From: Sinomicrobium pectinilyticum
GTDB taxonomy: Bacteria; Bacteroidota; Bacteroidia; Flavobacteriales; Flavobacteriaceae
Reading direction: 5' to 3'
Assembly: GCF_003725735.1 (NCBI RefSeq)
Contig: NZ_RJTM01000096.1
Location: forward strand, 1-58,352
Length of the DNA stretch: 58,352 nucleotides
Shown here: positions 1 to 58,352 of the stretch, piece after piece
Position numbering within the stretch: position 1 is the first letter of the stretch
How the letters are laid out: every line of letters starts with the position of its first letter
The notes under the pieces: model-generated
What the model was told of the DNA's origin: nothing
What the model saw: only the letters and a program-made list of their open reading frames with translations
Databases searched by the model: none
Made by a program: the position numbers and the translations under genes

Positions 1-498
1 AACCCCAAAAAACACAAATACAAACACCTGAATATCTAACTACTTTAAGTAGGTACGAGTATTCAGCAACATATAAAGAAATTTCAAAAAAATGAAGTCA
101 AAGCTACTCTTTACCAACTATAAAAAGCATGGGCTTAAACTTAACAACTGAATTTAAAAGACTAAGAAACTGTTTAAATTTTATCCCTTCGGCAAGTGGT
201 TTCTGAATTTATCGAAAGGCTCGAAGCACCGCCTTTGGTTCTTTCAGGCACCTTTTTCCATACCGGCAAAGCAGGTTAAAGGGATTGAAGGGGATTGATC
301 CGGCTATGCCGAAAGATTGAGGGAGATTGAAAGGATTGATTTTAAACATTTCAATCTCCCTCAATCTTCTTCAATCTACCATCAATCTCATTAATTCCAC
401 ACTTTAATCCCGATATTATCGGGACCAAAAACAAAATTTAAACAGTTTCTGAGAGCCCCGAACTAAAAGCTCTACAACTTTTCGCAAAGAGTATTGCC
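1..498. other. Intergenic region with repeat element
   Basis: No coding sequence is supported here. The stretch lies downstream of the minus-strand WG-repeat gene. It holds a MITE-like palindromic element at about 162-453, described separately. The first 160 bases are AT-rich and I see nothing else in them. Confidence 0.5.
162..453. repeat. MITE-like element with terminal inverted repeats
   Basis: The ends are inverted copies: AGAAACTGTTTAAATTTT at 165-182 and its exact reverse complement at 433-450. The match extends to 162 and 453 with one mismatch. Inside is a second perfect 20-bp inverted repeat (313-332 against 349-368, 16-base spacer) made of GATTGA-type units, and a short palindrome at 408-424 (TCCCGATA/TATCGGGA). 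There is no open reading frame. The nested symmetry and small size fit a non-autonomous mobile repeat or a structured repetitive intergenic unit. I found no clear target-site duplication and no second copy in this window. Confidence 0.55.
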
Positions 499-3255
499 CT
501 AATTCCCAACAAATTCTATTATATCCCCTGCCTTCCAGGAAAGATTCTTCCCGTCTCTTGTAAAGTACTGCCATTGGCCGTATTTCAGACACAACACGGG
601 AAAGGACATGTCTACAGAGGTATCAAAATGGTTCATCACACTGTTAAATGCCACATCGTCCAGCTCCGCGGGAATAATGATCTTTCCTTTCCAGTCCGCT
701 ATACCAAACTTTACCGGGGGAACATCCCGGCCGTAGAACACATCATTGATATATCTTGTACCTCCCGTCCGAAGCAGAAAACCCCGTCGATTATTAAACG
801 GCAGGATAGTACTGTAAACAGGGGACAGGATTACCTTACCATTATGACTGGCAAGGCCTGCCAATGTTTCTCCCATACTTTTCCTGTCTGTTTTTAAAAG
901 GACCATGTGATCTTTATTGATGTACGACAGGTTAATACTCTTATAATAATCATATTGCAACGGTACGACGATCTGTCCCGTACTATCCGCATACCCGTAT
1001 ACCGCATCGGAGTACGCTTCGGTTTTTTCCATAATCCCTGTCCCCGGAGCCTCTTTTTTATTTTTTCCGTGAACACGATTTACGGAGCCTCCCTTTCCCA
1101 GCATGATCATACCGTGTTTTACAGCATCGGATGCTATATCATATACAAAGGGGATAATTGTTTTTCCTTCGGTATCTATAAATCCGGTTTTATAACGATC
1201 TCCCGTTACTTTATCTACCCTTGCCAATCCACCAGAAAACCTGTGTATCAAGGAAATCGGATTCGTTCTATCTTCGAGGTCACTATAATAATACGTGCCG
1301 TATTTCTCAGAATAAGCTTTTCTTTCCGGCACATTGTATAATTGTCCGGAAAGGCTGTCTTTACTTACCAGCAGCACCTCCGGGCTCCCCGTTTCCCACA
1401 CTGCGGGATAATCCAGGGGAATTATTTTTCGTTTTTGTGGCCGGAACAGATAATGCCTCTGTTCTTTCCTGAGCAACCATACATTCTCATCCAGTGGTGA
1501 TACGGTTTCGTATTTAACGGGGAGTACTTCCCTTCCTTTCGTATCGAACAAACCGCTTACCTCAATAGACATACCATTATTATTTGTTTCCTTACGGACA
1601 AGGATTAGCCCGTTTTCCAAAAAACGAACCTCATCATATTCTACAGGGACAACCTGTTTCCCTTCTACTGTAAATACCCCCTGCTTTCCACCTCCGTAGG
1701 ATTCGGTACTTATGGCAACCAACTTCAGGGAATCCTGTTTTTTTATCCAGCCGTAAACGGAGGGTAGTATCTCCCTTTTCGTGTTTAAATCAAAGAGTCC
1801 TTTCTTTCCCTTCCTGGTCACCTCCAGCACTGAGGGATAATTTTTATCATAATGGTCCCATTCTTCATATTGCATGGGCATAATTTCGTTCCCGTTCAAA
1901 TCATACAGGGCCACCATTCCGTCGTAACCAACTTCTACCAGTCCCAGGGGGACATCATCCGTGTCTCCGTAAAAACCGCTTTCGGCATTTTGTACCTTCC
2001 GGAACGCCGGTGCTACCAGAACGCCGTTCCCCGGATTAAAAAAACCGTACGACTCCATTTCCTCCAACCGGAATAACCGGGTAACGGAATCATCGGAATG
2101 CTTTACGTCTACGGGATAAATGTCATCATATCCCGGAGGCAACACATCTTCACCTCTGGTATTCAGCAATCCGTACAGTCCGTCCATTTTGGCCACAAAA
2201 AAGTTTCCGTAGATCCGTATGTCTTCATATTGCGGTTCCAGGATAATATTGCCTTTCCTGTTTGCAAGTCCTTTGAGACCATCCTTCAACAGTAAAAGAT
2301 GAAGTTCAGGCCCTTCTTCAAAATAAAAAGACGGTTCGCGGATATCATCATATACCGGAGGTAATATGGTGTTACCGTTCCTATCGACAACCCCGGTTTT
2401 ACCTTCCTTTTTTATTTTTAACAAACCCCCTCCCATCCACTCGGCATCCGTAAATTCCTTTGCCGTAGGTATATATACCACTACAGGTTTACTGTTCCGG
2501 GTGAAAGACAAAACCCAGTCATCACTACGCATATTCCAGTGCATATGGTCATAACGGAATGGCACCAGAACTTCATTTTTAAAGGAAATTATCCCCCATT
2601 TTCCATCTCTACGCGCATATACATAATCCGATTTCAGGCCGCAGCCTCCACAATAGTCAAATTCGTCATACGCTGTCGGCACTATCATTTTGTCGACCGT
2701 TATATCATATACTCCCCATTTACCATCCTGTTTTATCCCGTAGTGTTTACCATCCAGCACATAGTAATCCTCAAAACGTGCGAGCCGGGAGGAAACAGAA
2801 GGTACGGGAGCGCTGTTCCAGTCCTGTACGGGTTTTCCGTATTTCCTGAAAGCAGCATCGAAATAACTGTATTCCGGTTTTAGCACCCAGGTTCCGTCCG
2901 GTGCAAGTATGCCCCATTTATCATCTTTTCCCCGGTAAACGGCAAATACGGTTTCAGGTATCTCTCCCGGCGCATTTTTCGTTTCATCCCGGTACAGTTC
3001 CTCCGCATGGATAGTACCGAAGTCTTTGGCATTATACATTTTGTCAAAAGCATACCGCCCAGTGGTATCTATATAAAAACTCCGTCCCTCCTGTTTTACT
3101 CTCGCATAGCCGTTTACAAAACGGGAAAGGCCATTCTCTGTTTCTTCGGCCTGCTCCGGCGACACCTCTACAATCTGTGCACGGGTCACTACAAAGAACA
3201 AGAGCACCGATATAAGGGAAAATGTGCTTTTAGTTATTTTCATCATTACGCTCAT
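499..3255 (-). CDS. WG-repeat protein, secreted
   Basis: A 918-residue protein built almost wholly of WG (KWG) repeats: units such as DGKWGIISFKNEVLVPFRYD recur along the length, each with a Gly-rich beta turn, a hydrophobic strand and a P-x-x-Y-D/E end. The first 27 residues form a signal peptide ending near VTRAQ, so it probably acts in the periplasm or at the surface. Start choices are Met1, Met4 or Met5 (3255, 3246 or 3243); the shorter ones leave a more typical signal peptide. WG repeats are thought to form beta-propeller-like or solenoid scaffolds, but no substrate can be inferred. It stands alone, with a repeat element downstream. Confidence 0.85.
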   Translation of the reverse strand: MSVMMKITKSTFSLISVLLFFVVTRAQIVEVSPEQAEETENGLSRFVNGYARVKQEGRSFYIDTTGRYAFDKMYNAKDFGTIHAEELYRDETKNAPGEIPETVFAVYRGKDDKWGILAPDGTWVLKPEYSYFDAAFRKYGKPVQDWNSAPVPSVSSRLARFEDYYVLDGKHYGIKQDGKWGVYDITVDKMIVPTAYDEFDYCGGCGLKSDYVYARRDGKWGIISFKNEVLVPFRYDHMHWNMRSDDWVLSFTRNSKPVVVYIPTAKEFTDAEWMGGGLLKIKKEGKTGVVDRNGNTILPPVYDDIREPSFYFEEGPELHLLLLKDGLKGLANRKGNIILEPQYEDIRIYGNFFVAKMDGLYGLLNTRGEDVLPPGYDDIYPVDVKHSDDSVTRLFRLEEMESYGFFNPGNGVLVAPAFRKVQNAESGFYGDTDDVPLGLVEVGYDGMVALYDLNGNEIMPMQYEEWDHYDKNYPSVLEVTRKGKKGLFDLNTKREILPSVYGWIKKQDSLKLVAISTESYGGGKQGVFTVEGKQVVPVEYDEVRFLENGLILVRKETNNNGMSIEVSGLFDTKGREVLPVKYETVSPLDENVWLLRKEQRHYLFRPQKRKIIPLDYPAVWETGSPEVLLVSKDSLSGQLYNVPERKAYSEKYGTYYYSDLEDRTNPISLIHRFSGGLARVDKVTGDRYKTGFIDTEGKTIIPFVYDIASDAVKHGMIMLGKGGSVNRVHGKNKKEAPGTGIMEKTEAYSDAVYGYADSTGQIVVPLQYDYYKSINLSYINKDHMVLLKTDRKSMGETLAGLASHNGKVILSPVYSTILPFNNRRGFLLRTGGTRYINDVFYGRDVPPVKFGIADWKGKIIIPAELDDVAFNSVMNHFDTSVDMSFPVLCLKYGQWQYFTRDGKNLSWKAGDIIEFVGN

Positions 3256-3544
3256 TGGTTATCGTTCCATTCTTTTACTAATGAAATTCCGGGATTACGG
3301 GAAAGGTTGTTACCCGGAAAACAAATGCTCAAAATTACATATTTCGCATATAGCCGGACATCCCCCGAAACCATTATTTTCACGTGTTATTTTCTTTTGC
3401 AAACTTGCTTTTCTGTCCGAAAAACAGGCAGGTTCTTCCGTAACCGGTTTATGTGTTATATACCGACCTGAAAAATAATCGTATTTTTATGCATATTGAT
3501 CCCTAAAGAATATTGTCGGGAATAAAACAAATAAACCATAGTTT

Positions 3545-4228
3545 TTGAAAGAACACAAATATATACCACGTCCCCTGTTAAGGGTTATTATAGTTGTACT
3601 GCTTATTGTGTGCATATGGCAGTTTTACCGTTATCGCAGGGAAAACAGGGAAATACTGCTACACAATACTACCTTGCTGGAAAAACAGATTAAGAATGTA
3701 GGGAAGCTCATCGTTACGGAAGGTAACTACGCTCAGGTCTTTACCTTCGAAGATTCCAAAAAATTCTATCTGGACATATTGTCCGCAAGGAAAAAAGCTC
3801 TGGTAGTGGTCAATGCCACAGCAAAGGTTTCCTATGACCTGAGTAAAATAAAAACGGAAATACTCGAAGATAAAAAGACCGTGATCATTACCTATATACC
3901 GCCACCGGAACTGGAGATTAATCCTAAAATCGAGTATTACGACATCCAACAGGACTACTTTAACCGTTTTGATGCCGGCGATCACAACAAGATCCGGAAA
4001 CGTATAGAAAATTCCCTTCGCAAGGAGATCGACAAATCTACCTTAATGACCAATTCGCGGAACCGGCTGCTTACGGAACTGCATAAAATATACCTCCTCA
4101 CCAATTCCATGGGATGGACCCTGCAATACCGTGACCAGGTGATACAGGAAGAAAGCGACCTGTTCCGCGATTCGTTTATTCCGGAGTCCATGAAAATCCC
4201 GGGTAACCCGGAATTCCGGGAGCATTAA
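3545..4228 (+). CDS. DUF4230-family membrane-anchored protein
   Basis: A 227-residue protein with one N-terminal membrane segment (about residues 12-29, LLRVIIVVLLIVCIW) and a mixed alpha/beta domain outside the membrane. The hydrophobic anchor, the LIVTEGNYAQVFTFED segment and the later KTVIITYIPPPELEI strand match what I recall of DUF4230 proteins, whose function is unknown. The start is TTG: an in-frame TAG lies two codons upstream and no ATG precedes the conserved region. The 3' end overlaps the end of the convergent GH3 gene by four bases. Confidence 0.75.
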   Translation: MKEHKYIPRPLLRVIIVVLLIVCIWQFYRYRRENREILLHNTTLLEKQIKNVGKLIVTEGNYAQVFTFEDSKKFYLDILSARKKALVVVNATAKVSYDLSKIKTEILEDKKTVIITYIPPPELEINPKIEYYDIQQDYFNRFDAGDHNKIRKRIENSLRKEIDKSTLMTNSRNRLLTELHKIYLLTNSMGWTLQYRDQVIQEESDLFRDSFIPESMKIPGNPEFREH

Positions 4229-6891
4229 AAGTCCAGGGAAGCGGTTGGACCCACAACTTTTACGCGTTTTGAAACCGTCTCTGTGGAAACGGCATCACAC
4301 CTGCCGGAAAATCCCGGTTGTTCGCCCCCGACGGTAATGGTAAACCACCCGGGTTCTATGACGAGTTTTTCTTTATCGTTTATCATGGAAAGCTGCCGGG
4401 GCTGAATGGTAAAACGTACTTTTTTACGTTCTCCTTTTTTAAGATGTACCCTCTTAAACCCTGCCAGCTGGTGCCTGGGCCTTGGGGTAGAGGCCTTTTC
4501 GTCTTTGAGGTATACCTGTACTACCTCATCCCCGTCTGCCTCTCCCTTATTGCTTACTTCCACTTCAATAGCAATCGGTTCGTTGGTACCTGTTTCCGAA
4601 GGGATATTAAGCTTATCGTAGGTAAACCTGGTATAGCTCAGCCCGTATCCGAAAGGGTATAAAGGTTCTTTCTCAAAATAGCGATAGGTTCGTCCTTTCA
4701 TATCATAATCTTCAAAAGGCGGTAGTTCTTCCACAGATTTATAATAGGTAACAGGAAGCCTTCCTGCCGGGTTATAATCCCCGAACAAAACATCGGCTAT
4801 GGCATTACCTCCCTGCTGCCCGGGATAACCGGCAGACACGATGGCAGGGACATGATCTGCCGCCCAGTTTACGGACAATGCACTACCGTTGAGCAATACG
4901 AGGACCACGGGTTTACCTAGGGCCACAATTTCCTGCATCAGTTTTTCCTGGGCTTCCGGTAAATCAAGTTTGGTACGGTCGCCCCCTGAAAACCCGTCTA
5001 CTTCTATATTCATCTCCTCTCCTTCCAGGCGTTCGTTCAGTCCCAGGGCCAAAACAATCACATCGCCCTTTTTGGCTGTTTCCACGGCTTTGCGCCTCTG
5101 GTCTCCTTTGGGAGTGCTCCAAAGCATTTGTGCCGTAGCATCGCCATAATAATTTTTATATTTTACTTCTATTTTATATTTCTTTCCTTTTTCCAGAACT
5201 ATTTCTTTGGGGTCCAGGGAAGCACGGTGTTTGTGATTTCCTCCTCCTTCCGTTTTCCCGGCGATGGAAAATTCCATAAATGGTTTTCCCCAATCGCTGA
5301 AGTAATACGTTCCTGTTTTCGGTGGGATGAGATATCCTGTCCACCGTATACTGTAATTCCTCATTTTCAACCGGGGGTCGGGTGTATTGATGTCCCACTG
5401 GAAATTGATGTTATCGTCCTGTCTTGTAAATAATGGTTCCCCTTCCCAGTTGTCATTATCAAAGTACTCCCCCTTCAGTCCCTGTAAACCGTTCTCACCC
5501 TGCAAATAAACAGAGGGTATGACCTCCATGGTAGGAATGCCATCGGCCAGGGGACTTCCTTCTTCATATAAAATATTAACTTCCGGAGACAATTTGTTTT
5601 TTATTCCCTGTAATACGGTAACAGGTTTTTCCGGAATACCGTTATAATTCCCCCACAGGGATTGCACATTATCTGCATTGGGGCCTATAACGGCAATGTT
5701 CTTTACATTTTTGGACAAGGGTAGCATCTGATTTTCGTTGCGTAAGAGGACTATGCTTTCCTGTGCTGCCTTTCTTGCGAGATCATCATGGGCAGCATTG
5801 CCGTTTACCGAGAACGGTATCTGAAAATAAGGGGACCGTTCTTCATTATCGAACATCCCCAGTTTAAACCGGGCCCTGAAGAGTCTTTTAACCGCCACGT
5901 CCAGGTCCTGTTCGCTGACCAGTCCTTCCTTAATCGCCTCATTGAGGAATTCGTAGGAGTTTCCGCAATTCAGATCACACCCGGCCTTTACCGCCAGTGC
6001 CGAAGCTATGGCCGCGTTATCTGCTATTTTATGCGTTTTCCATATATCGGAAATAGCACCGCAGTCGGAAACCACATAACCGGTAAAGCCCCATTGATTT
6101 CTTAAAATATCGTAGAGGTATTCGCTGGCACTTGCCGCTTCGCCGTTCACCCGGTTATAAGCGGTCATGACGGAATGGACATTCCCCTCCTTAACCAATG
6201 TTCTGAAAGCAGGCAGATAGGTTTCCCACAGGTCGCGTTTATCCGGTATGACGTCAAACTCATGCCGGGACGGTTCGGGCCCGGAATGCACGGCAAAATG
6301 TTTCGCAGTAGCTATTGTTTTCAGGTATTCGGGATCATCGCCCTGCAGCCCTTTTACGAATTGCAGTCCCAGCTGCCCGGTCAGATAAGGATCTTCCCCG
6401 TACGTCTCATGCCCCCTACCCCACCTGGGGTCACGGAAAATATTGATATTAGGCGACCAGAAGGTAAGCCCCTGGTAAATATCGTGCTGTCCCCTTCTTA
6501 TATATTCGTGATGCTTCGCCCTTCCCTCATCCGATATTGCGGTGGCTACTTTGAAAAGCAGATCCTTATTCCATGAGGCTGCTATGGTAATGGATTGCGG
6601 GAATACTGTAGCATAGCCCGCCCTGGCAACACCATGCAAAGCTTCATTCCACCAGTCATATTTTGGTACCCCCAGGCGTTCTATTGCCGGGGCATCGGAC
6701 ATCAACTGTGCTATTTTTTCTTCCGGGCTAAGCCTGGATACCAGGTCGTTCAACCGTTCTTCTACCGGTAATTCCGGGTTCTGAAAGGGGAAATCATATT
6801 GCCCGTAGGTCATAAAACTTATCATCGTCGCAATTAGAAAACTCCATTTCTTCGCATTGTTGAGCCCATTTGAATGTGCTGTGTTCATCAT
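4225..6891 (-). CDS. GH3 beta-glycosidase with PA14 insert
   Basis: A family 3 glycoside hydrolase that removes sugars from the non-reducing end of beta-glycosides. The motifs WWNEALHGVARAG and TVFPQ resemble bacterial beta-xylosidase/glucosidase members. The nucleophile Asp lies in VVSDCGAI (about residue 275 from the start used here). A PA14-type domain is inserted in the second catalytic domain (GEYFDNDNW through TGTYYFSDWG), followed by a fibronectin-III-like C-terminus. The N-terminus is a signal peptide ending near MTYGQ, so it is probably periplasmic. I chose the ATG-ATG pair at 6891/6888 because the upstream extension is charged and unlike the family. No SusC/SusD pair is nearby, so substrate is unresolved between xylosides and glucosides. 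Confidence 0.9.
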   Translation of the reverse strand: MMNTAHSNGLNNAKKWSFLIATMISFMTYGQYDFPFQNPELPVEERLNDLVSRLSPEEKIAQLMSDAPAIERLGVPKYDWWNEALHGVARAGYATVFPQSITIAASWNKDLLFKVATAISDEGRAKHHEYIRRGQHDIYQGLTFWSPNINIFRDPRWGRGHETYGEDPYLTGQLGLQFVKGLQGDDPEYLKTIATAKHFAVHSGPEPSRHEFDVIPDKRDLWETYLPAFRTLVKEGNVHSVMTAYNRVNGEAASASEYLYDILRNQWGFTGYVVSDCGAISDIWKTHKIADNAAIASALAVKAGCDLNCGNSYEFLNEAIKEGLVSEQDLDVAVKRLFRARFKLGMFDNEERSPYFQIPFSVNGNAAHDDLARKAAQESIVLLRNENQMLPLSKNVKNIAVIGPNADNVQSLWGNYNGIPEKPVTVLQGIKNKLSPEVNILYEEGSPLADGIPTMEVIPSVYLQGENGLQGLKGEYFDNDNWEGEPLFTRQDDNINFQWDINTPDPRLKMRNYSIRWTGYLIPPKTGTYYFSDWGKPFMEFSIAGKTEGGGNHKHRASLDPKEIVLEKGKKYKIEVKYKNYYGDATAQMLWSTPKGDQRRKAVETAKKGDVIVLALGLNERLEGEEMNIEVDGFSGGDRTKLDLPEAQEKLMQEIVALGKPVVLVLLNGSALSVNWAADHVPAIVSAGYPGQQGGNAIADVLFGDYNPAGRLPVTYYKSVEELPPFEDYDMKGRTYRYFEKEPLYPFGYGLSYTRFTYDKLNIPSETGTNEPIAIEVEVSNKGEADGDEVVQVYLKDEKASTPRPRHQLAGFKRVHLKKGERKKVRFTIQPRQLSMINDKEKLVIEPGWFTITVGGEQPGFSGRCDAVSTETVSKRVKVVGPTASLDF

Positions 6892-6994
6892 TGTTTTTTT
6901 TATTTTTTTAATCCGTTGAGTATCCTGATCATACCAAAAAACCGCCACAGGTCTTTTTTACTTTCCATTACCTTTTAGTCTAATGTACTATAAC

Positions 6995-7002
6995 CAAATA
7001 TA
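6995..7002 (-). promoter_or_regulatory. Putative -7 box for the GH3 gene
   Basis: On the minus strand this reads TATATTTG, matching the Bacteroidota TAnnTTTG -7 element. It lies about 105 bases upstream of the chosen GH3 start. The -33 element is not clear. Confidence 0.4.
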
Positions 7003-7136
7003 ATGAATGTTTATTAAACAGTTTTAATTAAAATTGTGTCTTTCTTAAATTTCCCGGTCCTCTTATAATTATTCCTTCCGAAGAGTGCTTTATAGAAGCA
7101 GCCTTGTTAAAAGGAAGAAAATTAACAGATTTGAGG

Positions 7137-7165
7137 TTTGATATTTTTCCCGTATGATATCTTTG
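7137..7165 (+). promoter_or_regulatory. Bacteroidota-type promoter for the AsmA-like gene
   Basis: TTTG at 7137-7140 is followed 17 bases later by TATCTTTG at 7158-7165, matching the -33 TTTG / -7 TAnnTTTG consensus of the Bacteroidota housekeeping sigma factor. Transcription would start near 7172, about 20 bases before the ATG at 7192. This supports that ATG over the upstream in-frame start at 7138. Confidence 0.6.
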
Positions 7166-7191
7166 TCATTTGGAAACAGTATCCGTTACAA

Positions 7192-10173
7192 ATGAAGATC
7201 AGCAAAACATTCAAAAGGGCAGGGATCGTATTACTGACATTTTTTGCAGTGATGTCGGTAATCATTGCCATAGCCCTCAATTTTATTTTCACTCCTGAGA
7301 AGATCACTCCGGAGGTAGTACAGATAATCAACGAAAATATACGTGGAAAAGTAGATTGCGAACGCATAGAACTTACCTTTTTTCCCAGTTTTCCCCGGTT
7401 TGGTATTCGTCTGAAAAACGGCGCCGTATTGCCCCCGACACATTCCGGTTCCGGGGATACACTGGCAGCCTTTAACGACGCCCAGGTAATCCTTAATATG
7501 TATAAGTTACTGGCAAAGAATGAACTTCACATCAACAATATAAGACTAAATCGTCCGGATATACACGCTATGGTAGACTCCCTGGGTAATCCCAACTGGG
7601 ACGTACTGGGATTGGTAACAGACACTATTCCGGCCGATACCACCGAAAGTGGTTTTTCCTTTAAGAAAATCGTACTGAAGAATCTCGAGATTCAACACGG
7701 TAACCTCCTTTATGAAGACGGGCTCTCCAAAAACAATTACCAGGTACATGATTTCAATTTTCGTGTGAAGGCTGTGAAAGGAGATAAGGGACTTTTTCTC
7801 AATACTCACAATAAGAGCGATAATATTTCCATGTACAAAGATGGAGGCAAGCCTTATCAAATAAAAAATATCACCATAATTTCTACACTTTTTTACGATC
7901 GATCCGACAGAACAATACATATCAAAGAGAGTGATTTTTCTTTGAACGACATCCATTTTTCCACTAAGGGACAAATACAACTGTATCCCGAACAGCAGGA
8001 ATTATCCGCCGACCTGGAAACCCGGCTGGTTACCAATTCTTTTAAAAATATTGTTGAACTGATACCTCCCCATATCCTGCACAACGAAAAAATAGATACC
8101 GAAGGGAAGGTAGATCTTCGGTTAACTGTAAACGGCCTTTACGGCAAGGATCACCAACCCCGTATAGATGCCAGTCTCCATATAGATCATGCAAGTTTGG
8201 CCTATTCGGATTTCCGGGGAAAAATTGAGGATATCTCGGTCAGGGCCACTTCTGTCCTATTCCCGGATGGGGCTGCTCCTTCTTCGGTGACCATCGACCA
8301 TCTGCGTGTTAACGGAACGGGAGTTCATATAGACGCATCCGGGAATATAGAGCACCTTTTCGAAAACGCTGTTTTTGATATTGCCCTGAAAAGCAATATC
8401 GACTTTACCGAGTTCCACGCCAATTTCCCGGTAGACGAAAACATTAAAGCCAAAGGGAATATCGAGGCCGATCTCAAAACCAATTTTAAACTCAATGACC
8501 TCACGGGCAATCACTATGAGAACATCAATCTGGTAGGGAATCTGCAATTTGACGATGTAGATATCGATTCGCCCAAAGACAGCTTGTGGTTTCGTACAAG
8601 ACAACTGCAAACTTCTTTCTTCCGACAGAAAAATGAGCGGAGTAATATGGCCGGAAATGTGGATATCCGGGATGCCAGACTTGTCTATAAGAACGATCTC
8701 GATTTTACCGCCGAAGAGATCACGGCCGACCTTAAAGTAGACCAGCAAGGAGAAAAAAAAGTCAAGCTTGACATGACTATGGGTCTGAAAACACTGAGAT
8801 TCACTTCAAAATCGGATTCTCTGAGGGGAATAGTCAAAAAAGCAAATGGGGAAGCCCGGCTTTTTCCTGAAGAGGAGGGCAAAGCGGCATATATTACATC
8901 TCGTTTTACCATAGACAGTGCGGCTTTACGTCAGAAGAAAGATTTTGTAGCGATAAAACAGGGGAACTACGTGATGAGACTGGACAAAAAGGCTCCGAAA
9001 AAATGGGCCCCGAAAGGCCACGTTAACTTTCACCGCCTTATCGCATACAGTCCGAAAATGGGTGTTCCGCTTAAAATGCCTGCTTCCAGGATTTCTTTTG
9101 AAAATGACAACATTACCCTGGATCACGCCAAGTTCCATTTCGGGAACTCCGATGCAACCCTTACCGGTAATATACAACACCTCAAAGGCTTCAAATCCGG
9201 CGATCCCGTGACGGCAACCCTGGAGGTAGATGCAGATTTTATAGATGCCAATCAGTTAATGCAGGTATTCTCCTCTCCTCCCGACGAAGTTGTGGATGTA
9301 GATAATATGGAGAAAATCGATCAGGAAGTTGCAACGGATGCTCTTAAAGGCGAAAAACACACTTTTAAAATCCCGGACAATCTTCGTTTCACCTTAAACA
9401 CCAATATCAACCGGTTGAAATTCGGTGATATGGACATGCGCAATATCTATGGCAGAGCGAGAATTAAAGAAGGCACAATGAAACTGGAGGATTTTCACCT
9501 CAATACCCTGGCAGCGCAATTGCAGGCCGACATATCTTACTCAGCCAAAACCAATAAAGAAGCCGATCTCGATTTCCGCTTATACCTGAGCAATATTGAA
9601 ATGGACCAGATCCATCGCGTGTTTCCTGTTCTGGATTCTCTTTTCCCTATGACGAGGTCCTTTGAAGGCAAGGCCGATTTCAGGCTGAAAGGCAACGCCA
9701 AACTGAGCGAAGACATGGACATAAAGATCCCCACACTTAAAGGTATCGCCGCCTTAAAGGCCCATGACATCATAGTACTTGACGGACCGACCTTCTCCGA
9801 TCTTGCCAAAACCTTCATGTTCAAAAACAAAGAAAAGAATCCCATAAAGGAGCTGAACATGGAAATGACCTTCGAAGAAAGCCACCTGGAGATACTTCCC
9901 GCACTGCTGGAAATCGACCGTTACCAACTCGCCGTAGGGGGGATACAAAACCTGGACATGAGTTATGACTACCATATTTCCGTACTCAAATCGCCTGTTC
10001 CGTTTAAAACAGGAGTGGATGTAAAGGGAAATTTCGACGATTACGACATCAGCCTGTTGAACAAGGCAAAATACAAATATTACTTTACCGACAAAGAACG
10101 ACTGCTTAAAAAGGCAGACTCACTGGTTATTAATCGCAAGAGCGATATCCTGCACCAGCTGGAATTCAATTAA
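7192..10173 (+). CDS. AsmA-like outer membrane biogenesis protein
   Basis: A 993-residue protein with one N-terminal membrane helix (VLLTFFAVMSVIIAIALNFIF) and a long beta-rich periplasmic body. It has the AsmA-type opening, a short proline-containing stretch then charged EVVQIINENIRGKV, and repeated amphipathic strands, typical of the AsmA/TamB/YhdP superfamily. These proteins are thought to form hydrophobic-groove bridges for lipid transport or outer-membrane homeostasis. The start at 7192 follows a good promoter and gives a normal membrane anchor; the upstream in-frame start would place the -7 box inside the gene. The C-terminal portion (DIIVLDGPTFSDLAKTFMF) resembles the AsmA C-terminal domain. 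Specific cargo is unknown. Confidence 0.85.
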   Translation: MKISKTFKRAGIVLLTFFAVMSVIIAIALNFIFTPEKITPEVVQIINENIRGKVDCERIELTFFPSFPRFGIRLKNGAVLPPTHSGSGDTLAAFNDAQVILNMYKLLAKNELHINNIRLNRPDIHAMVDSLGNPNWDVLGLVTDTIPADTTESGFSFKKIVLKNLEIQHGNLLYEDGLSKNNYQVHDFNFRVKAVKGDKGLFLNTHNKSDNISMYKDGGKPYQIKNITIISTLFYDRSDRTIHIKESDFSLNDIHFSTKGQIQLYPEQQELSADLETRLVTNSFKNIVELIPPHILHNEKIDTEGKVDLRLTVNGLYGKDHQPRIDASLHIDHASLAYSDFRGKIEDISVRATSVLFPDGAAPSSVTIDHLRVNGTGVHIDASGNIEHLFENAVFDIALKSNIDFTEFHANFPVDENIKAKGNIEADLKTNFKLNDLTGNHYENINLVGNLQFDDVDIDSPKDSLWFRTRQLQTSFFRQKNERSNMAGNVDIRDARLVYKNDLDFTAEEITADLKVDQQGEKKVKLDMTMGLKTLRFTSKSDSLRGIVKKANGEARLFPEEEGKAAYITSRFTIDSAALRQKKDFVAIKQGNYVMRLDKKAPKKWAPKGHVNFHRLIAYSPKMGVPLKMPASRISFENDNITLDHAKFHFGNSDATLTGNIQHLKGFKSGDPVTATLEVDADFIDANQLMQVFSSPPDEVVDVDNMEKIDQEVATDALKGEKHTFKIPDNLRFTLNTNINRLKFGDMDMRNIYGRARIKEGTMKLEDFHLNTLAAQLQADISYSAKTNKEADLDFRLYLSNIEMDQIHRVFPVLDSLFPMTRSFEGKADFRLKGNAKLSEDMDIKIPTLKGIAALKAHDIIVLDGPTFSDLAKTFMFKNKEKNPIKELNMEMTFEESHLEILPALLEIDRYQLAVGGIQNLDMSYDYHISVLKSPVPFKTGVDVKGNFDDYDISLLNKAKYKYYFTDKERLLKKADSLVINRKSDILHQLEFN

Positions 10174-10197
10174 AACATCAGTATATAAACCGGGCAT

Positions 10198-10761
10198 ATG
10201 CAGGAAACGTTAAAACGACATATAACAGAAATAATACCACTGACAGAAGACGAATTTGCATTTGTCGCTGCTCATTTTTCTGTTCAGAACTTCAAAAAAC
10301 GTGAATACCTGATCCGTCAGGGAAAAAATGTACCATATACTTATTTTGTAGTTTCCGGGCTTTTAAAACTGATATATAACGACGAATCAGGCAAAGAACA
10401 TATTTTATCTTTTGCCATGGAAGACTGGTGGGAAACGGATTTTCTCGCTTTTTATTCCGGGACCAAAGCCACCATGTCTCTGCAATGCCTGGAGGATACC
10501 TGTGTACTCTGTATTTCGCTGGAGGATTATGAGAAACTATGTTCGGGCCTTCCGAAGATGGAACATTTTTTTCTCAAAAAAGCGACCTCGGGACATATTG
10601 CATCACAGCAACGTATTTTCTCCCTTCTGAGTTCCAATGCACGGGATCGTTATAATCAACTGCTTAAACGCTATCCTTCCCTCTTTCAAAGAGTGCCGAA
10701 AACCCTGATCGCTTCCTACCTAGGTGTTTCGCGGGAAACCCTCAGCAGGCTTTCCTCCTGA
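10198..10761 (+). CDS. Crp/Fnr-family transcriptional regulator
   Basis: A 187-residue regulator. Residues about 20-115 form a cyclic-nucleotide-binding-type beta barrel (EYLIRQGKNVPYTYFVVSGL). The C-terminus carries a helix-turn-helix ending TLIASYLGVSRETLSRLSS. The barrel lacks an obvious complete cAMP phosphate-binding cassette (RxxxS), so the ligand is unknown, as is usual for Bacteroidota members. It starts 24 bases after the AsmA-like gene and ends about 20 bases before a CRP-like palindrome in front of the RidA gene, suggesting control of that gene or of itself. Confidence 0.9.
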   Translation: MQETLKRHITEIIPLTEDEFAFVAAHFSVQNFKKREYLIRQGKNVPYTYFVVSGLLKLIYNDESGKEHILSFAMEDWWETDFLAFYSGTKATMSLQCLEDTCVLCISLEDYEKLCSGLPKMEHFFLKKATSGHIASQQRIFSLLSSNARDRYNQLLKRYPSLFQRVPKTLIASYLGVSRETLSRLSS

Positions 10762-10784
10762 GCCGTTTCCTCCTGTTCTTAATT

Positions 10785-10798
10785 GTGACATTTGTCAC
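10785..10798. promoter_or_regulatory. CRP-like palindromic operator
   Basis: GTGACA-TT-TGTCAC is a perfect 6-bp inverted repeat. It also reads TGTGA-N6-TCACG, one base from the enterobacterial CRP consensus TGTGA-N6-TCACA. It sits between a Crp/Fnr gene and the RidA-family gene, 72 bases upstream of the latter's ATG. The most economical reading is a binding site for the adjacent regulator. Confidence 0.5.
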
Positions 10799-10869
10799 GC
10801 AATTAAACTTCATACCGTACTCATCTTTGTCATATAATTTGTAATTGTTAACCCAAAAAAAACAGACAA

Positions 10870-11262
10870 ATGGAAAAGAGAGCATTCAATCCCTGGAAAT
10901 GGCAGGACGAACGCGGTTATGTACAGGCCGTAGAAGTCAAACAGACCGAAGGGACACTTTATTGTGCAGGACAGGCGGCCGTAAACCCGGACGGCACTTC
11001 GAGCAACGCCGACATGAAAAGTCAGTTGATCCATGCACTGGAAAACCTGGAACAGGTAATTACAGAAGCCGGGTATGAATGTAAGAATATCGTACGGCTG
11101 AATGTCTACACAACCTCATCTGAAGAGCTTTTTGATACCGGTTTTGATATTTACCTGGACTGGGTAAAAAAACACGGTATTAAAACAGCACTTACCTTAA
11201 TGGAAGTAAAAGTCCTTTTCGAAACACTGAAGATCGAATTTGAGGCTACGGTAGTGAAGTGA
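10870..11262 (+). CDS. RidA/YjgF-family protein
   Basis: A 130-residue member of the RidA (YjgF/YER057c/UK114) family. These trimers usually hydrolyse reactive enamine/imine intermediates made by PLP enzymes. Family features seen are LYCAGQAAVNPDG near the N-terminus, DMKSQLIHALENLEQVITEAGY, the strand VRLNVYTTS, and a C-terminal EFEATVVK in place of the usual IEIEAIA. The canonical arginine of the RidA subgroup (in the R-x-A/C-V-x-V motif) is not evident; the equivalent strand reads TLMEVKVLF, so activity may differ from RidA proper. It probably responds to the Crp/Fnr protein encoded just upstream. Confidence 0.85.
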   Translation: MEKRAFNPWKWQDERGYVQAVEVKQTEGTLYCAGQAAVNPDGTSSNADMKSQLIHALENLEQVITEAGYECKNIVRLNVYTTSSEELFDTGFDIYLDWVKKHGIKTALTLMEVKVLFETLKIEFEATVVK

Positions 11263-11350
11263 ATCGGAATACCCCACCATTCCCGGACGTAAAATCTGTA
11301 TTCCGCATGCCCCGCCCACCATAACGAGATATTCCGGAAAAGCATGCTAT

Positions 11351-11390
11351 AAAAAAAGCAAATCATTTTAAAAAATGATTTGCTTTTTTT
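11351..11390. terminator. Bidirectional rho-independent terminator
   Basis: A 19-bp perfect stem (11351-11369 with 11372-11390) with A-runs on one side and T-runs on the other: AAGCAAATCATTTT / AAAATGATTTGCTT flanked by A and T tracts. It can stop transcription from the RidA gene (plus) and from anything arriving from the right (minus). Confidence 0.75.
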
Positions 11391-11726
11391 AAGTGAGCCT
11401 GGCAGAACGATTTTCGAACCGGTTTATGGTAGATCTGAAGAAATTAACATCCCATGCGAGAATAGGCTAAACCTTATTTACACAGCTTTTATACTATTAG
11501 GTAATTCAAGTAAATTGGCTTTACTGTAAGACTTTAACTGTCTTTGAGTGATATGTTCTACTGAGATTTTCTATTCAGAAAGCACACATAAAAGCTCCAA
11601 ATCTTTCAGAAATTGGTTCGGGATTTGTATCTTTGGGGCCACTGAAAACCCCTGTAATTACTGATATTACAAAGGTTTTTAGTTTTACGAAAAATAACCT
11701 GCTACTTCAACCGTGTCTACCACTTA
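11391..11726. other. Island left margin, no gene
   Basis: No coding sequence is supported. Immediately after the terminator, the minus strand carries a stretch resembling a tRNA 3' half (11391-11420, GGTTCGAA then CTGCCAGGCTCAC) without a full cloverleaf. At 11628-11635 a TATCTTTG promoter-like box points rightwards, but the PKS lies on the opposite strand, so no gene follows it. This looks like debris at an integration boundary. Confidence 0.3.
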
Positions 11727-14700
11727 CTACATCATTATCTCCTGTACCTTTTCACTCTTTCGTTTTTTATCCTGTGAGCCTGTTTTTAACCGGTATATCT
11801 TTGTGTTTATCAGTTGGGCCAATTGGGTAATGGTTCCTGCGCCCAGTATTTCCATTACCGGTAGGTCAATTCCTAATCTGGATTGGATGGCTACTACCAA
11901 TTCAACAGACATAATAGAATCAAATCCCAGGTCACTTAATTTAACATCCATTTGCAGCGCTTCTACAGGGGAACCGGTTATTTCAGCAATCAGCTGCTTA
12001 ATGCTATCCACTACAACATTATCCCATTGATCTCTTTCCAACGCCAAAAGACTGCTTATAAAAACAGGCAATGATCCATGCTGTTTGTTTTCCAGCAATC
12101 TTGAAAGTCTTTTCCAGGTCCCCGGGAGCGAACTGGTCATTTTATTCCAATCGATATCGATAATGCCAATATGATTTTGAAAGTGATCGATGGCTTCGCC
12201 CATTAACTGGAGACCAATGACAGGGGAAATGGGGTTATAACCGATACTGGCCACATGTGATTGTGCCAACTGATTCCTCGCCAGCATGCCTGTTTCACTA
12301 ATGGCGCCCCAACTGATACTGGTTGCAGGTAAACCATGTCGTATCCTGTCCAGCGCCAGGCCGTCTAAAAAGCAATTAGCTGCTGTGTATGCCAATTGCC
12401 CGGTATTACCTGTATAACCTGTGACAGAGGAATAACACACAAAGAATTTTAAACGGAGGTTTCGGGTTTGCTTATGCAGGTGCCATGCGCCTAATGCTTT
12501 GGGCAAAAACACTTTATCGAAAAGAGCCGGTGTAATTGATTCGATAAGGCAATCTTCCATGACAGCTGCGGCATGTATTATGCCGGCCAGTTCCAATCCT
12601 TTATCCGATGATTGTTGCACGGCTTTTTTTACCGAAGCAGGGTCGGTTACATCTAATTGAACAGGATAAACAGTGCAACCGTAAGTTTCGATTTTTTCCC
12701 GGATATATCCTTCCTCACTAGTTATGCGTCCGCTCCTGCTTCCCAATACCAGGTGTTTTACCCCCTGCTCTGCCAGCCATTGTGCAGTTCGCAAACCAAA
12801 ACCGCCGCACCCTCCTGTTATTAAAATACTTTCATTTTCATTGAAACTGAGCTGCTTCCTGGTTTCCGGTACTGTTTCCATATTGTGATTGGTAAAATCT
12901 ATCACCACCTTACCCGAATGGGTGCCTGAGGCCAGTTTTTTAAATGCTTCCTTGCATTTGGCCACATCAAAAACTTCATAAGGAAGCGGTGCCAATAATT
13001 TCCCGGTATAATCCCTGAGAAAATTCAGGAAAAACCGGCGGGCAGACTGCGGAGATACCGGAAGGACCTTGTCGAGATCAAGAGCAATGAATTGTACGCT
13101 CTTGTTGAAGGGAAGCAATGAAAGCTTACTGTTTGTGGTTATATCCTGCTTGCCTATTTCAATAAACCTGCCGAGGGTACGGATAAGACGGAGGCTTTTA
13201 TGCAAGGCAGGGCCTGACAGGGAATTTAATACCACATCCACGCCTTCCCCGTTTGTATCCTGTAATATTTCATCGTAAAAATTCAGCGATCTCGAATCAT
13301 ATACATGTACAACACCCATCGCTTTCAATAAGGCTCTTTTTTCATTTGTGCCGGCAGTAGCATATACTTCGGCGCCCCTGGCCAATGCTATATTGCACGC
13401 CGATAATCCCACCCCGCCGGCAGCTGCATGGATCAGTATGCGTTCGTCTTTTTGCAGGCGTCCCATTTCAATCAATGCCGTCCAGGCGGTATAGTATACG
13501 AAGAAAGAAGCAGCTTCCCGGAAAGAAACATTATCCGGCAATTTGAATACATACTGTCGGTTAATGTTAATATGTGTCCTTAAGCCGTTGCCAATAAAAT
13601 ATACCCTGTCTCCGACCTTGAGTTGCTCGACAGAAGGATGGACCTGCGTAACAATACCTGCACCTTCCAAACCAAAATCAGCACCGAAGAAGGTGTCTTC
13701 CAGGGCAGCTTCATTCAGCATGCCCATCGCTTTCATTACATCCTTAAAATTGATCGAAGATGATGCTACTTCAATTTGCACCTCATTGACATCAGGTGCA
13801 TTGATCCCTATATTTCTGAAAGCAAGGCTTTCCATTTTACCTTTTTGAAGTATATCTAACCGGTATGGCTGGCTATTTTCGTTCTTTATCGGTGTTTGGG
13901 CCCTTTGCGGAAAACCAATATCGTCTCTTATCAGAGCCCCCTGGTACCAGCCAGATGCAGTATAGATCAATTCTTCTTCTTCAAATATACTTTCTACCAG
14001 CATGCTCAGGTCACTTTCCGTCGGCGAATGTTGCAAATCGATTGTTTTTAATTGTATATGCGGCATTTCCGTTGTCACCGTCCGGGCAAATCCGGCTAAG
14101 GCCGTATGATGGGGATTTATCTTTTCAATGGTGGGACTGGTTTCATCGGCGAGGCCATGTTCTATCAACAGTAATAACCGTTCCAGCTGTTTTTTTAGCG
14201 GGCTTTGCAGTAAAGTGATCAACTGATGGCAATCTGCTAAGGCACCCGTTATATTGTTACTGTCTGCAGCTGCTATGTAGAGTAACTGGAAATCTTCATC
14301 CTTTATTTGCACCAGCTCATCAATGGGAATAAACTGAATGGGCCGCGTTGACAGTTGCGGAAGCTTGTCGAACGCTGAACGATCACCAGTTGCCAAAAAA
14401 GTCGTGTGAGCATAACCATGATTGGAAGCGAACTCGTACGCTGAAAAAGTATACTTGTATATCCAGCTTTGTTGTGGGTTCAGCGCTGCGCTGATCGTCG
14501 TTTTTTTGCAGAAGAGCCCTTGCAGGTCGACCAGTACATTGCCGCTGCCATCCAGCAATTGCAGGTTACCTGAAAAGCTGTTGGCATTTTGCCGGGTGAT
14601 TTCGCCTATGCAGTAGACAACAGGAGGAAGTGGCTTAAACACTTTCATAGTATCGATTTTAACGGGCAGGTAGGCTTGACCCGGGCGAGTGTTGGCCAAT

Positions 14701-17700
14701 AAGAGCAAGATCGACTGAAAAGCACCATCCAGGATCTCTGGATGTACAACAGATTGCCGGCTTGTCGGTTCGCCTGTCCTTTGTAAAATAGCAAATACGT
14801 GGCTGTTGTTGAAAAATGAATAGGATGAAATGGTCTGAAAATGTTCTTTATAATTTAAGCCGATCAATGCAAAATATTGGTAGGCATCTGCTTTGGTGAA
14901 GGTGCGGGGAGTCGCCAGCAGGGGTTGTATGTCTTTACCGGGTAAAGTAGTATATTTATCAGAAGTCCAGGCCATCCCTTTCACATGAGTTGTCCAGTTA
15001 TCATCAACTTTAGATGAAATCGAAAAATTGCCTTCAGGAAATAGGGAGGTAAACAATTCGGGGTACTCGCTTTCCTGAAAAGAGAGTGGCGTGTTAAATT
15101 CCACCTGCTCGGCAATAAGTGTTCTACCGGACGAACTGGCAGACAGTACAGATAGAATACTTTCTACATAACCTGCTCCAGGGAAAACGACAGTGTTTCC
15201 GATCTGGTGGTCTTTCAGGTAATGCAGGGCCGGCCGGTTAATTTGAGTTTTCCAGCAAAGAGCCGGGCCAGCTATTTTTTCCTGCAAAAAGGGATTCGGG
15301 TTATTTTCACCCGACCGGAAACTGGTAATTTCCGCCGCCTGTGCCCAGCAATATTCTTTGTCCCACGCATAAGCCGGCAACCTTATGATCTCACCTTTAA
15401 TGCCTGGGTTCAATAAAACCGGGACACCCGTACTCATCATTTCTTCTATGTTTGTACAAATGTTTTCAGATTCGTCGGTATGCCGCTTTAAAGTATGGAA
15501 AGTGTTCACTTTTGTGTTTGCCGCAGCGGCAATTTCCTTGATGGCACCGCCCAGAACAGGGTGGGGGCCAATTTCGATAAAGTTAGTATATCCCTGCTTT
15601 ATCAGGTTTTCAAGTGTCTGATTAAAAAAGACCTGCTGCCGTATATTTCTCCACCAATAACCCGCGTGGTGCATGGGGGTATCGACGGCTGTTCCGGTCA
15701 CGGTAGAATATAAGGGTGTGGCCGGCAGGTGAGGCTCCACGAAGTCAAAAGCTTCTAACAGTTCCTTTTCAAGGATATCGGTTTGGGACGAATGATAGGC
15801 GACCTCTACACGAACAAATTTGGAAAAAAAACCGTCGACAGTCAATTGCCTGTCGAGCCGGCCTAAACTTTCCTCTGTTCCGGCGATAGTAACCGATTGA
15901 GGGGAGTTGATGGTAGCAATTTCAAGACCGGGAAAGGATTGCAGGTATCCGGCTGCTTTTTCACTACTTAGCCCCACAGCCAGCAAGGTGCCTTTACCGG
16001 CGATTTTTTCCAGAATATCCCCCCTGTGATAAATAATGCGTACCCCTTCTTCCAATGTAATTGTTTTTGCGATCACTGCCGCGGCAATTTCTCCCACACT
16101 ATGACCTATGATCATATCTTTGGAGATTCCTTTTGCGGTTAGCATTTCACTTAAGCCTACCTGGATAAAGAAATTAGCCGCCTGGGCAAAGTTATTCCTG
16201 GTGATCTGTGAATCGGCTGCGCCTTTCTGCATTTCGGTTAACAGGGAATAACCGGCGATATCGGTAAAGATAGCATCGCATTTATTCAGCGTATTTCTGA
16301 ATACGATATCATTCCTGTAAAGCTCCTGCCCCATGCCATACCACTGCGGACCCATCCCGGTGAAAACCCAAACCAACCGCTGGTCTTTGTTTGCTGCTAT
16401 TCGGGGATATTCCCCGTTTTGTATCTTCATTTCCAAAGCAGCTATCAGCTCTTCACGGCTGGCGGCTTCTATAAGCCACACAAGATGGTGCAGCGTTTTC
16501 CTCCGGGTTAAGGTATAGGCCAGGTTATGCAGCGACAGATCCTTTTCTTTTTCCAGGAAACCCAGAAGGTTCACTGCATTCCCTTTCAGTGCTCCGGAGG
16601 AATTTCCGGAAATTGGGAATTGATATAGAGCGGGATGTTCAGGCACTTTAACGGGCGTTGTTGCATCCGGATGGTATCCGGATAGAATAGCATGACCATT
16701 TGTACCTCCATAACCGAAAGAATTAACCGCTGCGTATGCTGGTTTGTGGTCCAGATACCAGGTAGCGCCCTCAAGGGGAACGCTGATGTTCAATTGTGAG
16801 AATGGTATGGCTGGGGATAAAGAACCGAGGTGCATATGTGGTACAAGCTTTTGTTTTTTTAGTACTAATGCTGCTTTAATGACCCCGGCTACACCGGAAG
16901 CCGCTTCTGTATGGCCTATATTTGGTTTTATTGAACCAACAGGTAGTGGTTGCGATCTGCTTTTGCCGTATATGCTGCCCAGTGCATTCAGTTCTATAGG
17001 GTCTCCTGCTTTTGTACCGGTTCCGTGCGCTTCAACATAATCAATTTCTGACGGGTGTATACTGCTCGTTTTCAGCACACTGCGGATCACTTTCACCTGG
17101 GCATCGAGGTTGGGAAGCGAGATGCCTTCCGTTCTCCCGTCCTGGTTAATGGCAGTACCCTCGATCACAGCATAAAGATCATCGTTATCTGCTATTGCTT
17201 TGTCCAGTGATTTTAAAACAAGGATCCCCGCACCTTCCCCCCGGCCATATCCGTCGGCCTGCTCAGAAAACGCTTTGGACCGGCCATCTCTGGCCAGGTA
17301 TTTCCCTTTGCACATGAATACGCTCGCTGCCGGGCTGAGCATTACGTTTACGCCACCTGCAATGGCCAGTTCTGCTTCCCCGTTTTTAATGGCCTGACAG
17401 GCCAGGTGAATGGCTACCATGGATGAAGAGCATGCCGTATCAATCGTAACAGAAGGCCCCATCAGGTCAAAGGCATGAGAAAGCCTGTTAGAAAGTAAAG
17501 TAGCGGAACCGGCTACTGCTGTATGCGTATTCATATATTGCAGTGCGTCCCCAGCTACCCGTAGCATCAGGTTATCCAGCATGAAGGCACCGATAAATAC
17601 ACCGGTATTTGTTTTTCGGAGTGCATGAATGTCCAGCCCTGCATCATCAAATGCCTCGTATGCTATTTCCAGGAGCAGTTTTTGCTGGATGTCAAGCGTC

Positions 17701-17963
17701 AGGCTCTCCCTACGAGAAAGACCAAAAAAATTATAATCAAAGTCGTAAATATTTCCTTTGAGAAAAGCTCCCCGTTTTACATACATTTTTCCGGGAGCAT
17801 CTTCATTCGGATCATAGAATTTATCTAAACTCCATCGGTCTTCCGGAACACTGCTCAAACCATCATGACAGTTTTTTAACAGATGCCAGAAACTTTCTGA
17901 GTCGGTTATATTTCCTGCATACCTACAGCCAATACCTACAATAGCGATTTTCTTTTTTTTCAT
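11727..17963 (-). CDS. Highly reducing type I polyketide synthase, single module
   Basis: A 2078-residue complete module, KS-AT-DH-ER-KR-ACP. KS: catalytic Cys178 in DTACSSS, His313 in HGTGT and His351 in NIGHTEA. AT: Ser622 in GHSVGE and His724 in VAYHSS; this differs from both the HAFH (malonyl) and YASH (methylmalonyl) signatures, so the extender is uncertain. DH: His919 in HQIGNTVVFP and Asp1079 in DGAFQ. ER: nucleotide loop HAAAGGVGL about 1512-1520. KR: GGCGGFG at 1717 with Ser1845/1846, Tyr1859 and Asn1863. ACP: Ser2016 in DLGFDS. Every reductive active site is present, so each cycle could give a saturated methylene chain, and the enzyme probably works iteratively. There is no thioesterase; the neighbouring reductase probably releases the product. 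No phosphopantetheinyl transferase gene is nearby. Confidence 0.95.
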   Translation of the reverse strand: MKKKKIAIVGIGCRYAGNITDSESFWHLLKNCHDGLSSVPEDRWSLDKFYDPNEDAPGKMYVKRGAFLKGNIYDFDYNFFGLSRRESLTLDIQQKLLLEIAYEAFDDAGLDIHALRKTNTGVFIGAFMLDNLMLRVAGDALQYMNTHTAVAGSATLLSNRLSHAFDLMGPSVTIDTACSSSMVAIHLACQAIKNGEAELAIAGGVNVMLSPAASVFMCKGKYLARDGRSKAFSEQADGYGRGEGAGILVLKSLDKAIADNDDLYAVIEGTAINQDGRTEGISLPNLDAQVKVIRSVLKTSSIHPSEIDYVEAHGTGTKAGDPIELNALGSIYGKSRSQPLPVGSIKPNIGHTEAASGVAGVIKAALVLKKQKLVPHMHLGSLSPAIPFSQLNISVPLEGATWYLDHKPAYAAVNSFGYGGTNGHAILSGYHPDATTPVKVPEHPALYQFPISGNSSGALKGNAVNLLGFLEKEKDLSLHNLAYTLTRRKTLHHLVWLIEAASREELIAALEMKIQNGEYPRIAANKDQRLVWVFTGMGPQWYGMGQELYRNDIVFRNTLNKCDAIFTDIAGYSLLTEMQKGAADSQITRNNFAQAANFFIQVGLSEMLTAKGISKDMIIGHSVGEIAAAVIAKTITLEEGVRIIYHRGDILEKIAGKGTLLAVGLSSEKAAGYLQSFPGLEIATINSPQSVTIAGTEESLGRLDRQLTVDGFFSKFVRVEVAYHSSQTDILEKELLEAFDFVEPHLPATPLYSTVTGTAVDTPMHHAGYWWRNIRQQVFFNQTLENLIKQGYTNFIEIGPHPVLGGAIKEIAAAANTKVNTFHTLKRHTDESENICTNIEEMMSTGVPVLLNPGIKGEIIRLPAYAWDKEYCWAQAAEITSFRSGENNPNPFLQEKIAGPALCWKTQINRPALHYLKDHQIGNTVVFPGAGYVESILSVLSASSSGRTLIAEQVEFNTPLSFQESEYPELFTSLFPEGNFSISSKVDDNWTTHVKGMAWTSDKYTTLPGKDIQPLLATPRTFTKADAYQYFALIGLNYKEHFQTISSYSFFNNSHVFAILQRTGEPTSRQSVVHPEILDGAFQSILLLLANTRPGQAYLPVKIDTMKVFKPLPPVVYCIGEITRQNANSFSGNLQLLDGSGNVLVDLQGLFCKKTTISAALNPQQSWIYKYTFSAYEFASNHGYAHTTFLATGDRSAFDKLPQLSTRPIQFIPIDELVQIKDEDFQLLYIAAADSNNITGALADCHQLITLLQSPLKKQLERLLLLIEHGLADETSPTIEKINPHHTALAGFARTVTTEMPHIQLKTIDLQHSPTESDLSMLVESIFEEEELIYTASGWYQGALIRDDIGFPQRAQTPIKNENSQPYRLDILQKGKMESLAFRNIGINAPDVNEVQIEVASSSINFKDVMKAMGMLNEAALEDTFFGADFGLEGAGIVTQVHPSVEQLKVGDRVYFIGNGLRTHININRQYVFKLPDNVSFREAASFFVYYTAWTALIEMGRLQKDERILIHAAAGGVGLSACNIALARGAEVYATAGTNEKRALLKAMGVVHVYDSRSLNFYDEILQDTNGEGVDVVLNSLSGPALHKSLRLIRTLGRFIEIGKQDITTNSKLSLLPFNKSVQFIALDLDKVLPVSPQSARRFFLNFLRDYTGKLLAPLPYEVFDVAKCKEAFKKLASGTHSGKVVIDFTNHNMETVPETRKQLSFNENESILITGGCGGFGLRTAQWLAEQGVKHLVLGSRSGRITSEEGYIREKIETYGCTVYPVQLDVTDPASVKKAVQQSSDKGLELAGIIHAAAVMEDCLIESITPALFDKVFLPKALGAWHLHKQTRNLRLKFFVCYSSVTGYTGNTGQLAYTAANCFLDGLALDRIRHGLPATSISWGAISETGMLARNQLAQSHVASIGYNPISPVIGLQLMGEAIDHFQNHIGIIDIDWNKMTSSLPGTWKRLSRLLENKQHGSLPVFISSLLALERDQWDNVVVDSIKQLIAEITGSPVEALQMDVKLSDLGFDSIMSVELVVAIQSRLGIDLPVMEILGAGTITQLAQLINTKIYRLKTGSQDKKRKSEKVQEIMM

Positions 17964-18023
17964 GGTCAGTTATTTAGGGGTTAATAACAAGTAAAAAGGT
18001 TTACATATGAGAAATATCTTTTT

Positions 18024-19190
18024 TTAAAGTGATCCGAATTTATTTTCGTAGGCAAATTCGTATAAGTTCTTAAACTCCTTTTCTATATCTGCCTCAACAA
18101 TATCAAGCATAATTTCTCTAAGCCTGGTAGTATCAAATTGATGAATAGGGGTAGATATGTAATGAGAGAGCACAGGGCCTACCGTTTCATAATACTGCTT
18201 TTCCACTACCGACATGCTTTCGGGTGGAGGCGCATATTCCGTCAGGTCACATTTTATTCCCGCAAAGCTGCACATGCATTGAAATAAGTAAATAACGGGT
18301 ACCTGCCGGGAGCTGACCGCATTCAACTGATCTATAGTATCATTTTCAAACGTCTTGACAATGGATTTGGCTACGTAATCAACAGGCACAATATTCATAC
18401 TGCCGGCAGGGTTCGATTCAATCCTGACTTTTTCGCCTGTCCGAAGGATGTTTGATAAACTGCATGCCAGTAAAAATTTTCCAAACAAGTAAAATACGTT
18501 AAAAGTAGGGGTGTAATATAAGGGTTCATCCAGCATGCGGCCACATATGGCGGATGGCCTGATGATCTGCCAGGTTTTGTTATGTTGCCTACAGTATTGA
18601 ATGAGCTCGTATTCCATTTTTATTTTGAATTTTTCATACGGGTTGCGGTTTTCAATCGCTTCGCATAAAACAGGATCGCCATTCGCATCGAATTGTATGT
18701 ACTGATCAGTGATCACGCCCTTGTAATGACCTATTGAAAAAGCGCTACTGATAAAAATAAATTTGTGTAATTTCGGCATGCTCCATGTCAACAAATGTTT
18801 TGTGGCCAAATAGTTATGGGTGAAAGTTTTTTCATGCGCAGTGGTAGTATTAGACAAGTCGGTTTCTGCAGCGGTATGAATAACATACAGCTTGTCAAAA
18901 TTCTTCAGTGAGGTGAGGTGGGTAGCATTCAATTCTTCAATACCTGCTTCAATCAGTATTATATATTTCAATAAATCATTTGAGGCATACTCAGTTAAAT
19001 AAGCAGGCCTGTACCGATGAGTAATGACGGCCTTTAGCCGTTCCAATCCGGTTTGGGATGATTTAGCCCTTATGACAACGATCAATATACCCTTTTTCTG
19101 CCCTGATGCATATGAGTGCAATAATTCATACAATATATGCCTGCCAAGTATTCCGGTAACACCGGTAAGCAATACATTTAAGTTAGCCAT
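18024..19190 (-). CDS. Stand-alone thioester reductase (SDR, male-sterility type)
   Basis: A 388-residue NAD(P)-dependent extended short-chain dehydrogenase of the kind that forms the release domain of NRPS/PKS and carboxylic acid reductases. The Rossmann motif is LTGVTGILGRHIL at the N-terminus, and the catalytic YxxxK is Y-E-K-F-K near residue 185. It lies 60 bases upstream of the PKS on the same strand, so the two probably form an operon in which this enzyme reduces the ACP-bound chain to an aldehyde or alcohol. That role is inference from context. A TTG three codons upstream is possible; I chose the ATG at 19190. A fatty acyl-CoA reductase is the alternative reading. Confidence 0.85.
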   Translation of the reverse strand: MANLNVLLTGVTGILGRHILYELLHSYASGQKKGILIVVIRAKSSQTGLERLKAVITHRYRPAYLTEYASNDLLKYIILIEAGIEELNATHLTSLKNFDKLYVIHTAAETDLSNTTTAHEKTFTHNYLATKHLLTWSMPKLHKFIFISSAFSIGHYKGVITDQYIQFDANGDPVLCEAIENRNPYEKFKIKMEYELIQYCRQHNKTWQIIRPSAICGRMLDEPLYYTPTFNVFYLFGKFLLACSLSNILRTGEKVRIESNPAGSMNIVPVDYVAKSIVKTFENDTIDQLNAVSSRQVPVIYLFQCMCSFAGIKCDLTEYAPPPESMSVVEKQYYETVGPVLSHYISTPIHQFDTTRLREIMLDIVEADIEKEFKNLYEFAYENKFGSL

Positions 19191-19199
19191 AAAAAACAA

Positions 19200-20203
19200 T
19201 ATTTGAGTTAGTTAGAAAAAGGTGTTTGATTAATCAATTTCAGCAAAGAATCTATTTCTTACTTAATACAGGATTCCAACATGTACATCCAGTCCTGAAA
19301 TTGCATTTCCTCCTATTGACTTATCTTCCCTGACTGGTATAAATTAAAGTAGTAACACGATACTCTTTTGAATAAAAGTGCTTGAAGAATATTGTCAAGT
19401 ATGGAAAATATCAACGTATCCAGACAGCGTTATCGCCCCGAGCTATATTGCCAAATCGGGCAAGAAAACCCCGGGACTCGGCTATTTCTGGTCCGTCCGG
19501 ACAGGCCGGGCAGGTCAAACGCGAACTGGAACTGCTGGGTATGGCCATCATTGACGTGGACACCCATGCCGGTTTTCACCTGGATACCTGCCATGCGCTA
19601 ACCGATGCTTGTAAAAAGGAACTCCGCTACTGCTTCACGCACATTCTCCAGCAATTAATTAAGCCTGGCAGAGCCCTCCCTAATCAAACGTAAGACAGAT
19701 TCACCTCCGTTGATTTCATTCATTCCCGTAGCGTTCAATTCCTGAACTCCGTAGTTTTCCAGATTTTTCACGATTTGTTAAGTTAGGTTATACAATAGGA
19801 TCGGGTATCACTTTCACACAATCATCAGACGGTATAAAAATGACGGGGTACAAAAAACGAAGTGCCAAAACTTTCTACCAAATTAATATTGTTCACTGTA
19901 AAAACCTTGCAGTTTTGTAGTTTTTGATTACGAAAAATAAAAAAAGGCTATCTTCTAAAAAGTTTTAGGCGGCCTGTTTATATTCGATCTATTTGCCTGT
20001 TCTCAACTTTGGACTGGTAAGAGTTAATGAGTATAGGTGTTGTGGGTTTATTGCAATAAAAGCTAAACTATAACCGATCAGGCACATCTTATTAGGGTCT
20101 GCTGATTTTCAACACGCTGCACCCGTTGGATATTTGCCCCGGCATAGTGTTACTGCCGAATAATCTGCAACCGGATGCGTTTTTTTACAGCTAAACAAGA
20201 AAA
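19200..20203. other. Decayed island segment
   Basis: About 1 kb with no intact gene. It contains a frameshifted transposase fragment (about 19385-19640) and otherwise AT-rich sequence. The promoter for the reductase-PKS operon should lie in 19191-19380, but I see no convincing TAnnTTTG box there. Confidence 0.5.
19385..19640 (+). pseudogene. Frameshifted IS transposase fragment
   Basis: Translation in two frames gives KSGKKTPGLGYFWSVR and then, after a frame change, GQVKRELELLGMAIIDVDTH followed by AGFHLDT. Read together they resemble the central DDE region of IS4/IS701-like transposases, where a (P)KSGK-T-GLG-FWSG segment precedes a strand with the catalytic Asp (here in IIDVD). Both ends of the gene are missing, no terminal repeats are visible, and the frame is broken, so it is a relic. 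The family assignment rests on remembered patterns. Confidence 0.5.
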
Positions 20204-20477
20204 ATGTTAATTTGCAAGAGAGATTTTGAAGTACCTAAAAGAAGGAGAGGGCAACTTACCTCGATTTTGAGAAGTTTAATTCTAAATCATTCTGAAAAAT
20301 TAACAGATATAAAAACTAGATTAATGGCTAAAGGAGAACTTGACCTCAAATATAAATTTGCTGAGTTTGTAAGAACACAACGAAAGAAAAAGGGATATAG
20401 TCAATCCGAGCTCGCAATAAGGGCTTTGGGAAGTGATGTCAAACAAAATATGTCGGAAACATTTCAAGTAAATAAAC
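20204..20477 (+). pseudogene. Truncated XRE-type HTH remnant
   Basis: The reading frame contains KFAEFVRTQRKKKGYSQSELAIRALGSD, which looks like helices 1-3 of an XRE/Cro-type helix-turn-helix. After that it runs into the terminator hairpin of tRNA-Arg and stops inside the tRNA region, so the 3' end of the original gene has been lost. The basic N-terminal part matches nothing I recognise. It is probably a relic of a mobile element's regulator cut off at the island boundary. Confidence 0.4.
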
Positions 20478-20508
20478 AAATAAACCCCTGTAAATCAGGG
20501 GTTTATTT
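20478..20508 (-). terminator. Terminator of tRNA-Arg
   Basis: A 13-bp perfect stem, AAATAAACCCCTG / CAGGGGTTTATTT, around a 5-base loop. It lies ten bases beyond the 3' end of the minus-strand tRNA and is followed on that strand by T-rich sequence. Confidence 0.7.
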
Positions 20509-20518
20509 GCTGGTGATG

Positions 20519-20592
20519 TGACCCCGGAGGGATTCGAACCCCCAACCCTCAGAGCCGAAATCTGATATTCTATCCAGTTGAACTACGGAGCC
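20519..20592 (-). tRNA. tRNA-Arg (anticodon TCG)
   Basis: Reading the minus strand, the acceptor arm GGCTCCG pairs with CGGGGTC (two G-U pairs). The D arm begins TAGTTCAACTGGATAGAA. The anticodon stem TCAGA/TCTGA encloses the loop TTTCGGC, giving anticodon TCG for CGA/CGN arginine codons. The T arm is GGGGG-TTCGAAT-CCCTC. The discriminator is A and no CCA is encoded. The length is 74 nt. It borders the accessory island, a common integration target. Confidence 0.92.
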
Positions 20593-20767
20593 GTCACTTA
20601 AAATCTAGTGTAAAACCACTAAGATTTATTATTTTTTCAGTATTTCAGTAATAAATTCTCTTCCTACACCTGATTTCAGGTATTTTTCCCTTTCTCAGGC
20701 CTTTTGCCTCCCCTCAATCTCTTCCACATATACCAACCCTGAACAGTAAAAGTCCGGGATGTCTATT

Positions 20768-21214
20768 TTATGCCAATTTTTGTTTTACTATGGAGGAAAT
20801 TACCTTTCCGTCTGCTTTTCCTGCCAGTCGTCCGGTAGCCAATCCCATTACCTTACCCATATCTTTCATGCCTTCGGCACCGGTTTCAGCAATGATCTTT
20901 TCTATTACCCCGGCTATTTCTTCTTCACTCATTTGCTCCGGAAGAAATTTTTCGATTACTGCTGCCTGGGCCAGTTCGGGTTCTGCAAGATCCTCTCTTC
21001 CCTGTTCCGAATAAATCGCCGCGCTGTCCTTACGTTGTTTTACGAGCTTCTGTAACAACTTCAATTCATCTGCCTCAGTAAGTTCTTTGGAACTGCTCTC
21101 GGTCCGGGCAAGCAACAGGGCAGATTTGATAGCGCGAAGGGCTTCCAAAGACACTGTGTCTTTAGCCCTCATGGCTGTCTTCATCTCCTCCATTACGTTA
21201 CTTTGCAAACTCAT
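20768..21214 (-). CDS. GatB/YqeY domain protein
   Basis: A 148-residue stand-alone YqeY-type protein homologous to the C-terminal tRNA-binding domain of the GatB subunit of Asp/Glu-tRNA amidotransferase. Family features are the N-terminal LQSNVMEEMKTAMRAKD, the VKQRKDSAAIYSEQGREDLA helix and the glycine-rich GKVMGLATGRLAGKADGKVI end. Function is not established beyond a possible tRNA-related role. It follows ftsZ after a gap of about 217 bases, a position I associate with Bacteroidota dcw clusters. Confidence 0.92.
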   Translation of the reverse strand: MSLQSNVMEEMKTAMRAKDTVSLEALRAIKSALLLARTESSSKELTEADELKLLQKLVKQRKDSAAIYSEQGREDLAEPELAQAAVIEKFLPEQMSEEEIAGVIEKIIAETGAEGMKDMGKVMGLATGRLAGKADGKVISSIVKQKLA

Positions 21215-21431
21215 AATATCGGCTTTTATTTCCGGACTGCGAATATAAGAAAGAATTATAAAACGTGTATCTAAAAATTATAAGATTTTTTGACTTGTCC
21301 CCTAAAAACAGTTAAACGTCATGGTTTTCAAAAACACACAACGTTTAACGTCTTTAAAGCATAACTTAACCCTATATCATCTGTTCCCGCAAACCTGCCG
21401 GAAAAATGGCAGTCCGGGAACAGTACTTTCC

Positions 21432-23405
21432 TTAGTCCACATTGTCATGCAGGAAAGAATTGTTGGACCGCAATTGTATATCGTCATTACTGTCCTTTCC
21501 CACGGAAATCCTGGAAGTTCCGTCTTCGGATGTTCTTTCGTGCAATTCCACGCCCATTCTTTTATAAGCAGGCTGCTTTTCGATCTCATCTATTTTGGTA
21601 GCATTGTTATTGAACTTGTAATTAAACTCCTTGAGTTTTTTTCTGCGTTCCTCAGCCCTCAGTTTCAGGCTTTCTTCGATAGATGTATTGAAAGGGTCTA
21701 CTTCCCTGTTTTCTGTTTGTTGTTCAGGTTCCTTTACCACTTTTTTTTCGATCGCGAGTTCCTTATCTACGATTTCGGGCTTCTTCTGTACCGGCTTGGC
21801 ACTGGAAAGCCTGCTTTCCATTTCCATATAATCATCCAGGCTGTAACGTCTTACTCCTTCCTGGGATACTTCGGTAACAGGAACAACTTCTACATGGTCT
21901 TTTACGTCATAATCCCGCGCATCCCGGTCCATATCAAAAGTAAACACATTGTTTTTTTCCTCACGGTTTTCCGGTTGCCCGGTCTTTTTTGTTTCCGGAT
22001 TATCCTGTTTGCTGCTCAAGGGCATATCAAAGGAAAGCATCGTTTGCTGCTGTTGCTTTTGCTGTTCTTTCATTCTCACCTCCTCTGCTTCCACTTCTAT
22101 ATTCCGGATATTATCGGTAGTATCTATAATAACGAAGTCCTCTTCTTTGGCATAGACTTCATCATATATGACATTTATGTTCCGGATTAGGTCAGTGGTA
22201 GGGACCAGATCCGGTCCTTTTTGCACATCCACGGGAGCATCATCCGTAAGGGTATGCTTTACCGTCGGTTCCTTTTCCTCCTTCGGGGCAGCTTTGGGCT
22301 GTCCGGGAAAATTCATAGTGGAAAAAGTTTTATTGGGCGTAAGCTCCTGTGTCGCTTTCTGCTCGTCTTCCAGTGTATGAATTATTTTTTTTGCCTCGGT
22401 ATTTACGATCTCGTGTTGTTGCTCTATATCAAAACCTGTAGCAATTACCGTAACCGAAATAGCATCTCCGAGCGTATCGTCTTCTCCTACCCCCATAATG
22501 ATGTTGGCTCCATGACCCGCTTCATTCTGAATATGGTCGTTGATCTCTCCTATTTCGTCTATAGTGATCTCCTCTCCACCCGAAACGATAAGTAGCAGTA
22601 CGTTTTTGGCTCCGGTGATCTTGTTATCGTTGAGCAACGGGGAATCCAGTGCCTTTATTATGGCGTCCTGTGCCCGGTTACCTCCTGATGCGGACGCGGA
22701 CCCCATAATGGCAGTACCGCTGTTGGACAGGACGGTCTTGGCATCCCTGAGGTCGATGTTCTGTGTATAGTGATGGGTTATAACCTCTGCTATACCCCTG
22801 GAAGCCGTGGCCAGCACTTCGTCTGCCTTGGAAAAACCTGCCTTAAAACCAAGATTGCCATATACCTCCCGCAGTTTATTATTATTAATAACCACAAGGG
22901 AATCAACGTGTCCGCGCAGGTTTTCCACTCCTCTCCGGGCCTGTTCGTTACGCGTTTTACCTTCGAACTGGAAAGGTATGGTAACAATACCTACGGTAAG
23001 TATATCCAGTTCTTTGGCCATTTTTGCTATAATCGGAGCAGCCCCGGTTCCGGTACCACCACCCATTCCGGCGGTTATAAAAAGCATTTTGGTATTGCTG
23101 TCGAGCATGCCTTTTATTTCTTCGAAACTCTCTATGGCCGCTTTTTCTCCTACATCGGGATTGGCCCCTGCTCCCAGCCCTTCGGTGAGAGACACCCCGA
23201 GCTGTATCTTATTGGGCACGGGACTATTGTCCAAAGCCTGTGAATCCGTGTTACACACTACAAAATCGACGCCTTTGATACCCAGTTGAAACATGTGGTT
23301 TATGGCATTGCTGCCACCACCTCCAACACCAATAACCTTGATTACATTGCTCTGGTTTTTAGGCATGTCGAATGAGATGTTTCCAAAATCTGTGTTGCTA
23401 CTCAT
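21432..23405 (-). CDS. ftsZ: Cell division GTPase FtsZ, long-tailed
   Basis: Tubulin homologue that forms the division ring. The GTP signature GGGTGTG is at residues 115-121, GVGGGGSNAINHM at about 27, and the T7-loop NIDLRD keeps the catalytic Asp. At 657 residues it is far longer than the usual 350-400. After the GTPase core (about residue 325) comes a roughly 330-residue charged, Gln/Glu-rich, probably disordered tail, ending RISVGKDSNDDIQLRS and then SFLHDNVD. It is the last division gene of the cluster, 49 bases after ftsA. The tail lacks a classical IPxFLR-type FtsA/ZipA peptide that I can recognise. Confidence 0.97.
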   Translation of the reverse strand: MSSNTDFGNISFDMPKNQSNVIKVIGVGGGGSNAINHMFQLGIKGVDFVVCNTDSQALDNSPVPNKIQLGVSLTEGLGAGANPDVGEKAAIESFEEIKGMLDSNTKMLFITAGMGGGTGTGAAPIIAKMAKELDILTVGIVTIPFQFEGKTRNEQARRGVENLRGHVDSLVVINNNKLREVYGNLGFKAGFSKADEVLATASRGIAEVITHHYTQNIDLRDAKTVLSNSGTAIMGSASASGGNRAQDAIIKALDSPLLNDNKITGAKNVLLLIVSGGEEITIDEIGEINDHIQNEAGHGANIIMGVGEDDTLGDAISVTVIATGFDIEQQHEIVNTEAKKIIHTLEDEQKATQELTPNKTFSTMNFPGQPKAAPKEEKEPTVKHTLTDDAPVDVQKGPDLVPTTDLIRNINVIYDEVYAKEEDFVIIDTTDNIRNIEVEAEEVRMKEQQKQQQQTMLSFDMPLSSKQDNPETKKTGQPENREEKNNVFTFDMDRDARDYDVKDHVEVVPVTEVSQEGVRRYSLDDYMEMESRLSSAKPVQKKPEIVDKELAIEKKVVKEPEQQTENREVDPFNTSIEESLKLRAEERRKKLKEFNYKFNNNATKIDEIEKQPAYKRMGVELHERTSEDGTSRISVGKDSNDDIQLRSNNSFLHDNVD

Positions 23406-23454
23406 AATTCTTGTTTACAGGTTTTAAAATATTTTCCTTTAGCCAATACTGCTT

Positions 23455-24792
23455 TTACTCTGCATTGTCTAAAAAATCTTTCACTCTATCAGACCATTTC
23501 TCCAGAAAGGACTTCCGTTCTTTCCTTGGCTGTGATATAGTTTCGGGCTCATCATTGGTTGGTTGCTGGGATTGTTGTTGATCGGTTTCAGTTCCCTTTT
23601 CTGTAATTTTTTCTTCTTTAAAGTTCCTTTCCTGCCGGTTGAGGGCGTTCATTACCAGGCCAACGGCCGTGGCATATACGGGACTCGCCACTTCGGGATC
23701 GGAATCTCCCGCCAGGTGTTCGTTAGGGTATCCGATCCTGGTATCCATTCCCGTTATGTATTCCACCAGTTGTTTCAGGTGTTTCAACTGACTTCCTCCT
23801 CCGGTCAGTACAATACCGGCTATGAGTTTTTTCTTTTGGTCCTCATGCCCGTAATTCTTGATTTCCATGTATACCTGCTCTATAATCTCCACTGCCCTGG
23901 CGTGGATGATCTTGGAGAGGTTCTTCAAGGTTATTTCTTTTGGTTCTCTTCCTCTCAAACCGGGGATAGAAACGATTTCGTTGTCCTTATTTTCTCCCGG
24001 CCATGCGGAACCGAATTTGATTTTCAGGAGTTCTGCCTGCTTTTCTATGATAGAGCAGCCTTCCTTGATATCTTCGGTTATGACATTCCCGCCGAAAGGT
24101 ATCACCGCAGTATGGCGGATAATTCCGTCCTTGAAAATTGCCAGGTCGGTTGTCCCGCCCCCTATATCGATGAGCGCAACGCCCGCTTCTTTCTCTTCCT
24201 GGCTCAATACGGCATTGGCCGATGCAAGGGGCTCCAGTGTAATACCGGCTAACTCCAGGCCTGAACTCTTTACACAACGGCCTATATTACGGATGGAGGA
24301 CACCTGTCCTACCACCACATGGAAATTGGCTTCGAGCCTGCCTCCGTACATCCCCACGGGCTCTTTGATCTCGGATTGCCCGTCCAGTTTATATTCCTGC
24401 GGCAATACATGTATGATTTCCTCTCCGGGAAGCATAACCAGCTTGTACACCTGGTTACACAACCTGTCCACATCCGTTTCGTCAATAACTTCATCCGAAT
24501 TCGGACGGGTAATATAATCGCTGTGCTGCAGGCTCCGGATGTGTTGCCCTGCAATACCCACCACCACTTCGGTTATCCGTTTTCCGGAATTGTTCTCTGC
24601 TTCCTGTACTGCCTGTTGTATAGACTGAATGGTTTGGGTTATATTGTTCACCACCCCTCTATGGACACCAAGACTTTTCGCTTTTCCTATGCCCAGTATC
24701 TCTATCTTGCCGTATTCATTTTTACGGCCTATCATTACCACGATCTTCGTGGTCCCTATATCCAATCCTATTGCGTATTTCTCCTGTTCCAT
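23455..24792 (-). CDS. ftsA: Cell division protein FtsA
   Basis: Actin-like ATPase that tethers FtsZ filaments to the inner membrane. The N-terminal phosphate-1 motif is IGLDIGTTKIVVMIG and the phosphate-2 motif is LIDIGGGTTDLAIF; the adenosine motif is GIVLTGGGSQL. It is 445 residues, slightly longer than E. coli FtsA because of an acidic, Gln-rich linker before the C-terminal amphipathic helix KSFLEKWSDRVKDFLDNA, the likely membrane anchor. It starts three bases after the ftsQ stop, so the two are translationally linked. Confidence 0.97.
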   Translation of the reverse strand: MEQEKYAIGLDIGTTKIVVMIGRKNEYGKIEILGIGKAKSLGVHRGVVNNITQTIQSIQQAVQEAENNSGKRITEVVVGIAGQHIRSLQHSDYITRPNSDEVIDETDVDRLCNQVYKLVMLPGEEIIHVLPQEYKLDGQSEIKEPVGMYGGRLEANFHVVVGQVSSIRNIGRCVKSSGLELAGITLEPLASANAVLSQEEKEAGVALIDIGGGTTDLAIFKDGIIRHTAVIPFGGNVITEDIKEGCSIIEKQAELLKIKFGSAWPGENKDNEIVSIPGLRGREPKEITLKNLSKIIHARAVEIIEQVYMEIKNYGHEDQKKKLIAGIVLTGGGSQLKHLKQLVEYITGMDTRIGYPNEHLAGDSDPEVASPVYATAVGLVMNALNRQERNFKEEKITEKGTETDQQQSQQPTNDEPETISQPRKERKSFLEKWSDRVKDFLDNAE

Positions 24793-24795
24793 ATC

Positions 24796-25512
24796 TTACT
24801 TTTTGGTGCACACCACCTGGTCATTAAATCGCAGATCCACTTTACTGTACGCTCCGAGAGAATCATCCTTTAAAGCTTTTTGATAAAATGCCTTAAAATT
24901 GACGACCTTCTGTTCCAGGTTATCCGTGTTCCCCAGTGCTACAGTAAAGTCGTCCGTTCGCAACTTCAATTCGTATCCCGATGCCATTCTGTGTATTCCT
25001 ACAATATTCCTGTTTAAAAACCTATCTTCATTTATATACTTCACCAGTGTATAGACATCACCCAGATCATTTTCGTTCATCTTTCCGGTAACCAATGGTA
25101 CACGGGCCGTGTGCACCGGGGAAAGGGGCATCTTCTTTCCTTCCCTGTCTATATAAAACGAAGCCTGGCCCTCTATACGGGCTATGGGTTCTCTTTGCTT
25201 TATCCTCGCACCAAGTTGCCCGTTTACAGTAAGATAGACCTGGGCATCTTGTATCATTTCGTTAGAGTTCAGAATATCCTCCAACTTATTCAAAACTAAT
25301 TTTTCTTTAGGTATGTTCGGGATAGAGTCCGCATTTTGTATTAACAATTTATTAACCATGGGATAGGTTACAAACAGGTTATCTCCATCCAGAAATTCCA
25401 CATTAACACTATTTACCGTTTTTTTATTATGTCTTTGATTTGCAAAAGAATACAGAAATACCAGCACTATAAGTACGAAAAACAATTTTATTATGTATAT
25501 GACTTTTCGCAT
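24796..25512 (-). CDS. ftsQ: Cell division protein FtsQ/DivIB
   Basis: A 238-residue bitopic membrane protein: short cytoplasmic tail, one helix (IIKLFFVLIVLVFLYSFA), then a POTRA-like domain (VEFLDGDNLFVTYPMVNKLL) and a beta domain ending DLRFNDQVVC. FtsQ links FtsL/FtsB-type proteins to the late divisome. Sequence conservation in the family is low, so the call rests on topology plus position between murC and ftsA. The start is ATG at 25512. Confidence 0.9.
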   Translation of the reverse strand: MRKVIYIIKLFFVLIVLVFLYSFANQRHNKKTVNSVNVEFLDGDNLFVTYPMVNKLLIQNADSIPNIPKEKLVLNKLEDILNSNEMIQDAQVYLTVNGQLGARIKQREPIARIEGQASFYIDREGKKMPLSPVHTARVPLVTGKMNENDLGDVYTLVKYINEDRFLNRNIVGIHRMASGYELKLRTDDFTVALGNTDNLEQKVVNFKAFYQKALKDDSLGAYSKVDLRFNDQVVCTKK

Positions 25513-25595
25513 ATTACTGATATTTATGTTTCTGTCTTTTTACTTGGTTGATTATTATTTTGTTTTTTCCACCTACGGGCTGCTGCGGAACCCGC

Positions 25596-26954
25596 TTATT
25601 TTTTCACTTTTTCGGACAGCACTTCCCTGATCTTCTCCACTTCATGTCCGATATCTCCTGCACCCAGGGTAAGCACCACTTCCGCATCTGTCTTTTTCAA
25701 AAGGGACAACAATTCTTTTTTACCCGTCAGCCGTTTATTTTCGTTATTTATTTCCTCAAGCAGGCGACCGGAAGTAATCCCTTCTATCGGCTCTTCCCTC
25801 GCCGGGTAAATATCCAGCAACACTACTTCATCAAAACCGGAAAGGCTTCTGCCGAATTCTTCCAGAAAATCCCGGGTGCGACTGAATAAGTGCGGCTGAA
25901 AAACAGCAAGCACTTTTTTCCCCGGGTACATTTCCCTTACTGCCTGATATACGGCGTCGATCTCCGCAGGGTGATGGGCGTAGTCATCGACATAGACTAT
26001 GGAATCGGTTTTCAGCTGATAGGAAAACCTCCTCTTCACCCCTTTAAAACCGATCAGTGCATCCGCGGCTTCCCTTGGCGATGTTCCGCCTTCGACAGCC
26101 ATGGCAAATGCCGCAAGAGCATTCAGTAAATTGTGTTTTCCCGGCTTTCCGAATTTCACCAGGGTCACCAGCTCCTCCGGGGTCCGGATATCAAACACAT
26201 ACCCTCCGTCCCTGATCTCCAGGTTTTCAATTGCATAATCCGCCCCGGCTTCTACCCCATAGGTGATCCCCTGAAGCGGCAATCCGTAGCGGACAATAAG
26301 TTTACCTCCCGGCTTTACTTTACCGGCAAAAGCATTAAAGGTCCGCTCCATCTCCGCCTTGTTCCCGTAAATATCCAGATGATCGGCGTCTATGGAGGTT
26401 ATACAAGCGATATTCGGCGACAGATGCAGGAAGGAACGGTCGAATTCATCTGCTTCGGTCACAGTTATTTTGTCTCCTTCAAGAAGGAAGTTACTGTTCA
26501 GGTTCTCCGAAATCCCCCCGAGAAATGCCGTGACAGGCGTCCCCGTTTCCCGCAATACATGGGTAAGGATCGCGGAAGTCGTTGTTTTACCGTGGGTCCC
26601 GGCAACCGCATAACAATAAGAATCTGCCGTGATATACCCTAAAACCCGGGCACGTTTACTCACTTCAAACCCTCTTTCGGTAAAATAGGCAAGTAACGCG
26701 CTGTCCTTCGGGATGGCAGGCGTATATACCACCAGGGTATCCACCGTATTGCGGAATTCCTCCGGAATTTCTTCCACATCGTCCTTAAAGGTCACTTTCA
26801 TGCCGGCATCCTCGAGTTCGGTAGTTATCTCGGTAGACACACGGTCATACCCCCCGACATTCTTCCCGATAAACTTAAAATAACGGGCCAGAGCGGACAT
26901 CCCTATACCTCCTATACCTATAAAATAGACATTATGTATTGTCTTCAGGTTCAT
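25596..26954 (-). CDS. murC: UDP-N-acetylmuramate--L-alanine ligase
   Basis: Adds L-Ala to UDP-MurNAc, the first amino acid step of the peptidoglycan stem peptide. The N-terminal Rossmann motif is FIGIGGIGMSALA, the ATP-binding loop GTHGKTT is at residues 119-125, and the Mur-ligase segment DEFDRSFLHL is present. At 452 residues it is of usual length. It is followed by ftsQ after 83 bases and preceded by murG with a 63-base gap. Confidence 0.97.
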   Translation of the reverse strand: MNLKTIHNVYFIGIGGIGMSALARYFKFIGKNVGGYDRVSTEITTELEDAGMKVTFKDDVEEIPEEFRNTVDTLVVYTPAIPKDSALLAYFTERGFEVSKRARVLGYITADSYCYAVAGTHGKTTTSAILTHVLRETGTPVTAFLGGISENLNSNFLLEGDKITVTEADEFDRSFLHLSPNIACITSIDADHLDIYGNKAEMERTFNAFAGKVKPGGKLIVRYGLPLQGITYGVEAGADYAIENLEIRDGGYVFDIRTPEELVTLVKFGKPGKHNLLNALAAFAMAVEGGTSPREAADALIGFKGVKRRFSYQLKTDSIVYVDDYAHHPAEIDAVYQAVREMYPGKKVLAVFQPHLFSRTRDFLEEFGRSLSGFDEVVLLDIYPAREEPIEGITSGRLLEEINNENKRLTGKKELLSLLKKTDAEVVLTLGAGDIGHEVEKIREVLSEKVKK

Positions 26955-27017
26955 TTACGGTTTCTTATCGTTATTTTCAATCCAGACCGGAAAACCATTT
27001 TTCCCGATCATTACTCA

Positions 27018-28115
27018 TTATTTCTCTTTCCGGATACACTTTTCTATCTCGTCGGCTATATCCCCGGTAGCATCCGGCAACGCAAGCTTCCGGATATTTT
27101 CTCCGAGTTCTCTCTGTCTCTCTTCCGAAGCGATGAGGGCGGTGAACTCTTTTTCGAAATTCGAATCCAGGTCTTTTTCGCGGATAAGGACGGCAGCGTT
27201 TTTTTCCGTTACAGCGAGGGCATTCCTGGTCTGATGGTCTTCCGCAACATGTGGTGAAGGGATAAAAATAACAGGCTTCCCCACAATGCTCAGTTCGGAA
27301 ACCGAACCGGCGCCGGCCCTGGAAATCACTACATCGGCCGCAGCATATGCCAGAGCCATCTGGTTTATAAACGCATGCACCCGAATGGTATTATCCGTAT
27401 ATTTTTCAAATTCTTCATAATATAATTTTCCGCACTGCCATAACACCTGGACATCCTTCTCCCGGAAAAGGGACAAATGTTTTTTGACCAGTTCGTTTAT
27501 CGCTCTTGCTCCCAGGCTTCCTCCCAGTACAAGCAGCACCTTTTTACCAGGCTGCAACTGAAAAAATTCCAATGCTTCGACCCTTTTCGTTCTTACATCC
27601 AGCAGGTCCTGACGCACCGGATTTCCCGTCTTTACGATCTTCTCCGCGGGAAAAAACCTTTCGAGCCCGTCATAGGCTACACATATTTTGCGTGCTTTAC
27701 CAGCCAGAAGACGGTTGGTTATCCCCGGATAGGAGTTTTGCTCCTGTAAAACACAAGGGATGCCTTTCCCCGAAGCCACCCGCAAAAGGGGACCGCTGGC
27801 AAACCCGCCGGTGCCGATAACCACATCGGGTTTAACCCTGTTCACTATTTTCGTGGCTTTCCACAAACTGCTTATCAATTTAAACGGGAACAGCAGGTTT
27901 TTAAGCGTCAGCTTCCGCTGTATCCCGGAAATCCATAATCCTTCGATTTCATATCCTGCCTGGGGTACTTTTTCCATTTCCATCCGGTCACTGGCACCTA
28001 CAAAAAGGAACTCCGCATCCGGGTGACGTGCCTTCAGCTCATTGGCAATGGCAATGGCCGGGTATATATGCCCCCCGGTTCCTCCTCCTGATATGATAAA
28101 CTTATAGTTGTTCAC
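27018..28115 (-). CDS. murG: UDP-GlcNAc:lipid I GlcNAc transferase
   Basis: Makes lipid II by adding GlcNAc to lipid I on the cytoplasmic face. The GT28 N-terminal loop [10 protein letters not shown] is at residues 10-19, and the donor-site region [13 protein letters not shown] is in the C-terminal domain. It is 365 residues. The start is GTG at 28115, which overlaps the end of ftsW by 14 bases and implies translational coupling. Confidence 0.97.
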
Positions 28116-29310
28116 TTAATATCTCTAATGGATTTTGTTCTTCTTCTTCCACATTCACTTCTGCCTGCTCTACAACTTCCTGGCGTTTGGCACTCACACT
28201 CAAAATAATCCCCAGTGCCATACAGGACATCCATATGGAAGTCCCCCCGGTACTGATCAGCGGCAGATTTTGCCCGGTAACCGGAAACAGTTCCACCGCA
28301 ACTGCCATATTGATCAATGCCTGAAAAACAATAGGCAGCCCGACACCGACCACCACGAGCTTTCCGAATACGGAATCGGCCTTATAGGCCACTATTACTA
28401 TGCGGAACAGCAATAACATATACAGGAACAACAATAACAATCCTCCGGCCAACCCGTATTCCTCAACTATAATGGCATAGATAAAATCGGAAGAACTCTG
28501 TGGCAGGAAATTCTTCATAACACTCTTACCCGCACCGACACCCAAAACCCCGCCGGTAGCTATGGCAATTTTTGCCTTCTCTATCTGGTAATCCGCTTCG
28601 GTATCTTCGTCATTGGCAAAATTTTCTATACGGCTCACCCAGGTATCTATCCTGTTGGGCAACAGGTCGGGGAACGCTTTATTGACCAGAACGAAGATCA
28701 GCAGGCAGAAGACACCTACACCTACTATGGCCCCCATGTACTTCATAGGGTACCCGCCAAGGAAACACAACACCAGGACCATAAAAAACAGGATGGCCGT
28801 GGTAGAGAAGTTTGCGGGCAATATCAATGCCATCACCAGGAAAACCGGCACCCAGAGCGGCAACAGGCTTTCGTTAAAAGTTACTTCCTGATCTTTGATC
28901 CTGGACAGGTACCTCGCAACATATATCAGCAATACCACCGTAGCCAGCGTGGAGGTCTGGAAACTTACTCCCACGAAGGGGATACGAACCCACCTGCTGG
29001 CATTGGCACCATCAATGGTAGTACCTTGTGCCAGGGTATATACCAGCAGTAAAAACACTACAGGCATTGCTATGATGGACAGGCCTTTGAAATACCTGTA
29101 TGGTATGCGATGCATACCGAAAATAATACCGAACCCCAACAACAACAACAAGCCGTGTTTCAGCAAATGTCCTACGGTGGTGCCATTACCCACCACATAC
29201 ACCAGGTTGGAACTGGCACTGTATACCGGCAAAAAGGAAAGCACCGCCAGCAAAGCCACAACAGCCCATATGGTCTTGTCCCCCTTTATATTTTTGAATA
29301 TACTATGCAT
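28102..29310 (-). CDS. ftsW: SEDS glycosyltransferase FtsW
   Basis: Polytopic SEDS-family peptidoglycan polymerase of the divisome, working with the class B PBP encoded upstream. About ten membrane helices are visible. The conserved SEDS segments [19 protein letters not shown] and [11 protein letters not shown] are present. The ATG at 29310 gives 402 residues with a normal short cytoplasmic start ([15 protein letters not shown]); the upstream extension in the same frame is not membrane-like and is probably untranslated. The C-terminal tail is acidic. Confidence 0.95.
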
Positions 29311-29410
29311 TTTTTCCGGTTTGTTGTTTATCAGCGCTTCCGGATATATTTCAATCCGAATCAATATTTACATATTCAGCCATCCGGCCTTTAAGAGGCC
29401 GGTATCTTTC

Positions 29411-30769
29411 TTACAATCGCTTTACCGCCTCCTTGAACTGGCTTCCCCTGTCTTCATAATTCTGAAACAGGTCGAAACTGGCACATGCGGGCGAAAGCAA
29501 TACATTATCTCCCTTCTCGGCAATCTTGTAGGCGATCTTCACAGCTTCTTCCATTGACTGGGTTTCCACCATCAGGTCTACCACTTTACCGAAAGTTTCG
29601 ATGATCTTGGTATTGTCTATTCCGAGACAGATAATAGCCTTCACCTTTTCGCGTACCAGGGGCATCAGTACACCATAATCGTTCCCTTTGTCTTCTCCTC
29701 CGACAATCCAGACCGTCGGGGCAGACATACTGTCTAATGCGTACATTGCAGCATTTACATTAGTTGCCTTGGAGTCATTGATATACTGTACATTCTGGAT
29801 TTTCAGCACTTTTTCCAACCGGTGCTCCACACCCTGGAAATTCTCCAGGCTCTCCCTTATGGTCTTTTTTCTTACTTTCACCAGGTGGGCCACCAGGGAA
29901 GCTGCCATGGTATTCTTTATGTTGTGCTTCCCTTCTAATGCTAATGTGTCTGTTGACATAGTTATCTGATCGTTATCTATAGTTAGTATAATTTTATTTT
30001 CTTTTACATAAGCGCCGTTACTGATTTCCTTTTCCAGGGAAAAGGGCAATAACCGCGACTTTACGGGGTGTTTTTCCAACCAGTCAGTTATCACTTCATC
30101 ATCGGCATCGTAAATGAGGTAATCTTCCTCTGTCTGATTTATTGTTATCCGGAACTTCGATGCTATGTAGTTCCTAAACTCATACTCATACCTGTCAAGA
30201 TGGTCAGGGGTGATATTGGTGATCACGGCTATGTGCGGCCGGAAGTGCACTACTCCGTCCAGCTGAAAACTGCTTATCTCCAGGACAAAATACGCTTTAT
30301 CATCCTCAGCAACCATCTGCGCAAAACTATCCCCTATGTTTCCGGCCATACCTACATCAAGGCCTTCGCTTTTCAGCAGGTGATAGGTAAGCATGGTTGT
30401 CGTGGTCTTGCCGTTACTCCCGGTAATGCCGATTAACTGTCCGTTCGTATAGCCCGCGGCGAATTCTATTTCGGATATTACCGGAATCCCCCTGCCGGCC
30501 AGTTCCCGGATGAGCGGCACCTTGTCCGGTATTCCCGGGCTCTTCATCACCAGGTCGGCACTATATATCCTTTCAGCAGTGTGCTTCCCTTCTTCCCATG
30601 TTATTTCATGTTGTTCAAGAACGTCTTTATATTTTTCTTTTATAATTCCTTTATCGGAAACAAAAACTTCAAAACCTGCCTTCTTTCCCAGGATTGCCGT
30701 CCCCACACCGCTTTCTCCTCCTCCCAGAACGACCAACCGGGTTCCTTTTCCTTTGTCATTTACATTCAT
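29411..30769 (-). CDS. murD: UDP-MurNAc-L-alanine--D-glutamate ligase
   Basis: Adds D-Glu to UDP-MurNAc-L-Ala. The ATP-binding loop GSNGKTT is at residues 117-123; the N-terminal uracil-binding region VVLGGGESGVGTA and the C-terminal segment LLSPACASFDLFQNYEDRG are typical of MurD. It is 452 residues. It starts 12 bases after mraY and is followed by ftsW. Confidence 0.97.
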   Translation of the reverse strand: MNVNDKGKGTRLVVLGGGESGVGTAILGKKAGFEVFVSDKGIIKEKYKDVLEQHEITWEEGKHTAERIYSADLVMKSPGIPDKVPLIRELAGRGIPVISEIEFAAGYTNGQLIGITGSNGKTTTTMLTYHLLKSEGLDVGMAGNIGDSFAQMVAEDDKAYFVLEISSFQLDGVVHFRPHIAVITNITPDHLDRYEYEFRNYIASKFRITINQTEEDYLIYDADDEVITDWLEKHPVKSRLLPFSLEKEISNGAYVKENKIILTIDNDQITMSTDTLALEGKHNIKNTMAASLVAHLVKVRKKTIRESLENFQGVEHRLEKVLKIQNVQYINDSKATNVNAAMYALDSMSAPTVWIVGGEDKGNDYGVLMPLVREKVKAIICLGIDNTKIIETFGKVVDLMVETQSMEEAVKIAYKIAEKGDNVLLSPACASFDLFQNYEDRGSQFKEAVKRL

Positions 30770-30781
30770 AACGGACCAACT

Positions 30782-32005
30782 TTACCTGAGCTTCAGTGTC
30801 ACAATGGAAATAACCGCCAGCATGATACCTATAATCCAGAACCGGGTTACAATCTTACTTTCGTGATATCCCTTTTTCTGATAGTGATGGTGCAAAGGAG
30901 ACATCAGGAATATGCGCCTGCCTTCACCATATTTTTTCCTGGTATATTTAAAATAACTCACCTGCAACACAACTGAAAGGTTTTCCGCCAGGAAAATACC
31001 GCACAGTACGGGAATGAGTAACTCTTTCCTTACAGCCACGGCTATCACGGCAATGATCCCTCCGATCGTAAGGCTCCCGGTATCTCCCATAAAAACCTGG
31101 GCCGGATAAGTATTATACCAGAGAAACCCTACCAGTGCTCCTGCAAAAGCAGCTATATAGACCGATAACTCGCCCACACGGGGGATATACATAATGTTCA
31201 GGTAATCAGAAAAGATAATATTACCGGAAACCCAGGCAAATATCCCCAGGGCAATAACAATTATTGCCGAGGACCCGGCAGCAAGCCCGTCTATTCCATC
31301 TGTGAGATTTGCTCCGTTGGAAACGGCCGTAACAATGAATATGACGATGGGAATAAATACCAGCCAGGCGTAATCCCTGTAATTTTCCCCGGTCCAGGCT
31401 ATGATCTTCGAATAATCGAGTTCATTGTTTTTAACAAAGGGTATGGTTGTCTTGGTGGACTTTTCCCCTTCATTTCCCCGAGTGGCCACAGCAGATACGA
31501 TCGCCGTATTATCTGCTTTAGGATCTTGTTTGATCGTAACCTCCGGATGAAAATAGAAGGTAGCGCCTACTATAATACCAAGCCCTACCTGCCCGAGAAT
31601 CTTAAACCTGCCTTTTAGCCCTTCTTTGTCTTTTTTAAATATCTTGATATAATCATCCACAAAACCGATAGCCCCCATCCATACAGTGGTTATGAGCAGT
31701 ACGATGATATATATATTGTTCAGTTTGGCAAACAGCAGCACAGGCACGAGCGTGGAGAGAATAATGATGATCCCTCCCATAGTCGGTGTCCCCGCTTTTT
31801 CGGTCTGTCCATGCAACCCCAGGTCTCTCACCGTTTCCCCTACCTGTTGTCTGCGAAGAAAATTGATGATATGCTTTCCGAAAATGGTAGATATAAGCAA
31901 AGAGCAAATGATAGCCATCGCCGCACGGAACGAAAGGAACTGAAAAAGTCCCGATCCGGGGATCTGGTAGTGTTTGCTCAGGTATTCGAATAAGTGGTAA
32001 AGCAT
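30782..32005 (-). CDS. mraY: Phospho-MurNAc-pentapeptide transferase
   Basis: Integral membrane enzyme that makes lipid I from UDP-MurNAc-pentapeptide and undecaprenyl phosphate. Catalytic and binding motifs seen are [30 protein letters not shown] and the histidine motif [13 protein letters not shown]. It is 407 residues, about 45 longer than E. coli MraY; the extra length is a periplasm-facing charged loop (about 155-200, from [11 protein letters not shown] to NNELDYSK). I recall such an insert in Bacteroidota enzymes. Confidence 0.97.
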
Positions 32006-32064
32006 TTAACCTATGTGTTTTTTACTGTTTTTGCTTTTGTTTATAATTTTTCCGGACCAAAAGA

Positions 32065-33528
32065 CTACTTGTGCAGCTCTTTCATCATTTCCTCCGCTAT
32101 TTTGAAATCGTCAAAATCTTTTCTCACACCGTTTATCTCCTGATATGTTTCGTGCCCCTTACCGGCAATAAGTATAATATCATTCTCACCGGCCATCTGG
32201 CATGCGGCTTTTATAGCCTGTTTTCTATCTGTTATGGACAGTGTTTTTTTAAAGTTCAGCGGCTCCACCCCTTTTTCCATATCCTTTATTATAGCCTCCG
32301 GATCTTCTGTCCTGGGATTATCCGATGTAAAAATGGCCCTGGTGCTCAGTTCCGATGCAATTGCCGCCATTAGCGGCCTTTTGGCCTTATCCCTGTCTCC
32401 ACCACACCCTACCACAGTAATCAACTCTTCATTCCCGGTCCGGATACTGTTTATGGTTTCCAATACATTACGGAGAGAATCGGGAGTATGCGAATAATCG
32501 ACAATAGTGGTTATCTTTTTTCCGGATATGAAATACTGAAACCTCCCCTGTACACTGTCGAGCTCACTCAACAGCCTAAGGACCTCCATTTCTTCCAGCC
32601 CCAGCAACCTGGCTACGGCGTAAATAGCCAGCATGTTATAGGCATTGAATCTCCCAACCAGCTTCACCCAGACTTCATTCTCCCCTATTTTCAACAGGAG
32701 CCCGCCAAACTGGTTTTCCAGTATTTTTGCCCGGTAATCCGCATAAGATTTCAGGGCATAAGTATATTTTTTCGCTGCGGTATTCTGCATCATCACAATA
32801 CCATTCTTATCATCCACATTGGTCAGCGCAAAAGCGCTTTTAGGCAGGTTGTCGAAAAAGGATTTTTTCACATCCCTGTACGCCGCAAAAGTGTTGTGAT
32901 AATCCAGGTGATCGTGGGTAAGATTGGTAAACACGCCGCCGGTAAAGTGCAGCCCCTGCGTCCTCTTCTGCGCAATTCCGTGCGAACTCACCTCCATGAA
33001 ACAATACTCCACTCCTTCCTGCGTCATAAGGTCCAGGTAATAATTAATGGTCACCGGGTCGGGAGTAGTGTGCGTCGCCTTATATTCTTTATCGTCTACG
33101 AGTATTTTTACCGTGGAGAGCAATCCTACCTTATATCCCGCTTTGCGGAACAATTGATACAGTAGTGTTGCGATCGTAGTTTTCCCGTTAGTCCCCGTCA
33201 CCCCTACCATTTTGAGGTTTACCGAAGGGTTTCCGTAGTAATTGGAAGCCATGATGGCCAGGGCGGCATGCGTATCGGAAACCTGTACGTAAGTAATACC
33301 ATTAACTATATCTTTCGGAATTTCTTCACAAACCACCGCAACAGCTCCCTTCTTCACAGCTCCTTCTATATAAGCATGCCCGTCCGACTCCGTGCCCCGG
33401 ATAGCAACAAAAACATCGTTAAGGGACACTTTTCTGGAATCGAAGCACAATGCATTGACCGCCACCGAGGTATTTCCGGTAACGGCATCTATGGGCACTT
33501 TATATAATATGTCCTTTAACACGTTCAT
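32065..33528 (-). CDS. murE: UDP-MurNAc-tripeptide synthetase
   Basis: Adds the third residue of the stem peptide. The ATP-binding loop GTNGKTT is at residues 112-118. The DNPR motif near residue 405 (TSDNPRTEDP) is the signature of meso-diaminopimelate-adding MurE, so the peptidoglycan is expected to be DAP-type. It is 487 residues. It begins three bases after the ftsI stop. Confidence 0.97.
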   Translation of the reverse strand: MNVLKDILYKVPIDAVTGNTSVAVNALCFDSRKVSLNDVFVAIRGTESDGHAYIEGAVKKGAVAVVCEEIPKDIVNGITYVQVSDTHAALAIMASNYYGNPSVNLKMVGVTGTNGKTTIATLLYQLFRKAGYKVGLLSTVKILVDDKEYKATHTTPDPVTINYYLDLMTQEGVEYCFMEVSSHGIAQKRTQGLHFTGGVFTNLTHDHLDYHNTFAAYRDVKKSFFDNLPKSAFALTNVDDKNGIVMMQNTAAKKYTYALKSYADYRAKILENQFGGLLLKIGENEVWVKLVGRFNAYNMLAIYAVARLLGLEEMEVLRLLSELDSVQGRFQYFISGKKITTIVDYSHTPDSLRNVLETINSIRTGNEELITVVGCGGDRDKAKRPLMAAIASELSTRAIFTSDNPRTEDPEAIIKDMEKGVEPLNFKKTLSITDRKQAIKAACQMAGENDIILIAGKGHETYQEINGVRKDFDDFKIAEEMMKELHK

Positions 33529-33531
33529 CTG

Positions 33532-35556
33532 CTACGACAATTCTAATACTATAGTTTGATCCGGCACTAATTTTTTCCCTCCGGATATCGATTGCTTTTT
33601 CACCCTTCCGTTCCCAACCACCTTAACTTTTAATCCGAGGTTTTCCAGTAGTGGCACGGCGTCCATACCGCTCATCCCCATCACATCAGGTACGATCTCC
33701 AGGCGCTTTTGTGCCTTGGCATAGTATGACTGGTAATCTTCAGCGGTTTCCCCTTTATCATTTTCCAGATCTTTCACTTCATCCGTGAGCGGGGAACTCG
33801 TATAGATCTTATGCGCTATACTTTTAAAAACGGGTCCGGATACATCCGCACCGTAATACCCCACACTCCTGTCCGGCTCATGAATGACCACAATACAGGA
33901 ATACTCGGGCTCTTCAGCAGGAAAATATCCCGCAAAGGTGGATATATACTGTAATTTCTCCTTGTTTTTCGGGTTGTAGTTTTTCTGTGCCGTACCTGTT
34001 TTTCCGGCCATGGAAAAATGTGGTGAATACAGCCGTTTACCTGTTCCGCGCAATACCACATTCTTCATCATATCCTGTAACTTGCTCACGGTTTCCGGCG
34101 AACATACCTGCGGATTAATCACTTCTTTATCAAATTTCAGAATGGTTTTATTCCACTCTTTCACCTCTTTTATGAGCCGTGGTTTCACCATCTGCCCATC
34201 ATTTGCTATGGCATTATAAAAAGTAAGCGTCTGTAAGGGGGTCAGCGAAACATTATATCCGAAGGCCATCCATTCGAGCGTTATACCACTCCATTGTTTT
34301 TTATTTTTAGGGTCCGGGATGTAAGGAACCCCTTCTCCTTTTATAGAAAGCCCCAGTTGTTTGTCCAGTCCCATGTCCCGCAGTCTGTTGACAAACTTCT
34401 CGGGGTGATCGCTGTAATGATCGTGAATAGTTCTTACCACCCCCACATTGGAGGACACCTCAAATGCACGGGCTATGCTTATTTTACCATATCCGCCGGC
34501 CTTGGTGTCGCGTACTTTTCTCCTGTAGTACGTGATCACGCCTTTTTCGGTATCTACAATATCGCTGGTATCGACAACCTTATCATCCAGTGCCACGGCA
34601 AGAGCCATCAGCTTAAAGGTAGATCCCGGTTCATGGGATTCCCCGATGGCATAATTCAGTTTTTCATAATACTTTCCGTCCTCTGTCCTGCCGAGATTGG
34701 AAATGGCCTTTACCTCTCCGGTTGTGGTTTCCATCACCACCACAGTGCCGTGTTCCGCCTTATACTTTTCAAGTTGCGACAGCAGGGCATGGTGGGCTAT
34801 ATCCTGTATATTGATATCTATGGTAGAGATCACATCATAGCCGTCCCTGGGCTCCACTTCGTTATTGTCACTTATCGGTTTCCACTGTCCTTTTGCAATA
34901 CGCTGCTTCAGACGCCTGCCCTCTCTTCCCTTCAGGTATTCGCTATAGGCACCTTCCAGCCCCACTTTCAAGGCATTTCCTTCCTCGTCCAGACGCTCAT
35001 ACCCGATACTTCTTTCCGCTATTTTTCCCAGCGGATGCTCCCGCTCCACATGCTGCTCTACGATAATCCCTCCCTTATAAGGGCCGAGTTCGAACAACGG
35101 GAAATTTTTTATCCGGATATAATCGGCATAGCCGAGATCCTTGGTAACAAGCAGGTAGCGGTTTTTATTTGCCCTGGCTTTCCGGAATACTCTCTGGTAA
35201 TACGAAGAAGGTTTACCGAGCATTGCCGACAACTTATCGGAAAGCGGCTTGAGATATTTTTCAAAATTCTTGGCGGAAACAGTCAATGCATCAAAACGAA
35301 TGTCGTATTTGGTCACTGAGGTAGCAAGCAGGCTACCGTCATCCGAATAGAGGTTGCCCCGGTTCGCCGGGATGGTAAAATTCCGGATCGTACGCTCCTC
35401 TGCCATCTGCCTGTACTCTTCCCCGTCAATCTGGATAAACACAAGCTTTACGGCCACAGCCAAAGAAAACAGGAACATGGCCCCGGCGACAAAGTACAAT
35501 TTGTGCAATATTTTCTTTTCTGTTATCGGCATTGGTCCTCTTTTTAAAAACTCCAT
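33532..35556 (-). CDS. ftsI: Class B penicillin-binding protein (FtsI/PBP3) with PASTA domain
   Basis: Septal peptidoglycan transpeptidase. It has an N-terminal membrane helix (FVAGAMFLFSLAVAVKLVF) and a dimerisation region with ANRGNLYSDDGSLLA. In the transpeptidase domain the catalytic Ser312 lies in S-T-F-K, followed by SSN and KTGTAQ. The C-terminus is one PASTA-like domain (from EIVPDVMGMSG to VLELS), found in many Bacteroidota FtsI proteins but absent from E. coli. It is 674 residues. An alternative ATG at 35532 (MPITEKK) would shorten it by eight residues. Confidence 0.95.
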   Translation of the reverse strand: MEFLKRGPMPITEKKILHKLYFVAGAMFLFSLAVAVKLVFIQIDGEEYRQMAEERTIRNFTIPANRGNLYSDDGSLLATSVTKYDIRFDALTVSAKNFEKYLKPLSDKLSAMLGKPSSYYQRVFRKARANKNRYLLVTKDLGYADYIRIKNFPLFELGPYKGGIIVEQHVEREHPLGKIAERSIGYERLDEEGNALKVGLEGAYSEYLKGREGRRLKQRIAKGQWKPISDNNEVEPRDGYDVISTIDINIQDIAHHALLSQLEKYKAEHGTVVVMETTTGEVKAISNLGRTEDGKYYEKLNYAIGESHEPGSTFKLMALAVALDDKVVDTSDIVDTEKGVITYYRRKVRDTKAGGYGKISIARAFEVSSNVGVVRTIHDHYSDHPEKFVNRLRDMGLDKQLGLSIKGEGVPYIPDPKNKKQWSGITLEWMAFGYNVSLTPLQTLTFYNAIANDGQMVKPRLIKEVKEWNKTILKFDKEVINPQVCSPETVSKLQDMMKNVVLRGTGKRLYSPHFSMAGKTGTAQKNYNPKNKEKLQYISTFAGYFPAEEPEYSCIVVIHEPDRSVGYYGADVSGPVFKSIAHKIYTSSPLTDEVKDLENDKGETAEDYQSYYAKAQKRLEIVPDVMGMSGMDAVPLLENLGLKVKVVGNGRVKKQSISGGKKLVPDQTIVLELS

Positions 35557-35587
35557 TTCCGAAAGGAACAGGTAATCCTTAATTTAT

Positions 35588-35905
35588 TTACCTGCCTTCC
35601 AAAATCACTATTTTTTTCGGTGCTGTTTCCGATTGCTTCAACCCTTTGTCTTTCAAGCGCGACATTATTGCGGATTCGAGCTTCATCTGCTGCATTGTTG
35701 CCCTGGCATCCACATACTCACTGCGCAATTCCTTCACCTCGTCATTAAGCCTGGCTATTTCATGTACTTTCTTATCCACACTGTGAGAACTGGCGATCAT
35801 AAACACGGCAAGAACAGACGCGAACAGGATAAACCTCCAGTTTTTCACCGCATCCTCACTCACCAGGAATTTCCCCTTGAGTATGTCCATCAACCTGCTT
35901 TTCAT
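35588..35905 (-). CDS. ftsL: FtsL-like division protein
   Basis: A 105-residue bitopic protein with one membrane helix (FILFASVLAVFMIASS) and a coiled-coil region (HEIARLNDEVKELRSEYVDA), matching FtsL topology. FtsL sequences diverge strongly; the call depends on size, topology and position between rsmH and ftsI. It would form a complex with FtsQ and an FtsB-type partner. Confidence 0.82.
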   Translation of the reverse strand: MKSRLMDILKGKFLVSEDAVKNWRFILFASVLAVFMIASSHSVDKKVHEIARLNDEVKELRSEYVDARATMQQMKLESAIMSRLKDKGLKQSETAPKKIVILEGR

Positions 35906-35939
35906 CTCCTTTTTGTTTAATGTCCGTTTTTCATCCTTC

Positions 35940-36836
35940 TCAAATCCGTTCCGCTATCCGGAGCTTTGCACTCCTGGCACGGTTATTCCGTTCTATTTCT
36001 GCTGCATCCGGAACAACAAGCCCTCCCACCTTTTTAAAGGGGACCTCTATATTCCCATAAAAGTCCTTTTCCGGCTCTCCTTCAAACATTCCGCTGCGTA
36101 TAAACCGTTTCACCAACCTGTCCTCCAGGGAATGATAGCTTATAAGGCTCAATCTCCCTCCCTGTTTCAGCAACTCCGGCATTTGCAGTAAAAACTCCCG
36201 CAGGACCTCTATTTCCCGGTTCACCTCTATCCTGATGGCCTGGTACACCTGGGCCAATATTTTATTTTCCTTGTTTCTGAGCAAAAACCGCTTCAGTACT
36301 TCTTTCAACTCTTCCGTGGTGTTTACCGGCGCCTTTTTTCTGGCTTCGGCTACCGCCCTGGCCATAGCCCTGGCATTTCTCAACTCCCCGTACAAACTCA
36401 GCACCTCCCGCAGCTGCTCTTCACTATAATCATTCACCACATTATAGGCCGACAGCTCGCTTTTTTTACTCATCCGCATATCCAGTCCGGCTTCAAACCT
36501 GGTTGAAAACCCCCGTTCCGGAACATCAAACTGATGCGAAGACACGCCGAAATCCCCGAGAACCCCATCTACCTGCTTTACACCATGCACTCTCAAAAAA
36601 CGTCTTACATACCGGAAATTTTCACGAACCAGTACAAACCTCTCATCTTCCAGTGCGTTTTCCCACGCATCTTCGTCCTGATCAAAAGCAAAGAGCTTTC
36701 CCTTTTCCCCCAGCCTGTTCAATATTTCACGGGAATGTCCGCCACCCCCGAAAGTCACATCCACGTAAACTCCGTCTTCCTTCACCTGCAGTCCGTCTAC
36801 AGATTCCTGCAACAGTACGGGCCTATGATATTCCAT
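35940..36836 (-). CDS. rsmH: 16S rRNA m4C1402 methyltransferase
   Basis: RsmH (MraW) methylates N4 of cytosine 1402 in 16S rRNA. The SAM-binding motif is VDVTFGGGGHS, followed by FAFDQDEDAW; further motifs are GDFGVSSHQFD and ISYHSLEDRLVK. It is 298 residues, of normal length. Its start overlaps the mraZ end by 14 bases, so the two are translationally linked. Confidence 0.97.
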   Translation of the reverse strand: MEYHRPVLLQESVDGLQVKEDGVYVDVTFGGGGHSREILNRLGEKGKLFAFDQDEDAWENALEDERFVLVRENFRYVRRFLRVHGVKQVDGVLGDFGVSSHQFDVPERGFSTRFEAGLDMRMSKKSELSAYNVVNDYSEEQLREVLSLYGELRNARAMARAVAEARKKAPVNTTEELKEVLKRFLLRNKENKILAQVYQAIRIEVNREIEVLREFLLQMPELLKQGGRLSLISYHSLEDRLVKRFIRSGMFEGEPEKDFYGNIEVPFKKVGGLVVPDAAEIERNNRARSAKLRIAERI

Positions 36837-37290
36837 CCTCTTCTTCGTTACCCATTACTTCTTCGGCCAGATCAGCAAAATCCACCGCAGCATCGTCAAT
36901 AGCCTGCTCATACCTATCTTTGTCCCAAATCTCAATAATATTAATGGCCGAAGACAATACTATTTCTTTATCGATCCCCGCGAATGCCACCAGGTCTTTA
37001 GGGATGAGCAGCCTTCCGGTAGCATCTACCTCCACCATTTTAACCCCCGCCGTAAAGCGACGGATAAAATCGTTGTTCTTTTTCTTGAACCTGTTCAGCT
37101 TGTTCATCTTCTGCATCAATACATTCCATTCCTCCATCGGATACAATTCAAGACACGACTGGAACACCGCCCTTTTGAGCACGAACCCCTGCTGCAAAAC
37201 AGGCGAAAGCTGATTTTTGAGTGCCACGGGGAGCATCACCCTCCCTTTGGCATCCGCTTTACACTCGTATGTCCCGATGAAGTTATTCAT
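36823..37290 (-). CDS. mraZ: Transcriptional regulator MraZ
   Basis: First gene of the dcw cluster: an AbrB-fold DNA-binding repressor of its own operon in organisms studied. It contains two MraZ half-repeats, each with a DxxGR motif (DAKGRVMLP and DATGRLLIP). I took the ATG at 37290 (155 residues) rather than an upstream TTG. Three direct repeats ending about 50 bases upstream of the gene are its likely binding sites. Confidence 0.95.
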   Translation of the reverse strand: MNNFIGTYECKADAKGRVMLPVALKNQLSPVLQQGFVLKRAVFQSCLELYPMEEWNVLMQKMNKLNRFKKKNNDFIRRFTAGVKMVEVDATGRLLIPKDLVAFAGIDKEIVLSSAINIIEIWDKDRYEQAIDDAAVDFADLAEEVMGNEEEDGIS

Positions 37291-37323
37291 TATCAAACCA
37301 TAAGGTTCTGTGGTTTACTTTTT

Positions 37324-37370
37324 CAAATATATGGAATTATTTACCACTTTTTACCACTTTCTACCACTTT
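37324..37370 (-). promoter_or_regulatory. mraZ promoter with three MraZ boxes
   Basis: On the minus strand three tandem 10-bp repeats, AAAGTGGTAG/A type, occupy 37341-37370 (on the plus strand TTACCACTTT, TTACCACTTT, CTACCACTTT). Ten bases downstream is a TATATTTG -7 box (37324-37331). Known MraZ operators are short G-rich direct repeats with about 10-bp spacing. The boxes cover the -33 region, which suits autorepression. Confidence 0.7.
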
Positions 37371-37658
37371 GTTGATAAGTTTTGCGGTTTTTCCGTTGAA
37401 ATGCACATTTTAGCAGGTGTTTTCAAGGGTAATACAGATGAAAGACACCTGCTTAGCATATCCTTTTCAGGATAATACCCCTACACATGCCGTTATTTAT
37501 TCATCTGTACAAAGTTGTATTCTCTTCATTCATTAACAGGGCCCAGAGAGCCCAGAATTCCTTATTTCTCATAAAATCCGAAAGGAGCGGAGAAGTAAAA
37601 TTTGCAGTGAAACAATTTTATGTAAATTTGCTATCTTAGAATAACAACTAACCTATTG
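37371..37658. other. Divergent regulatory region between mraZ and the hydrolase gene
   Basis: No gene is supported. It separates the leftward dcw promoter from the rightward promoter at 37601-37630. I see no further strong structure. Confidence 0.5.
37601..37630 (+). promoter_or_regulatory. Bacteroidota-type promoter for the hydrolase-engB operon
   Basis: TTTG at 37601-37604, an 18-base spacer, then TAAATTTG at 37623-37630. This matches the TTTG / TAnnTTTG consensus. The ATG at 37659 lies 28 bases downstream. Confidence 0.65.
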
Positions 37659-38423
37659 ATGGTACACGACATAAAGAAAGAAGGGAAATATTCTTATTTA
37701 GAGGTCGGAGAAGGCACCCCGATGATTATCCTCCACGGTTTAATGGGGGGTTTGAGTAACTTCAACGGTGTGACCTCGCACTTTTCCACAAGAGGATATA
37801 AGATTATAGTGCCCGAACTGCCTATATACAAAAAACCTCTTCTGCGCACCAATGTAAAGAGTTTCGCAAAATACCTGGAACAATTTATAGAATACAAAGG
37901 ACTGGGCCAGGTGATCCTCCTCGGAAATTCCCTGGGTGGCCACATAGGGCTTTTGCATGCCAGAATGTTTCCGGAAAAAGTAAAGGGACTGGTTATTACC
38001 GGTAGTTCCGGACTCTATGAGAGTGCTATGGGCGATGGCTATCCGAAACGGGGCAATTACGAATTTATCAAGAAAAAAAGCGAAGATGTTTTTTACGATC
38101 CGAAGATAGCCACCAAAGAGATCGTAGATGAAGTTTACGCTACGGTAAATGACCGCTCCAAACTGATCAAAACCCTGGCTATTGCCAAAAGTGCCATCCG
38201 GCACAACATGGCGAAAGACCTTCCGCATATGCTTACTCCAACATGTATCATCTGGGGAAAGAACGATAATGTAACCCCTCCGAATGTAGCGGAAGAATTT
38301 CACAGCCTGTTGCCGGATTCCGAGCTGTACTGGATCGATAAATGCGGACACGCCCCGATGATGGAACACCCGGAAGAATTTAATGTGCTTCTGGAAAAAT
38401 GGCTGAAGGCCCGAAACATTTAA
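37659..38423 (+). CDS. Alpha/beta hydrolase
   Basis: A 254-residue alpha/beta-hydrolase fold enzyme. The oxyanion segment is IILHGLMGGLSN, the nucleophile Ser is in GNSLGGHIG, and the catalytic His is in CGHAPMMEHPEEF; an Asp near IWGKNDNVTPP completes the triad. Substrate is unknown. The start is the ATG at 37659, one codon after an in-frame TTG. engB begins one base after its stop, so the two are cotranscribed. Confidence 0.92.
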   Translation: MVHDIKKEGKYSYLEVGEGTPMIILHGLMGGLSNFNGVTSHFSTRGYKIIVPELPIYKKPLLRTNVKSFAKYLEQFIEYKGLGQVILLGNSLGGHIGLLHARMFPEKVKGLVITGSSGLYESAMGDGYPKRGNYEFIKKKSEDVFYDPKIATKEIVDEVYATVNDRSKLIKTLAIAKSAIRHNMAKDLPHMLTPTCIIWGKNDNVTPPNVAEEFHSLLPDSELYWIDKCGHAPMMEHPEEFNVLLEKWLKARNI

Positions 38424-38424
38424 T

Positions 38425-39036
38425 ATGCAGATACATACAGCAGAATTTGTAATAAGTAATTCGGACGTAAGCAAATGCCCTTCCGAACCCATACCGGAAT
38501 ATGCTTTTATCGGGCGATCCAACGTAGGGAAATCCTCCCTGATTAACATGCTGACAGGAAGAAAACAACTGGCTAAAACTTCCGGAAAACCGGGAAAAAC
38601 ACAACTCATCAACCACTTCCGTATAAACAATCGCTGGTTTCTGGTAGACCTCCCGGGATATGGTTATGCCCGGGTATCCAAGAAAGTAAAAAAGACCTTT
38701 CAGAAGTTCATCACAGACTATTTTGAAAAGCGGGAGCAACTGGTATGTGCATTTGTACTCATAGACATAAGGCACGAACCCCAGAACATAGACCTGGAAT
38801 TCATGGAGTGGCTGGGACTGAACGGCATCCCTTTTTCCATTGTATTCACCAAAGCGGACAAACTGAAACCAAAAGCAGCGGAAAGGAACACACAGGTATA
38901 CCTGGCAAAGATGCTGGAAGGCGCCTGGGAGGAGGCACCTCCGCATTTTATCACTTCTTCATCGGATGGCCGCGGGCAGGAAGAGCTCTTGGGGTATATA
39001 GATAATATCAACCGCGAAGTCAACAGCAGCCGTTAG
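38425..39036 (+). CDS. engB: Ribosome biogenesis GTPase EngB (YihA/YsxC)
   Basis: A 203-residue TRAFAC-class GTPase required for large-subunit assembly in model bacteria. G1 is GRSNVGKSS, G3 is DLPGYGYA and G4 is TKADK. It has the usual length. It is placed immediately after the hydrolase and ends convergently six bases from gldC. Confidence 0.96.
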   Translation: MQIHTAEFVISNSDVSKCPSEPIPEYAFIGRSNVGKSSLINMLTGRKQLAKTSGKPGKTQLINHFRINNRWFLVDLPGYGYARVSKKVKKTFQKFITDYFEKREQLVCAFVLIDIRHEPQNIDLEFMEWLGLNGIPFSIVFTKADKLKPKAAERNTQVYLAKMLEGAWEEAPPHFITSSSDGRGQEELLGYIDNINREVNSSR

Positions 39037-39042
39037 GACCAT

Positions 39043-39378
39043 TTATTTCTTCAACTCCAGCTTTTCCGCAAAATAATCACAGAAATCCCGCATGGTTGCG
39101 GTCATTTTTTCATCCTGCGTAGCCTTATTGAAAGTATCGCTCATAGCCACGAGGGTCTGGTGAAAGAATACCTTCATCTCATCTACAGGCATATCCTTCG
39201 TCCAGAGATCAATGCGCAGCGTTTCCTGGTGTTTGCTATCCCATATGGACAGGAACATAGCTTTAGCTTCTTCATTGTCAACCCCTCCGTCCTGGGCAGA
39301 CCAGTGCAGCTTTTCCGGCACCCTGTTTTCGTCGAGTTCTACGGAAATTCTTATATCGGATTTATGCGTTTTTGCCAT
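39043..39378 (-). CDS. gldC: Gliding motility protein GldC
   Basis: A 111-residue soluble protein matching GldC of Flavobacterium: it opens with KSDIRISVELDENRVPEKL and contains WSAQDGGVDNEEAKAMFLSI and LRIDLWTKDMPVDEMK. In Flavobacterium GldC is an accessory factor that improves gliding and lies next to gldB, exactly as here. Confidence 0.93.
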   Translation of the reverse strand: MAKTHKSDIRISVELDENRVPEKLHWSAQDGGVDNEEAKAMFLSIWDSKHQETLRIDLWTKDMPVDEMKVFFHQTLVAMSDTFNKATQDEKMTATMRDFCDYFAEKLELKK

Positions 39379-39439
39379 TTTATTTTTTTATTAATTCTTT
39401 TTCATATTACAATCGCGCACTGTTCAATCGGCAATAAGG

Positions 39440-40399
39440 TTACTTCTCAGGCTTGTATCCCGATTTTTTGAAGATCTCCCCTGCCGGAGCATTGAGCATT
39501 TCCTGCAAAGATACATCATTGTTCCTCATATATGCCCGGACGATCTGCCAGCCTATAAAACGGCCTGCCCCACCCGGGGACTCATTATCTATATCCAGGT
39601 AAAACTTTGAAAAAGGGGCCGGTTCTATAAAACGGTCCTTTAACCTGCTATCTGTCGCATACAGCAGGCTGCGTTCTACAAAATAGCGCCACATCTCTCT
39701 TTCATTGGCATTTACCCAGGTCATCTCTTCTTCGGCATATCCTATTTTAAGCGCATCGGACACCGAGGGTATGAAAAGGTCCTTCAGATAGAGTTCCTTC
39801 CCGGCCCGTATCATTGCCGACAACAGGCTCCTGTCCCTGTCCGGAGGGATCTGCCGGGCCGCATAAGCGGATGCGGCATCGGAAACAATGTTTTCGGCGG
39901 AAAAGTTTTTTGTCAGGTACCCGGGAATTCTCCCGTAAAACCGATGGTCTGTTCCGAGATATATATCCAGGGAAACCAGAAGCAGGCTATCTCTCCAGAT
40001 AACCTTATTATGGTAATCTACTCCCGATACAAGCGTTACCACCCGGGGCTCTTCAAACCCGGGAAAATAATATTTTATATGCTTGAAAAGGGAACGCAGC
40101 CCGGCAGCAGGACCGGAAAAATCAGGAAACTTTTTTTGCACTTCATCCGAAAGCTCCTGCTGAATGGTATCTTTCATTTTTTCTATCCACACACTATCCG
40201 TATATTGCGGGGGAAAAAGGAAAGGATAATCGGATTTAAGCTGTGGGAGGGTTTCGGGAGTAGCTTTGGAAAATTCCAGATCAAACCTGTCTACCTGTAC
40301 TTTCACATGAATCTGTTCTATTTTTTCTTCCAGACGGTCTTTCCGGTTACAGGCTAACACGAGTGGGAACACCAATAAAAATATCACAATTTTTTGCAT
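39440..40399 (-). CDS. gldB: Gliding motility lipoprotein GldB
   Basis: A 319-residue lipoprotein: a hydrophobic signal followed by a lipobox, LVLAC, puts Cys17 as the lipidated residue. The body (VDRFDLEFSK near the N-terminus, FIGWQIVRAYMRNN near the C-terminus) matches GldB, required for gliding motility in Flavobacterium. It lies 61 bases upstream of gldC on the same strand. Confidence 0.93.
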   Translation of the reverse strand: MQKIVIFLLVFPLVLACNRKDRLEEKIEQIHVKVQVDRFDLEFSKATPETLPQLKSDYPFLFPPQYTDSVWIEKMKDTIQQELSDEVQKKFPDFSGPAAGLRSLFKHIKYYFPGFEEPRVVTLVSGVDYHNKVIWRDSLLLVSLDIYLGTDHRFYGRIPGYLTKNFSAENIVSDAASAYAARQIPPDRDRSLLSAMIRAGKELYLKDLFIPSVSDALKIGYAEEEMTWVNANEREMWRYFVERSLLYATDSRLKDRFIEPAPFSKFYLDIDNESPGGAGRFIGWQIVRAYMRNNDVSLQEMLNAPAGEIFKKSGYKPEK

Positions 40400-40464
40400 A
40401 CGTGTGAAATTACCATTTATTACCGACCGATCTTTTTAATAATTTTATCCGGCCTAACAGCTGG

Positions 40465-40472
40465 CAAAGGTA
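40465..40472 (-). promoter_or_regulatory. Putative -7 box for gldBC
   Basis: Reads TACCTTTG on the minus strand, a match to TAnnTTTG, 66 bases before the gldB ATG. The -33 element is unclear. Confidence 0.4.
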
Positions 40473-40493
40473 AATAGAATAAACTACAACGGA

Positions 40494-41285
40494 ATGAAAA
40501 CCGAAAAAGTAATCGATCATATTGTTCACTGGTTGAGGCATTATGCAGAGAACGCCAAAATCAAAGGTTTTGTCATAGGTGTTTCCGGAGGTATCGATTC
40601 TGCCGTAACCTCAACACTATGTGCCAGGACAGGATTACCTCTTTTATGCCTTGAAATGCCTATACACCAGGCGGAAAACCAGGTGACCAGGGCCCTGAAA
40701 CATATTGAATGGCTGCAAGAAAACAACGCCAATGTAAGTATGCAATCTGTTAACCTGACCCCGGTTTTTGACAGTTTTATAGCGAGTCTCCCACCTGTAG
40801 ACAGTGAAGAAGAAAGATTTATGTCCCTTGCCAATGCCAGGGCAAGGTTGCGAATGACCACGCTCTATTATTTTGCCGCGCTACGCAATTATCTCGTTGT
40901 CGGCACGGGGAACAAAGTCGAGGATTTCGGTGTAGGGTTCTATACCAAATACGGGGATGGCGGAGTAGATCTCAGCCCTATAGCCGACCTTTTAAAAACA
41001 GAAGTCTACGAGCTGGCCGGACACCTCGGGATCATTGAAGAAATACTTGTAGCTCCCCCTACGGATGGCTTGTGGGGAGATGACCGAACGGATGAAGATC
41101 AGATAGGGGCTTCATATCCGGAACTGGAATGGGCCATGAAAGTGAATGCTGAGGGCAAAAGGCCCGGTGATTTCGAAGGAAGGAAAAAAGAGGTGTTCGA
41201 AATTTACAAACGTTTTAACACCGCCAACAAACACAAAATGATTCCGATACCCGTCTGCGAAATCCCCGAAGAACTGAAGTCATAA
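40494..41285 (+). CDS. nadE: Ammonia-dependent NAD+ synthase
   Basis: Final step of NAD synthesis: amidates deamido-NAD using ATP and ammonia. The N-type ATP pyrophosphatase loop is SGGIDSAV; other family motifs are ARLRMTTLYYFA and GTGNKVEDFGVGFYTKYGDGG. At 263 residues it lacks the glutaminase domain, so it should use free ammonia. A strong terminator follows. Confidence 0.96.
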   Translation: MKTEKVIDHIVHWLRHYAENAKIKGFVIGVSGGIDSAVTSTLCARTGLPLLCLEMPIHQAENQVTRALKHIEWLQENNANVSMQSVNLTPVFDSFIASLPPVDSEEERFMSLANARARLRMTTLYYFAALRNYLVVGTGNKVEDFGVGFYTKYGDGGVDLSPIADLLKTEVYELAGHLGIIEEILVAPPTDGLWGDDRTDEDQIGASYPELEWAMKVNAEGKRPGDFEGRKKEVFEIYKRFNTANKHKMIPIPVCEIPEELKS

Positions 41286-41292
41286 TAATATT

Positions 41293-41329
41293 AAAGGCAA
41301 TCTCATTTTGTAGATTGCCTTTCTTTTTT
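41293..41329 (+). terminator. Terminator of nadE
   Basis: An 11-bp stem AAAGGCAATCT / AGATTGCCTTT with an 8-base loop, then C and six T. It begins eight bases after the nadE stop. Confidence 0.85.
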
Positions 41330-41639
41330 AATAATTCCCAACTCTTCATGTATTTATCGGCAACCGAAAAAATATGCCGGTTTTTTGCTCTACCAGCTTT
41401 CTTGCTTATGCGTTTGCAGGGTATACGTAAAAATTAACTGTATTTTAACATCATATTTACTGACGCATGTAAGACTTCAAGTATAGAAGAAAACGAAATA
41501 TTTTTCCTTATTTTTGCATAAGATATTTTTTTTAATTACCTTTATACCCTCTTACCCCAAATTGTGCTTAGTCACTATATCTACCTATTCGCGATGGTTT
41601 GTGGAAAAACCTAACTAATCCTAATAAAAACAAATCATC
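41330..41639 (+). promoter_or_regulatory. Upstream region of the response-regulator gene
   Basis: About 310 bases without a gene. TATTTTTG at 41509-41516 matches the -7 consensus and would give a leader of about 115 nt before the ATG at 41640. The leader is AT-rich with no hairpin I can support. Confidence 0.4.
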
Positions 41640-42269
41640 ATGATTAAAGTGTTAATTGCCGACAACCATCCGGTAGTACAAGATGGTATTGTTGCAGCCC
41701 TCGGCAACAATAAAGAAATTGAAGTAGTTGCTAAAGTGCGTACGACTTCCGAACTTTTCGAAGTTTTACCCAAAGTTAGCCCGGACATTATCCTTCTGGA
41801 AATGAATATTCCGGAAGTGAATGGAATTACGGCTTTGCGCCAGTTGAAGAAGGAATACTCTCAGGCTAAGGTACTCATTTACAGCTCCGAATCCGAAGAT
41901 GTGTATGCACTAAGTACACTTCGTGCCGGTGCTTCAGGGTATCTTTCCAAAGATGCGGACACTTCTTTGCTTTCCGAAGCCATAACCAAGATCGCCAACG
42001 GCGGCCTGTTTATCACCAATGAACTCGCTCAGCGCCTGGCCTTTGACGAGAGTACGAACAAACCCCGTAAATTCTTCCGCAAGCTTTCCACAAGGGAGGT
42101 TGAAGTATTAAAACTTCTTGCCGAAGGAAAAAGGAACAAGTATGTAGCCGAAGAACTCGGACTCAACGAAAAGACCGTGAGTACTTATAAGGCACGTCTT
42201 ATGCGTAAGCTGAACGTAGATAATATGGTAGATATGCTGCAGCAGGCCAAAGCCCTGGAATTGTACTAA
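41640..42269 (+). CDS. NarL/FixJ-type response regulator with altered phosphosite
   Basis: A 209-residue protein: receiver domain (1-120) and LuxR-type HTH (about 145-205, LSTREVEVLKLLAEGKRNKYVAEELGL). In the receiver the phosphoacceptor position reads LLEMNIPEVNG, so Asp is replaced by Glu54. The acidic pair is D8-N9 rather than Asp-Asp or Asp-Glu. Ser82 and Lys104 of the switch are kept. Glu at this site often mimics phosphorylation, so it may be constitutively active or respond to something other than a kinase. No histidine kinase is adjacent. It lies between nadE and dnaG with its own leader. Confidence 0.9.
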   Translation: MIKVLIADNHPVVQDGIVAALGNNKEIEVVAKVRTTSELFEVLPKVSPDIILLEMNIPEVNGITALRQLKKEYSQAKVLIYSSESEDVYALSTLRAGASGYLSKDADTSLLSEAITKIANGGLFITNELAQRLAFDESTNKPRKFFRKLSTREVEVLKLLAEGKRNKYVAEELGLNEKTVSTYKARLMRKLNVDNMVDMLQQAKALELY

Positions 42270-42306
42270 TCCTTCGGTTCCGCCCAGGAATCAGGGGAAA
42301 TAAATA

Positions 42307-44289
42307 TTACAGGACCCGGTTCAGCTTTTGAGCCAGTAACCGTTTTAACTGATGGTAGTTCATGATCTCTTCCAGGATCTCCGGATTACCATCTTTTTTT
42401 TCCAGCGTCTGCTGCTGAAGTTCCGAAACCCGCTTGTCTATAAGAAAACACCGCAGGTTCAAAACAGTTTCACTGACCAGCTGGGCAATGCTGTCCGTTT
42501 TATCCTTGACCAGGATATCCTGCTCTTCCCATCGGTGCAGGATATATTTTTCTTCTTCCATAAGAATAGATGTCACTTCATCCGCAACATCATTTTCCAT
42601 CATTTGCACAAAGCCCTTTACCGAAAAGTTTTCCTGTTCGCTGAGCTGTTGTATGAGCTGCGGATAGATTTTCCGGAAAACAGGATTACTCAGTTCTACT
42701 TCGTCTTCCTGCAGGTCCAGGAATATCTTTTCGAAAACGTGGCTGTTATGCACCACCCGTTCCAGTTTCAGTTCACCTTCATCGTCCTGTTTAAGAATAA
42801 AATCTTCAAATTCTTCCGTTTTTCTGCCGTAGAGTAGCAGCACCTCAATGATCCTCCGCTCCAGGAGATATTGCTGATCCACTTTTTCCAGCTTTTCATG
42901 CTGGTCCTTCACTACTTCAAAAACCCTGCTTTGACGTTCTTTCCTGAGCTTTTTGTCCGCATCGGCAACCTCTTTCCGGCCCATCTGTGCCAGGGTATTG
43001 AATAAAACCTCCTCCGAAATGTCCATGATCCTGGAACATTCCTGAACATAAATCTCGCGTTGTATCCTGTCCGGTATGCGGGAAATACTGTTTACAATAT
43101 CCCTGATGGTCTCTGCCTTGCGTACGGGGTCGTCCTTTGCCTCTTCCATCAGCATGGAAGCCTTGAAACGGATAAAATCCTTGGCATTGTCCCCGAGATA
43201 TTGTTTTATCTCTTCCAGGGAATTCGTCCTGGCAAAACTGTCCGGATCTTCCCCCTGGGGAAATGCACAGACCTTTACGTTCATTCCCTGCTCGAGGATA
43301 AGATCCACTCCACGGACCGAGGCGCGCAACCCGGCAGCATCCCCGTCAAACAGAACTGTTATGTTATTGGTAAGCCTGTGTATAAGCCTTATCTGCTCAG
43401 GTGTCAGTGCAGTTCCGCTGGAGGCCACTACATTTTCTATTCCTCTCTGGTGAAACTGGATAACATCGGTATACCCTTCCACCAGGTAACAAGTGTCTTC
43501 TTTCGCTATGGTCTGTTTGGCATGATATATACCGTACAGTACCTTACTCTTGTGATAGATGGTACTTTCCGGCGAATTCAGGTACTTGGCCGCTTTTTTA
43601 TCGTTAGTCAGTATCCTTCCTCCGAAACCAAGCACCCTGCCACTCATGGACTGGATAGGAAACATTACCCGTCCCTTGAAACGGTCGAACTGCTTCCGGC
43701 CAGTATTCCCCTCATTGTCCTTGACTATAGTCAATCCCGTTTTTTCGAGGAACTCCAGCTGATATCCTTGTGCCAGAGCCTCTTTCGTAAATGCTTCCCA
43801 TTCATCGGGAGAATATCCGAGTCCGAATTTCTTTATCGTCCCGTCGGTAAAGCCCCGCTCCTTGAAATAGGTTAGGCCTATCGCTTTTCCGGGTTCGGTA
43901 TTCCAAAGGATATTTTCAAAATAATCCTTTGCAAATTCACTGACCAGGTACATGCTTTCCCGCTCATCCGCCTGCTGCTTTTGTTCGTCGGTCTGCTCGG
44001 TCTCCTCTATTTCAATATTATATTTTTTCGCCAGGTATTTTATGGCTTCCGGATAGGTAAAATGTTCGTGTTCCATAAGGAAGGCCACCACATTTCCCCC
44101 TTTGCCCGATGAGAAGTCTTTCCAGATCTGTTTTACAGGGGACACCATAAAGCTGGGCGTCCGTTCATCGGTAAAGGGGCTTAATCCCTTAAAGTTGGAA
44201 CCCGATTTTTTTAACTGTACAAAATCGCCGATAACCTCCTCTACCCGGGCGGTCTCAAAAACTTTGTCTATGGTTTCCTTGGAAATCAA
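42307..44289 (-). CDS. dnaG: DNA primase DnaG, zinc ligands replaced
   Basis: Makes RNA primers at the replication fork. The N-terminal domain has the fold signature NFKGLSPFTDERTPSFMVSP, but the four zinc ligands found in E. coli DnaG (C, H, C, C) align with Ser37, Thr40, Asp58 and Ser61. The TOPRIM core is intact: YLVEGYTDVI and VLFDGDAAGLRAS. The C-terminal helicase-binding region follows. It is 660 residues. The start is TTG (44287-44289), supported by the conserved MISKETIDKVFE opening. I recall the same zinc-less N-terminus in other flavobacterial primases. Confidence 0.95.
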   Translation of the reverse strand: MISKETIDKVFETARVEEVIGDFVQLKKSGSNFKGLSPFTDERTPSFMVSPVKQIWKDFSSGKGGNVVAFLMEHEHFTYPEAIKYLAKKYNIEIEETEQTDEQKQQADERESMYLVSEFAKDYFENILWNTEPGKAIGLTYFKERGFTDGTIKKFGLGYSPDEWEAFTKEALAQGYQLEFLEKTGLTIVKDNEGNTGRKQFDRFKGRVMFPIQSMSGRVLGFGGRILTNDKKAAKYLNSPESTIYHKSKVLYGIYHAKQTIAKEDTCYLVEGYTDVIQFHQRGIENVVASSGTALTPEQIRLIHRLTNNITVLFDGDAAGLRASVRGVDLILEQGMNVKVCAFPQGEDPDSFARTNSLEEIKQYLGDNAKDFIRFKASMLMEEAKDDPVRKAETIRDIVNSISRIPDRIQREIYVQECSRIMDISEEVLFNTLAQMGRKEVADADKKLRKERQSRVFEVVKDQHEKLEKVDQQYLLERRIIEVLLLYGRKTEEFEDFILKQDDEGELKLERVVHNSHVFEKIFLDLQEDEVELSNPVFRKIYPQLIQQLSEQENFSVKGFVQMMENDVADEVTSILMEEEKYILHRWEEQDILVKDKTDSIAQLVSETVLNLRCFLIDKRVSELQQQTLEKKDGNPEILEEIMNYHQLKRLLAQKLNRVL

Positions 44290-44315
44290 TCTTAGAGGCT
44301 TTTTATAAAATTAAG

Positions 44316-44345
44316 GATTCCCGCACAAAACGGGAATCAAAAATA
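44316..44345 (-). promoter_or_regulatory. dnaG promoter box with overlapping palindrome
   Basis: On the minus strand TATTTTTG (44338-44345) matches the -7 consensus. Directly downstream, GATTCCCG-CACAAAA-CGGGAATC (plus-strand 44316-44338) is a perfect 8-bp inverted repeat covering the expected start point. It could be an operator or a 5' hairpin. Confidence 0.4.
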
Positions 44346-44500
44346 AGGAATATTACAGAGTTGGGAGTTGATGAGTCCGGAGTTTTTGAGTTTTGAAGAT
44401 ATTCTATTCATTTCCCCCATCAGCCCCAGATCCTAAAACTAAAAAACAGTGTGATCTTTTTAGAATATATTTATCCTGTTAATATATCTCTCTTCTCTTT

Positions 44501-45598
44501 CTATAATTCGAAGCGAAGCCCCAGGGAAATATTGTTCTGTTTGATATTCGGGCTCTTAAAAACCGGATTCAGGTCGTATTTGAGGTACAGCGAGGAACCT
44601 CCGATACCCGCATAAGCCGCAAGCCCGTATACAAAATTGTTCGTATTGTAATCGTCTTTGATCTTTTCCCTGCTGGTACGGCCTTCGCTGGTATACTTCA
44701 GCTTTTGCCGGGAAGTGAGGTTTATCCCGGCATATCCGCCGATACCCACGTTAATTTTTTTTCGGGTGGAATAGCGGAAATAATCATCATAATCTGTCCG
44801 CTTGGAAGGGCCGAATTCGAAAAAAACGGGGACCACGAGGTTGTCCTGACGGAATTTGGACTTTTTAAGGTCATAAGGATAAGTTTTCAGCCTGGTTATT
44901 TCGCCTTCTTTTTCAAAATACTGATTACTTTCAGGTTTCAGGCCGTTGGACTGAAAAGACAGCCCATAGCTTACCCTGACGGCATTGCTGTTTTTCAGGA
45001 TTCGCGTTTTCCACTGCCACCCGAGTTCGAAGAAGCGGCTTCCACCTGTTTTATAAGGGCTGTCATTCAGGGACTCCCCCTCTATCAACGCATTATTAAA
45101 ACCCAGGGCCACAACAATGTTCGAATAGGTCCTTCGGTCATACTTTTTGTCTTTTCTTACGTTTTCAAACTGTATCCCGATAAGCCTGCTTCCGTTTCCG
45201 TCATAGTTACTCCCTATACCGATGCCCAAGGTAGCCCCCCGGAGGTACTCCCAGCCCTTTTCTTCACCACGTTCTACCAGCGCCCTCTTGTTTTCAAGGA
45301 CAGCCAGTTTATTCTCTATATTCAGGGCTGTTCTCCTGGCTTTTTCCTCTTTTCTGTTTTGTGCCTCTTCTTTTGTTATTTCGCCTTTTGTTTCCAGTTC
45401 CCGGATGAATTCCACTTCTTTCTTTAATCTTGATTTTTCTTCTCTGACCACCCTTTCCTTTTCTTCATCGATGGCTTTTAATACCCTCTCCCGGGTCCGG
45501 ATTTCGGAACTGTCTTTCTCCTGTGCTGCCTGGGCACATAAATTCTGGGCAATAAATAACAGGATCACATACGTGATGTAGCTGATAATACGTAACAT
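44501..45598 (-). CDS. Outer-membrane beta-barrel protein with coiled-coil N-terminus
   Basis: A 365-residue secreted protein. The signal peptide (MLRIISYITYVILLFIAQ) is cleaved near LCAQAAQ. Residues about 30-110 form a highly charged Glu/Lys/Arg coiled coil. The rest is alternating amphipathic strands ending in SLGLRFEL, whose terminal aromatic-x-hydrophobic pattern suits BAM-dependent barrel assembly. I do not recognise a named family. It is the third gene of an operon with a sigma factor and an anti-sigma-like protein, so it may be their target or the envelope sensor. Confidence 0.7.
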   Translation of the reverse strand: MLRIISYITYVILLFIAQNLCAQAAQEKDSSEIRTRERVLKAIDEEKERVVREEKSRLKKEVEFIRELETKGEITKEEAQNRKEEKARRTALNIENKLAVLENKRALVERGEEKGWEYLRGATLGIGIGSNYDGNGSRLIGIQFENVRKDKKYDRRTYSNIVVALGFNNALIEGESLNDSPYKTGGSRFFELGWQWKTRILKNSNAVRVSYGLSFQSNGLKPESNQYFEKEGEITRLKTYPYDLKKSKFRQDNLVVPVFFEFGPSKRTDYDDYFRYSTRKKINVGIGGYAGINLTSRQKLKYTSEGRTSREKIKDDYNTNNFVYGLAAYAGIGGSSLYLKYDLNPVFKSPNIKQNNISLGLRFEL

Positions 45599-45626
45599 GA
45601 TTAACGGATTTTGATTGATGAATGAA

Positions 45627-46364
45627 CTATTGGTTACGGTTGGCCACCGCTGTTTTTACTTTTACAAACCCTTCTTTCAGGGCCTCAAAGACCTTGTCCC
45701 GGAACGATTGGTCCAGTTCCGTTTCCACCTCTTCCAGAAGGGCCATGGCATCTACGGTGCCGGTCTGCTTTATAATAATGCGCTGCGAATCTATTTCTCT
45801 CTGGGCTTCGGCAAGCAAAAGTTCTATTTCTTCATCGGTAACCTCCCTTTTTTCGTGTATTTCCATTATTCTGGAAACTACTTCTTCTACTTTCCTGTCT
45901 TCAAAATCGCCTGCCTGTTCCACTTCGTGCGAGGCCAATGTGCCTGATCCTTTTTCTTCTACCGGGAAAGGAATGGCTTTTTTCTCCGGGGAATTCAACG
46001 GGTAAGGCTCCTTTTTATCCGCGCTTTCTGCCGGTTTTGTCTTTTCCACGGGTATTTTGTCCTCTTTTTCGGAATCGGCGACTATAGTTTCTCTCTTTTC
46101 TCCGGGATGTTCTTTTTCCACACGTACGTCCGTAATCACCGGAATGTGCTGTTGTACGTAACCATTCCGTGAAATCCATATTCCCACGAACAGCATCACG
46201 ATAACCGAAGCGGCTATCCAGTAGGCCGGACCATTCCCCGGGCGGCGGGAAGCTGGCGCCTTTTCCAGTTTCTCTTCCAACCTGCTCCAGGCATCCGCCG
46301 AAGGTTCTATACGTCTTTTCTCAAGTTTCTGTTTTATCTTACGTTCCAGATTATCGTGTCCCAT
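45627..46364 (-). CDS. Anti-sigma-factor-like membrane protein
   Basis: A 245-residue protein with a cytoplasmic part of about 45 residues (NLERKIKQKLEKRRIEPSAD), one membrane helix (YWIAASVIVMLFVGIWIS) and a charged, Pro/Lys/Glu-rich periplasmic region ending in helical segments. That topology, and a 14-base overlap with the upstream ECF sigma gene, makes an anti-sigma role likely. No zinc-binding ZAS motif (HxxxCxxC) is present, so it would be an atypical anti-sigma of the kind common in Bacteroidota. Confidence 0.65.
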   Translation of the reverse strand: MGHDNLERKIKQKLEKRRIEPSADAWSRLEEKLEKAPASRRPGNGPAYWIAASVIVMLFVGIWISRNGYVQQHIPVITDVRVEKEHPGEKRETIVADSEKEDKIPVEKTKPAESADKKEPYPLNSPEKKAIPFPVEEKGSGTLASHEVEQAGDFEDRKVEEVVSRIMEIHEKREVTDEEIELLLAEAQREIDSQRIIIKQTGTVDAMALLEEVETELDQSFRDKVFEALKEGFVKVKTAVANRNQ

Positions 46365-46929
46365 TCTCCTGCCTTTTTAATTCTTCGATCTTTTCCTGTA
46401 GCATTTTTCGCGCCTTGAATAACTGCGATTTGGAAGTACTTTCCGAAATATGCAATGATCCGGCTATTTCCTTATGAGAATATCCCTCCACGGCATACAT
46501 CAGGAACACGGTTTTGTAACCGTCCGGTAACTTGTCTATGAGCAACTGGATATCCTCCGTATCCATTTCCGCATACCCTTCGGTCTCATATCCCCTGATC
46601 ACAGGACCCTCCTCCTCCAGGAACGAAAGAGATTGTTCTTTCCGCAGAAAGGATATGCACTCACGGACCATGATCCGGCGTACCCAACCCTCAAAACTCC
46701 CTTCCTTCCGGAAGGTGCCGATGTGGGTGAAAACCTTGAAGAAACCGGTTATCATCACATCTTCGGCAAATTGTTCGTCTTTGATGTAATACCTGCAAAC
46801 ACTCAACATTTTCGAAGCATACTTCTTATAAAGTTCGTATTGGGCTTCCCGGTTGTTGTCGGCAGCCTTTTTCACCAGTTTGGTTTCGTCCTTATAAAGC
46901 GGTATGATCTTCAAGAGTTGCTTTTTCAT
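46351..46929 (-). CDS. ECF-type RNA polymerase sigma factor
   Basis: A 192-residue sigma-70 family factor. Region 2 is at about 25-95 (EAQYELYKKYASKMLSVCRYY and SFEGWVRRIMVRECISFLRK). Region 4 is at about 130-180 (KLPDGYKTVFLMYAVEGYSH, then an HTH with ISESTSKSQLFKARKML). There is no region 1.1 or 3. It overlaps the anti-sigma-like gene by 14 bases. The signal and regulon are unknown. Confidence 0.92.
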   Translation of the reverse strand: MKKQLLKIIPLYKDETKLVKKAADNNREAQYELYKKYASKMLSVCRYYIKDEQFAEDVMITGFFKVFTHIGTFRKEGSFEGWVRRIMVRECISFLRKEQSLSFLEEEGPVIRGYETEGYAEMDTEDIQLLIDKLPDGYKTVFLMYAVEGYSHKEIAGSLHISESTSKSQLFKARKMLQEKIEELKRQENGTR

Positions 46930-47086
46930 TGGTATTCCTATTTACATAGACGAAAAAAGCGTTTTAAAGGTTGCCCGGGCAGGTAATTTTTTAGGTGGTT
47001 ATCGGAAAAATACAGAAAACGGTCTGCTTTTAAGGGTGGTATATCTTTTCCCTGCCGGCAAATGAGATATGGTTATGATCCCGGTA

Positions 47087-48064
47087 TTATTTCTTCCGGT
47101 CTATAACATAGTTTACCATAAGTTCCAGGGAACTCTTGTATTCGGATTCCGGATAGGCATTCAGCAATTGTAAAGCTTCCTGCTGAAATTCTTTCATCTT
47201 CTGTCCCGCATATTCCAGTCCGCCGCTCTGTTTTACAAAGGCGATGACCTCCTTCACCCTCGCGGCATTCTTGTTGTGGTTCTTTACGGAATTTATCAGC
47301 CACCGCTTGTCCTTTTCCGAACAATTGTTAAGGGTATAGATCAGGGGAAGGGTCATTTTCTGTTCTTTGATGTCTATCCCGGTGGGTTTACCGATACGTT
47401 CTTCACCGTAATCAAAAAGGTCATCCTTGATCTGGAATGCCATGCCGATAAGTTCCCCGAACTTCCGCATTTTTTCTATTTCTTCCGAAGCGGGCTTCAC
47501 GGAACAGGCGCCTAATGCACAACAGGCAGCTATCAGGGTAGCGGTTTTCTGCCGGATGATCTCGTAGTATATTTCTTCGGTGATATCCAGTCGTCTTGCT
47601 TTTTCGATCTGCAACAACTCTCCTTCGCTCATTTCCCTTACTGCTACGGAAATGATCTTAAGCAGGTCAAAATCATCGTTATCTATGGACAAGAGTAATC
47701 CCTTGGAGAGAAGGTAATCCCCTACCAGAACGGCAATTTTGTTTTTCCACAAGGCATTGAGGGAGAAAAAGCCACGACGGCGGTTACTGTCGTCCACCAC
47801 ATCGTCATGCACCAGGGTGGCGGTATGGATAAGTTCTATTACGGAGGCTCCCCGGTATGTCCGTTCGTTTACCTTACCCCCCGAAACCATTTTGGCTACG
47901 AGAAAGACGAACATGGGGCGCATCTGCTTCCCTTTGCGGTTTACGATATAATACGTAATGCGATTGAGAAGGGAAACCTTGGAAGACATGGATTCGTAGA
48001 ACTTTTTCTCGAAAAGTTCCATCTCGGTGTAAATCGGTTGCTTAATTCTTACCACAGGTTTCAT
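47087..48064 (-). CDS. All-trans polyprenyl diphosphate synthase
   Basis: A 325-residue prenyl chain-elongating enzyme that condenses isopentenyl diphosphate with an allylic primer; in this lineage the product probably serves menaquinone side chains. The first Asp-rich motif is HDDVVDDSNRRR and the second is QIKDDLFDYG. Bulky chain-stopping aromatic residues are not seen just before the first motif, which suits a medium-to-long chain. The start is the ATG at 48064; the upstream TTG is less likely. Confidence 0.92.
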   Translation of the reverse strand: MKPVVRIKQPIYTEMELFEKKFYESMSSKVSLLNRITYYIVNRKGKQMRPMFVFLVAKMVSGGKVNERTYRGASVIELIHTATLVHDDVVDDSNRRRGFFSLNALWKNKIAVLVGDYLLSKGLLLSIDNDDFDLLKIISVAVREMSEGELLQIEKARRLDITEEIYYEIIRQKTATLIAACCALGACSVKPASEEIEKMRKFGELIGMAFQIKDDLFDYGEERIGKPTGIDIKEQKMTLPLIYTLNNCSEKDKRWLINSVKNHNKNAARVKEVIAFVKQSGGLEYAGQKMKEFQQEALQLLNAYPESEYKSSLELMVNYVIDRKK

Positions 48065-48213
48065 CACGGCTCCAAAGATATAAAAAAGCTGCAATTAAAA
48101 AGAAGTATACCCGTTACGGAATCACCGGATTTCCGGAATAAATAATTGTATGCCAAAGTTTGTTTGTTTTCATAAGAATTACTTATTTTAAAAACCCGAA
48201 AAAATAATTTCTC

Positions 48214-48729
48214 ATGTCTCTTTCATTCAAAAAATGTACTACGGCCCACCTGGATGTCCTGTTAAAATTATCCAAAATCACCTTTACGGAGACCTATGCC
48301 GCTCAAAACGATCCTGAAGATTTTAAATCATACATGGAAAAGGCTTTTGCCCGCGAACTGGTACAAAAAGAACTGCAAAATGGCCTTTCCTTTTTTTACC
48401 TAGCTTATGATGACGGGGAGCCGGTAGGATATTTTAAACTTAATCCCGCAGGGGCCCAGACCGATATCAACGAGCCCGGGACTATGGAACTGGAACGTAT
48501 TTACCTGCTCCGGTCGGCCCAAGGCAAAAAACTGGGGAACGACCTCATCCGGAAAGCCATAGAGATCAGCCGGGAACAAAACGCCGCTTATATGTGGTTG
48601 GGAGTGTGGGATCAAAATACCAGGGCTATTGCATTTTACGAAAGAAACGGTTTTGTGAAATTCGGCGAGCACCCCTTTGTCATAGGTGAGGCCAAACAGA
48701 CGGACTGGCTGATGAAAATCCCCCTTTAA
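48214..48729 (+). CDS. GNAT-family N-acetyltransferase
   Basis: A 171-residue GCN5-type acetyltransferase. The acetyl-CoA loop is LRSAQGKKLGNDLI, preceded by strand MELERIYL; motif B follows with NTRAIAFYERNGF. Substrate is unknown; it resembles the broad polyamine/small-molecule GNAT group. It lies 1.2 kb upstream of the graspetide precursor. Cyanobacterial microviridins are N-acetylated by a GNAT, so a link is possible, but two unrelated-looking genes intervene. Confidence 0.9.
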   Translation: MSLSFKKCTTAHLDVLLKLSKITFTETYAAQNDPEDFKSYMEKAFARELVQKELQNGLSFFYLAYDDGEPVGYFKLNPAGAQTDINEPGTMELERIYLLRSAQGKKLGNDLIRKAIEISREQNAAYMWLGVWDQNTRAIAFYERNGFVKFGEHPFVIGEAKQTDWLMKIPL

Positions 48730-48782
48730 AGTTTCTCATACAGGTAACAAAACATTATTAACCTCTTATATTCTACGAAAAA

Positions 48783-49358
48783 ATGAAAAGAATTACGGTT
48801 TACTGCGGTTCCAACGACGGAAACGACCCGGTTTATAAAGCACAGGCCTTTTTGCTGGGAAAAACCCTGGCCCAGCGAAATATAGAACTCATTTATGGCG
48901 GGGCCCACGTAGGGCTTATGGGCGCCATCGCGGACGGGGCCCTTGGCGAGGGCGGAAAAGTAACGGGGGTATTGCCCGGTTTTCTGCGAAATAAAGAGAT
49001 CGCACATGAAAAACTCACAGAACTTTTACTGGTGGAAACGATGTCGCAACGAAAAATTAAAATAGAAGAGCTGGCAGACGGTATCATAGCCCTCCCCGGG
49101 GGATACGGAACCCTTGACGAGCTTTTCGAGGCCCTTACCAACGCACAATTACAATTACACCGAAAGCCGGTCGGCTTGTTGAATACAGAAGGTTTCTATG
49201 ACGGACTGGTACAATTACTGGATACCATGACCTCGCGGGGACTGCTAAAAGAAGTGAACCGGAATATGCTGCTCGTAAGCGAAGATATCGATGAACTTCT
49301 GGACAAAATGAGCCGTTATATCGCTCCTTCGGTAAGTAAATGGATAGGAAAAAATTAA
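48783..49358 (+). CDS. LOG-family protein (TIGR00730)
   Basis: A 191-residue Rossmann-fold protein of the lysine-decarboxylase-like/LOG family, whose members release adenine-type bases from nucleoside 5'-monophosphates (cytokinin-activating phosphoribohydrolase). The signature PGGYGTLDE is present, with YGGAHVGLMGAIAD near residue 40. It is of normal length. The biological substrate in this organism is not known. Confidence 0.92.
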   Translation: MKRITVYCGSNDGNDPVYKAQAFLLGKTLAQRNIELIYGGAHVGLMGAIADGALGEGGKVTGVLPGFLRNKEIAHEKLTELLLVETMSQRKIKIEELADGIIALPGGYGTLDELFEALTNAQLQLHRKPVGLLNTEGFYDGLVQLLDTMTSRGLLKEVNRNMLLVSEDIDELLDKMSRYIAPSVSKWIGKN

Positions 49359-49366
49359 ACCTCCCT

Positions 49367-49771
49367 ATGCTCCGTCTGAACAAAATACACCATATAGCAA
49401 TTATTTGCTCGGATTATGAAATATCCAAAGCCTTTTATACCGGCATATTGGGCCTTACCATCCTGAAAGAAACCTACAGAACGGAAAGAAAGTCCTATAA
49501 ACTCGACCTCGCCCTGAACGATAATTATGTTATCGAACTCTTCTCGTTTCCCCATCCCCCGTCCCGTATTTCCCGGCCGGAGGCCACGGGACTTCGACAT
49601 CTCGCTTTTGAGGTGGACAACCTGGAGAGAGCACTGGAAATATTGCGCAAAAACGGTATTGAGACCGAGGGTATCCGTACAGATATCCTTACCGGTAAAA
49701 GGTTTACTTTCTTTCCGGACCCGGACGGGCTTCCCCTGGAACTTTATGAATCCAATTATCATCCTGATTGA
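49367..49771 (+). CDS. VOC-family (glyoxalase-like) protein
   Basis: A 134-residue vicinal-oxygen-chelate fold protein. It opens with NKIHHIAIICSDYEISKAFY, with a metal-ligand His, and has a second half with LRHLAFEVDNLERALE and a closing FFPDPDGLPLELYE supplying the last Glu. Similar to the SMU1112c/YaeR-type glyoxalase-related group. I used the ATG at 49367; an upstream in-frame ATG at 49340 would overlap the LOG gene by 19 bases. Confidence 0.9.
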   Translation: MLRLNKIHHIAIICSDYEISKAFYTGILGLTILKETYRTERKSYKLDLALNDNYVIELFSFPHPPSRISRPEATGLRHLAFEVDNLERALEILRKNGIETEGIRTDILTGKRFTFFPDPDGLPLELYESNYHPD

Positions 49772-49907
49772 GAAAATATCATTTGCAGCACCATATGATT
49801 GATGTTATCAAACTTTTAACATATTAACAGTGTATTTTTTGCAACCTTTCTTTCTTTTGTGCATCATTTAAATATTAAAATAAGTATTAACCCCAAATTT
49901 TTCTATC

Positions 49908-50150
49908 ATGAAAAAAGAAAACAAAGGCCTTAAAAAGCCGTTTTTCGCAAATTTCCTGGAGCATCAGGTATCCGGAGAGGAACAAGAAAGTGTACAGGGT
50001 GGTACTACCCTTAAATTCCCTTCCGATCAGGAAGAGGATGGAAGCGGCATTACATCCACCATTACCAAACCGGTCCTGGACCAGGACGGCGGAGGTGATG
50101 TAACCCAGAAGTTCCCTTCGGATGACGATGAAGAGGGGGATATCATGTAG
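49908..50150 (+). CDS. Microviridin-type graspetide precursor, multi-core
   Basis: An 80-residue precursor of a ribosomally made omega-ester/amide peptide. Leader: KKPFFANFLEHQ (residues 9-20) matches the PFFARFLE recognition helix of microviridin precursors. A GG pair (31-32) precedes core 1, T34-L-K36-F-P-S39-D40-Q-E42-E43-D, which fits the microviridin TxKYPSDxEE pattern. Core 2, T66-Q-K68-F-P-S71-D72-D-D74-E75-E, repeats it with Asp74 where Glu is usual. Between them, residues 49-60 (TSTITKPVLDQD) look like a degenerate third repeat. By family precedent, Thr-Asp and Ser-Glu esters plus a Lys-Glu amide would form in each full core. The products are typically serine-protease inhibitors. Confidence 0.93.
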   Translation: MKKENKGLKKPFFANFLEHQVSGEEQESVQGGTTLKFPSDQEEDGSGITSTITKPVLDQDGGGDVTQKFPSDDDEEGDIM

Positions 50151-50176
50151 AACAACGAGATTTATCTCTGTGACAC

Positions 50177-50206
50177 GACAATAGCCTTTCGGGGCTATTG
50201 TCTTTT
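50177..50206 (+). terminator. Terminator/attenuator after the precursor gene
   Basis: A 10-bp perfect stem GACAATAGCC / GGCTATTGTC with a 6-base loop, followed by four T. It lies 26 bases after the precursor stop and 38 bases before the first ligase gene, so partial read-through would give excess precursor over enzymes. Confidence 0.8.
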
Positions 50207-50243
50207 AATGTCCCGTTCTTAACCATAAAAACATCAGCCCCCG

Positions 50244-51215
50244 ATGATTTTACTCCTTACCCATAGCAAAGACCATTACACCATAGATATAGTCCGGAAA
50301 AAATGTGAAGCCCTCGGCAAAGAAACTTTCCGGATGGACACCGATCTTTTCTCCCATCAATCACGTTTCAGTTATACCTGCGGCAACAGCCGGAAAGACC
50401 TCTTCTGGTCGGTCGGGGACCGGGGTTTTTCCGTTAAGGATATCGAAGCGGTCTGGTACCGGAAACTCTGGTCTGTTCACCCACCCCGGGACCTCGCCCC
50501 GGAATATCACAAAATATACACCCAGGAGTACGGCACCATGCGAAACATCTTCTTCGAATCGCTCCGGCACCTTCCCTGGATGAATCCCATGACCAGGGAC
50601 CATGAAGTGAGCAAGGACAAACTGGAGCAGTTACAGACAGCTTCCCTGCACGGACTGGAAATCCCGAAAAGCCTGTTTTCCAACGATCCGGAAAAGGCCA
50701 GGTCATTTTTTTACGAGGATTGCAAAGGAAAAATGATCGCTAAACTCCACGGCTCCCTGTCCAGAAGTATGCAGGGAGATGCTCCTTTCTTTCCGACCAC
50801 ATCTATTACCGAAAAGGACCTGGAGCGACTTGACGTACTTCCGCTCTGCCCTATGATTTTTCAGGAAATGATCCCGAAAGCCTATGAACTCCGCATCATT
50901 TATGTGGACGGAAACTTTTTTACCGGGAAGATCGATGTGGGAGATTCGGTACGGGGGAAAACGGATTGGAGGATTGCTACGGACCAGAATATTGTATGGG
51001 AGCCTTACACGTTGCCGGATGACATCCGCACCTCCCTCACCCGAATGATGCAGGCAACGGGACTGTTCTTCGGAGCCCTGGATATGATCCGGCATAAAGA
51101 CGGACGTTACATCTTCCTGGAAGTAAATCCCCAGGGAGAATGGGGCATGTTGCAACGCGACCTCGGTTATCCCATCGGGGAGACCATAGCGGAAAAACTG
51201 GTAGCGAGAATTTAA
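50244..51215 (+). CDS. MvdC/MdnB-type ATP-grasp peptide ligase (amide forming)
   Basis: A 323-residue ATP-grasp enzyme predicted to make the Lys-Glu/Asp amide cross-link of the graspetide. It starts MILLLTHSKDHYTID and contains KMIAKLHGSLSRSMQG, CPMIFQEMIPKAYELRIIYV and FLEVNPQGEWGMLQRD, close to what I remember of MdnB (VAKLLTALSRSMEG, FLEVNPTGEWGML). The metal/ATP ligands E-V-N of the C-terminal ATP-grasp loop are kept. It is 19 bases upstream of the second ligase. The amide role is from homology only. Confidence 0.9.
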   Translation: MILLLTHSKDHYTIDIVRKKCEALGKETFRMDTDLFSHQSRFSYTCGNSRKDLFWSVGDRGFSVKDIEAVWYRKLWSVHPPRDLAPEYHKIYTQEYGTMRNIFFESLRHLPWMNPMTRDHEVSKDKLEQLQTASLHGLEIPKSLFSNDPEKARSFFYEDCKGKMIAKLHGSLSRSMQGDAPFFPTTSITEKDLERLDVLPLCPMIFQEMIPKAYELRIIYVDGNFFTGKIDVGDSVRGKTDWRIATDQNIVWEPYTLPDDIRTSLTRMMQATGLFFGALDMIRHKDGRYIFLEVNPQGEWGMLQRDLGYPIGETIAEKLVARI

Positions 51216-51234
51216 ATCCCAAAATCACCCACCT

Positions 51235-52260
51235 ATGCAAAAAATATTAATCATCACCCATTCCAAAGACAATGCCTCCGTTTCTGCCGTATCCGGTTTT
51301 TTAAAAGAATCGGGGGCACTGGTCATTCGTTTTAATGTAGATGAATACCCGTTGAAATACCGACTCAGCAGCCGTTTCGAAAACAATACATGGCAGATTT
51401 TTCTGGACACTGACGGGAAGCGGGAGTCCCTTCATGATATCACAGCCGTATGGTACCGCCGAAGCCATAACCTTGCTGCCGGACTACATCATATACTGGA
51501 AGGTACTTATCTTACCAGTGTGCAGAAGGAGATACGGCGTACCCTTTTCGGAATGCTGGAAAGTATGCCTTGTTTCCAGATAGACAGGTTCAGCAAGTAC
51601 CGCCGGCTGGACAGTAAGGAAGAACAAATGAAAATAGCGTCTTCCCTGGGGCTTCGCATACCGGATACCTGTATCACCAACGATCCGGAAGAAGCGCGCG
51701 ATTTTGTACGGTCGCACCCGCAGGGAGCCATCGTTAAGATGCAGAGTTCTTTTGCCATATACCAAGAAGGCAGGGAACATGTAGTGTTTACCAATGTAGT
51801 ATCCGACAAAGATCTGGACGCCATAGATACTCTTCAGTACTGCCCCATGCAATTCCAGGAAAAGCTGGAAAAAGTCCGCGAATTACGGGTGACCATAATA
51901 GGAGATGCCGTGTTTACCTATGCCATAGATTCCCGAAAACTGGAAAATGCAAAGATCGATTGGCGCCGGGAAGGGAATACCCTTCTCCATGACTGGGAAC
52001 CTTATGACCTGCCGAAAGATATCAGGGAAAAATTACTTCGGTTAATGGATGTTTACCAGGTCAATTACGGGGCCATAGATATTATAGTTACCCCGCAGGA
52101 CGAATATTATTTCCTGGAGATCAATGCCGCCGGGGAATATCTCTGGCTCGACCGGCTTGCCAATGGTACCATCTCCGGACACCTGGCCAAAGTACTGACG
52201 GGAGAAGCATACCGCAGGTATACCCCGGCCATTCAGATGATCGGGCAGCCACAATCATAA
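51235..52260 (+). CDS. MvdD/MdnC-type ATP-grasp peptide ligase (ester forming)
   Basis: A 341-residue ATP-grasp enzyme predicted to form the omega-esters between Thr/Ser and Asp/Glu side chains of the precursor. Diagnostic segments shared with remembered MdnC are SSFAIYQEGREHVVFTN, CPMQFQEKLEKVRELRVTII, IDWRREGNTLLHDWEPYDLP and NYGAIDIIVTP, followed by FLEINAAGEYLWL, where MdnC has FLEINPVGEFFWL. ATP/Mg ligands are intact. The C-terminus is about 15 residues longer than the first ligase. A terminator follows. Confidence 0.92.
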   Translation: MQKILIITHSKDNASVSAVSGFLKESGALVIRFNVDEYPLKYRLSSRFENNTWQIFLDTDGKRESLHDITAVWYRRSHNLAAGLHHILEGTYLTSVQKEIRRTLFGMLESMPCFQIDRFSKYRRLDSKEEQMKIASSLGLRIPDTCITNDPEEARDFVRSHPQGAIVKMQSSFAIYQEGREHVVFTNVVSDKDLDAIDTLQYCPMQFQEKLEKVRELRVTIIGDAVFTYAIDSRKLENAKIDWRREGNTLLHDWEPYDLPKDIREKLLRLMDVYQVNYGAIDIIVTPQDEYYFLEINAAGEYLWLDRLANGTISGHLAKVLTGEAYRRYTPAIQMIGQPQS

Positions 52261-52288
52261 ACGATGGCAATACCATACGATATATAAA

Positions 52289-52312
52289 AAGAGGCACCCC
52301 AGGATGCCTCTT
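52289..52312. terminator. Bidirectional terminator
   Basis: An 8-bp stem AAGAGGCA / TGCCTCTT with an 8-base loop, flanked by an A run on the left and T-rich sequence on the right. It serves the graspetide operon (plus) and the converging beta-barrel gene (minus). Confidence 0.7.
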
Positions 52313-52341
52313 CAATTTCATATGATATCCATATCCGTGGA

Positions 52342-54096
52342 TTACATATCGAACTTATAGGTTACCCCTCCCAGTATCTGGAATCCCTGAACCTGGTAGT
52401 TCATCCACCTGGTATACTGATTATTTGCTATATTATTGGCTTTTGCAAAAACCGACAGTTGATCGTTAAAGCGGTATCCCAGGCGGGCATTAACATCAAA
52501 ATAACTGTCCAGTTCCACTATCTGTGGTTCTGCGGTCATTAAGGACTCCGGTACATACAGGTCCTTTCGCCGGCCTACAAAAAATATGTTGGCCCCGGCA
52601 AACCAATGCTCCCCGATCTGGTAATCTCCGAAGAAAGATCCCTGTACTATGGGAAGGTTCCACGCCTCCTGTTCGTTATCCGTATCATAACCGGATATTT
52701 CGGCATTGACACCGAGTGTAAGATTACGGTCTATATCCGCATGGATTTCTCCGAAAGCGGAATATGTGGTGACATCATCATATATCACTCCGAAGGAATT
52801 TCCGTAAACATACCCCTGGTTTTCATTGCCGGCAACATTAACCTGGTTGGCGCGAAACAGCGGTTTATTATTTTCTGCCCGGTAAGAGCCTTTTATATTA
52901 TACCCTATACTGGAAGACAGTTTCCCTTTCATCCCAACATAGGCATCGTATTGCCTGTCCGTAGGGGTAATCCCTAAGGTAGGGGACACGAAAAAGTTCT
53001 CCTGAACAAGATCGTAATAAGAATTCTGGTCCAGGCCGCCCACCACACCTCCGTAGAGGGTCACGAATTCTTCCACAAGGCGATAAGATGCTTTTACCTG
53101 CGGGTAGATATAAAAGTCATTATCATCATTCTCGATATCCATACCATAGAAAACAGATGCTCCAAGACTTATGCTAAAGTCTTCTCCATCTATTACCAGG
53201 TTGGGATTTACTCCCAAAAGCAGATTACTGTATTTCCATTTTTCATCGGTAAAGTATCCGCGTTTGAATTCCCCCCCTACATAATCGGCAAAAACGTGGG
53301 TGGTGATCAGTTCTTCCCCTACGGGGAATTGAAAAGAAGGGTTCAGAAGGGCCCTGTTTTCCCCGGAATCGTGGGCATCCCAGAAACGTCTTAAAGTAAA
53401 TTCTCCCCCGGTGAATACAGATTCGTCTATAGCTTCGAGGTTACCTCCCACGGCAGCGGTATAATAAGTTTGTCTTTCATCTATACCATCTATCACAGCC
53501 TGACCGAAACCGGCCTGTTCCGGTAAACCGTACCAGTTATAGATCTGGTGCCGGAAGCTGCCGCTCACACCCCAGCGATAAAAACGACCTGCATTTCTGT
53601 ACGCCGCTTCCAGCTTGGTGTCGAAAAACTTGGTATCCAGTTCCGTTTCGTCCAGTTGCCCCTGTGCAGAGTGGTGGTTGAGCCCGATATCGAAGGACTG
53701 ATCTTTAGTGATCTCCCTGCTGGTATAAAAATCGAGCAGAGCCGTACTGTAATTCCCCAGTCCGAGGGAAACGTAAGTATTGTACAGCATATCCCGTTTT
53801 TTCTTTTCTATCCCGGAAACCTTCCCTTTGGCGGGAACGAACGTCGACGCTACGGGAACGGAAAAAATGCTGTAATTTATCTCCTTTTTCTTTAACAATG
53901 TGGAATCGTCCAGCGCCGGAACCTCACGCACTTTAAAAGCGTCGGAGATATTTGCCTTATACGGCCTTACCACATCTACCGTTTCCGTACCTATATTCTC
54001 CTTCTCCTGGGCAAAGCCAGGTGACAGGGAAAGGAAGACAAATGCCAGTGACCACAAATATTTATTCCCCGGTATTCCCGGCTGTCGTTTCTTCAT
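52342..54096 (-). CDS. TonB-receptor-like outer-membrane beta-barrel protein
   Basis: A 584-residue outer-membrane protein: signal peptide ending near PGFAQ, a short N-terminal region with ETVDVVRPYKANISDAF, then long alternating strands ending VTYKFDM. It lacks a recognisable plug domain and carboxypeptidase-like domain, so it resembles the barrel half of a TonB-dependent receptor rather than a full one. The start at 54096 gives a normal signal peptide (MKKRQPGIPGNKYLWSLAF); the longer in-frame start does not. It follows the large TPR gene by 95 bases, and the pair probably works together at the outer membrane. Confidence 0.8.
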   Translation of the reverse strand: MKKRQPGIPGNKYLWSLAFVFLSLSPGFAQEKENIGTETVDVVRPYKANISDAFKVREVPALDDSTLLKKKEINYSIFSVPVASTFVPAKGKVSGIEKKKRDMLYNTYVSLGLGNYSTALLDFYTSREITKDQSFDIGLNHHSAQGQLDETELDTKFFDTKLEAAYRNAGRFYRWGVSGSFRHQIYNWYGLPEQAGFGQAVIDGIDERQTYYTAAVGGNLEAIDESVFTGGEFTLRRFWDAHDSGENRALLNPSFQFPVGEELITTHVFADYVGGEFKRGYFTDEKWKYSNLLLGVNPNLVIDGEDFSISLGASVFYGMDIENDDNDFYIYPQVKASYRLVEEFVTLYGGVVGGLDQNSYYDLVQENFFVSPTLGITPTDRQYDAYVGMKGKLSSSIGYNIKGSYRAENNKPLFRANQVNVAGNENQGYVYGNSFGVIYDDVTTYSAFGEIHADIDRNLTLGVNAEISGYDTDNEQEAWNLPIVQGSFFGDYQIGEHWFAGANIFFVGRRKDLYVPESLMTAEPQIVELDSYFDVNARLGYRFNDQLSVFAKANNIANNQYTRWMNYQVQGFQILGGVTYKFDM

Positions 54097-54191
54097 ATCT
54101 GATCTTCGGGCATTGCTTTTTGTCTCTTCGGTACAATACCCGGATTTCCCGGTATTACTATATATATGATACATTATACTGGTATGGAATT

Positions 54192-57100
54192 TTAATTATT
54201 ATTCGGATTTACGGAAGAATTCCGCTTGGCCTCTTCTCCCTTGATACGCGACAGTTCATTACGGGCTTCGAGGACAACGTCCGGGTAATCTTCGAAATTA
54301 TTGATAACACTTTCCAGTATGTAGGTAGCCTGGAAGGCATCGTCCATAGCATAAAAGTTCTTCGCCATCAACACTAATCCCTTAGCCCCGAATTCCTTAT
54401 ATCCGGAATAATCGCTGGCCAGTTTTTGTATGCTTTTGTTGGAAGCTTCATAAGCCCCTTCTTTGTTTTTAAAATAAGCGTCGTAGTAAAGGGCTTCGGC
54501 AGCCAGGGAACCGGTAGCTATTTTTCCTACTTCGGCATATGCCTTTTTTGCGGCAGCTTCGTCTCCTGTTTCTATGGCAGCACGGGCTATCATGGTGTGG
54601 GCATCACTTTTTATCCTGTTGTCCGTATTGTCATTACGCAGCACTTCCTGTGCATAACGGATAGCCTCGGGGTAATTCTTAAGTTCGTAATTGGCTTTCA
54701 TCAGATTGGATCGTGCAAAAATCAGGTTTTGTGACGATCCGGAAACTTCTTCCAATTGTTTTAAAACGGGAATGGCTTTCCGGTAATTATCTTCGTCCAG
54801 GAAAATCTGCCCCAGGCGGGTCAGGCTCTGCTCCGTGAATTCGTTTCTTCCCTGCTCCGTCACTTTCTCGTAATGGGATACTGCCCGGGCTTTATCCCCT
54901 TTCAGGAAATAGGACTGCGCAGTATAAAAATGGGCTTCGAGAGCGTGTAATCCTTTCGGGAATTTATTCAGATAGGCCTCAAATCCTTTAATGGCTTCCG
55001 CCGTATTATTTTGTGCATATTGTTTTTCTGCCGATTCGAAAGTGGCATTGTCCAGTTCGGCATCGGTTACTTCTACAAAATCGAGTCCTTTTACCCAACT
55101 GGCGTATTCGTCTACCCTGCCCATGTCCACATAAATAAGTTTTGCTGTGGATACGGCCTGCAACGCTTCAGGCGTATCAGGATAATAATTTACGACACTT
55201 CGGAATTTTTCCAGGGCCTTATCGTTCTCTTCGGCATTATAATATACAAGCCCTTCACGCAGCATGCTTTTTGGAACATACGGGCTGAGCGGGTATTCTT
55301 TTATCAGGCGGTTGTATATCCCCACACCTGCAGACACCTGGTTTTGCGCAACATAAGTATTCCCCAGTTCATACATAGCATCATCCCTCAGGTCGGAGTC
55401 GGGATAATTTTTTATGAACTTATCGAGTTCTTCGATCTTGGTAGGTGTACGGTCCACAAAACCGTAGCTGATCGCCTTCTGGAAATGTGCATAATCGGTA
55501 TGTGCTTCCTTCATGGCTATGGCTTTATTGTATGCTTCCATAGCCGGCCAGTATTTTCCGACTACAAAATAACTGTCTCCGAGACGCAGCCAGGCATCAC
55601 TGACCCTTTCACGATCCTGTCCCGTGTTATCTTCAAGGTACCTTTCCAGGTACGTGATGGCCTGATCGTAATTTTTCTGTTTAAAATAGGTATACCCCAA
55701 CTGGTAATTCACCCGGTCGTACTCAGGAGTTACGGGCGCGGCAGGGCTATTGATAAAATCTTTAAAGTCTACGATCGCCTGATCGTATTTATTGGATAAA
55801 TACGCAGTCTCTCCCCGCCAGTAAATGGCCCTGGCCAGGTAGTTCCGGTTCTGCGGTTCCTTGGCCGACTTGTCGAAATATTCTCCGGCCTCTTCATATT
55901 TTCCATCCCGGAACAGCTCCACACCACGGTAAAAAGCAACTTTCTGATATGTCTCTTTATTGCTGTATGAATTGTTCTTCTGCAGTACCTGTAGTGCGGC
56001 ATCATAGTCTTTTGAGGTCACATACGAATCCACCAGCAGACCTTCGATCTCCTGCTTGTATCCGGAACCGGGATATTTTTCTATAAAGGACAACAGCACT
56101 TCGGGCACACTTTGGTAAGGGTTGCCTATATCATAGCTCAGCCTGGCATAATTGAGAAGCGCATCTTCCTGAATCCTTTCGTCAAAATCCATCTGAGAGG
56201 CATTGCGAAAAGCATTCAGGGCCTGCTGTTTTTTATCGGTTTTCAGGTAACACTCTGCCAAGTGATAATAAGCGTTCTGTGCCACAAAATCGTTCCCTCC
56301 CACAATTTTATTAAACTGGCTTATGGCATTTTCATAGTCATCCTGCTTGTAATACGCATACCCCAGCTGGTAGAAATCCGTATTGTTCCACTTCCCCTGC
56401 TTCCCCTTATACGCCTTCAGATAAGGTACTGCAGCTTCATATTGCTTCAGGTTGAAATAGCTTTCGCCTATGATCTTGTTGAGCTCGGATACCTCATTCG
56501 GGCCCGATTTGGGTAATTGCTCCTTTGCCAGCCGTATGGCTTCCTCGAACTTACCGGCTTTAAAATTCATGTCTGCCTGGTAGTAGGACAGGTTCTTGCT
56601 GAGTTCTTCTTCGCCCGAAACCTGTTCGAAGTACTGATTGGCTTCATTGTAATCATCCCCTTCATATGCCATGTATCCAAGGTAATACTTAGCCCTGGGC
56701 CCGTACTCTTCGGAAGTCGCCACCCGGTTCAGATAAGTTTTGGCATCGGCATAGCGTTTCACGGTAAAAAGTGCATAGCCTTTTTTAAAGTTAAAGGCAT
56801 CGCGTTCTTTGGCACTCATTCCCTGGTCTTCGGCCTTGCTGTACCACTTGAGTGCCTGCGGGTACTTTCCGTTGGAAAAATAATAATCTCCCGCATCAAT
56901 GTAAGCCGTATTCCGTTTGGTAGAGGTAGGATAATTCCTTACAAAATTTTCCATCAGTTTGTCCGCTCCTAATTGTTCCAGGCGGATAGCACTTCCGGCA
57001 ACATAATAAGCGCTGTTTGCTTCCACTTCCTCATCTTTCGTCTGCATTTTCACTTTTTCAAATGCAAGCTGGGCGGCGCGGTACTGTTTGTTGTTATACA

Positions 57101-57218
57101 ACTCCAGCGCTTTTTCATAATCCTTGTCGTTATAAGTATATACTTCAGACATTTGCGCCATTGCCGTCATCGTAAAACAACAACTCGCAAAAAGCGGGAT
57201 AACCTTTCTGTAATGCAT
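54192..57218 (-). CDS. Large secreted TPR-repeat protein
   Basis: A 1008-residue protein with a signal peptide (ending TAMAQ) and tetratricopeptide-type repeats throughout, such as YEKALELYNNKQYRAAQLAF and YDQAITYLERYLEDN, many ending in Tyr-Pro-x-Ser (NYPTS, YPGSG, YPDSD). Such long periplasmic TPR proteins act as scaffolds. I chose the ATG at 57218: the in-frame extension upstream is not a signal sequence, and the -7 box at 57240-57247 would fall inside it. Its downstream partner is the beta-barrel protein. Confidence 0.88.
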   Translation of the reverse strand: MHYRKVIPLFASCCFTMTAMAQMSEVYTYNDKDYEKALELYNNKQYRAAQLAFEKVKMQTKDEEVEANSAYYVAGSAIRLEQLGADKLMENFVRNYPTSTKRNTAYIDAGDYYFSNGKYPQALKWYSKAEDQGMSAKERDAFNFKKGYALFTVKRYADAKTYLNRVATSEEYGPRAKYYLGYMAYEGDDYNEANQYFEQVSGEEELSKNLSYYQADMNFKAGKFEEAIRLAKEQLPKSGPNEVSELNKIIGESYFNLKQYEAAVPYLKAYKGKQGKWNNTDFYQLGYAYYKQDDYENAISQFNKIVGGNDFVAQNAYYHLAECYLKTDKKQQALNAFRNASQMDFDERIQEDALLNYARLSYDIGNPYQSVPEVLLSFIEKYPGSGYKQEIEGLLVDSYVTSKDYDAALQVLQKNNSYSNKETYQKVAFYRGVELFRDGKYEEAGEYFDKSAKEPQNRNYLARAIYWRGETAYLSNKYDQAIVDFKDFINSPAAPVTPEYDRVNYQLGYTYFKQKNYDQAITYLERYLEDNTGQDRERVSDAWLRLGDSYFVVGKYWPAMEAYNKAIAMKEAHTDYAHFQKAISYGFVDRTPTKIEELDKFIKNYPDSDLRDDAMYELGNTYVAQNQVSAGVGIYNRLIKEYPLSPYVPKSMLREGLVYYNAEENDKALEKFRSVVNYYPDTPEALQAVSTAKLIYVDMGRVDEYASWVKGLDFVEVTDAELDNATFESAEKQYAQNNTAEAIKGFEAYLNKFPKGLHALEAHFYTAQSYFLKGDKARAVSHYEKVTEQGRNEFTEQSLTRLGQIFLDEDNYRKAIPVLKQLEEVSGSSQNLIFARSNLMKANYELKNYPEAIRYAQEVLRNDNTDNRIKSDAHTMIARAAIETGDEAAAKKAYAEVGKIATGSLAAEALYYDAYFKNKEGAYEASNKSIQKLASDYSGYKEFGAKGLVLMAKNFYAMDDAFQATYILESVINNFEDYPDVVLEARNELSRIKGEEAKRNSSVNPNNN

Positions 57219-57239
57219 AAATGATATTTTTTCGTCACT

Positions 57240-57247
57240 CAAAGATA
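57240..57247 (-). promoter_or_regulatory. Putative -7 box for the TPR-barrel operon
   Basis: Minus-strand TATCTTTG matches TAnnTTTG, 22 bases before the chosen ATG. The -33 element is weak. Confidence 0.45.
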
Positions 57248-57506
57248 ACCGAATATACAACCTATAACGCAGCTTTTCATTTATAATTATCCACAATGAG
57301 ATTAACGGGTAGTAAATCAGAGTTTCCTTTACAATTCTGCTCTTACGGGATTGCGGAACCATAGTTTCACACATGCCAAACCCTAAATAGAGGATGATAA
57401 ACCGAGGGATTTTTTTACTTTTGACATATGTTCTCATGAATTTAACGATACATCCCGGACCCCGACTCTTAACTTTTATTATTTTTACCTCCGTAAAACC
57501 CGAAAT

Positions 57507-58190
57507 ATGTCGAATACCATCGTAGAACTAAGAGATGTTGCCATCTATCAGAGAGAAAACCTGGTGCTCAGTGAAATAAACCTGAGCGTAAACAAGGGAG
57601 AGTTCGTTTATCTCATCGGAAAGACCGGAAGCGGTAAGAGTAGTTTTATGAAGACGCTTTACGGGGATCTGCCACTTACGCAGGGTTCCGGTATGGTTAC
57701 GGATTTTGACCTGAGGGCACTGAAAGAAAGGGATATCCCATTTCTGCGACGCAAGCTCGGTATTGTATTCCAGGACTTTAACCTGCTGCCGGACCGGACG
57801 ATAAACGACAACCTTCTTTTTGTATTAAAAGCTACCGGGTGGAAGGACAAGGAAGAAATGGCCGCTAAAATAGAAGAGGTACTGGGCCGTGTAGGCATGA
57901 AGACCAAAGGTTTTAAATTTCCGCATCAGCTATCGGGCGGGGAACAGCAACGTGTTGCTATTGCCCGGGCACTGCTCAACGACCCGGAACTGATCCTTGC
58001 CGACGAACCCACCGGAAACCTGGACCCGCAAACCAGTGTAGAAGTTATGAAGGTATTACAGGAAATAAACCGCAACGGCCGGACTATCCTCATGGCCACA
58101 CATGACTATGCCCTGTTGCTGAAATTCCCTTCCAAAACCCTGAAATGCGATGGCAGCAAAGTGTTTGAGGTGGTACAGAAAAGCGTCTGA
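57507..58190 (+). CDS. ftsE: FtsE-like ABC transporter ATP-binding protein
   Basis: A 227-residue ABC ATPase. Walker A is GKTGSGKSS, the Q-loop is VFQDFNLL, the signature is [15 protein letters not shown], Walker B is LILADEPTG, and the switch His is in ATHDYALL. Best match by pattern is FtsE, the ATPase that with FtsX activates septal hydrolases; LolD/MacB-type ATPases are close relatives. No permease gene follows within the 160 bases left in the window, so the partner is elsewhere. Confidence 0.85.
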
Positions 58191-58352
58191 AGGCCAAGCA
58201 TAAAACCCGGGGAATGTTATCGGCACCAAACGCATCCCTATGTGCAGGTGCTGCTCCGGATTCCTTTTCACCCTTCACTTACGGATACAAAAAGGCACTT
58301 TCAGAAGTAAGCCAATTTCCCAAAAAATAAACAACGAACTCAGGTAATTTTT
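58191..58352. other. Window end, no gene seen
   Basis: I see no supported coding region or structure in the last 160 bases. Confidence 0.4.

Follow-up and report, generated by a model that had tools for sequence, protein, structure and literature searches.

A microviridin/chryseoviridin-type graspetide operon in Sinomicrobium pectinilyticum with two predicted inhibitor heads and a probable ring between them

Closest described systems and the gene set

Class I microviridins such as microviridins A, B and J are made from a single TxKxPSDxEE core (PMC7823629; this and the other papers given by PMC number are cited from the parts of their text that were available) with a leader helix motif and two ligases (PMC13039773, PMC5934393), and microviridins A and B end in an aromatic residue (PMC7823629). 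The MvdC-type ligase (MdnB in the microviridin J pathway) is the lactam former and the MvdD-type ligase (MdnC) the lactone former (PMC13039773, PMC5934393), and the classical pathway also includes an acetyltransferase and a transporter (PMC5934393). Class II microviridin precursors combine several microviridin-like cores with a GG motif, such motifs belonging to class II and class III graspetide precursors (PMC13039773); for AMdnA of the class II AMdnA/AMdnC system of Anabaena sp. PCC 7120, three cores are predicted (PMC5934393). Multicore precursors have also been described for Chryseobacterium (PMC8939145), the chryseoviridin system of Chryseobacterium gregarium comprising CdnA, CdnB and CdnC. 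The conserved part of the chryseoviridin precursor reads TxxxxDxxxTxKxPSDxD[DE], and a figure legend gives the marked positions as experimentally found linkages (PMC8939145). A microviridin-like cluster from the same genus as the present locus, in Sinomicrobium oceani PAP.21, was linked by antiSMASH and BiG-SCAPE to microviridin J, but the available part of that report describes no precursor or core (PMC10112250). No description of the precursor analysed here was found in the part of the Sinomicrobium and microviridin literature that was searched.

The window, meaning the whole 58,352-nucleotide stretch of S. pectinilyticum DNA that was analysed, is part of contig C12 in a genome of 5.6 Mb. 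It contains three open reading frames, in the order precursor, ligase B and ligase C:

49908..50150, + strand: precursor peptide, 80 amino acids, with two microviridin-type cores (NF033738, PF12559, dN/dS)
50244..51215, + strand: ligase B, an MvdC/MdnB-type ATP-grasp ligase, 323 amino acids, presumed lactam (Lys-Glu) former (TIGR04185, AMdnB)
51235..52260, + strand: ligase C, an MvdD/MdnC/CdnC-type ATP-grasp ligase, 341 amino acids, presumed lactone (ester) former (TIGR04184, CdnC)

Family matches for all three genes bore out the assignment to the microviridin-type graspetide class made in an earlier note on this DNA. The precursor passed the cut-offs of NCBIfam NF033738 (microviridin/marinostatin; E 3.3e-15, 56.6 bits, cut-off 26) and Pfam Inhibitor_I10 (PF12559; 33.1 bits, cut-off 21), and had no relative among solved structures at E up to 1. 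The two ATP-grasp types that the note had distinguished were recovered, the top family being MvdC (TIGR04185) for ligase B, at 370 bits and below the equivalog cut-off of 425, and MvdD (TIGR04184) for ligase C, at 411 bits and below the equivalog cut-off of 475; PF21068 was matched by both. The best solved relative of ligase B was AMdnB (7m4s, 260 bits), and that of ligase C was CdnC (7mgv, 383 bits), with 5ig9 behind at 251 bits, which places ligase C with the CdnC-type lactone ligases of the chryseoviridin group. Its nearest named relatives are in Sinomicrobium weinanense (82% identity) and S. oceani (76%). Judged by these matches, the locus is a microviridin/chryseoviridin-type graspetide operon, with linkages, processing and activity predicted by homology.

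The two cores and the motif between them

Five features of the precursor bear on its maturation:

49938..49961, + strand: leader helix motif PFFANFLE, aa 11-18, presumed ligase-binding element (sequence, published motif)
49998..50003, + strand: double glycine, aa 31-32, presumed leader cleavage site before core 1 (sequence)
50007..50036, + strand: core 1, TLKFPSDQEE, aa 34-43, with predicted esters T34-D40 and S39-E42 and amide K36-E43 (homology)
50064..50081, + strand: six-residue T-x4-D motif TKPVLD, aa 53-58, predicted single ester ring (inter-core survey, chryseoviridin motif)
50103..50132, + strand: core 2, TQKFPSDDDE, aa 66-75, with predicted esters T66-D72 and S71-D74 and amide K68-E75 (homology)

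The leader reported earlier was found at aa 11-18, and the tandem cores in a single 80-residue peptide at aa 34-43 and aa 66-75. Relative to the published leader motif, PFFARFL, the window has Asn in place of Arg, and Arg was present at this position in 0 of 26 precursors. With two cores and a GG at aa 31-32, where the leader is presumably cleaved, the precursor has the make-up of class II. Both cores fit TxKxPSDx(D/E)(D/E), and the predicted linkages are modelled on microviridin A as described (PMC7823629). Core pattern, leader helix motif and paired ligases are shared with class I microviridins, which differ in having a single core and, in microviridins A and B, the C-terminal aromatic residue.

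For a survey of cores, 26 precursors were collected from 17 loci (the window and 16 related loci) by requiring the leader PFF[AS]xFLE, which missed others; L028 and L029 were dropped from the 18 ligase C-related loci as too distant. Counts from these loci are not independent of one another, since the loci are related, the pairs L016/L017, L019/L020 and L027/L030 closely so. At least two cores were present in 22 of the 26 precursors (T-cores: two in 18, three in four, one in three, none in one). Tandem cores, which the earlier note had considered unusual, are therefore the usual state, and chryseoviridin and AMdnA are published multicore cases. The two acceptor positions that follow PSD were both acidic in 50 of the 51 cores, and the aromatic position was Tyr in 40, Phe in eight and another residue in three; it varies within Sinomicrobium, the S. 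oceani precursor having Tyr. Phe for Tyr had been put forward as a novelty that might alter the protease target, a suggestion that these counts do not favour. It is residue 5 that governs inhibitor specificity, changes at positions 7, 9 and 11 mattering less, and Leu at position 5 goes with elastase and subtilisin inhibition (PMC7823629). In the window this residue is Leu35 in core 1 and Gln67 in core 2, and by analogy these, rather than Phe for Tyr, are the likely determinants of the target. The acidic core tails, likewise proposed as distinctive, proved general, core-region net charge being between -4 and -10 and acidic in all 27 (of 28) precursors computed; what stands of the proposal is that the window, at -10, is at the acidic end of this range. 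Two Taibaiella loci (L016, 3676-4854; L017, 3712-4848) each encode four different precursors, whose cores have Asn, Asp, Gln, Lys, Leu or Met at position 5 and form a natural specificity series.

The acceptor of the Ser ester was compared in 28 precursors, with T or S allowed at the first core position, of which 26 had at least two cores. First cores mostly had Glu as the acceptor (21 of 26) and last cores mostly Asp (24 of 26; Fisher p 1.2e-7, uncorrected for relatedness). The window follows this asymmetry, which the earlier note had missed, with Glu42 in core 1 and Asp74 in core 2, and its cores are not copies of each other. Several complete cores in one precursor are a point of likeness to AMdnA, as is the nearness of ligase B to AMdnB; unlike AMdnA, with its three predicted cores, the window has two, which use different acceptor residues and are separated by a T-x4-D motif.

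Inter-core segments of at least six residues (43 from 27 precursors, shorter ones left out) were screened for [TS]x4D, which was found in 39 of the 43; 1000 residue shuffles gave 10 on average and never more than 18. The spacer from the motif Asp to the core Thr, counted by hand from the nearest motif, was three residues in 33 of the 39 segments and seven in all four Sinomicrobium precursors. The window thus has every residue of the published TxxxxDxxxTxKxPSDxD[DE] pattern and departs from it in the spacer (7 versus 3). Chryseoviridin and the window share the phylum Bacteroidota, a multicore precursor, a GG motif, a T-x4-D upstream of a TxKxPSDxD[DE] core and a CdnC-type ligase; the window differs in that spacer, in having one T-x4-D and in adding a complete microviridin-type core on the N-terminal side. 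Because T-x4-D is kept, the chryseoviridin motif is published and CdnC is the nearest solved relative of ligase C, one extra ester is predicted: T53-D58 probably corresponds to the chryseoviridin single-ester ring, and up to seven dehydrations, not six, would be expected. The earlier count of three cross-links per core, six in all, leaves out this probable seventh. Confidence in the extra ester is lowered because the Sinomicrobium spacer departs from the published three residues, and given the seven-residue spacer the middle ring might stay unmade.

That spacing is also a point for a strict microviridin type, in which two independent tricyclic cores carry at most six links and the middle segment is a mere linker. 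Both cores are complete TxKxPSDx(D/E)(D/E) units, as this would have it, Lys54 is replaced by Ser in L012, and the residues preceding the motif vary among the Sinomicrobium precursors. Set against this, none of the four Sinomicrobium precursors has lost the hydroxyl residue or the Asp, even as the preceding residues change, and the one with Ser in place of Thr53 still has the hydroxyl; T-x4-D also recurs across inter-core segments at the frequency given above. We consider such a product rather unlikely. Less probable still is a marinostatin-like product joined by esters only, with the MdnB-like ligase idle or acting on another substrate: NF033738 spans marinostatin too and the second acceptor of core 2 is Asp, but MdnB-like and MdnC-like genes stand side by side in 17/17 loci (34 proteins in one cluster). 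The conserved core Lys adds little against it, since the core pattern demands Lys.

The hairpin and the genomic setting

One further feature, not remarked on in the earlier note, lies between the precursor gene and the ligase genes:

50177..50202, + strand: terminator-like hairpin, 11 pairs followed by TTTT, presumed attenuator (conservation across loci)

A similar hairpin was found 3' of the last precursor in 17/17 loci, the window included, and in 8/8 further loci (L030-L036, L062), none of which copies the first 17 and in each of which ligase B comes next. Overall, it follows the last precursor in 25/25 loci and non-last precursors in 1/14 cases. The lowest observed hairpin score was 16.1, and 14 of 1700 dinucleotide shuffles reached 15.9; per locus, the observed score was reached by 0/100 shuffles in 16 loci and by 1/100 in L027. 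As a control, hairpins were scored in the other 40-250 bp gaps between co-directional genes of these 17 loci, and 19 of 52 contained one (Fisher p 1.6e-6 against 17/17); the gene calls behind these gaps were crude, based on the longest ORF, and true operon ends will be among them. The hairpin is conserved at this place but not rare in kind.

Covariation was examined in nine sequences hand-picked for similar stems and then aligned, leaving out L016, L017, L019-L021, L023, L024, L026, L027 and L030-L036. All cells paired (81/81), and changes on both sides were seen in eight cells, compared with 2.4 in shuffles, 0/500 of which reached 8. The number of pairs with two-sided changes (three) was equalled by 117/500 shuffles, and the count of further pair types was reached by all 500/500, so that two of five measures do not exceed shuffles. 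In F. terrae, the precursor and ligase genes are separated by 49 bases, hairpin included (taking an inferred start), which leaves scant space for a separate promoter. The hairpin is most simply read as a site of partial termination behind the precursor gene.

A common terminator sequence was rejected as an explanation of the stem, the window stem pattern occurring at one place only in its own genome; a looser flavobacterial pattern gave one match in 11 genomes, a weak test in that the pattern also misses the operon hairpin of the genus. Rfam at gathering thresholds gave no match over 47000-53000, and a promoter scan with a sigma-70 consensus, which is not that of Bacteroidota, gave a match count near the shuffled mean. 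A limited text search of the graspetide literature found no description of such a hairpin between precursor and ligases. A second terminator-like hairpin is located at 52288-52313, where the ligase C and beta-barrel genes converge.

In four Sinomicrobium genomes (window, L012, L013, L062) the gene order is prenyl synthase, LOG, VOC, precursor, ligase B, ligase C and beta-barrel, with a GNAT gene added at three of the four loci. Ligase C was found in four of six genus genomes, including S. weinanense (G681) and S. oceani (G297); the two without it (G094, G680) have a DUF4403 gene between the same flanks, a gene that sits on another contig in three of the four carriers of the graspetide genes. 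The site between prenyl synthase and beta-barrel (window 47087-52342; L060, L061, L062) is thus variable in the genus, holding graspetide genes, LOG and VOC in four genomes and DUF4403 in two. NF033738 was matched in 8/395 phylum genomes and ligase B, at 1e-30, in 4/299 family genomes, own genome included in both counts and two of the latter four at 31% identity only; the graspetide system is patchy in distribution. Horizontal transfer was considered and set aside; one unrooted FastTree of the joined ligases places Taibaiella, which belongs to another order, inside the set.

Unlike the classical microviridin cluster, the operon had no acetyltransferase or transporter found as part of it, the transporter search being one for C39 domains. 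The GNAT at 48214-48729 is PaiA-like, lies on the same strand three genes upstream of the precursor and is present in three of the four genus genomes. It was rejected as a cluster acetyltransferase, its PaiA match being below the cut-off, no such gene being found at the locus of S. oceani, and the LOG and VOC genes intervening; a cluster role for it is unsupported. A tblastn search with three C39 domains from the same genome detected none in the window, nor was one found in 16 related loci of ~13 kb, though GG motifs are present there. Of the genome's four C39 matches, all on other contigs, three are strong and lie in open frames of 736-782 amino acids, and one is weak; none is tied to the operon, and these proteins were not taken as part of the system. 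With no C39 domain found in the window, cleavage and export are predicted steps in what follows. Another peptide-maturase-like ATP-grasp locus of this genome (L003; G000 contig C231, 17745-18299), with a small GG-bearing open reading frame upstream and a cysteine-bearing gene downstream, was set aside as separate, its open reading frames resembling grasp-with-spasm (SPASM labelled by reading).

That no C39 exporter-protease was found in the window and that ligase C is absent from 2/6 genus genomes might suggest a decayed, non-expressed cluster, but intact frames, unchanged gene order in four genus genomes and dN/dS of ~0.09-0.17 make this very improbable. The dN/dS values come from six pairs of the four Sinomicrobium precursors (window, L012, L013, L062); by this measure, the precursor is a real gene under purifying selection, core region included.

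Proposed pathway and its meaning

From the gene content, motifs, conservation and hairpin established above, a pathway can be proposed whose linkages, cleavage, export, attenuation and inhibition are all predictions. The PFFANFLE leader helix would dock on both ATP-grasp ligases. The CdnC-like ligase (51235-52260) would activate Asp/Glu side chains and close five esters, T34-D40, S39-E42, T53-D58, T66-D72 and S71-D74, after which the MdnB-like ligase (50244-51215) would close two amides, K36-E43 and K68-E75. The leader would then be removed by cleavage behind GG32, the probable agent being a C39-type protease encoded elsewhere. The released peptide would act as a two-headed inhibitor of serine proteases, with Leu35 and Gln67 facing the target protease; alternatively, a second cut at the glycine run (aa 61-63) may give two inhibitors. 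The monoisotopic neutral masses calculated for these predicted products are 4988.246 for the whole peptide (aa 33-80, seven losses of water), and 3120.489 (aa 33-63, four losses) and 1885.768 (aa 64-80, three losses) for the two parts. The hairpin would stop part of the transcripts, leaving precursor in excess over ligases.

We hold this overall model, a two-headed graspetide with a middle ring and attenuated ligase expression, with good confidence: the locus most likely makes a cross-linked protease-inhibitor peptide with two inhibitor heads, and probably a small extra ring between them. More tentatively, at somewhat under an even chance, the product may be a mixed class II/III graspetide, in which a microviridin-type head is combined with one chryseoviridin-type ester ring of six residues and another head that uses a different acceptor, one CdnC-like enzyme closes three kinds of ester ring, and a conserved attenuator sets ligase dosage. 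The kind of operon is already known from its relatives, and the mixed class II/III layout is its one real peculiarity.

If the model is correct, a single natural peptide would present two heads that bind proteases with different specificity, one with Leu and one with Gln at position 5, and the two heads joined via a small ring would be a ready scaffold for bivalent protease inhibitors. Across the loci, the asymmetry of first and last cores and the spacing of T-x4-D offer a natural series on acceptor choice by ATP-grasp ligases, and the hairpin is a simple test case of how Bacteroidota may keep a precursor above the level of its enzymes.
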